Shown one piece after another: positions 1 through 27,663 of a stretch of 27,663 nt of DNA. Each line of letters starts with the position of its first letter. Position 1 is the first letter of the stretch. The position numbers and the translations under genes are program-made. Origin of the DNA: a virus. Where the stretch lies: the IMG/VR virus record IMGVR_UViG_3300033984_000289, positions 1 through 27,663 of that record; one strand, given 5' to 3'. The notes under the pieces are model-generated. The model was not told the origin of the DNA. It did not search any database and was given only the letters and a program-made list of their open reading frames with translations.

Positions 1-113
1 TTAATATCTATGAAGACATAACAGAAATTCTAGCTTCATTTGGTATGAATATCATTGTAGGAATAGGCTTTTGGTTAGATTGGAAAGATCATAAAAAAAC
101 AACGAGAGAATGA
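1..113 (+). CDS. C-terminal end of a small membrane-type protein (partial)
   Basis: This frame is open from base 3 to a TGA at 111-113, and the 5' end lies outside the window. The visible 36 residues contain a hydrophobic stretch (FGMNIIVGIGFWL) followed by a basic, polar tail (DWKDHKKTTRE), as in a small single-span membrane protein with a cytoplasmic tail. The stop overlaps the next start as ATGA, so the two genes are probably translationally coupled. No family is recognised. A small holin or a membrane accessory protein are possibilities only. Confidence 0.5.
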   Translation, partial: NIYEDITEILASFGMNIIVGIGFWLDWKDHKKTTRE

Positions 114-400
114 AAGAAGAAGTAATAATATATGACACAACAAAAGCATATACAAAAAATCAGTATTATGTAAAAGGTTTTAGTGTCTATAGAAACAATG
201 CTCGTATAAGTTCTTTTAGTAGCAATTCAGAAGCAAATAAACATGCTCAAGAATTAAATAAAAGATTTGGAGATATAGAAGCTTATGATTTATTAAATAA
301 AATTAGAGATGAGATAACTTTATATGAAGATGTAGAGTTTACACCAGAAGTTATTATTATATCAATCAAAGCAATGTTGGACAGTAAAGAAAGGATATAA
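110..400 (+). CDS. Hypothetical protein, 96 aa
   Basis: This is a complete ORF whose ATG overlaps the preceding stop (ATGA). The N-terminal half is rich in Tyr, Ser and Asn and reads like a small beta-sheet domain. The C-terminal half (residues 43-95) is charged and probably helical. No membrane segment or catalytic motif is visible. It lies just ahead of the DNA polymerase in the same direction, so it may belong to the replication operon. I do not recognise the family. Confidence 0.65.
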   Translation: MKEEVIIYDTTKAYTKNQYYVKGFSVYRNNARISSFSSNSEANKHAQELNKRFGDIEAYDLLNKIRDEITLYEDVEFTPEVIIISIKAMLDSKERI

Positions 401-426
401 AACTAACTATTATAATTTAAAGAAAC

Positions 427-2391
427 ATGAATGATAACAACGTGATCATCTTCGACATTGAAACCATGCAAGAATTGTTTGCAGTGGTAGTAATGATACC
501 AGGTAAAGTTGGTAAAAGCTTTCAAGTGTCTAAATGGAAGAATCAATTAGATAAATTCGTTAGATATACAGAAGAACATGCTGATGCTTATTGGGTAGGA
601 TATAATAATCTACGCTTTGACAGTCAAGTTGTTGAATGGATCTTGAGAAACTATGATAAATGGCATGAACTATCTAATCTAGAAATATGTGCAAGAATAG
701 CACAGAAAGCTGCTGATGTTATACATGATGCTAACTATGATGTGTTCCCTGAGTACAGAGAGCATGAATTAAGCCTCAAACAATTAGATCTGTTCAAGAT
801 AAGTCATTTCGACAATAAAAATAGAATGGTGAGTCTTAAAAGACTAGAGTTTGAAATGGATCTTGAGAATATAGAAGAAATGCCTATACATCATACTAAA
901 ACTAATATGACAAAAGAAGAAGTGGAAATGACCATTGACTATTGTTATAATGATGTAGATGCAACTTATGAATTCTACAAGATAACTATGGGTGATACAG
1001 ATCATCCACTGTATAAAGGGAATAATCAAATAGAGCTGAGACAAGATATTGAAGCTGAATTTGGTATCCCTTGTATGAACTATTCAGACTCTAAGATAGG
1101 GGATGAAATGATTAAGAAGTATTATTGTTCAGAGAAAGGAATTACATACAGAGAACTTCCTAAGAAAGGATATTTCAGAAAGAGCATTGATGTAAAGAAT
1201 TGCATTGCTAAGTATGTAAAGTTTGAAACTCCACAACTAAAAGACTTCTTAAAGAAGATTAATAAACTGCAGCTTGGTCTGCAAGATGATTTCAAAGAGC
1301 ATATAGATTTCCACGGAAATGTGTATTCTTTTATGAAGGGAGGTCTTCATACAGAGAACAAACCTAAAGTGTTTGAAGCTGATGAAGACTATGAAATTAT
1401 CGATTGGGATGTTAGTTCTTATTATCCAGCTATTATTATCAACAATGGTAAGTTTCCTGCTCATTTAGGTAAGGAATTCCTTCGGGGATACAAACAGATG
1501 TTTGATAAAAGATTGGAGCTTAAACCTCTTGCAAAGAGCGATAAGAAGATTAAAGGAATTGTTGGAGCACTTAAACTTGCAGTTAACTCTGTATATGGTA
1601 AGTCATCTGATATGCAATCATGGATATATGATAGGCAACTCACTATGTTCACCACAATTACTGGTGAATTATCATTGATGATGCTTATTGAAAAATATGA
1701 ATTGAATGGCATACATGTGATCTCTGCTAATACGGATGGTGTAACCATCAAGATTAAGAAAGACATGATTCCTTTGATGCATGAAATCAATGCATGGTGG
1801 TGTGACATTACTCAATATGAGTTGGAGAGAACAGACTATTCCAAGATTATCTTTAGTACAGTGAATGACTATTTAGCAATTATGACAAATGGAGAAATTA
1901 AGAAAAAAGGTGATTTCCTTACTGACTTTGAGTTACATAAGAACAAATCAGCTAGGATCGTACCTATTGCTCTTGAAAGTTATTTTGTACATGGTACTCC
2001 TGTTGAGCATACAATTCGTGCTCATGAAAATCTTTATGATTTTTGCTTAAGACAGAAAGCTAGTAGAAGTTTTCACTATGAAGGAACTAACAGATCCACA
2101 GGTGAGAAGACAGTGTATGATAAACTCATACGTTATTATGTATCCAACGAAGGAGATAAGATCTTTAAGATTAAGAATCCAGAGTGTCAAACCAGAGCTG
2201 CTGCAATCAGTCAAGTAGAAGCTGGTGAATGGGTATGTAAAGTTTGTAATTTCTTACCAAAAGGTAGTAAAATTGATAATGTCAACTATGACTATTATAT
2301 TGAAAAAGCTAACAGATTAGTCTTAAAGATTAATACTGAAGGCAGAAGAGTAAAAACGGTATTTATACCTAATCAATTAAATTTATTCTAA
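427..2391 (+). CDS. DNA polymerase, family B, with 3'-5' exonuclease
   Basis: This is the replicative DNA polymerase. The N-terminal proofreading exonuclease shows Exo I (FDIET, residues 9-13), Exo II (YNNLRFD, 59-65) and Exo III (YCYNDVD, 172-178). The polymerase domain shows motif A (DVSSYYP, 328-334), motif B (KLAVNSVYG, 383-391) and motif C (SANTDGV, 433-439). Motif C is unusual: the family normally has DTD and here the first Asp is Asn435, while Asp437 is kept. At 654 aa the protein is short for the family, and I see no insertion that clearly marks a protein-primed (TPR) enzyme. A DnaG-type primase and a DnaB-type helicase in the same block favour RNA-primed replication. The gene end overlaps the next start as TAATG. 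Exonuclease and polymerase assignments are firm; the sub-family is not. Confidence 0.95.
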   Translation: MNDNNVIIFDIETMQELFAVVVMIPGKVGKSFQVSKWKNQLDKFVRYTEEHADAYWVGYNNLRFDSQVVEWILRNYDKWHELSNLEICARIAQKAADVIHDANYDVFPEYREHELSLKQLDLFKISHFDNKNRMVSLKRLEFEMDLENIEEMPIHHTKTNMTKEEVEMTIDYCYNDVDATYEFYKITMGDTDHPLYKGNNQIELRQDIEAEFGIPCMNYSDSKIGDEMIKKYYCSEKGITYRELPKKGYFRKSIDVKNCIAKYVKFETPQLKDFLKKINKLQLGLQDDFKEHIDFHGNVYSFMKGGLHTENKPKVFEADEDYEIIDWDVSSYYPAIIINNGKFPAHLGKEFLRGYKQMFDKRLELKPLAKSDKKIKGIVGALKLAVNSVYGKSSDMQSWIYDRQLTMFTTITGELSLMMLIEKYELNGIHVISANTDGVTIKIKKDMIPLMHEINAWWCDITQYELERTDYSKIIFSTVNDYLAIMTNGEIKKKGDFLTDFELHKNKSARIVPIALESYFVHGTPVEHTIRAHENLYDFCLRQKASRSFHYEGTNRSTGEKTVYDKLIRYYVSNEGDKIFKIKNPECQTRAAAISQVEAGEWVCKVCNFLPKGSKIDNVNYDYYIEKANRLVLKINTEGRRVKTVFIPNQLNLF

Positions 2392-2648
2392 TGAAAGCCA
2401 AAGTTACTCGTGATAACATCACAAAGCATTTAGTTGAATATGAACTAAATATGGTTGGTAAGACCCTAGAGGATACATTATCTGATGATATGTGGTTCTT
2501 TAACTGGACAATGACTCCAGCTGAGCATGAGGAATTCAAAGCATATGCTATTCCTTTATTAAAAAAAACATTTAAATTTAACAAATCAAGAGCTATAGAA
2601 ACATTTGGGTTTTTTAACTTAAATTTTGGCTTAAGAATCAAATCTTAA
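2391..2648 (+). CDS. Hypothetical protein, 85 aa
   Basis: The ATG shares its A with the polymerase TAA (TAATG), so translation is probably coupled to the polymerase. The protein is small and mixed in character, with an acidic middle (LEDTLSDDMWFFNW) and a basic C-terminus rich in Phe and Lys. There is no recognisable motif or membrane span. Its position directly after the polymerase suggests a replication accessory role, which is inference from position alone. Confidence 0.65.
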   Translation: MKAKVTRDNITKHLVEYELNMVGKTLEDTLSDDMWFFNWTMTPAEHEEFKAYAIPLLKKTFKFNKSRAIETFGFFNLNFGLRIKS

Positions 2649-2653
2649 AAATT

Positions 2654-2920
2654 ATGAATTTATTTATTATTATTACAGCAATTGCTATTGTAGCAGTAGT
2701 GTTATTGTATATCGGATCTAAGAATGCATATGAGATTAAAGAAGAAGAAATTCCTAAATATCAACATGAAGTTAGAAAGGTGACATTTGTTGTTTCTGAA
2801 ACAGATAAACCTAAGAAGAAAAAGAAGAAGTATTATAATAAGAAGAAAGCAACTCTTGCAGAATCTGCAACACCTGTTGCTAAAAGACCTGTTGGAAGAC
2901 CAAGAAAAACTATTGAATAA
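2654..2920 (+). CDS. Single-span membrane protein with C-terminal AT-hook
   Basis: Residues 3-20 form one hydrophobic helix (FIIITAIAIVAVVLLYI), which predicts an N-terminal membrane anchor. An acidic linker, a long Lys-rich stretch (about 53-65) and a canonical AT-hook (KRPVGRPRK, 77-85) follow. AT-hooks bind the minor groove of A/T-rich DNA, and this genome is A/T-rich. The design implies a protein that could hold phage DNA near the membrane. It sits in the replication block, overlapping the next gene by TAATG. The membrane and AT-hook elements are seen directly; the tethering role is inference. Confidence 0.75.
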   Translation: MNLFIIITAIAIVAVVLLYIGSKNAYEIKEEEIPKYQHEVRKVTFVVSETDKPKKKKKKYYNKKKATLAESATPVAKRPVGRPRKTIE

Positions 2921-3126
2921 TGAATTGGTCTGAGGATTACGAGTATCCCAATGATCATATATATGCTTTTGAAAGAGAAAGAGATATAGTTGATTCATGG
3001 CATAAATGGGAAGTAGAACATAAAGCCAAGAGTAGAAAGCCTGCAATAATTAAAGTGGTAAAACCAAAAAATGAAATTAAATATAGAACCTCAACAATTC
3101 GAGGAGCTCATCAAGAGAGGTTATAA
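2920..3126 (+). CDS. Hypothetical protein, 68 aa
   Basis: The start overlaps the preceding stop (TAATG). The protein is very polar, with an acidic, aromatic N-terminal third (WSEDYEYPNDHIYAFERERD) and a basic C-terminal half. Its 3' end overlaps the next gene by 56 bases, which is longer than the usual overlaps here. Either both genes are real, or one start is further in. No family is recognised. Confidence 0.55.
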   Translation: MNWSEDYEYPNDHIYAFERERDIVDSWHKWEVEHKAKSRKPAIIKVVKPKNEIKYRTSTIRGAHQERL

Positions 3127-3700
3127 TCTAGATGTTATATTCTTATTAAAGTTGATAGACGAACAATATGATATTTCTCCATTATGTGAGGGAAGTATGA
3201 AGATTGATTCTGTCTATCAATCTTTAGTAAGAAAAGGGCTTATAACAAAAGATGATGAAAAGCTCACGTTAATAGGCAAAGATTTATTAGAATTTGTAGA
3301 TGCTAAGAGCACTGCAAAGATAATAAGAAGAAAGCCTGCTACAACAGATTTTGAAGAATGGTGGAAGACTTATCCAGGTACTGATTCATTTGAGTATAAG
3401 AATAAGAAGTTTACAGGTACTAGATCTATTAGAAAGGGTAAAGATGAATGTAGACTGAAATTTGATAAGATATTATTAGAAGGAGAATATACAGCTGCAC
3501 AGCTGATAGGTGCTCTTAATTATGAACTTTTACAGAAGAAAGAAAGTTCTATTGATACCAACAGTAATAGAATGACATTCATGCAAAATAGTGTCACCTA
3601 TCTGAACCAAAGAGCTTTCGAAGCTTATATTGAATTAATTAATGATGGAGCTGCAGTAGTTGTAGCACCACAAAAACCAACAGGAGGTACTGATATTTAG
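3071..3700 (+). CDS. Winged-helix replication protein, possible helicase loader
   Basis: Residues about 20-77 look like a winged helix-turn-helix, ending in the segment SLVRKGLITKDDEKLTLIGK. The second half begins with FEEWWKTYPG (94-103), which resembles the conserved Trp/Tyr-Pro segment in C-terminal domains of phage primosome proteins (replication protein O or DnaT-like). It continues with helical sequence and ends in a flexible Pro/Thr/Gly tail. A DNA-binding domain plus a primosome-like domain just upstream of a DnaB-type helicase fits a loader or initiator. The fold assignment comes from reading motifs and is moderate; the loading role is inferred from neighbours. Confidence 0.6.
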   Translation: MKLNIEPQQFEELIKRGYNLDVIFLLKLIDEQYDISPLCEGSMKIDSVYQSLVRKGLITKDDEKLTLIGKDLLEFVDAKSTAKIIRRKPATTDFEEWWKTYPGTDSFEYKNKKFTGTRSIRKGKDECRLKFDKILLEGEYTAAQLIGALNYELLQKKESSIDTNSNRMTFMQNSVTYLNQRAFEAYIELINDGAAVVVAPQKPTGGTDI

Positions 3701-3703
3701 ATT

Positions 3704-3907
3704 ATGGAAACGCCAAAAGAAAAAGCAGAAGAATTAGTTTATAAATTTTATAACAAACAAACTAATATCAATCAATGGGGAGTTTCTGATATGCAAAAAG
3801 AATTTGCATTAATAGCAGTTGATGAGATTATTAATTTATTAACTAATGATATAAATTCAATAGTCAATTATTGGTTTGAAGTTAAAAAAGAAATAGAGCT
3901 ATTATGA
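3704..3907 (+). CDS. Hypothetical helical protein, 67 aa
   Basis: This is a small, mostly helical, charged protein beginning METPKEKAEELVYKFYNK. The layout, with an N-terminal helix, a QxGV segment and two further helices, recurs in small orphan proteins of Bacteroidota and their phages as I recall it. No function is known to me. It starts 3 bases after the preceding stop and overlaps the next ORF by ATGA. Confidence 0.65.
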   Translation: METPKEKAEELVYKFYNKQTNINQWGVSDMQKEFALIAVDEIINLLTNDINSIVNYWFEVKKEIELL

Positions 3908-4008
3908 AAGAATTTTTTGAAACAATTAACGAATACCCATGGACAACATTTTTTGTCTTTTTAATGATCATTTCTATTGTATCAGTTTTTAAAATTGATA
4001 ACAAATGA
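3904..4008 (+). CDS. Very small single-span membrane protein, 34 aa
   Basis: This tiny ORF has ATGA overlaps at both ends: its ATG with the previous stop, and its TGA with the helicase ATG. That double coupling is the main reason to call it. Residues 15-29 (TFFVFLMIISIVSVF) form one hydrophobic helix, flanked by an acidic N-terminus and a short basic tail (KIDNK). The function is unknown. It is the second small membrane protein in this replication block. Confidence 0.6.
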   Translation: MKEFFETINEYPWTTFFVFLMIISIVSVFKIDNK

Positions 4009-5069
4009 GTTTTGAATTATTAAATGCAGAAGTTAACAAAGGCCTAGGTGATTTCAATAGAGGTATACCAATGGGCTTTGATAGGCTTACTAGATATGTA
4101 GGTATTCGTAAGGGTATGTATTATTTGATAGGTGGTAACACAGGATCAGGTAAGACATCTTTTATTGATGATGCATTTGTTCTTAATCCTGTTGATTGGG
4201 CTATGTCCAAAGAAGGAATTGCTTCAGGTATTAAGGTGAAGGTGTGGTATAGGTCCATGGAGAGAAGTAGAACATACAAGATGGCCAAATGGGTATCTCG
4301 TAAAATATTTCTAGACCAGGGTATAATTATTCCTGTAGGTAAAATCTTGGGTTGGAATGAGAAGATGACTAAAGATGAGCATGATCTGTTTCTTTATTAT
4401 AAAGATTATGTAGAACAGCTCAGTGAGATAGTCACCATCATAGATGGTCCAGAGAATCCTGTAGGTATAGCAAAAGAACTAAAAGCTTATGCTGAAGCTA
4501 ATGGTAAAATAGAACAGTTAGATCAATGGAATAAAATATATGTTCCTAATGACCCAACACAAATTACCATGGTGGTTGTAGATCACATTGGTCTTCTTAA
4601 AACTACCAAAGATCAACCAACTAAAAAGGATGCTATTGATAAAATGTCTGATGAACTTAGATATGCTAGAGATTTCTATGGATATAGTCCTGTTGTTGTA
4701 AGTCAGTTTAACAGAAGCATTTCTAATCCATCTAGGATAAAGAATGGTGATGTAGAACCTCAGTTAGAAGATTTTGCAGATAGCTCAAGCACACAGAATG
4801 ATGCTGATGTAGTTATGGCCTTATTTGATCCTATGAGATATAAAGTGGCAGATCCTTCTGGATATGACCTAGATAAATTAAAAGATCAATTTGGTGCTAA
4901 ATACTTTAGATCCTTGAGACTAATCAAGAATTCATATGGTGAGGATGACGTGAGAATTGGACTAGCATTCCTAGGTGAATTAGGAATATTTGCTGAGATG
5001 CCTCGTAAAAAAGATATAACTGATGATGATTATAGAAGAATTACAGATAAAAGCTTTTTTCTTAAGTAA
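4005..5069 (+). CDS. Replicative DNA helicase, DnaB-type (SF4)
   Basis: This RecA-fold hexameric helicase should unwind DNA ahead of the fork. It has Walker A (GGNTGSGKTS, residues 43-52), a conserved RSMER element (83-87), Walker B (ITMVVVDHIGLL, with D193) and a motif-4-like SQFNRS (233-238). A final acidic stretch, TQNDADVV, matches the DnaB C-terminal core. At 354 aa it lacks the N-terminal primase-interacting domain of bacterial DnaB (about 470 aa), as in several phage helicases. The C-terminal segment (PRKKDIT...KSFFLK) is duplicated downstream of the next gene at 5838-5930, showing that the mobile endonuclease gene sits at the 3' end of this gene. The start overlaps the previous stop. 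Confidence 0.93.
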   Translation: MSFELLNAEVNKGLGDFNRGIPMGFDRLTRYVGIRKGMYYLIGGNTGSGKTSFIDDAFVLNPVDWAMSKEGIASGIKVKVWYRSMERSRTYKMAKWVSRKIFLDQGIIIPVGKILGWNEKMTKDEHDLFLYYKDYVEQLSEIVTIIDGPENPVGIAKELKAYAEANGKIEQLDQWNKIYVPNDPTQITMVVVDHIGLLKTTKDQPTKKDAIDKMSDELRYARDFYGYSPVVVSQFNRSISNPSRIKNGDVEPQLEDFADSSSTQNDADVVMALFDPMRYKVADPSGYDLDKLKDQFGAKYFRSLRLIKNSYGEDDVRIGLAFLGELGIFAEMPRKKDITDDDYRRITDKSFFLK

Positions 5070-5084
5070 ATAATATCAATAATG

Positions 5085-5116
5085 TTTGGTAGTTTGTAAA
5101 AGATACCGTAACTTTG
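5085..5116 (+). promoter_or_regulatory. Bacteroidota-type promoter for the GIY-YIG gene
   Basis: TTTG at 5085-5088 and TAACTTTG at 5109-5116 match the Bacteroidota -33/-7 consensus (TTTG and TAnnTTTG) with a 20-base spacer. Transcription should begin several bases downstream, within the A/T-rich leader before the ATG at 5134. A private promoter is typical of mobile intergenic endonuclease genes. It is the best match to the consensus in the window. Confidence 0.75.
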
Positions 5117-5133
5117 TAATAAAATTTTATATT

Positions 5134-5838
5134 ATGAAGATAGGTATCGTTTACACACTCTCACATCCTATAACTAAAAAAGTTGTATACATAGGAAAAA
5201 CAATCCATACATTAAAAGATAGATTATACGGTCATATTGGTGACAGTAAAAGGTATAATAGAAAAATCTGTAAATGGATAAGTAAATTAACTTCTGAAGG
5301 ATTACTTCCATTAATTGAAGAATTAGACTCTTCATCTGAGAAAGATTTAGCTAGATTAGAAATATTCTATATTGAGCTATTTAAAACTTGGGGATTTGAC
5401 TTAAAAAATCATACTAATGGTGGAGAAGGATTGATAGGTTTTAATCATTCAGAAAAATCAAAAAGATTAATGTCTATGAAAAGAATTGGAGAGAAAAATT
5501 CTTTTTATAATAAAACTCACACACAAGAGACAAAAGATAAAATATCATTATCTAAAAAAGGTAAAAAAATGTCTGAGGAGTTTTGTAAAAAAAGAAGTGA
5601 CTACATGAAAGCAAATCCTGTAACAAAAGAAACTTATCAAAAGATAGCAGAAATCAATAAAATAAAAATTGGTCAATATGATCTTGATATGAATATTATA
5701 AAGATACATGATTCAGCTGCAGATGCATGTAGAGATATGCCTGAGTTATCAACTGGACACATATGTAGTTGTTGTAAAGGTAAAAGAAAAACACACAAAG
5801 GGTTTGTGTGGAAATATCATGAACTTAAAAACAAATAA
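5134..5838 (+). CDS. GIY-YIG homing endonuclease with NUMOD motifs
   Basis: This free-standing homing endonuclease is predicted to cut a related, unoccupied site and promote its own copying. The GIY-YIG nuclease domain shows GIVY (residues 4-7), VYIGKT (18-23), the catalytic-type Arg in LKDRLYGH (R30) and a Glu-bearing helix with NGGEG (95-99). Residues about 104-150 carry NUMOD3-like Ser/Lys-rich DNA-binding segments (HSEKSKRLMS, TQETKDKISLSKKG). The C-terminus from about 179 resembles NUMOD1 (GQYDLDMNII ... GFVWKYHE). The start chosen is the ATG at 5134; a TTG extension to 5086 would run through the promoter. The gene lies between the helicase gene and a second copy of the helicase C-terminal coding sequence, and its TAA overlaps the ATG of that remnant. 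Confidence 0.93.
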   Translation: MKIGIVYTLSHPITKKVVYIGKTIHTLKDRLYGHIGDSKRYNRKICKWISKLTSEGLLPLIEELDSSSEKDLARLEIFYIELFKTWGFDLKNHTNGGEGLIGFNHSEKSKRLMSMKRIGEKNSFYNKTHTQETKDKISLSKKGKKMSEEFCKKRSDYMKANPVTKETYQKIAEINKIKIGQYDLDMNIIKIHDSAADACRDMPELSTGHICSCCKGKRKTHKGFVWKYHELKNK

Positions 5839-5930
5839 TGTTAGGTCTGTTTAAAGAATTGCCTAGAAAGAAAGACATCACAGACGCAGATTATGAATCA
5901 ATTACAAATAAGAGTTTCTTTCTTAGATAA
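5838..5930 (+). pseudogene. Displaced duplicate of the helicase C-terminus, 30 codons
   Basis: The 30-residue frame starts at an ATG overlapping the endonuclease stop (TAATG). From residue 3 its last 28 residues align without gaps to the last 28 of the helicase ending at 5069, with about 20 of 28 identical; shared blocks are PRKKDITD and KSFFL. The nucleotide sequences are clearly more diverged than a fresh duplication. It is best explained as a 3' fragment of a helicase gene left behind or carried along when the endonuclease gene inserted. Whether it is still translated is unknown; the overlapping start would allow it. Confidence 0.85.
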
Positions 5931-5960
5931 ACAATTAAAATCAATTAAAATCAATTAAAC

Positions 5961-6644
5961 ATGAAAACAACAAATTATTCAAAATTCCTATTCTCTAAAG
6001 AAAACAGAGAAATTAGAACAAAAACAGTCTTAGCAATTAAAGACTCAATGACTAAATTTGGATTTATTCCAGGTAGACCAGTATTAATTACAAAAGAATG
6101 GGTGATCATTGATGGTCAACACAGATTCTTAGCAGCTAAAGAACTTGGTATCTCAGTAGAGTTTGAAATTGTAGAAGGAAATTACATTGACAAAATGATT
6201 CTTTTAAATTCTACACAATCAAATTGGACTTTAGAAGATTACGTAAATTCATATGCACAACAGAATGTTGATTGCTACAGAAAGCTTTTGAAATTCAAAG
6301 ATAAATATGAATTAAATCTTTCTTGCTCAATCGTTCTTTTATTTGGTTCAGGTGTAAAAACTGCTGATATTAGAAAAGGAGAAGTTCTTAAACAAAATCC
6401 TAATGCAGATCGAATGGCAGAATATGTTTTAAACTGTAGTACAATATCTTACAACAAAGATCAAAAGTTTGTTAGAGCAATTGCAGCAGTGTATGATAAG
6501 CTAACAAGACCTCAATTGATAAAATTAAGATCAAGATTGATCGTTGTTCCAGCTTTATCTAATTCAAGTGATTTTGTTATAGCCTTTGAAAACATTATCA
6601 ATAAAGGTAAAAGAGGAGATTACAAAGTGAAATTAAGTAGATAA
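5961..6644 (+). CDS. ParB/Srx-fold nuclease-like protein
   Basis: The N-terminal half contains the ParB/sulfiredoxin-fold signature. There is a strand-helix start (KDSMTKFGFIPGRPVLIT), then VIIDGQHRFLAAKELG (residues 48-63), whose DGQHR element is the phosphate-binding or catalytic loop of ParB-like proteins. The rest (about 80-227) is helical and basic. ParB-like folds in phages occur in nucleases, NTP-binding proteins and transcription regulators, so the exact activity is open. It begins a run of DNA-metabolism genes after an A/T-rich leader (AATCAATTAAACATG) and is separated from the next ATG by only 2 bases. Confidence 0.8.
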   Translation: MKTTNYSKFLFSKENREIRTKTVLAIKDSMTKFGFIPGRPVLITKEWVIIDGQHRFLAAKELGISVEFEIVEGNYIDKMILLNSTQSNWTLEDYVNSYAQQNVDCYRKLLKFKDKYELNLSCSIVLLFGSGVKTADIRKGEVLKQNPNADRMAEYVLNCSTISYNKDQKFVRAIAAVYDKLTRPQLIKLRSRLIVVPALSNSSDFVIAFENIINKGKRGDYKVKLSR

Positions 6645-6646
6645 AT

Positions 6647-7720
6647 ATGAGTATAAGAGACCTCAGACAGAAAGAGTTTGCTGATGTATGGTTAAAAGAA
6701 AAGCATGGTATACTCAATCTATGTCCAAGGTTCGGTAAGATAAGAACTAGTATTTTGGTTTTAGAACAACTAAGACCAAAATCTGTTCTTATTGCGTATC
6801 CAGACAATAAGATTAAAGAATCTTGGCAATCTGATTTTGATGATCTTGGATATGATGATAGCAATGTCACATACACAACACATTTATCATTAAAGAAGTT
6901 AGTAGACAATGAGTATGATATTATTATTATAGATGAGATACATCTACTGAGTGAAGCTCAGATAGAAGCATGTCAAGATCTATTTAGTAACAATGCTTGT
7001 ATACTAGGTCTCACTGGTACATTAGCCAGTGATACAGAAAGAACCCTTGAAGAAGAATTAGATCTTCATGTAGTAGCTCACTATCCAATTGAAAAAGCAA
7101 TTGAAGAAGGTGTTATTGTAGATTATGAGATACATGTTATTAAAGTGCCCCTTGACAATCTTGTACACAATGATTATAAAGGAAAACTTAAAACAGAAAA
7201 GAAACACTATGATGGATTATCTTGGGTAATCAATAAACTTCAGAATAGTGGATCAGACACTATGTTCATGCGTCTAGCAAGAATGAGACTTATTCAATCA
7301 TCTTTAGCTAAAACTAATGCTACGAAAAAGCTATTAGCTAAACATAAAGATGAGAGAGTGCTAGTATTCTGTGGCACCACTGCTGTAGCAGATAGTCTTG
7401 GTATTCCTTCTTTCCACAATAAGTCTAAAGAAAAGAGTATCTTTGAAGACTTTGCTGAAGGAGAAGGTAATCATCTAGCTGTTGTAAAGATTGGTAATAC
7501 AGGTGTTACATATAAGCCTTTAGATAAAGTGATTATTAACTATTTCGATAGTAATGCAGAGAATTTAGCTCAAAAAATTAACAGATGTATGGCTATGGAA
7601 TATAACACTCCTGATAAGAAAGCCCACATATACATAGTGAGTTCTAATGAACCTGTAGAATTGAAATGGTTACAGAAAGCTTTAGAATTCTTCGATAAAA
7701 CCAAAATAAAATACATATAA
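6647..7720 (+). CDS. SF2 DNA helicase
   Basis: This is an ATP-dependent superfamily 2 helicase or translocase. The order of motifs is a Walker A variant (CPRFGKIRT, residues 26-34), a DEIH box (96-99), motif III (GLTGT, 121-125), motif IV region (VLVFCGT) and the motif V/VI region ending QKINRCMA. The Walker A lysine is kept, but the usual following Thr is displaced (GKIRT instead of GKT). At 357 aa it is a compact two-domain enzyme without obvious accessory domains. In phages such proteins (UvsW- or SNF2-like) remodel branched DNA or regulate replication and recombination. Its position between the ParB-like gene and the Sak4-like ATPase fits that role. Confidence 0.88.
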   Translation: MSIRDLRQKEFADVWLKEKHGILNLCPRFGKIRTSILVLEQLRPKSVLIAYPDNKIKESWQSDFDDLGYDDSNVTYTTHLSLKKLVDNEYDIIIIDEIHLLSEAQIEACQDLFSNNACILGLTGTLASDTERTLEEELDLHVVAHYPIEKAIEEGVIVDYEIHVIKVPLDNLVHNDYKGKLKTEKKHYDGLSWVINKLQNSGSDTMFMRLARMRLIQSSLAKTNATKKLLAKHKDERVLVFCGTTAVADSLGIPSFHNKSKEKSIFEDFAEGEGNHLAVVKIGNTGVTYKPLDKVIINYFDSNAENLAQKINRCMAMEYNTPDKKAHIYIVSSNEPVELKWLQKALEFFDKTKIKYI

Positions 7721-7723
7721 CAC

Positions 7724-7754
7724 TTGACTTTATCAAGAATATATCGTATATTTA
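7724..7754 (+). promoter_or_regulatory. Candidate promoter upstream of the 66-aa gene
   Basis: TTGACT (7724-7729), a 17-base spacer and TATATT (7747-7752) match a sigma70-type promoter. The same bases also read as TTG, 20 bases, then TATATTTA, one base off the Bacteroidota -7 box TAnnTTTG. It lies in a 70-base gap, one of the few gaps in this block. About 36 bases separate it from the next ATG. Confidence 0.5.
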
Positions 7755-7790
7755 TAGAATAAATAAATTAACTAAATAAATTAAATAAAC

Positions 7791-7991
7791 ATGAGTACAT
7801 TTTTAGAAAGATTAAAAGAAGAAGAAAAAGAATTAGCTACTAAAGCAATTAAATTAAGTCAATTTATATCAACTGATGCCTATCAAGAATTGTCTGATGG
7901 AAATCAATACCTACTTCAAAAACAATTAGAAGTAATGGCAGAGTATGTTAATATATTAGGAACAAGGATCGAATTAAATATTAATAATTAA
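7791..7991 (+). CDS. Small helical protein, crAss001_48-like
   Basis: The sequence follows the pattern ERLxxExxxLxxKxxKLxxFI, then a Q-LLxxQLxxMxxYxxILxxRI C-terminus. That matches what I remember of the small phage family called crAss001_48-related. It should fold as a short helical hairpin or coiled coil. The function is unknown. If the family match holds, it supports a crAss-like or neighbouring Bacteroidota phage. An A/T-rich leader (AAATTAAATAAACATG) precedes it. Confidence 0.7.
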   Translation: MSTFLERLKEEEKELATKAIKLSQFISTDAYQELSDGNQYLLQKQLEVMAEYVNILGTRIELNINN

Positions 7992-8002
7992 ATTAACAAA
8001 CA

Positions 8003-8677
8003 ATGGCAAGCAAATTAGTAGGGATTGTTGGTGCAACTGGTACTGGAAAGAGTACAGCAATTAAGCACCTAAATCCAGAAGAAACGTACATTATCAATGT
8101 TGCAAAGAAAGAGCTTCCTTTCAAGGGAAGTGAAAAGCTTTACAATGCTGAAAACAAAAATTACAAGGAAATTGAAGATGCAAATGAGATATCTCGTCAG
8201 TTGAGAATTCTTTCAGACAAAGCTCCTCACATTAAGAACATCATCATTGAAGACTCTAATTACATTATGGGATTCAATATGGTGGCTAAAGCTACAGAAG
8301 TAGGATTTACCAAATTTAGTGTTATGGCTAAAGACATGGTGGATCTATTTAGAACTGCTAGACAATTGAGAGATGATATCACTGTATTTTATCTTACACA
8401 CCCAGAAGAAGTGATGGATGGTCAAGATGTAATAGGATATAAAATCAAGACAGCAGGTAAGCTTATTGATAACCAAGTGTTATTAGAAGGATTACTAACT
8501 GTATGTCTCTACACTCTTGTAGAAGAGAACAAAGATGGAACAGCTAATTATCAATTCTTAACTAATCGTTATAGAAAGTATCCAGCTAAGAGTCCTGATG
8601 GAATGTTCCAAGAATTAAAAATACCAAATAACCTGCAAATAGTAGCAGAAAGTTTAACAGATTATTATAACGCTTAA
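8003..8677 (+). CDS. P-loop ATPase, AAA_24 / Sak4-like recombinase candidate
   Basis: Walker A is GATGTGKST (residues 10-18) and a Walker-B-like strand is NIIIEDSNYIMG (79-90). The arrangement, with a P-loop at the extreme N-terminus, a short RecA-type core and about 224 residues in total, resembles phage AAA_24 ATPases. These include the Sak4 type that anneals or exchanges single strands with its cognate SSB. The SSB candidate lies two genes downstream, the expected partnership. A helicase loader or packaging-related ATPase remains possible. Confidence 0.75.
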   Translation: MASKLVGIVGATGTGKSTAIKHLNPEETYIINVAKKELPFKGSEKLYNAENKNYKEIEDANEISRQLRILSDKAPHIKNIIIEDSNYIMGFNMVAKATEVGFTKFSVMAKDMVDLFRTARQLRDDITVFYLTHPEEVMDGQDVIGYKIKTAGKLIDNQVLLEGLLTVCLYTLVEENKDGTANYQFLTNRYRKYPAKSPDGMFQELKIPNNLQIVAESLTDYYNA

Positions 8678-8687
8678 TTAAATTAAA

Positions 8688-8954
8688 ATGGAAGAAAGAG
8701 AAAGAGGAATATTAGGAGAAGAAGTAGCAATGCCTACACCAATCGAATACAAACCATCAAGAGGTGAACGTCTTAGAGATTATAGAGTTGAAATTGAATT
8801 CTTATCAATAGGGTGTGTAATTAGAGTGGGATGTAAATCCATTCCTTTTGCAACAATCAAAGATGGAATGAAAGCATTAAATGACTATGTTACTAATCCA
8901 TATGAAACTACAAAGATATGGATGGAGAGATTTTCAAAAGAAGAAGAATTATAA
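8688..8954 (+). CDS. Hypothetical protein, 88 aa
   Basis: This is a small protein with a charged N-terminus (MEERERGILGEE) and a compact alpha/beta C-terminal part (YRVEIEFLSIGCVIRVGCKS, then FATIKDGMKALNDYV). It sits between the Sak4-like ATPase and the SSB and has the A/T-rich leader TTAAATTAAAATG. Its position suggests it is co-expressed with the recombination pair. No motif identifies a function. Confidence 0.7.
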   Translation: MEERERGILGEEVAMPTPIEYKPSRGERLRDYRVEIEFLSIGCVIRVGCKSIPFATIKDGMKALNDYVTNPYETTKIWMERFSKEEEL

Positions 8955-8977
8955 ATAACTAAATTAAAATTAAAATT

Positions 8978-9853
8978 ATGTCAAGTAACATTGGTGGGAA
9001 AAAAAGAGAGAACACAGGAAGTGGTGATTCAGTAAAGAAAGTGGGATTATTAGAGGTAAACATTATTGCTATCAATCCAACAATTGAAGAGTATAAAGAC
9101 AAGCTTGGTATTGAGCTTAAAGAAGACAGCAAAGCTGCTGAGTATTTAGGTGAGACTAAAGATGGGAACAGTTATGTTCGTTTAGATTTTTGGTTACAGA
9201 AAGTTAATACTACAGATAATTATAAAGTTAGCTTTTTCTTAGAAGATAAAGAACGTGAGAATAAAGATGGAACTAAGAAACAATATATCAATTCTATTGG
9301 TATGTGTTCTTGGGCAGGAGATGAAAATGATCTAGCTGAATGGTTCACAAAAGGAAGAGATTTCAGAGTGGCGTACACAGGAGAAGAAGATCTTTACAAC
9401 TTCATGAGAACATGGTTAGCTGATCTTGATTATCGTGATGCAGAAACTGTTCTACAATTAGAATGGAAGAAGTTGATGAGAGGTAATGTAAAAGACATTA
9501 AAGACCAAATTGGTGGAGAATGGGCTAAATCTGTTATTGCTCTTGCTACTGTTATTGTTAAAGAAAGAGATGGAGATTCTAAAGAGTATCAAGGTATCTA
9601 TAATAAAGCCTTCTTAGGTGGATATGCATTGAAACAATTTAGACTTGTTGATTATGGAGACAGAAGAGTACAAGAGGGTCTTAAAAACAAGAAACCTAAA
9701 GATTTGAAAGCACACGAGAAATTCGTAGTGAATGTTATAGGTGAATATGGTTGTAAAGACTATTATACACTAAAAGACCTACAGGACTATAATGCAGATG
9801 ATAACTTAGTTGCTTCTGATGCATATATTTCTGAAGATGGGGATGATTATTAA
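8978..9853 (+). CDS. Single-stranded DNA-binding protein
   Basis: I assign this as the phage SSB on three grounds. It lies between the recombination ATPase and the primase. It has a beta-rich core containing YVRLDFWLQ and YKVSFFLEDKERENKDGTKK (residues about 68-100). It ends in a strongly acidic tail (SEDGDDY), the hallmark that recruits partner proteins. The length (291 aa) and central helical region (VKDIKDQIGGEWAKS) resemble SSBs annotated in crAss-like phages rather than bacterial Ssb. It has an A/T-rich leader and is followed at once by a strong terminator, consistent with abundant separate expression. Confidence 0.7.
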   Translation: MSSNIGGKKRENTGSGDSVKKVGLLEVNIIAINPTIEEYKDKLGIELKEDSKAAEYLGETKDGNSYVRLDFWLQKVNTTDNYKVSFFLEDKERENKDGTKKQYINSIGMCSWAGDENDLAEWFTKGRDFRVAYTGEEDLYNFMRTWLADLDYRDAETVLQLEWKKLMRGNVKDIKDQIGGEWAKSVIALATVIVKERDGDSKEYQGIYNKAFLGGYALKQFRLVDYGDRRVQEGLKNKKPKDLKAHEKFVVNVIGEYGCKDYYTLKDLQDYNADDNLVASDAYISEDGDDY

Positions 9854-9872
9854 TAATTATTAATTATATAAG

Positions 9873-9906
9873 AGCCCTCTTCATTAATTTGGAGAGGGTT
9901 TTTTAT
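9873..9906 (+). terminator. Intrinsic terminator after the SSB gene
   Basis: A 9-bp stem (CCCTCTTCA at 9875-9883 paired with TTTGGAGAGGG bases up to 9898, one G-T pair) is closed by a six-base loop. It is followed directly by a run of T (9899-9904). It begins about 20 bases after the SSB stop and ends just before the primase start, so it should limit read-through into primase. Confidence 0.85.
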
Positions 9907-9915
9907 TTTAAAGCT

Positions 9916-10920
9916 ATGAGTATACAAGGGAAAAAGAAAATAAATTTAACACCTGATAGCATACTTGAAAAGATATCTGAATATGATATCTATAAGATGT
10001 ATATGCCACATCAGAACTGGAAGATTAATGTTGTTACTTATTCGCCCTTTAGAAATGAAAAGAATCCATCATTCATTATAGGATATAGAGGAGGAGCATT
10101 GAGATATGTTGATTTTGGAGATTCCAGCAAGAAAGGTGGATGCTTTGATTTCATAATGATGCTATTCAATATATCATTGCGTGAAGCATTATTGATGCTT
10201 GATAGAGATTTTGATTTAGGGATTGTTAATGCATCCTCTACAAGGAATTATGAGAGGATTGTTTCTGATTATGCACAACCAACAGCTACATCTAAACGTG
10301 AGTTCTTTATTCAAGTGAAGACAAGAAAATTTACACACGAAGAGTTAGCATATTGGAATGGATATTATCAGGATATAGATGATCTTAGAGCTAATAATGT
10401 GTATTCAATAGACACTGTATATCTAAATAAAAAGAAGTTTCCTATATTGGATTCAGAATTGAGATTTGGTTATCTATATGAAGGACATTGGAAGATTTAT
10501 AGACCATTTGCAGACAAGAAGAATAAGTGGATGCCAAATAATGTGCCTATTACTATGATGGATGGATTAGAAGACATCAAAGATTGTGATGTAGCATTCA
10601 TCAATAAGAGTAAGAAGGATTACATGGTGATGAAAAAAGTGTTTCCATGTTGTTGTGCAGTTCAGAATGAAGGTATGGGATGTTTCTCAGAAGAGAATGT
10701 AGAATACCTAAAAGATAATTCTGATAGACAAATCTTGAGTTTTGATTCAGATGAAGTAGGTGTAAAGAACTCTCAACTTATAACTGATAAGTTTGATTTT
10801 GAGTATTGTAATGTACCAAGGCTATATCTAGGAGAAGGAATAAAAGATTGGGCTGATTTAGCCAAGACACATGGATTAAAAGTTATAGAAGAATATTTAA
10901 CACAAAGAGAAATAATATGA
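9916..10920 (+). CDS. DNA primase, DnaG-type with degenerate zinc domain
   Basis: This is a primase of the DnaG/TOPRIM kind that makes RNA primers for the fork. The N-terminal segment SPFRNEKNPSF (residues 43-53) corresponds to the CPFHxEKxPSF box of CHC2 zinc domains, but the zinc-binding Cys and His are Ser and Arg. The TOPRIM part shows NEGMG (251-255), FDSDEVG (276-282) with the metal-binding D277xD279, and KDWADL (310-315). I chose ATG 9916 because the in-frame TTG at 9889 lies inside the terminator stem. The gene ends by ATGA overlap with the next. No helicase domain is fused, consistent with the separate DnaB-type gene at 4005. Confidence 0.88.
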   Translation: MSIQGKKKINLTPDSILEKISEYDIYKMYMPHQNWKINVVTYSPFRNEKNPSFIIGYRGGALRYVDFGDSSKKGGCFDFIMMLFNISLREALLMLDRDFDLGIVNASSTRNYERIVSDYAQPTATSKREFFIQVKTRKFTHEELAYWNGYYQDIDDLRANNVYSIDTVYLNKKKFPILDSELRFGYLYEGHWKIYRPFADKKNKWMPNNVPITMMDGLEDIKDCDVAFINKSKKDYMVMKKVFPCCCAVQNEGMGCFSEENVEYLKDNSDRQILSFDSDEVGVKNSQLITDKFDFEYCNVPRLYLGEGIKDWADLAKTHGLKVIEEYLTQREII

Positions 10921-11312
10921 AATTAACATCAGAACAATTAAGTGATGTAGTGATAGAAAGCTTAGCATTATCTGTTACACTACTAGAGAGATTTGAGACA
11001 ATGGACCAGAATGGTTTATTTACAATGAGAGCTAAACAATCTCTTAGACAAACTCTTCCACATATCGAAGCTTATGTAAGTAAACTAATTACTGTCACTG
11101 CAGAAGATGAGGTGGAGCATTTTAAGAAGGGAGCTACAGTGATAGCAGAACTATCAAATAGGATAGAAAGATCTCTTAAAGCTGAACATATATTAGATAT
11201 ATCAACCAGAAAGAAATATTTGAAAGAGATGATAGAACTAACAGCATTGTTTCCAACACAGAAAGAAGAGCTTTATGAAGGTATTAGAGATTCAGGAATT
11301 TTAAATTATTAA
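10917..11312 (+). CDS. Hypothetical helical protein, 131 aa
   Basis: The start overlaps the primase stop (ATGA). The predicted product is almost entirely helical and rich in Leu, Glu and Lys, with segments such as LSDVVIESLALSVTLLERF and RKKYLKEMIELTALF. Coupling to the primase suggests a replication accessory, perhaps a primase partner, but nothing in the sequence proves it. No family is recognised. Confidence 0.68.
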   Translation: MKLTSEQLSDVVIESLALSVTLLERFETMDQNGLFTMRAKQSLRQTLPHIEAYVSKLITVTAEDEVEHFKKGATVIAELSNRIERSLKAEHILDISTRKKYLKEMIELTALFPTQKEELYEGIRDSGILNY

Positions 11313-11315
11313 GTT

Positions 11316-11543
11316 ATGAGAAAACAAGCAACATTAAAAGAATTATGTTATGAATATTCTGAAGATGATTTAGATTTAGAACCAACAGAATGGCATTCAG
11401 CAAATTGTTTGGTTAAAATATTCGATGTGTATGCTATTGAATTTGCAGATTGGATTAGAGTGTGCAAATTAAAAGGTAGAGGTTATGATTTTGATAACAT
11501 AGAAGAACTATTAACAATTTATAAAGAAGAAAAAGGATTATGA
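11316..11543 (+). CDS. Hypothetical protein, 75 aa
   Basis: This is a short acidic protein with conserved-looking aromatic positions (LCYEYSEDDLDLEPTEW, then FADWIRVCKLKG). It follows the previous gene by 3 bases and overlaps the next by ATGA. No motif or family is recognised. Confidence 0.6.
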   Translation: MRKQATLKELCYEYSEDDLDLEPTEWHSANCLVKIFDVYAIEFADWIRVCKLKGRGYDFDNIEELLTIYKEEKGL

Positions 11544-11701
11544 GATGTTCAGACAATGAGCTAGAGATGCTCGAAGAAGAGATTAAAGAGAATATTGAAT
11601 GGTTAATGGCTGGAAGAGATGATGTAGAATGTATTAGTATAGAGAACTTAGAAGCTACACTAACTAAATTCTTTCATAGAAAAATATCATTATCATTATG
11701 A
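11540..11701 (+). CDS. Hypothetical protein, 53 aa
   Basis: This small ORF is linked by ATGA overlaps to both neighbours: its start with the 75-aa gene and its stop with the UDG-like gene. The product is acidic and helical (ELEMLEEEIKENIEWLMAG), ending in a short basic tail. The paired overlaps are the main support. The function is unknown. Confidence 0.6.
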   Translation: MRCSDNELEMLEEEIKENIEWLMAGRDDVECISIENLEATLTKFFHRKISLSL

Positions 11702-12417
11702 AGTGGGATGCCTTCAAATTACAAATGCATCCGAGTTGGTATTCCAAACTTAGACCATTTATTGAGAGTGAAGAGTGTGATAAGATATATGCATATCTAA
11801 AATCAGAGAGTAAGAGAGGCAAAAGAGTTGCTCCTCTATCTATGCATGTTTGGAGATGTTTCTTTGAGACACCATTAGACAATTTAAAAGTGGTGATGGT
11901 GGGCCTATGTCCATATCACACACTTAGAGATGATGCTCCTGTAGCAGATGGATTACTTATGGGATGTTCTATTACAGGTAAATTACAACCTACATTAGAA
12001 CAATTCTATACAGGTCTAGAGAAAGAATTCTATGATGGATTAAACTTAAACTATGTACCAGATCCAGAAGTACACTATCTAGCAAACCAAGGCGTTCTTA
12101 TGTTAAACGCAGCTCTTACAACAGAGATTAATAAAGCAGGAAGTCACCTAGAGATATGGGAACCATTTATTAAATATCTGTTTGAAGAAGTGATTAATCA
12201 TTTAGGAGTTCCTATTATATTCCTAGGTAAAGATGCAGCTAAGTATAAGAAATACACAGGCATATTTGCACATGTGTTTGAACTTAGTCATCCAGCATCT
12301 GCAGCTTATAAGGGATCAGAGTGGGATACAGAAGGAGTGTTCAGTAAAGTGGATATATTATTAGAAGAAAACAATGGGTTCACAGTGCAATGGTTGCCTG
12401 TAGATATGCCTTTTTGA
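11698..12417 (+). CDS. Uracil-DNA glycosylase family protein, altered active site
   Basis: The fold is family 1 uracil-DNA glycosylase. GLCPYH (residues 69-74) takes the place of the water-activating loop GQDPYH. ADGLLMGCS (83-91) and QGVLMLN (131-137) match the uracil-pocket motifs, with N137 as the pyrimidine-binding Asn. HPASAAY (198-204) matches the HPSP-type DNA-intercalation loop with its His. The catalytic Asp of GQDPYH is Cys71 and the Gln is Leu70. Loss of this Asp greatly reduces activity in known UDGs, so the protein may bind uracil-DNA without efficient cleavage, use another residue, or act as a processivity factor. The start overlaps the preceding stop. Confidence 0.85.
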   Translation: MKWDAFKLQMHPSWYSKLRPFIESEECDKIYAYLKSESKRGKRVAPLSMHVWRCFFETPLDNLKVVMVGLCPYHTLRDDAPVADGLLMGCSITGKLQPTLEQFYTGLEKEFYDGLNLNYVPDPEVHYLANQGVLMLNAALTTEINKAGSHLEIWEPFIKYLFEEVINHLGVPIIFLGKDAAKYKKYTGIFAHVFELSHPASAAYKGSEWDTEGVFSKVDILLEENNGFTVQWLPVDMPF

Positions 12418-12442
12418 TGTAACAATCAAATAATTAAAAATA

Positions 12443-12790
12443 ATGAAAGATAACAAATTGATTGCAGAGTTTATGGGATTTACCTATGAAAAAAATATAG
12501 GTTGGTATGATAATGACATGAATATGCCACAAATAGTATATGATGTTCAAAATGGTAATTGTTTTAATGAATTATTATTTGATCAATCTTGGGATTGGTT
12601 AATACCTGTAGTAGAAAAAATTGAGAGAGATAGCTTTGATTTATTTGGAGAGTATGAAGACACAATTATCAATGGATGTTCGTGTTTTATATATTCAAAT
12701 AGTGAAAACATATCAACAACAGAAACAAGTAAGTTCAAAGCTGTATATTCAGCAGTAGTAGACTATATAAAAGAACAATTAAACAATTAG
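12443..12790 (+). CDS. Small phage protein, ABA-sandwich-like
   Basis: The pattern NKLIAEFMGF at the start, QSWDWLIPVVEKIE in the middle (residues about 48-61) and FKAVYSAVVDYIKEQL at the end matches a widespread small phage protein of Bacteroidota phages. I associate it with the phage ABA-sandwich domain. Its function is not known. It has an A/T-rich leader and is followed closely by another small gene. Confidence 0.7.
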   Translation: MKDNKLIAEFMGFTYEKNIGWYDNDMNMPQIVYDVQNGNCFNELLFDQSWDWLIPVVEKIERDSFDLFGEYEDTIINGCSCFIYSNSENISTTETSKFKAVYSAVVDYIKEQLNN

Positions 12791-12795
12791 AAATT

Positions 12796-13077
12796 ATGGA
12801 AAACAGATTAATTAACAGTTTAGATGAAATTGAAATAGGAGATGAAATTATCATTTCGGCAAATAGTCAATTAAAATATTTAAAAATATTAAGACTACCA
12901 CTTAAAAAAGATGGAACAACATTTAAAGTGAGTCTTAGAAGAGATCAAAAAATGAATGGAACTTGGACATGGAAAGTTAGAAGTTTTGAACAAGATGTTA
13001 CACAACATAATGATGTAATGTATCAAGATTTATATTCAAGAGATGTATTTTTAGTAAAAAGAGAAGCAATAATTTAA
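12796..13077 (+). CDS. Hypothetical protein, 93 aa
   Basis: The product looks like a small beta-barrel: IGDEIIISANSQ, LKILRLPLKKDGTTFKVSLR and DVFLVKREAII alternate hydrophobic and polar residues. The net charge is basic in the middle. No catalytic motif is visible. It lies just ahead of the rIIA-like gene with a short A/T-rich spacer. Confidence 0.65.
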   Translation: MENRLINSLDEIEIGDEIIISANSQLKYLKILRLPLKKDGTTFKVSLRRDQKMNGTWTWKVRSFEQDVTQHNDVMYQDLYSRDVFLVKREAII

Positions 13078-13087
13078 ATTTATAAAA

Positions 13088-15385
13088 ATGATATTAGAAA
13101 AACAGAAAGAAGCAAATGTCCTAGAAGAAGGACAATCACAAGAATCAATTGGAATGTCCCTAGACTTAGATTCTGCTCAGATATTGATGCAGATGTTAAG
13201 TAAGAATTTATATTCTGATGATATAGGCTCTGCTATCAGAGAATGTGCAAGTAATGCATTAGATAGCCATAGAAGAGCTGGAGTGGACACTCCTATAATT
13301 GTTTCATTTAAAGCATCTACAGCTAACAACTATGAGTTTTGTGTAGAAGATTTTGGTATAGGCTTAGATGCTGATGATGTGAGAAACATTATTAGTAAAT
13401 ATGGTAAATCTACCAAGAGAAATTCTACAACAGAATTAGGTATGATGGGTCTTGGTTTCAAGGCTCCTCTAGCATATTCTAGTAGTTTCTATTTTGTATG
13501 TAGAAAAGATGGAATGGAACGCAAGTATATGATGTATGAAGGAGAAGATGCTAACACTATTGATCTTTTATATGAAAAAGAAACAACAGAAGCTAATGGT
13601 GTAAAAATCATTATTCCTGTTAAGTATGCTGATAGATGGCAGTTTCACAAAAAGATTAAAGAACAACTATGTTATTTCGAAAGTGTATACTTTGATGTAC
13701 CAGAAGATTCTTCTATCACTAATGATTTTGTTATTAGTAGACATACACATTTTCAATTTTCTGAAATGTCTACAGATCAAAACTTACACATATGTTTAGA
13801 CAATGTGTATTATCCTTTAGATTTTGAGAAGCTTGGTATTGGTAGAATTCAATTTCCTATAGGTCTTAGATTTTCATTGAGTGATGGAATTTATCCTACA
13901 CCAAATAGAGAATCTTTAAGATATACACAAGAGGCTAAGCAGATCATTATGGATAAACTTGGTCAAGTGGGAGATTATTTTGTTACTAAGTATAACGAAG
14001 CTATCACTGAGGGAAGTGACATTAAATCTATGGTGAATCACCTTGAGAAGAATGGACATTTTGTTGAAATGGGTAATGGTACTAAATCTAAGATTGATGA
14101 GTTCATTAAATTCTCCACTGTAAAACCTATTGTTCCAGAATTAGAAGGAGTGAAGTTATTAAACTTTCCTTCTTTGTATAAAAGCTATAAGCAAAACATT
14201 CTTGTAGATCCATTTCCTGTTAGATATTCATTGAGATATAAAAGAATGTCTGATGCAGATAAAGGTCATGTATGGGGATACAACTTAGAGAGTGTGTGTA
14301 ATGGAGAAGTTAATGTTTGGGTGTTCAGTGATAGAATTCCTCAGATCAAGAAGGATTATTTAAGAGCTACCTGTAAAGAAAGTCAAAGTAATTTTCTTGT
14401 TAAGAGAGCTGCACCTATGAAATTAGGAATTCCTGCTAAGTTTGATCTTAAAACTTATTATCATTTATTGAAACTTGATAGATTTCCAAAAGAACAATGG
14501 AGAGATGCAATTAAAGAGTATCAACACATTATATCTATGGTTGAAGAAAACTTCACAGACCTTGATGAATTAGATGTTCCTCAAGATTTCATTGATAGCA
14601 AGAAGAAAGCAAAGATTAGTAAAGCTGGCTTAGCTAGTAACAAAAGACTGAAGTTGCAGGGAGAAATAGTTTGCAAGAAAGGTGTTGACTTGATGAGATG
14701 GAATGATGGAAGAAAGTGTAAGTTTGATTCTCAAATCTATAAGTTAGAAGATCTTCATAAGGGTAAAGGATTAAAGGTGTATACTCATCATGAGGACTTC
14801 TTGAAACTTGATCCTTTATATGGAATGATGGGAAAACAAAAGATGGAAGTGATTACATTCTCTAGTAGAGAACTAAAGATTGTAGAACAATTAAACATAC
14901 ACAATTTAATATCTTACGAGAAGTTTATGGAAGGTAAAACAGCACCATTCAAAAGAATCATTACATCAATATTAATTCATGAAATGATAAGTCATTACAG
15001 AAGTACATTTGATCATGTAGATGCTATAAGATTTGTATCTACTGACTTAGCTGATAAATTAGATAGACTATCTAAATACAGAAAAGATAACTATGTAGAA
15101 ACAAATGATACATTGAGAAAAGCTATGTTAGAAGTGGCATTAGAACATAAATTGTTTGATCCACAAATCTATACAGAGTATTTAGAGATGTTAGACATAT
15201 TTGAGAAGCTTACATTCTTAAATCCTGTATGTGCAAGATTAGGTTACACTCGTGAAGATGATCCAATGATCCCAGTAATGACTGATTTGTTCAAGTATTA
15301 CAAGCATAGAGTGGATTTAAAGCACTATAATATCAAAATCAATGATGAAGTGCTTACAGAAGAAACAATAGATCAATTAACATAA
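13088..15385 (+). CDS. rIIA: rIIA-like GHKL-ATPase protein
   Basis: The N-terminus has the GHKL (Bergerat) ATP-binding fold. The N-box is RECASNALDS (residues 51-60, with E52, N56 and D59), the G1 box is DFGIGL (88-93) and a G2-like loop is GMMGLGFK (118-125). At 765 aa it is close in size to T4 rIIA (about 725 aa), and it is followed by a rIIB-like gene, the usual pairing. In T4, rIIA and rIIB are membrane-associated and needed to escape exclusion by the RexAB system of lambda lysogens. Their biochemical action is not settled. A DNA-repair MutL or Hsp90-type protein is less likely given the pairing. Confidence 0.82.
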   Translation: MILEKQKEANVLEEGQSQESIGMSLDLDSAQILMQMLSKNLYSDDIGSAIRECASNALDSHRRAGVDTPIIVSFKASTANNYEFCVEDFGIGLDADDVRNIISKYGKSTKRNSTTELGMMGLGFKAPLAYSSSFYFVCRKDGMERKYMMYEGEDANTIDLLYEKETTEANGVKIIIPVKYADRWQFHKKIKEQLCYFESVYFDVPEDSSITNDFVISRHTHFQFSEMSTDQNLHICLDNVYYPLDFEKLGIGRIQFPIGLRFSLSDGIYPTPNRESLRYTQEAKQIIMDKLGQVGDYFVTKYNEAITEGSDIKSMVNHLEKNGHFVEMGNGTKSKIDEFIKFSTVKPIVPELEGVKLLNFPSLYKSYKQNILVDPFPVRYSLRYKRMSDADKGHVWGYNLESVCNGEVNVWVFSDRIPQIKKDYLRATCKESQSNFLVKRAAPMKLGIPAKFDLKTYYHLLKLDRFPKEQWRDAIKEYQHIISMVEENFTDLDELDVPQDFIDSKKKAKISKAGLASNKRLKLQGEIVCKKGVDLMRWNDGRKCKFDSQIYKLEDLHKGKGLKVYTHHEDFLKLDPLYGMMGKQKMEVITFSSRELKIVEQLNIHNLISYEKFMEGKTAPFKRIITSILIHEMISHYRSTFDHVDAIRFVSTDLADKLDRLSKYRKDNYVETNDTLRKAMLEVALEHKLFDPQIYTEYLEMLDIFEKLTFLNPVCARLGYTREDDPMIPVMTDLFKYYKHRVDLKHYNIKINDEVLTEETIDQLT

Positions 15386-15392
15386 TTAACAT

Positions 15393-15416
15393 GGGGACAG
15401 AAATGTCCCCTTATTT
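15393..15416 (+). terminator. Hairpin between rIIA- and rIIB-like genes
   Basis: GGGGACA (15393-15399) and TGTCCCC (15404-15410) pair perfectly around a GAAA tetraloop, followed by TTATTT. The stem is strong but the T-run is interrupted, so it may terminate only partly or act as a processing or stabilising element at the rIIA transcript 3' end. Confidence 0.6.
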
Positions 15417-15443
15417 AACAATTAACAATTAAATTAAATCAAA

Positions 15444-16991
15444 ATGGAACACAAATTTTTAAGTCTTGACTGGTTCAAGCAAACAGCAGAATCTGCAATT
15501 ACTAAAGTGGTGGCTAACAAGTTAGAGAACTTGATGGAACAAGAAATTCCTGTAGAACAACAATGTTATGCTAAACATGAGAAACCATATTTTGCTATTA
15601 AATTGGTAAATGACACACTTACAGTGGTGTTAACAGATGGAACTATTATCAGTAAGCCTGGTGCAACTGAGAATGATTATCATGCTGTTCAAGCAGCAAG
15701 AGATATATATGAGATACATGCTATTGTAAGTTCTCAAGAAGTGAAACAAGATGTAGCAGATATGAAAGCTGAAGCAGCAAGAATACAAGCTCTTCAACAA
15801 GGAGTAGAACTACTTGGAAAACTTCCTGATTTTGTTGTAAAAGGTAATTCAGTTTATCTTTCAGATACAACTAGAAGTATGCCTCAATTATTAGTGGAGA
15901 AATTCATTGAGATAGTTGATAGAGTGGGAGAAGAACCACAAACAGATGGTAGATCTTTTCATGAAGCTCTTAACGAGGATGATGATTATTTAGCTCATAA
16001 GAACTTCTTCATGTGGTGTTGTTTGAATCCAAGAGCTGAGGTTGCTAATGAGTTATATAGATTCTTAACAGATAATAGTTTCAAAATCACTAAACAAGGA
16101 TTCTTTGTAGCTTTAAGAAATGTTGTAACATTACATGGATCTCCAGAACTAGTTCACTTCGTAAGTAATGCTTACAACAAGGTGAAAGCTGTATGGAAGA
16201 AAAATCCAGACAATTACACAATATTCTTAGAACATGGAGAATACAAACTTGTACATAATGATCATTTAACAACTACTGAAACTCACACATCTACTACATG
16301 TCAAGAGTGTGATGGAGAAGGTGGATGGGATGAATCTTCAGAATTTATGCATTATGAAGATGAATGGGTAGACTGTGAAACATGTAATGGAACAGGAGAA
16401 GTTGAACCTTATACATATTCTGTACAAGTTCCTGTAGATCATGGAACTAAAATTGGTGGGTTAACAGAATTATATCTTGATCTTCCTAATAGAGAAGAAA
16501 ATAGATTTACAGACAACTGGAGTAAAACATTTGATATTCGTGTTGGACAAGTAGTGAGTATGCCTAAAGAAGAATGTAACTGGAGTACACAAGATTGTGC
16601 TACAGCAGGTCTTCACTTTGCTGGTTACACAGCTCCTTATGTTCTTTGTGGTGATACTACAGTTATGACTCTTCATAATCCTATGAAGGTGGTTGGTATT
16701 GGTGCAGTGAAAGGTAGATGTTGGGAATATCTTCCATTCATGTTAACTACTGTTGCTGAAGCAGATCAGATCATGAATGATAGAAGTTTTGACTTCTTAC
16801 AATTAGATGAGCAATATGCTATCCGTGAATTAGAATCTCTTGCAGAGAAAGCTAAAGAAGGATTTGCAGCTGAGTCTAGAAAGTATGAATTCAACATGCC
16901 ATCTATATCAGCTCATGAAATCAATGCTATTGTTGGTAGTCTTAGTGAAATGAAAGCCAAAATAACTAATCGTGTGATTACGATTAATTAA
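15444..16991 (+). CDS. rIIB: rIIB-like protein with inserted DnaJ-type zinc finger
   Basis: Residues 182-231 (KNFFMWCCLNPRAEVANELY through FFVALRNVV) match the rIIB pattern of a Leu/Trp-rich helix, an NPR turn, LYxFL and a T-x-x-G-x-F segment. The C-terminal part with CATAGLHFAGY (406-416) and NPMKVVGIGAVKGR matches the rIIB ending. Unlike T4 rIIB (312 aa), this protein is 515 aa and carries a CxxCxGxG-type pair: CQECDGEG (286-293) and CETCNGTG (311-318), as in DnaJ zinc centres. The long helical N-terminus (about 80-125) may form a coiled coil. It follows the rIIA-like gene with an A/T-rich leader. Confidence 0.75.
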   Translation: MEHKFLSLDWFKQTAESAITKVVANKLENLMEQEIPVEQQCYAKHEKPYFAIKLVNDTLTVVLTDGTIISKPGATENDYHAVQAARDIYEIHAIVSSQEVKQDVADMKAEAARIQALQQGVELLGKLPDFVVKGNSVYLSDTTRSMPQLLVEKFIEIVDRVGEEPQTDGRSFHEALNEDDDYLAHKNFFMWCCLNPRAEVANELYRFLTDNSFKITKQGFFVALRNVVTLHGSPELVHFVSNAYNKVKAVWKKNPDNYTIFLEHGEYKLVHNDHLTTTETHTSTTCQECDGEGGWDESSEFMHYEDEWVDCETCNGTGEVEPYTYSVQVPVDHGTKIGGLTELYLDLPNREENRFTDNWSKTFDIRVGQVVSMPKEECNWSTQDCATAGLHFAGYTAPYVLCGDTTVMTLHNPMKVVGIGAVKGRCWEYLPFMLTTVAEADQIMNDRSFDFLQLDEQYAIRELESLAEKAKEGFAAESRKYEFNMPSISAHEINAIVGSLSEMKAKITNRVITIN

Positions 16992-17000
16992 TTTAATTAT

Positions 17001-17039
17001 AGTTTTGTCCCAAATTTATTATATCTTTGGGACGAAACT
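17001..17039 (+). promoter_or_regulatory. Promoter-operator element with 14-bp inverted repeat, upstream of HNH gene
   Basis: Bases 17001-17014 and 17026-17039 form a 14-bp inverted repeat (one G-T pair) around an 11-base loop. Within it lies the -7-type box TATCTTTG (17022-17029). From 17003 to 17029 the sequence matches bases 22381-22407, upstream of recA, at 22 of 27 positions, including TTTTGTC at the left end and TA..TTTG at the right. The TTTG elements start 22 bases apart in both. This is best read as a phage promoter with a repressor or activator site. As RNA it could also serve as a 3' hairpin for the rIIB transcript. Confidence 0.6.
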
Positions 17040-17052
17040 TAATTATAAACAT

Positions 17053-17442
17053 ATGGCAAAGAGAGTGTTAGTCCCAAAGACAAGATGTGCAGGTAGCATG
17101 AGTGAAGCTGCATTCTGGTCATTTATCAGAAGTGCTTTGAGACAAAAGAGCAGATGGTGGAAACCTATATCAGTATGTAAATTAAATGCACGTAGAGATT
17201 TCAAAGGTGTTAGTAGAAGACAAAAATACGAATACCAATGTAAGAAGTGTAAAACTTGGACTACTGAAAAGAATATTAATGTAGATCATATTATACCAGC
17301 AGGAAGCTTAAATTGTGCACAAGACTTACCACTATTTGTGGAGAGACTATTCTGTGAACAAGATAACTTACAGGTATTATGTACTACATGTCACGATAAG
17401 AAAACCTTAAAAGAGAAACAAGCTAAAAAGAAAACATTATGA
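17053..17442 (+). CDS. HNH endonuclease
   Basis: The HNH core is VDHIIPAGS (His-containing first strand) followed by FVERLFCEQDNLQVLCTTCH DKKT-type sequence, with Asn and the final His of the beta-beta-alpha-metal fold. Two CxxC pairs (YQCKKCKTW and LCTTCHDK) bind a structural zinc. The basic N-terminus (KRVLVPKTR, QKSRWWK) suits DNA binding. At 129 aa it is a compact phage HNH protein, either a free-standing homing nuclease or a packaging or repair nuclease. The ATG at 17053 was chosen over a TTG at 17005 that lies in the promoter hairpin. The stop overlaps the next ORF by ATGA. Confidence 0.88.
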   Translation: MAKRVLVPKTRCAGSMSEAAFWSFIRSALRQKSRWWKPISVCKLNARRDFKGVSRRQKYEYQCKKCKTWTTEKNINVDHIIPAGSLNCAQDLPLFVERLFCEQDNLQVLCTTCHDKKTLKEKQAKKKTL

Positions 17443-17597
17443 TAAAAGAACTTATAAGTAGGCTCACTATGGTGAAAACAGATAGAGCATCTACATATGA
17501 TTTAATCAGTGGTAGAAGACTTACTTATTATCAAGATTGTTATTTCGAGATATTCTTAGCAGAATCAAGATGGGGGTATCGAATAAGAATTAAATAA
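17439..17597 (+). CDS. Hypothetical protein, 52 aa
   Basis: This small ORF starts by ATGA overlap with the HNH gene and ends one base before the next ATG. The product is basic, beginning MIKELISRLTMVKTDRAST, and has a Tyr-rich middle (RRLTYYQDCYFEIF). No family is recognised. Tight packing between two genes is the support. Confidence 0.55.
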   Translation: MIKELISRLTMVKTDRASTYDLISGRRLTYYQDCYFEIFLAESRWGYRIRIK

Positions 17598-17598
17598 T

Positions 17599-17760
17599 AT
17601 GAGTAGGACCATTAAGAAGAAGAAGACTGGAGGTAAAGCTGTCAGTCATAGTTGTAGAAACAATGGTACATGTCCTGTATGTTTTGGAAATAGAATGTAT
17701 AAAAATTTAAAAAGAATGTTCAATGGAAATACAAATAATACTGAACAGGATTCAGTGTAA
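17599..17760 (+). CDS. Small basic zinc-binding-type protein, 53 aa
   Basis: The sequence contains a Lys run (TIKKKKTGGK), then HSCRNNGTCPVCFGNR, which supplies Cys and His residues for one zinc site. The pattern SHSCRNxGxCPxC is familiar from short orphan proteins in many phages, as I recall it. A basic tail follows. The 3' end overlaps the next gene by 38 bases. The function is unknown. Confidence 0.7.
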   Translation: MSRTIKKKKTGGKAVSHSCRNNGTCPVCFGNRMYKNLKRMFNGNTNNTEQDSV

Positions 17761-18130
17761 AGGCTGTGGAGAAGTTTTAACATCATATAACAGACATGAT
17801 TATAAAACATGTGGATGTGAGAATGAAACAATGATAGATGGTGGTACAGACTATCAACGCTATGGAGGAAAAGATCTTTCATTAGTAGATAGTAGTTCTA
17901 CAATATATCTATCAGATGATCACATGATGAATAGAAGTGCTGCCCATTGGGGTAATAGAGGTAAAGATGGTAGAAGTCCTCTATCATATAAATCTATAGC
18001 TGATATGTCAAATGATCACATCATTAATATACTTTTAGATATGGGAGGTAAAATAGCTCCATGGATAAAAAGAATTATGGATGATGAAATATTATATCGT
18101 ATAAAAAATAACATAACAATAGATGACTAA
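17723..18130 (+). CDS. DUF7695-like zinc protein with C-terminal extension
   Basis: The N-terminal 45 residues follow a known small phage pattern: IQCKGCGEVLTS, then YNRHDYKTCGCENETMIDGG and DYQRYGG. The two CxxC/CxC pairs form a probable zinc ribbon. This part resembles the DUF7695 family (from memory). Here it is extended to 135 aa by a second half with helical segments (YKSIADMSNDHIINILLDMG) ending acidic. The first Met must be used because the next in-frame Met lies beyond the zinc motif, which fixes the 38-base overlap with the previous gene. Confidence 0.7.
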   Translation: MEIQIILNRIQCKGCGEVLTSYNRHDYKTCGCENETMIDGGTDYQRYGGKDLSLVDSSSTIYLSDDHMMNRSAAHWGNRGKDGRSPLSYKSIADMSNDHIINILLDMGGKIAPWIKRIMDDEILYRIKNNITIDD

Positions 18131-18353
18131 CGCAATTACCATTAACAAAGAACCTGCTTTTAATGAAATTCACTATGAAGGACATGTTGAGCATGAAGGA
18201 AGATATCATTATTTTTGGCTAGTCTATCCTCAAGGATTAGATGTAAATGGTCATGGTTATGAAATAGAAATCAGATGGTTTTTCTCAAGAGTACCAAAGG
18301 AGATACGAGCTTTGTATCCACAAATTATAGAAGCATTTAAACAAACTTTATGA
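18123..18353 (+). CDS. Hypothetical protein, 76 aa
   Basis: The product is beta-rich and aromatic (YHYFWLVYPQGLDVNGHGYE, then IEIRWFFSRVPKEIR), with several His residues but no clear metal motif. It overlaps the previous gene by 8 bases and the next by ATGA, so it sits within one tightly coupled run. The family is not recognised. Confidence 0.65.
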   Translation: MTNAITINKEPAFNEIHYEGHVEHEGRYHYFWLVYPQGLDVNGHGYEIEIRWFFSRVPKEIRALYPQIIEAFKQTL

Positions 18354-18751
18354 ACATATTTAAAGTGATACCACTAGATGTATATGGACATGATATAGTT
18401 GTATCTATAGGACAATCAGATGATGATCTTTATGAACACATTCAAGAGAATATACCTAGGAAACAGTTTGATAAACATATGGCTAATCAAAAATCTATAG
18501 CAACTACTCACAAACTAAAAACTGGAGCTATTCTTATAAGATTTAAAGATGACATAGATGATCCAGGGATTGTAGCTCATGAAGCTTTACATGCTGTTGT
18601 GTTCTTATTTAAGAAAATAGGGATAGATTTTGCATATGAATCAGAAGAAGCTTATGCTTACACATTAGAATATTTAACTAATCAAATTTTAAAAATTAAA
18701 ACAGATGAAAACACACATTTGGGAAAATCAACAGTTGTTTACGATAAATAG
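18350..18751 (+). CDS. Zincin-like metallopeptidase-fold protein
   Basis: The helix IVAHEALHAVVFLF (residues 74-87) contains HEALH, the HExxH zinc-binding and catalytic motif of zincins. A Glu-rich segment (ESEEAYAYTLEYL, 97-109) after a 16-residue gap could supply the third ligand. This layout, EEAxAY following HExxH, is common in small phage-encoded zincin-like proteins of unknown substrate. No signal peptide is present, so it should act inside the host cell. The start overlaps the previous stop (ATGA). The fold is fairly sure; the activity is unproven. Confidence 0.75.
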   Translation: MNIFKVIPLDVYGHDIVVSIGQSDDDLYEHIQENIPRKQFDKHMANQKSIATTHKLKTGAILIRFKDDIDDPGIVAHEALHAVVFLFKKIGIDFAYESEEAYAYTLEYLTNQILKIKTDENTHLGKSTVVYDK

Positions 18752-18869
18752 AGAATTACAAAAAATGATTGATGATAAAATAGTTAAAACTGTTATATCA
18801 ATGTCATTTACAAATTATAGTGCAGGAACTGTTCATTATAATTATAGTGCAATCTTAATTTATAAATAA
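18705..18869 (+). CDS. Hypothetical protein, 54 aa
   Basis: The frame runs from ATG 18705, overlapping the zincin gene by 47 bases, to TAA 18869. The product begins MKTHIWENQQLFTINRELQK and ends in a beta-rich segment (NYSAILIYK). An internal ATG at 18765 would give 34 residues and no overlap. I favour the longer form because the helix before it reads as continuous. The function is unknown. Confidence 0.5.
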   Translation: MKTHIWENQQLFTINRELQKMIDDKIVKTVISMSFTNYSAGTVHYNYSAILIYK

Positions 18870-18870
18870 T

Positions 18871-19020
18871 ATGACACACACTGTAATATCAGGGAATGAA
18901 TGTTATATCTATATGAATGGAAGACTTATTCATAAGACTAGAACTGACAATTCAGAATCAGGAGTTACATTTGATGTAATGGCCTATAGAAAAAACGATA
19001 GTTTAAAATCAATTAAATAA
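18871..19020 (+). CDS. Hypothetical protein, 49 aa
   Basis: This is a small ORF starting one base after the previous stop. The product looks like a short beta-sheet protein (TVISGNECYIYMNGRLIHKT, then GVTFDVMAYRK) with a basic tail. No family is recognised. It is the last of a run of tiny genes before the exonuclease. Confidence 0.55.
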   Translation: MTHTVISGNECYIYMNGRLIHKTRTDNSESGVTFDVMAYRKNDSLKSIK

Positions 19021-19025
19021 ACATT

Positions 19026-20078
19026 ATGATAAAAGGAACAGCAAAAACAGAAGCTCAATACAGAGCAGTGGTTATGGATTCATCCAGTAGCCTAAAAGAT
19101 TTCTCAACAGATAGAAAGAAGTATTATAAGAAATATTTCCTTGGAGAGAAGGTAGAAGATAAAGATAGCTCAGCAGCTAATATGGGTAGAATAGTTGAAA
19201 CCCTACTTATGGAACCACATCTATTTGATGATAAATTCTATATGTCATCTTGTATATCTACACCAACAGGACTTATGTTAGATTTTGTTGAAGCATTATA
19301 TCGTGTAACAAGAGATGCTACAGATGAGAAAGGTAAGATTACAAGAAACTTTGCAGATATATCATTAGAAGCTTATGATAAATCAGGATTTAAGATTAAA
19401 TACGAAGCTGTAATAGGTAAGTTTCAAGGAAGTGATGCAGAACTATATTATAATGAAATTAGAATGGTTAGAAGTAAGAATCTAACTGTTGTGAATACAA
19501 TGGAAATATCCATTGCTGAGAAGATTGTAGAACAACTTAAAACTAATAGTACAACAGCACCAATTGTTAATCTTGTAAATAGTTCTAGATATGAAATCAT
19601 AGATCAAATGCAAGTGGAAGGATATACAATAGATGGACATTTGTTCAAGAGTATGCTTGATAAAGTGGTGATTGATCATAATGAAAGAACTATCCAACCA
19701 TATGATTTAAAATGCACATGGTCTGTAGAGAATTTCTATGAAGAATATTATTTGTACAGAAGAGCGTACATCCAAGCGTACTTATATTATCATGCAATGT
19801 TACATCTTATAAGAGATGAAGAAAGTCCTTATTATGGATATAGTGTAGAATATTTAAAATTCATTGTATGTGATAGCACAAACTATTATCAACCTCTTAT
19901 ATATACATTAGATTTTGATGATATGATGGATGCATATAAAGGATTTGTACACAAAGGAAGAACATATCCAGGTGTAGAAAGTTTGATAGCAGCATTGAGC
20001 TGGTGTAGAGAAACAAATACATGGAACATAAGCCATAAAAACTATTTATCTAACGGAATTGTAAATATCAAGGGATAA
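19026..20078 (+). CDS. PDDEXK-family exonuclease, RecE/lambda-exo-like
   Basis: The N-terminal part has ANMGRIVETLLMEP (residues 51-64), matching the GxxxHxxLLEP-type element of RecE-like exodeoxyribonucleases. The catalytic core follows the PD-(D/E)xK order: a Gly-containing strand (YTIDGHLFKSM), LDKVVID with D212, then YDLKC with D227 and K229. The helix YIQAYLYYHAM then gives the usual QxxxY (Q250, Y254). Such enzymes digest one strand from DNA ends to feed annealing proteins, here plausibly the Sak4-like ATPase at 8003 and the SSB at 8978. Length (350 aa) suits the putative exodeoxyribonuclease 8 PDDEXK-like family. Confidence 0.85.
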   Translation: MIKGTAKTEAQYRAVVMDSSSSLKDFSTDRKKYYKKYFLGEKVEDKDSSAANMGRIVETLLMEPHLFDDKFYMSSCISTPTGLMLDFVEALYRVTRDATDEKGKITRNFADISLEAYDKSGFKIKYEAVIGKFQGSDAELYYNEIRMVRSKNLTVVNTMEISIAEKIVEQLKTNSTTAPIVNLVNSSRYEIIDQMQVEGYTIDGHLFKSMLDKVVIDHNERTIQPYDLKCTWSVENFYEEYYLYRRAYIQAYLYYHAMLHLIRDEESPYYGYSVEYLKFIVCDSTNYYQPLIYTLDFDDMMDAYKGFVHKGRTYPGVESLIAALSWCRETNTWNISHKNYLSNGIVNIKG

Positions 20079-20082
20079 AAAA

Positions 20083-20649
20083 ATGACAGTAAAGAAAACA
20101 ATAACCAGCATCTTTATGGTGCCAACATTAAAATTTCCTAAAGATGCTCTAAAGAGTAATGGATTTATTAATGGATATGTAAAAGATGATAGAAAAGATG
20201 CACAGTATGAAAATGCTGTGTATATTCTATTCAAACCAGATGATCTAGATAAGTTTAGAGAGTTTCTAGATAATGAATATGAGCGAACAAAATCTATCAT
20301 TGAAGATTATGATTATGAAGATGGTTATGTTGTAGTGGTGTATCAGCTTAATGAGAAATTCAAAAAAGATTATGCACTTATTAGAGATGGTAAATATTCT
20401 CAGACATCAAAAGCATTTCAAAATGAATTTCCAAAATCTGTAAAGATTATAAAATCAGGACTTAGTAAAGATGAACTAAGCTTACAAAGCAGAGTGTTTG
20501 CAAAGAGTAAAGATCTTATAGAATTCTGGGAAGAGAAGCTTGGTATTACATTTGAAGATGATTTTGAAGTGTGGGAAGGTTGGGATGAAGAAAAAGAAAT
20601 TTTAAAACTTGATAAAATAAAACAGTTATGTGTAACAGAGAAATATTAG
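20083..20649 (+). CDS. Conserved phage hypothetical protein, 188 aa
   Basis: The product starts with a beta segment (TITSIFMVPTLKF) and has acidic patches (YDYEDGYVVVVYQL). It ends FWEEKLGITFEDDFEVWEGW, an aromatic and acidic tail. I recall similar proteins beside exonuclease and recombination genes in Bacteroidota phages. It follows the PDDEXK gene by 4 bases, so it may act with it. No catalytic motif is visible. Confidence 0.72.
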   Translation: MTVKKTITSIFMVPTLKFPKDALKSNGFINGYVKDDRKDAQYENAVYILFKPDDLDKFREFLDNEYERTKSIIEDYDYEDGYVVVVYQLNEKFKKDYALIRDGKYSQTSKAFQNEFPKSVKIIKSGLSKDELSLQSRVFAKSKDLIEFWEEKLGITFEDDFEVWEGWDEEKEILKLDKIKQLCVTEKY

Positions 20650-20819
20650 AAGTTATTATAGAAGAGGTAGGAACAGAAAAAGCTGCTGAATTCTGTAGAT
20701 TAGTTAGTTTGATGTATGACATTAGATACAATGCATGCAAAGATCTTGATCCACTAGGTGAACTTGATTTCGAAAGAGACTGGTGGAAAATAGCTGAAAT
20801 AGAATTAAAAAAAAAATAA
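20628..20819 (+). CDS. Hypothetical protein, 63 aa
   Basis: The ORF overlaps the previous gene by 22 bases. The product is helical (ILEVIIEEVGTEKAAEFCRL, then SLMYDIRYNACKDLDPLGE) and ends in a Lys run. Nothing identifies a function. Confidence 0.6.
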   Translation: MCNREILEVIIEEVGTEKAAEFCRLVSLMYDIRYNACKDLDPLGELDFERDWWKIAEIELKKK

Positions 20820-20841
20820 TCAATTATTAATAATTTAAATG

Positions 20842-20863
20842 GCAGATCAAAATCTGCAGGAGG
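20842..20863 (+). promoter_or_regulatory. Hairpin directly joined to a strong Shine-Dalgarno
   Basis: GCAGAT (20842-20847) and ATCTGC (20852-20857) form a perfect 6-bp stem with a CAAA loop. AGGAGG follows at once (20858-20863), 6 bases before the ATG at 20870. Canonical Shine-Dalgarno sites are otherwise scarce in this A/T-rich window. The same bases also code in another frame opening at 20839, so the SD could be a coincidence. Confidence 0.4.
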
Positions 20864-20869
20864 TTATAT

Positions 20870-21313
20870 ATGGAAATACAAAAAAAATTAACAGGATTAG
20901 AACTTTTAGAAAATTACCCACATACAGCTGTGGTAGTTAGAGCTTGGTTTCTTGAGCAAATGATTGAATCATTGAAAGATGAAAATGTACCAGATGATTT
21001 TAAAAATTTTATGCGTGATCAAGGAATAGAAAATGATAAACTGGCAGTGATGATTGATGCAAATCCAAGAATGCTGTTTGATGTATTTGATGAGAATGAA
21101 GTATTTATTTTTATCCATTATATGGATGTAAAAGACAATGTTGAATTCTTTCATAGTTTTAGAAATATAGATACTAATCCTGTCAAATTATTTAAAACAA
21201 GAAAAGAAGCAGAGCTATTTGCTATAGAAAAAGCTTTTGAAATCTTAGAGACAAAATTAACACCTGTTGTTCAAGAAATAGAAGTGACAGGTGAGGAAAT
21301 TGTAGAACAATAA
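20870..21313 (+). CDS. Hypothetical protein, 147 aa
   Basis: The ATG has a canonical AGGAGG site with 6-base spacing. The product is acidic and mostly helical, with an Asp/Glu-rich core (DVFDENEVFIFIHYMDVKDN), a helix KTRKEAELFAIEKAFEILE and an acidic C-terminus. A competing start exists at ATG 20839, one frame away, preceded by the A/T-rich leader typical of this phage; a single-base shift in the eight-A run 20880-20887 would join the two. No family is recognised. Confidence 0.7.
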   Translation: MEIQKKLTGLELLENYPHTAVVVRAWFLEQMIESLKDENVPDDFKNFMRDQGIENDKLAVMIDANPRMLFDVFDENEVFIFIHYMDVKDNVEFFHSFRNIDTNPVKLFKTRKEAELFAIEKAFEILETKLTPVVQEIEVTGEEIVEQ

Positions 21314-21366
21314 TTAGGAATAATCAGGGAGATGAATTATATTTGTCTTCCTATAATTTAAAAAAA

Positions 21367-21702
21367 ATGAGAACAACAAAAGAATTTAATATTAAATATA
21401 ATTTATATCTAGATCATGAATCTGGTATGTTATTAGAAATACCATCTGTATTAGTATATGTTGATCAAATCTTTAATGATCTTACACAGATACCTGGATT
21501 CAAGTATCAACAAATAAGAACAGTTCATGGATTAGCAAAGGTGGTTACAAATCTTGAAGAACTTCTTCCATTCGTAGGTAGAATCATAAACCAAGAACTT
21601 GAAGAGAAAATCAATTTTATTCTTAAAGTGGAATACGAGGTGGAGAATAGATTAAAAAGTTTAAATCTAGACAAAGATGGAAAGACTATTCAACCAGTAT
21701 AA
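21367..21702 (+). CDS. Hypothetical protein, 111 aa
   Basis: I start at ATG 21367, after seven A residues, rather than the in-frame TTG at 21343. A -7-like box, TATATTTG (21338-21345), overlaps that TTG, though no -33 partner was seen. The product is mixed alpha/beta with a helical, acidic C-terminal half (NLEELLPFVGRIINQELEEK). The function is unknown. Confidence 0.65.
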   Translation: MRTTKEFNIKYNLYLDHESGMLLEIPSVLVYVDQIFNDLTQIPGFKYQQIRTVHGLAKVVTNLEELLPFVGRIINQELEEKINFILKVEYEVENRLKSLNLDKDGKTIQPV

Positions 21703-21937
21703 GAACATGTTAATTGTACATCCAGGATATCAAGGATATGTTTGTGGATACAATGATGCTCACATCATATTAGCTGTAGAAACTAAAGATGATAAGAACT
21801 TCTGGAGAAAGCTACAAAATCCATACATCATGGAAGAGTATAAAGATACTAAGTATAGATATGTCTTTGAAGATGAAAGAGAACTTGTAAAACAATTTAC
21901 AAATGGCACAAATAAGAAAGTTGACATTAAAGACTAA
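21677..21937 (+). CDS. Hypothetical protein, 86 aa
   Basis: The frame opens at ATG 21677, overlapping the previous gene by 26 bases. An alternative ATG at 21707 follows that gene's stop by 4 bases. The core IVHPGYQGYVCGYNDAHIIL (residues 13-32) looks like a small beta domain, followed by charged helical sequence. The 3' end overlaps the next gene by 35 bases. The function is unknown. Confidence 0.6.
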   Translation: MERLFNQYKNMLIVHPGYQGYVCGYNDAHIILAVETKDDKNFWRKLQNPYIMEEYKDTKYRYVFEDERELVKQFTNGTNKKVDIKD

Positions 21938-22079
21938 ACTCTTACTGTATGAGTATAAAGAAATATATCCTGAGTTATCAGCAGAGTTCATAGCAGATTT
22001 ATTTCATATAGAACTTCCAAGTGTAAAAAAGTTATTTGAAGAAGGAGAGATTAATGTTCCATCTAAAATGAATAAATAA
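21903..22079 (+). CDS. Small helix-turn-helix-like protein, 58 aa
   Basis: The product reads as three helices with an HTH-like centre: KTKLLLYEYKEIYPELSAEF, IADLFHIELPSVKKLFEEG, then a short tail. The PELSAEFIADLFHIELPSVKK part resembles a recognition-helix arrangement, so DNA binding is likely but not proved. It overlaps the preceding ORF by 35 bases and ends one base before the next ATG. It lies at the end of the operon before a strong terminator. Confidence 0.6.
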   Translation: MAQIRKLTLKTKLLLYEYKEIYPELSAEFIADLFHIELPSVKKLFEEGEINVPSKMNK

Positions 22080-22080
22080 T

Positions 22081-22257
22081 ATGGATGATAAAAAAGAATT
22101 TATACTAGGAGTAGATTATTACTTAGAGGATGGAAGAATTCATTTTACTAAAGAGTATCTATTAAAGACTAAGACACAATGTTGTGGAAATGATTGCAGA
22201 CATTGTTGCTTTGATAAGCGTGAAAAAGGAAATACATCACTTAGAACAAGTGAATAA
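22081..22257 (+). CDS. DUF5522-like cysteine-rich protein, 58 aa
   Basis: The order of elements, YYLEDGRIHFTKEYLLK followed by CCGNDCRHCCF, matches small proteins of the DUF5522 type (YYxExGxxVFTxxYHxxRGxCCxxxCRHCPY). They are common in Bacteroidota and in their phages. The five Cys and one His suggest a zinc site. The last gene before the terminator at 22292, it ends the operon that began near 17053. Confidence 0.75.
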   Translation: MDDKKEFILGVDYYLEDGRIHFTKEYLLKTKTQCCGNDCRHCCFDKREKGNTSLRTSE

Positions 22258-22291
22258 AAAGTTCTGTTCTGTTTTTTAATTGTGAAGAAAG

Positions 22292-22318
22292 AGCCCTAAA
22301 GAAATTTGGGGCTTTTTT
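22292..22318 (+). terminator. Intrinsic terminator ending the 17-22 kb operon
   Basis: AGCCCTAAA (22292-22300) pairs with TTTGGGGCT (22305-22313), including one T-G pair, around a GAAA tetraloop. A run of six T (22313-22318) follows. This is a textbook rho-independent terminator, 34 bases after the last stop codon. Confidence 0.92.
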
Positions 22319-22380
22319 ATCCTCAACCCATTTTTCCCAAAAACAGATTAGAAATACCTAACTTTCACCAACAATACCTA

Positions 22381-22414
22381 TTTTGTCACAAATGTATTCT
22401 AAATTTGTTACAAA
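22381..22414 (+). promoter_or_regulatory. Promoter-operator element upstream of recA
   Basis: A -7-type box TAAATTTG lies at 22400-22407. Two near-identical 11-mers, TTTGTCACAAA (22382-22392) and TTTGTTACAAA (22404-22414), each form a palindrome around the central base. Their centres are 22 bases apart, about two helical turns. The 27 bases from 22381 share 22 positions with 17003-17029 upstream of the HNH gene. The TTTG-to-box gap is 14 bases, too short for the usual -33 element, so the left TTTG is more likely a regulator site. Confidence 0.65.
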
Positions 22415-22428
22415 TCGTGGATAGATAA

Positions 22429-22445
22429 ACCCCAATTTATGGGGT
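22429..22445 (+). promoter_or_regulatory. Leader hairpin of the recA transcript
   Basis: ACCCCA (22429-22434) pairs with TGGGGT (22440-22445) around ATTTA. It is followed by a C/T-rich stretch (CTTTCTT), not a clean T-run, so attenuation is possible but weak. A second stem follows at 22520-22545 (TCAGGT with ACCTGA, 14-base loop). Confidence 0.45.
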
Positions 22446-22605
22446 CTTTCTTACTACAAAAGGTAATTAACATGTTATCTACAACGTGCTATATATGATA
22501 CAATTAGCTAACATATTAATCAGGTAAATGATGGAAGAAACCTGACATTTTACTTTGAAATAACACAAAAAATCATTAACTTTAAACAATTAAAACAATT
22601 AAATA

Positions 22606-23679
22606 ATGGCAAAGAAAGCAGTAAGCAAAGAAACTAATAACAAGTTTCAAGAAGCAATGGACAAATTGAACAAGACATATGGTGTTGGTTCAATATTAGC
22701 GTTAGATTCTAAAGCAGGAGGAGATTATGATGTAATCAGTACAGGTAGTATTGGTTTTGATCACATCACTCTTGGTGTAGGAGGATTTGTAAAGGGAAAA
22801 CTCTATGAACTTATGGGCTGGGAGGGCACAGGTAAATCTACAATATGTGGACATGCTGCAGCTGAATGTCAGAAGAAAGGTGGAACTGTTCTATATATTG
22901 ATGGTGAGCACGCTGTTGATAAATCCTATTTCAAGAAATTAGGTGTGGACACTACTAAAATGTTAATCTCTCAACCATCTTGTGGTGAGGAAGGATTTAA
23001 CATTGCAATGGAAATGATTAACACTGGAGAGATTGATCTTGTAATCATAGATAGTGATAGCTCACTTATACCTAAGAAGATGCTTGATGGTGATGTAGGA
23101 GACTCTACAATCGGTAGAAAAGCTTTATTGAATAGTAATGCTTATCCAAAGCTTAAAGGAGCTCTATCACAACATAATGTATGTGTAATAGTGATTAGTC
23201 AATACAGAGAAAAGATAGGTGTTATGTTTGGTAATCCAACTACTACACAAGGTGGTCATGCTCTTAAATTCTACAGCGATGTAAGAATAGAAGTGTCTAG
23301 AAGCTTAGCTAAAGATGGTGATGTAACTTATGGTAATATCACTAAGTTAAAAGCTATTAAAAACAAAATGTCTCCTCCATATAGAAAATCAGAGTTTGAG
23401 ATTGTATATGGTGTAGGTATAGATAAACTTGATGAAATGATGAGTCTTCTTAATGAATTTGAACTAGGACGTAAATATGGTAAAACAATGACTGTAGATG
23501 GAACTAAGTATGACTTAGAAGAATTCAAACAATTGGTTTTAGATAATCCAGAGTTCTATGATGAATTAAAAGAAAAGATTGTAGCTGCAATTAATCAAAC
23601 TGATATTCCTATAGAGGAAATAGAAGTTGAAGAGGATGTAGTAGTTCCTGAACCAACTAACTTATTTGATGAAATATAA
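22606..23679 (+). CDS. recA: RecA recombinase
   Basis: This RecA-type strand-exchange ATPase has Walker A GWEGTGKST (residues 71-79) and the catalytic-type Glu in IDGEHAVD (E101). Walker B is LVIIDS (145-150). The C-terminal core has VIVISQYREKIGVMFGNPTT and GGHALKFYSDVRIEV, which correspond to the L1/L2 and DNA-binding region of bacterial RecA. The end is acidic (VEEDVVVPEPTNLFDEI), as in bacterial RecA. The length of 357 aa is close to bacterial RecA (about 350). An A/T-rich leader (AAACAATTAAATAATG) precedes it and it is first in its operon. Confidence 0.93.
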   Translation: MAKKAVSKETNNKFQEAMDKLNKTYGVGSILALDSKAGGDYDVISTGSIGFDHITLGVGGFVKGKLYELMGWEGTGKSTICGHAAAECQKKGGTVLYIDGEHAVDKSYFKKLGVDTTKMLISQPSCGEEGFNIAMEMINTGEIDLVIIDSDSSLIPKKMLDGDVGDSTIGRKALLNSNAYPKLKGALSQHNVCVIVISQYREKIGVMFGNPTTTQGGHALKFYSDVRIEVSRSLAKDGDVTYGNITKLKAIKNKMSPPYRKSEFEIVYGVGIDKLDEMMSLLNEFELGRKYGKTMTVDGTKYDLEEFKQLVLDNPEFYDELKEKIVAAINQTDIPIEEIEVEEDVVVPEPTNLFDEI

Positions 23680-23873
23680 TGGTAGATAAAATAGTTGAAG
23701 CAGTAAGAGCTGATCTATTACAGAGATCTCAAGTGGGTATTAAGAAATATAATACTACACTTGAGAGAACTGATTTAGATCTTAAAGATTGGCTACAGCA
23801 TTCATATGAAGAATGTTTAGATATGGCTAATTACTTAAAGAGATGTATAATAGAATTAGAAAATAAACTATGA
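23679..23873 (+). CDS. Small phage helical protein, 64 aa
   Basis: The start overlaps the recA stop (TAATG). The core, LLQRSQVGIKKYNTTLERTD followed by LKDWLQHSYEECLDMANYLK, is a pattern I recall from many phages. It looks like the helical metal-binding half of all-alpha NTP-pyrophosphohydrolase-like proteins, with Glu, Asp and His residues on the helix. The match to that superfamily is suggestive only. Confidence 0.7.
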   Translation: MVDKIVEAVRADLLQRSQVGIKKYNTTLERTDLDLKDWLQHSYEECLDMANYLKRCIIELENKL

Positions 23874-24148
23874 GACAATCATTAGGAGAAAAACTAAGTC
23901 CTATATTATCAGAAATTGAAGATACATTGTTAGATAATTATGAAACTAAACCTGGATTTAATGATGAAGGGTTTAGATCTTCAATATATATTTTCCAAAG
24001 TGCATTATTAGATAAAATGTGGGAGCTTCAAGAAAAAGAAGATATTCAAATTGAAACAAGAGCAGATATGGCAACAAAGTGTGGAGAAGCCATTAGAAGT
24101 TTAGTTAAAACTTTTACAGATATAGACACACATAATCTTTATAAATAA
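23870..24148 (+). CDS. Hypothetical protein, 92 aa
   Basis: The start overlaps the preceding stop by ATGA. The product is helical and acidic (LSPILSEIEDTLLDNYETK, then ADMATKCGEAIRSLVKTF), with no motif or membrane segment. It lies inside the recA operon; its family is not recognised. Confidence 0.65.
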   Translation: MRQSLGEKLSPILSEIEDTLLDNYETKPGFNDEGFRSSIYIFQSALLDKMWELQEKEDIQIETRADMATKCGEAIRSLVKTFTDIDTHNLYK

Positions 24149-24154
24149 TATAAT

Positions 24155-24463
24155 ATGAAAAGTTACAATGAATTAGAAGCTCTTGTTATAGCATGGGCAA
24201 CACAGAAAGGTATATTTGAAAATGGTACCTTTAGAGCACAAGCAATTAAAACACTTGAAGAATCAAATGAACTTTATGAAGCTATTGTTAATGATGATAG
24301 AGAAGAAGTAATTGATGCTCTGGGTGACATACTAGTTACAATCATTATACAAGCAGAGATGCAAGGATTAAGCTTGACAGAGTGTTTAGAGAGTGCATAC
24401 AATGTAATCTCTAAACGTACAGGTAAGATGGTAGATGGTCAATTTGTAAAAGATGCAAAATAA
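24155..24463 (+). CDS. MazG-like nucleotide pyrophosphohydrolase
   Basis: The all-alpha MazG motif is present: KTLEESNELYEAI (residues 33-45) gives ExxE with E36 and E39, and REEVIDALGDILVTI (49-63) gives the second metal-binding helix with E51, D54 and D58. Such enzymes hydrolyse nucleoside triphosphates to monophosphates, and phage versions may lower ppGpp or dNTP-related signals or clean the nucleotide pool. It is a single MazG domain of 102 aa. It overlaps the next ORF by 11 bases. Confidence 0.85.
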   Translation: MKSYNELEALVIAWATQKGIFENGTFRAQAIKTLEESNELYEAIVNDDREEVIDALGDILVTIIIQAEMQGLSLTECLESAYNVISKRTGKMVDGQFVKDAK

Positions 24464-24677
24464 GCTATTCTTTACATCAATAAATGATATATGTAAGAAA
24501 TGTGGGGGGTATAGATTTGCCCCCTACAATTCTAATACATCAGCTACAGTGAGACTTTGTCATTGTACACAGATATCAAAAGAAGAACTTATAATGAAAG
24601 CAATGAAAACAGTATTTTTTAATGATCCACCAGGAGATAGATCAAGTAGTCATAAAATAGATGATGATGAAGTGTAA
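24453..24677 (+). CDS. Small zinc-binding-type protein, 74 aa
   Basis: Two Cys-containing elements, ICKKCGGYRFAPY (14-26) and RLCHCTQ (34-40), could form one zinc site. A helix (KEELIMKAMKTVFF) and an acidic tail follow. It overlaps the MazG-like gene by 11 bases and the next gene by 17. It is not otherwise recognised. Confidence 0.6.
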   Translation: MQNKLFFTSINDICKKCGGYRFAPYNSNTSATVRLCHCTQISKEELIMKAMKTVFFNDPPGDRSSSHKIDDDEV

Positions 24678-25083
24678 AACATGTGGAAAGAATTCTGATG
24701 GAGAATATTGTTTTCAACATAAAGCTAGAAAGCCCTTATCAACTGGTAAGGGTTTTTCTACTAAAATGTCTGGTATTTCAAGCATAAAGTCCAAAAAAGC
24801 TGTTAATGACGGACATATCATACAAAGAGAATTCTTTTTATCTATATGGAAGAAAAGAAAGCACCATTCAGAAGTGAGTGGAACCTATTTAGGATCTGAA
24901 CCTATGAGTACATATTTTCACCATATACTAGCTAAAGAAAAATACCATGAAGCTTGTTTAGATGAAGAAAATATTATACTTTTGACACTTGAAGAACATT
25001 CTAACGTTGAAAATGATATGTATAGATATGAGGAAGTTAATAAAAGACGCAATAGTCTCAAAAATAAGTATAATATACTTTGA
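24661..25083 (+). CDS. Zinc-finger plus HNH-like endonuclease
   Basis: The N-terminus has a CKTCGKNSDGEYCFQH zinc element (residues 5-20) and a basic linker. The second half, TYFHHILAKEKYHEACLDEE followed by NIILLTLEEHSNVEND, resembles the HHxLpKxxyp...eNiilL...H layout of phage HNH/NinG-like recombination endonucleases, with the paired His and the final His at fixed spacing. I read it as a small HNH nuclease, possibly a Holliday-junction or recombination enzyme, next to recA. The start may be any of three tandem ATGs (24661, 24664, 24667). Confidence 0.65.
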   Translation: MMMKCKTCGKNSDGEYCFQHKARKPLSTGKGFSTKMSGISSIKSKKAVNDGHIIQREFFLSIWKKRKHHSEVSGTYLGSEPMSTYFHHILAKEKYHEACLDEENIILLTLEEHSNVENDMYRYEEVNKRRNSLKNKYNIL

Positions 25084-25186
25084 TGCACTCAACGCTGTGA
25101 TAGAACAACATATCAAAGACAACAGAAAGGATGTAATCAAATATGGATCTAAGACAACAATGAAATATAATAAATGGAAACAATGA
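25028..25186 (+). CDS. Hypothetical protein, about 52 aa
   Basis: The frame is open from before 25028 to TGA 25184-25186. The part after the HNH-like gene's stop (IYFDALNAVIEQHIKDNRKD through KTTMKYNKWK) reads like genuine protein. The ATG at 25028 gives a 56-base overlap; ATG 24989 gives 95 bases. No better start is visible, so the beginning is uncertain. Confidence 0.4.
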   Translation: MRKLIKDAIVSKISIIYFDALNAVIEQHIKDNRKDVIKYGSKTTMKYNKWKQ

Positions 25187-25212
25187 ATATTAAATAATTA
25201 AAAACAACCAAT

Positions 25213-25488
25213 ATGAACAATCAATTTATTTACACAGCTGTAATAGCTGAGAAGGAGTTTAAAGCTTCTTTAAATCTTAACAAGGTTATTAGAACCTTAA
25301 CTAATGAAGATGGAAGTCTTATTGTCATCCTAGATGATTTCAATGAGAGAGTAACACAACAACCAGATATTGACATCAAGACTAACAAGATGAAAGGATA
25401 TAAGAGTGTAAGAGAAACAGTTCAATCAGAAATCTTATTGAATGTATCAGATGCAGAAAGATTTTTTAACTTAACAGAATACAAATAA
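25213..25488 (+). CDS. Hypothetical protein, 91 aa
   Basis: This is a beta-rich product with a regular pattern (FIYTAVIAEKEFKASLNLNK, then GSLIVILDDFNERVTQ), a Lys-rich turn and a helical end. I recall similar small proteins near GroES-like genes in Bacteroidota phages, but no function. It lies 4 bases upstream of the GroES-like gene, and the leader AAAACAACCAATATG is A-rich. Confidence 0.7.
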   Translation: MNNQFIYTAVIAEKEFKASLNLNKVIRTLTNEDGSLIVILDDFNERVTQQPDIDIKTNKMKGYKSVRETVQSEILLNVSDAERFFNLTEYK

Positions 25489-25492
25489 AACC

Positions 25493-25783
25493 ATGGGAAA
25501 ATTATTAGGAAACAGAGTTTATTTAGAACTCCCAAAGAAAGAAGAAAGCAAACTTGTTGTAGATGATAACACAAAAGAAGCTTTACAAAAAGAACTACTT
25601 AAAAAAATGAGTAGATTGAAAGTACATAGTGTAGGAACAGCTATCACAGATCCAGATCTTATTGTTGGATGTGAAGTGATGGTAGATCCATCATCACTAA
25701 GAGACAAAACTCTTGTAATTCCTTTATCAGAAGAAGAAGATGTATTGTTAGTTTCTATATTTGATATTATTTATATCTGGTAA
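25493..25783 (+). CDS. GroES-like co-chaperonin candidate
   Basis: The layout fits the GroES fold. It opens with LLGNRVYLELPKKEE (a GroES-like first strand), then has a disordered middle where the mobile loop would sit (residues about 22-38). SRLKVHSVGTAITDPDLIVG and CEVMVDP then match the rL-V-aVG...v..Gd.V.vdp order, and the end is VLLVSIFDIIYIW. Phages such as T4 encode a GroES replacement (gp31, with VHSVG at the same place) for capsid folding. The fold is likely, but the similarity is read by eye. The gene lies beside the late block. Confidence 0.6.
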   Translation: MGKLLGNRVYLELPKKEESKLVVDDNTKEALQKELLKKMSRLKVHSVGTAITDPDLIVGCEVMVDPSSLRDKTLVIPLSEEEDVLLVSIFDIIYIW

Positions 25784-25785
25784 TA

Positions 25786-26652
25786 ATGAATATATCTAAA
25801 GCATCTTATGGAGGTGTTGATTGTACAGAATTAGTAAAATCAAAGATCAGAAATGGTTCTTTGATTTTGCGTTCTGACAATAACATAATTGGTGATACAA
25901 ATCATGGTAAGGTTAAATCATTAGTGATTAATATTGATGGTAAAGAATATAGCACCCCAGAAGGTGAATTATTTATATATCCTCCTTCTAATAATAAAAA
26001 GTTAGGTATATTCTATTCAAACAATACAAATCCACAGACTTTTCCTGCTATTAGAGCATCATTAAAAAGTATTGAAAAAGCAGCAAATGGTAAAGCAGAC
26101 ATATTAACTTGTATGTGGAACCATGATGCAGAAAATCCATTCACTGAATATATTGCATGGACTAAAACTTTTTCACACCTGAACCAACTGTTGCAAATAA
26201 TGCAATTGTTATATGTAGCTAAACAAGTTAATCAATATGATACAGTTTCTTTCTTAGAACATGATGTATTATATCCAGAAGGTTATTTTGATTACCCTAA
26301 TGTAGCTCCAGGCACTGTAATTACAAACATGAATTATATGGGAGTAAATAAAGATGGTTGGCAAGGGGTTCCTATTAAACATGAACCATTTCATCAAATG
26401 ACAATGAGATTTGATGAAGCAATTACACATTGTGAATCTATATTGGAGAATGCTCTAATCACAAATAGTGGATTAATTGAACCACAAATACCAAATATTA
26501 TTAGAAAAAAATGGGAGTGTATCCATCCTGCAGTGCACATTAATCATGGAGGACATTTCACTTCTCATTTCAGTATATATTCAAAAACTGATTTAAAAGA
26601 TCATGATGAATACTGGGGACCACACAAAGATTACTTAAGATTATTTTATTAA
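25786..26652 (+). CDS. DUF3395-like domain fused to a glycosyltransferase-like domain
   Basis: Residues 1-80 resemble the DUF3395 domain: ISKASYGG, GSLILRSDNNIIGDTNHGKV and an EGELFIYPP ending. The rest has a Rossmann-like pattern with FLEHDVLYPEGYF (about residues 155-167), whose EHD is a DxD-like metal and sugar-nucleotide site. It continues with NMNYMGVNKDG and conserved His/Trp positions. The fusion suggests a cytoplasmic enzyme that modifies a surface or virion component, but no substrate is evident. The glycosyltransferase call is moderate to low. It is the last + strand gene, ending at a bidirectional terminator. Confidence 0.45.
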   Translation: MNISKASYGGVDCTELVKSKIRNGSLILRSDNNIIGDTNHGKVKSLVINIDGKEYSTPEGELFIYPPSNNKKLGIFYSNNTNPQTFPAIRASLKSIEKAANGKADILTCMWNHDAENPFTEYIAWTKTFSHLNQLLQIMQLLYVAKQVNQYDTVSFLEHDVLYPEGYFDYPNVAPGTVITNMNYMGVNKDGWQGVPIKHEPFHQMTMRFDEAITHCESILENALITNSGLIEPQIPNIIRKKWECIHPAVHINHGGHFTSHFSIYSKTDLKDHDEYWGPHKDYLRLFY

Positions 26653-26686
26653 ATAAAAAAAGCCCCAATCAAGGGGCTTTATTATT
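26653..26686. terminator. Bidirectional terminator at the strand switch
   Basis: AAAGCCCC (26659-26666) and GGGGCTTT (26673-26680) pair perfectly around AATCAA. T-rich sequence follows on the + side and an A-run precedes it (26654-26660), giving a U-tract on the minus side as well. It lies between a + strand gene ending at 26652 and a minus-strand gene ending at 26682. Confidence 0.92.
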
Positions 26687-26858
26687 TTGATAATGATTTC
26701 TTTTTCATTGGTTGTTGAGCAGAAGTTCTTCTGATTTTATCATCCATAGACTTATTCTCTGAGAAGGGTTTATCCTTTTTAGGAATCCCCACCTTTGGAG
26801 CCATTTTTGGTGCTCCACTCTTCTTAGCTTTTCCAAATGTTTCTTTCTTAACACCCAC
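26682..26858 (-). CDS. Small Lys-rich basic protein, 58 aa
   Basis: The minus-strand frame ends at TAA 26682-26684. With the GTG at 26856-26858 it gives 58 residues and an 11-base overlap with the preceding minus-strand gene. With the ATG at 26802-26804 it gives 40 residues, with GGAG eight bases upstream. Composition is extreme (Lys, Pro, Gly, Ser), ending KKKSLSK, and resembles the two genes upstream. I favour the longer form because the added residues have the same composition. A DNA-condensing or disordered virion role is possible. Confidence 0.55.
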   Translation of the reverse strand: MGVKKETFGKAKKSGAPKMAPKVGIPKKDKPFSENKSMDDKIRRTSAQQPMKKKSLSK

Positions 26859-27201
26859 CTTTACAAGTCTTTATTTTTTTACCAGACTTAGCTATTACAC
26901 CACGTCCTTTAAGAACATCAGCTTTAGTTATCTTTCCATCTTTATTAAGATCAGGGAATGAACCACCAGTTTTAGCTTTCTTGATAGATCCACTAGATTT
27001 TTGTTTAGGCATGTTTTTAGCTTTTCTTCCTGGAAGTGGTAATACAGGAGAGTTTTTATCAAAAGGAGGTTTTTTTCCTTCTCCACCAACATTTACTGCT
27101 GGTTTACCTTTAGCATCTTTCATACCTTTGTATTCATCTGCAGGATTTTGTTTACTTTTATTTACTTTAGCTCCTGTTTGAGCTTTTTTAATTGTTGCCA
27201 T
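26848..27201 (-). CDS. Lys-rich protein with EF-hand/dockerin-like loop, 117 aa
   Basis: The sequence is disordered and Lys/Gly/Pro-rich (KKAQTGAKVNKSKQNP, GEGKKPPFDKNSP). It contains one ordered-looking motif, FPDLNKDGKITKADVLKG (residues 82-99), which fits an EF-hand or dockerin calcium loop (D84, N86, D88, K90, T92, D95). Two related segments, IKKAQTGA (4-11) and IKKAKTGG (73-80), suggest an internal repeat. The C-terminus is KTCKGGC. I recall DLNxDGKxTxADVLKGRGV in other phages without a known role. Confidence 0.7.
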   Translation of the reverse strand: MATIKKAQTGAKVNKSKQNPADEYKGMKDAKGKPAVNVGGEGKKPPFDKNSPVLPLPGRKAKNMPKQKSSGSIKKAKTGGSFPDLNKDGKITKADVLKGRGVIAKSGKKIKTCKGGC

Positions 27202-27221
27202 TATATATTATTGTTTAGTTG

Positions 27222-27500
27222 TTAACAGTTCCACTTGCGAAGGCTTTTATTAATTCTTGAATTAGGATCATTTGCTGTTTTAGCAGATGTATTTTTTTTC
27301 TTCATTCCAGACATTCTACTACAAAAAGATGATCTTCGCTTTGCATCTTTGCTTCCAGCTTTTAATTTGCTAGGTTTAGTAGTTACAGCTTTTTTAAGCT
27401 TTGAACCTGGGTTTGCAGCTCTATATGATGCTATTCCTTTAGCATTTAATCCACCAGATTTTGATTTACCTTCTGATCGAGTCCAAGCAGGTGTTGCCAT
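27222..27500 (-). CDS. DUF6321-type basic protein, 92 aa
   Basis: The signature elements are all present: WTRSEGKSKSGGLNAKGIAS, NPGSKLKKAVT, SKDAKRRSSFCSRMSGMK and the ending DPNSRINKSLRKWNC. These are the hallmarks of DUF6321 proteins, found in many aquatic and Bacteroidota phages. The protein is strongly basic and probably disordered, fitting DNA- or RNA-binding or virion-packaged proteins, though the function is unknown. Its ATG overlaps the upstream gene's stop (TAATG), so the two are coupled. Confidence 0.88.
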   Translation of the reverse strand: MATPAWTRSEGKSKSGGLNAKGIASYRAANPGSKLKKAVTTKPSKLKAGSKDAKRRSSFCSRMSGMKKKNTSAKTANDPNSRINKSLRKWNC

Positions 27501-27663
27501 TATTTCTTAGATTTATCTTTAATCTTTTTTTCTTGAACTAACATTTGTTTTGTAGGTTTCTTACCAGATCCTTTATTCTTACGGATATTATCCCATAATC
27601 CACGTTTTGATGTACTACCATCAGCACGTTTAAGCATTGATCCATTCTTACCTTTATTTAATC
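27500..27663 (-). CDS. Basic protein, C-terminal part (partial)
   Basis: This minus-strand frame is open to the window edge and ends at TAA 27500-27502, overlapping the DUF6321 ATG. The visible residues include GSMLKRADGSTSKRGLWDNI, then RKNKGSGKKPTKQMLVQEKK and a final KIKDKSKK. The ADGSxSxRGLWDNIR pattern is one I recall from phage proteins near structural genes, with no function. It is basic like the other three minus-strand genes. Confidence 0.7.
   Translation of the reverse strand, partial: LNKGKNGSMLKRADGSTSKRGLWDNIRKNKGSGKKPTKQMLVQEKKIKDKSKK

Follow-up and report, generated by a model that had tools for sequence, protein, structure and literature searches.

A Recurring GIY-YIG Endonuclease Cassette That Probably Brings Its Own 3' End into a Phage Replication Helicase Gene

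Organization of the Helicase Locus

The window analysed here (the whole stretch of 27,663 nucleotides, positions 1 to 27,663 of the IMG/VR virus record IMGVR_UViG_3300033984_000289) contains a DnaB-type helicase gene whose C-terminal coding segment occurs twice, once at the end of the gene itself and once more behind a gene for a predicted GIY-YIG homing endonuclease. A preliminary description, made from the letters of this DNA, had placed the endonuclease at the helicase 3' end with the original end displaced behind it, and this inserted cassette and second helicase end are confirmed to the base, as are the coordinates of the three open reading frames (ORFs) concerned. Hereafter the end of the helicase gene itself is called the live end and the second copy the displaced end, and compared loci are designated by L and a number. 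The features are as follows.

4005-5069, plus strand: helicase gene (DnaB-type; DnaB_C match, E 2.9e-15)
4005-4982, plus strand: helicase body (codons 1-326), native to the recipient phage and grouping with the endonuclease-free L005, L007 and L008
4983-5069, plus strand: live, foreign helicase C-terminus of type A, 28 codons and stop, 87 bp; left end of the cassette
5070-5133, plus strand: spacer with a candidate promoter
5134-5838, plus strand: GIY-YIG homing endonuclease gene, 705 bp, with NUMOD3 and I-TevI-like DNA-binding parts
5814-5843, plus strand: right end of the cassette, without a cargo ORF in the window
5838-5930, plus strand: 30-codon ORF containing the displaced end
5844-5930, plus strand: displaced original helicase C-terminus, 87 bp
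5961-6644, plus strand: ParB-like gene (phrog_12305, 3e-26)

The cassette thus defined covers 4983-5843 (861 bp), is placed between helicase codons 326 and 327 and in the window consists of the foreign 28-codon helicase end, the candidate promoter and the endonuclease gene. The ParB-like gene lies directly 3' of the helicase gene in L005, L007 and L008 (gap 29-30 bp). Relatives of the window helicase among phage records, crAss-like phages included, are 23-33% identical to it. AlphaFold models were too poor for use (mean pLDDT 54 for the helicase and 59.5 for the endonuclease).

A short ORF of a family with the pattern ..ALIAVDE..VK.EIE.L was found by eye 5' of the helicase gene (3704-3907), and the same family forms a tandem pair in L026 and L067 at about 4.5-5.0 kb. 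Two small ORFs elsewhere in the window (17005-17442 and 24661-25083) have HNH-nuclease-like Cys/His patterns, also by eye.

The Two Helicase Ends

Over their last 28 residues the two copies can be aligned gap-free and are identical at 20 of 28 positions, just as had been described, and the strong nucleotide divergence claimed for them amounts to 69% identity. Nine of the 28 codons are the same, 11 differ synonymously and 8 change the amino acid; across cassettes the two ends differ by 9-12 synonymous and 8-9 amino-acid changes per 28 codons. A protein search of the window recovered the second C-terminus at E 6e-9, so that the resemblance of the two ends is not a matter of chance. Furthermore, a de novo search for repeated ORF ends in 96 sequences (the window and 95 loci, leaving out the repeated-contig loci L082-L085, L087 and L088 and also L091 and L092) gave as its ten best matches the pair of helicase and displaced ends, one per cassette locus.

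The 30-codon ORF had been equated with the displaced end. This is true from 5844 onward; homology first appears at Leu326/Gly327 (4980/4983), which leaves the ATG at 5838 outside the original gene. Likewise, the TAATG overlap between the endonuclease gene and this ORF, which had been thought to permit translation of the fragment, is present, but apart from the window it occurs only in the closely similar L002 and L081, and it therefore probably arose by chance rather than as a gene start conserved across loci. In four other loci (L044, L045, L061 and L062) the sole ATG is the second codon of the displaced end.

The Endonuclease and the Spacer

Among nine members of the endonuclease family, PF01541 (GIY-YIG) was found in five (best 8.6e-6) and NUMOD3 in all nine. 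The window endonuclease has no PF01541 match in Pfam; it matches the homing endonucleases of phrog_314 at 5.5e-19 over residues 1-229. In addition, the endonuclease profile matches the DNA-binding domain of I-TevI (PDB 1i3j, E 0.0018). The gene is present in 14 of 104 helicase loci, always at one site, with its start 38-68 nt past the helicase stop codon. By its domains and this present/absent pattern the enzyme is assigned to the GIY-YIG homing endonucleases of the I-TevI/seg type. Its C-terminal codons read ELKNK in the window versus ...KYY and stop in 7 relatives. A genome scan for further relatives gave 27 loci, all distant, at most 63% identical over 27 residues.

The spacer contains a candidate promoter, TTTG (5085-5088) and, after a gap of 20 nt, TAACTTTG (5109-5116), which we take to be of the Bacteroidota type. 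The spacing between TTTG and TAACTTTG, counted by eye, is identical across the live-end types A-D described below. On its own, TANNTTTG shows no enrichment in the window, with 36 occurrences against 39 expected, so it is position and conservation that mark this element as a candidate promoter. A repeat-like motif, TTTGGTA...TACC, lies at 5085-5107, 5' of the endonuclease gene, and is present in types A-D; with one match in the window versus 0.1 expected, it could be a promoter or an operator.

Comparison with Endonuclease-Free Loci

A helicase scan of viral contigs gave 253 loci, and among the best 80 (78-99% protein identity) 9 carry the endonuclease and 71 have a single helicase end; such counts come from the best 80 matches of each scan and are not population frequencies. 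The 104 helicase loci considered here comprise 85 loci and 19 new ones found among 89 later loci (L104-L192). In the endonuclease-free L005 the helicase ends exactly in the displaced protein sequence, and its end is 92% identical in DNA to the displaced end of the window versus 70% to the live end. Moreover, the gap between the helicase and ParB-like genes in L005 is 30 bp, equal to the gap behind the displaced copy. The prediction that endonuclease-free relatives have one C-terminus, attached directly to the helicase and closest to the copy at 5838-5930, therefore holds.

Comparisons of cassette loci with near endonuclease-free genomes are given below as DNA identities of, in this order, the left 600 bp, the live end, the displaced end and the next 250 bp.

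Window and L005: 92, 70, 92 and 99%
L001 and L005: 95, 70, 97 and 100%
L004 and L011: 93, 60, 99 and 98% (right side 105 bp)
L045 and L057: 85, 67, 97 and 99%
L044 and L029: 96, 68, 100 and 75%
L062 and L056: 96, 75, 95 and 50%

The displaced end of L044 is 100% identical to the end in both L029 and L080. The right flank is matched at 98-100% in four of eight cassette loci (the window, L001, L004 and L045) and more weakly in the others (75-76% in L044, about 50% in L003, L061 and L062), which limits a clean empty site with both flanks matched to some of the loci; the DNA 3' of the helicase gene varies among these phages. Live and displaced copies of one genome show 64-72% identity. In 10 of 11 cases, by contrast, the displaced copy agrees at 89-100% with the helicase end of a relative lacking the endonuclease (the exception is L089, with 72%). 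The displaced end of the window is a mosaic, resembling L010 in nt 1-39 (38/39) and L005 in nt 40-87 (48/48).

A second C-terminus accompanies the endonuclease in 11 of the 14 loci that have it versus none of the 90 loci without it, which were searched to 2,500 bp downstream (9 of the 90 have less than 1,200 bp there). A separate 30-codon ORF behind the helicase of relatives without the endonuclease, which the preliminary description had named as the result that would speak against a displaced end, was likewise absent from these 90 loci.

A Recurring Family of Cassettes

Scans of viral contigs with the endonuclease gave 13 contigs, and scans with its most distant member gave five more, so that together with the window 19 contigs carry it. 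A helicase end lies directly upstream of the endonuclease in 18 of the 19 (L278 has only 81 bp upstream), and in all 18 with enough sequence this upstream frame is a complete helicase C-terminus with its own stop codon. The live ends are of four types.

Type A: the window, L001-L004, L012, L081 and L086
Type B: L044, L045, L061 and L062
Type C: L089
Type D: L090 and L274-L277

The displaced end is intact in 11 of the 19 cassettes and a short remnant in seven, and none is clear in L278. In L012 and L086 the endonuclease runs into the last eight codons of the displaced end (NKSYFLRE), and in L090 and L274-L277 a remnant ending in FLNK is fused to the end of the endonuclease, this match being short and weaker. 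The inserts measure 861-1096 bp. In 7 of the 11 cassettes with a displaced end, 209-255 bp between the endonuclease and that end hold a small ORF of one of four kinds, 56-77 aa long, whose start codon is lost in L062; the window, L002, L081 and L089 are without such a cargo ORF. The four kinds gave no Pfam match above the cut-off. Variants of one 64-residue cargo ORF occur in L003 (type A) and in L045 and L061 (type B), which indicates that cargo has been exchanged between cassette types. Visual inspection of the junctions showed no target-site duplication, since the sequence to the left of the cassette is native and the last bases on its right side are part of the cassette itself (GTT|GGA and ATT|GGT in L062, for example). 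Compared across these contigs, the cassette is to be regarded as a recurring element with fixed ends and not as a one-off.

Horizontal Movement and Boundaries

Any two live ends of type A, or of type B, agree at 98-100%, with 99-100% among the eight type-A loci, and the helicase bodies joined to them differ by up to 18% (type A) and 23% (type B). In L044 versus L062, identity is 77% in the body (300 bp), 100% in the live end and spacer, 98% in the endonuclease and 87% in the displaced ends; in the window versus L012 it is 82% in the body, 99% in the live end, 98% in the spacer and 90% in the endonuclease. At the codon-327 junction the change is abrupt, with identities per 30 bases of 23 and 21 before it and 30, 30 and 30 after it for L044/L062, and 21 and 23 before and 30, 29 and 30 after for the window and L012. 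This left-hand jump falls at one and the same codon in types A and B. On the right, L003 and L045 are identical at 15 of 15 positions before the displaced end and at 12 of 15 after it. In the same-type pairs L044/L062 and L045/L061, 14-15 of 15 persists about 30 bases past the junction, so the right end is sharp only in L003 versus L045 and L061.

The helicase-body tree was built by a quick method, with SH-aLRT support only, from 83 of 85 helicase bodies (L089 and L090 were too short; the 19 later loci stand outside it). A single clade is rejected both for type A (AU p 5e-4) and for type B (p 4e-5), the four type-B members are scattered, each on a branch of its own with endonuclease-free phages nearby, and the tree calls for 8 changes of state. 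At the level of sequence comparison, the identity profiles and the tree demonstrate that the cassette reached several helicase lineages by horizontal transfer, moving as one piece whose left end is fixed, and they support the earlier proposal that endonuclease, promoter and new 3' end arrived together from another phage.

As to the source of the foreign ends, those closest to type A are found in L068, the nearest relative lacking the endonuclease (78-82%), and in L191, L016, L025 and L048 (76%), and those closest to type B in L046 (87-89%), L067 (86%) and L026 (82%). L016, L025 and L191 have an HNH-like endonuclease behind the helicase and a similar start of the spacer (...AATAATATTTGGTAGT), and the type-A end may derive from an HNH-like locus of this kind. 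L046, which has no endonuclease, has a chimeric end, the first 54 nt being 98% identical to type B and the last 33 nt 91% like the natives versus 73% like type B. Such an end is as expected from loss of the element, of which it is likely the scar, and simple gene conversion would also fit.

Proposed Mechanism and Alternative Explanations

The locus is very probably explained by a splicing-independent, exon-replacing homing element that brings its own helicase 3' end. The cassette has the order replacement helicase 3' end, promoter-like spacer, GIY-YIG endonuclease, variable small-ORF region (7 of 19) and right end. From the sequences we infer cleavage, transfer in co-infection, expression and homing: during co-infection the endonuclease would cut a cassette-free helicase gene near codons 326/327, and repair from the cassette-bearing genome would copy the whole cassette in, as in intron homing, leaving the target gene's own 3' end displaced downstream. 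The host gene would survive through the recoded, protein-compatible end and splicing would play no part, while the divergence of the live end probably guards against cutting and against recombination with the displaced copy. Later deletion of cargo and displaced copy would leave an apparently ordinary free-standing endonuclease behind the helicase. Co-conversion on the left side is usual in homing. Here it is almost absent, since L062 keeps the native codon before the junction, and the mosaic displaced end of the window fits co-conversion on the right; such a one-sided pattern points to a cut at the insertion site itself or on its right-hand side. The near absence of left-hand co-conversion nevertheless weighs against the homing element, as do the blurred right boundaries of the same-type pairs, the right flanks that match well in only four of eight loci and the 8 of 19 cassettes that have no intact displaced copy.

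An unlikely alternative starts from an ordinary free-standing endonuclease: in a single past event it would have co-converted the end of the helicase gene, the right junction being formed illegitimately, and its later spread would be plain recombination of flanking DNA among phages rather than homing of a discrete element. Free-standing phage endonucleases beside genes with local gene exchange are described in the available parts of two papers (PMC2988022, PMC10448857), HNH-like and LAGLIDADG endonucleases occur within 1.6 kb behind the helicase without a displaced end, the displaced copy of the window is a mosaic and the right boundaries of same-type pairs are not sharp. What counts against it is that plain recombination should leave boundaries at varied positions within the helicase body, yet in types A and B the left boundary falls at an identical codon even though the backgrounds are divergent. 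In-place tandem duplication of the helicase end followed by divergence would also place similar copies on both sides of one gene, but the similarity of the displaced ends to endonuclease-free relatives, in 10 of 11 cases far above that to the partner in the same genome, and the occurrence of the live copy in distant phages make this reading barely credible; the same holds for an independent small gene, of which the sequence searched behind the helicase in the 90 endonuclease-free loci shows none.

The intron-like position and the GIY-YIG gene would suit a group I or other intron, whose splicing would join the body to the displaced end and so yield a second version of the C-terminus, and in L048, from the same phage family, an SF2 helicase gene is interrupted and has a GIY-YIG gene within it. 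Permissive Rfam searches of the window and L044 gave no intron family, which proves little because the intron-like control L048 gave none either. What makes an intron very improbable is the complete upstream frame with stop codon in 18 of 18 cassettes and the displaced copy that is a short remnant in 7 of 19 and not clear in L278, so that joining of body and displaced end cannot be needed; a self-splicing intron was rejected on these grounds (displaced part missing or truncated in 8 of 19). An intein was rejected too, as the helicase stop codon precedes the endonuclease start, and so was an integrase-type element that restores a gene end, given an insert of 861-1096 bp with the endonuclease and at most one further ORF, of 56-77 aa. 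It is a different matter whether the displaced copy is kept for a function, be it as the source of a translated peptide, as another possible C-terminus of the helicase or as the matched arm on the right side in a further round of homing. Its frame is intact in 11 of 19 cassettes, and start codons are at hand in TAATG (the window, L002, L081) or at the second codon (L044, L045, L061, L062); against this, the loci share no start-codon position, the copy is lost or truncated in 8 of 19, and recent insertion explains its high identity to relatives. A retained function is accordingly considered improbable, and the exon-replacing homing element remains the preferred reading.

Other Endonucleases and Generality

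The helicase 3' region is a hotspot of endonucleases: within 1.6 kb of it, the 104 loci have 14 GIY-YIG, 3 HNH-like (L016, L025 and L191) and 8 LAGLIDADG genes (L018, L022, L024, L039, L040, L043, L192 and a partial one in L048), the HNH-like label being given from motifs by eye, as Pfam gave no HNH match. The helicase end of L048 (about 2043-2129) is 100% identical to those of L016 and L025, its body 84%; it is followed by the LAGLIDADG fragment and then by the GIY-YIG gene in the interrupted SF2 helicase gene (3131-3934), an interruption that is probably an intron undetected by Rfam. Distant GIY-YIG relatives also interrupt the large terminase gene, according to annotation, in L095, L101 and L093 (Enterococcus phages BC611 and EH93P1 and Staphylococcus phage PH15).

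The end-repeat search was extended to 166 loci of other endonucleases (the best 80 HNH-like, 6 GIY-YIG of the L090 type and the best 80 LAGLIDADG, some on contigs seen before) and gave no gene-end duplication around an endonuclease; what it returned instead were repeats in L229 and weak matches in L272, L331 and L332. The distant GIY-YIG loci L013, L048 and L053 had no gene-end duplication. In the 11 phage-record loci L093-L103 the search matched just one pair of GIY-YIG-like stretches, in L100, and these do not belong to the end of a host gene. Among the loci covered, the architecture was thus seen at this helicase only.

Whether discrete, precisely bounded exon-replacing elements, which carry exchangeable cargo and hop between divergent phages, give homing endonucleases of phages a third route into essential coding sequences besides introns and inteins, and decay by loss of cargo and displaced end into some "intergenic" endonucleases, including the HNH-like ones here, is evenly balanced. 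If this is true, part of the free-standing phage endonucleases behind genes with odd, divergent ends would be relics. The cassette itself illustrates how a selfish gene can settle within the coding region of a replication gene with no need for splicing, by carrying the end of that gene along, and it warns that even core replication genes may have foreign ends. The empty site, the intact, cargo-less and collapsed cassettes and the likely excision scar can be aligned within one family of uncultured phages, which makes the proposed life cycle testable, and the signature of a divergent gene end, an endonuclease and a second copy of the end can be searched for.

Comparison with Known Systems

The I-TevI/td group I intron shares with the cassette the GIY-YIG, NUMOD3 and I-TevI-like DNA-binding modules and a precise site in conserved coding sequence, but the cassette carries a 3' coding segment and splicing is not needed. 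Prophages and islands such as e14 in icd rebuild the 3' end of the gene into which they integrate and leave the old end at the far boundary, by means of an integrase. The cassette likewise restores the gene end and has the old end at its far boundary; unlike them, its only sizeable gene is the endonuclease.

For T4-like phages, the available part of a review describes intron homing, free-standing homing with co-conversion and endonucleases splitting genes whose products reassemble (PMC2988022). As with the seg GIY-YIG enzymes covered there, the cassette's endonuclease lies beside an essential replication gene and would be expected to spread by double-strand-break repair with co-conversion; however, seg genes lie between genes, or a gene is split into reassembling pieces, whereas the cassette lies inside the coding sequence, whose 3' end it replaces (PMC2988022). 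The helicase-cassette architecture is not described in the available parts of PMC2988022, PMC10448857 and PMC2993671, and searches of the open-licence literature, judged by titles and the opening lines of abstracts, gave no phage case, which is not proof of absence.

The closest likeness is to the mobile ORFs of fungal mitochondria that form gene hybrids, which the available text of PMC3630166 reports for atp6 of Allomyces macrogynus, atp6, atp9, cox2 and nad3 of Glomus sp., atp9 of Rhizopus and cox2 of Mortierella. As far as that text goes, in both the fungal and the phage systems an endonuclease gene is accompanied by an in-frame fusion of the resident gene to a C-terminus of foreign origin, the native C-terminus is displaced downstream and is closest to that of an element-free relative, and the inserted and native ends are diverged in DNA and conserved in protein (PMC3630166). 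Duplicated atp6 and cob ends adjoining endonuclease ORFs are also noted in part of another paper (PMC6279837), and the fungal cases, as given in the accessible portions of both, stem from few mitochondrial genomes (PMC3630166, PMC6279837). The cassette differs in belonging to phage genomes, in targeting a replication helicase and in being recognized from its DNA; in addition, one family occupies the same site in 19 contigs, with two types scattered on the tree of the target gene, and some members have a small ORF between the endonuclease and the right end. The cassette thus works like the fungal mitochondrial mobile ORFs without being a member of them, as it comes from virus records and its helicase has crAss-like relatives. 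The architecture is already known from fungal mitochondria, and the phage replication helicase would be a new setting for it.
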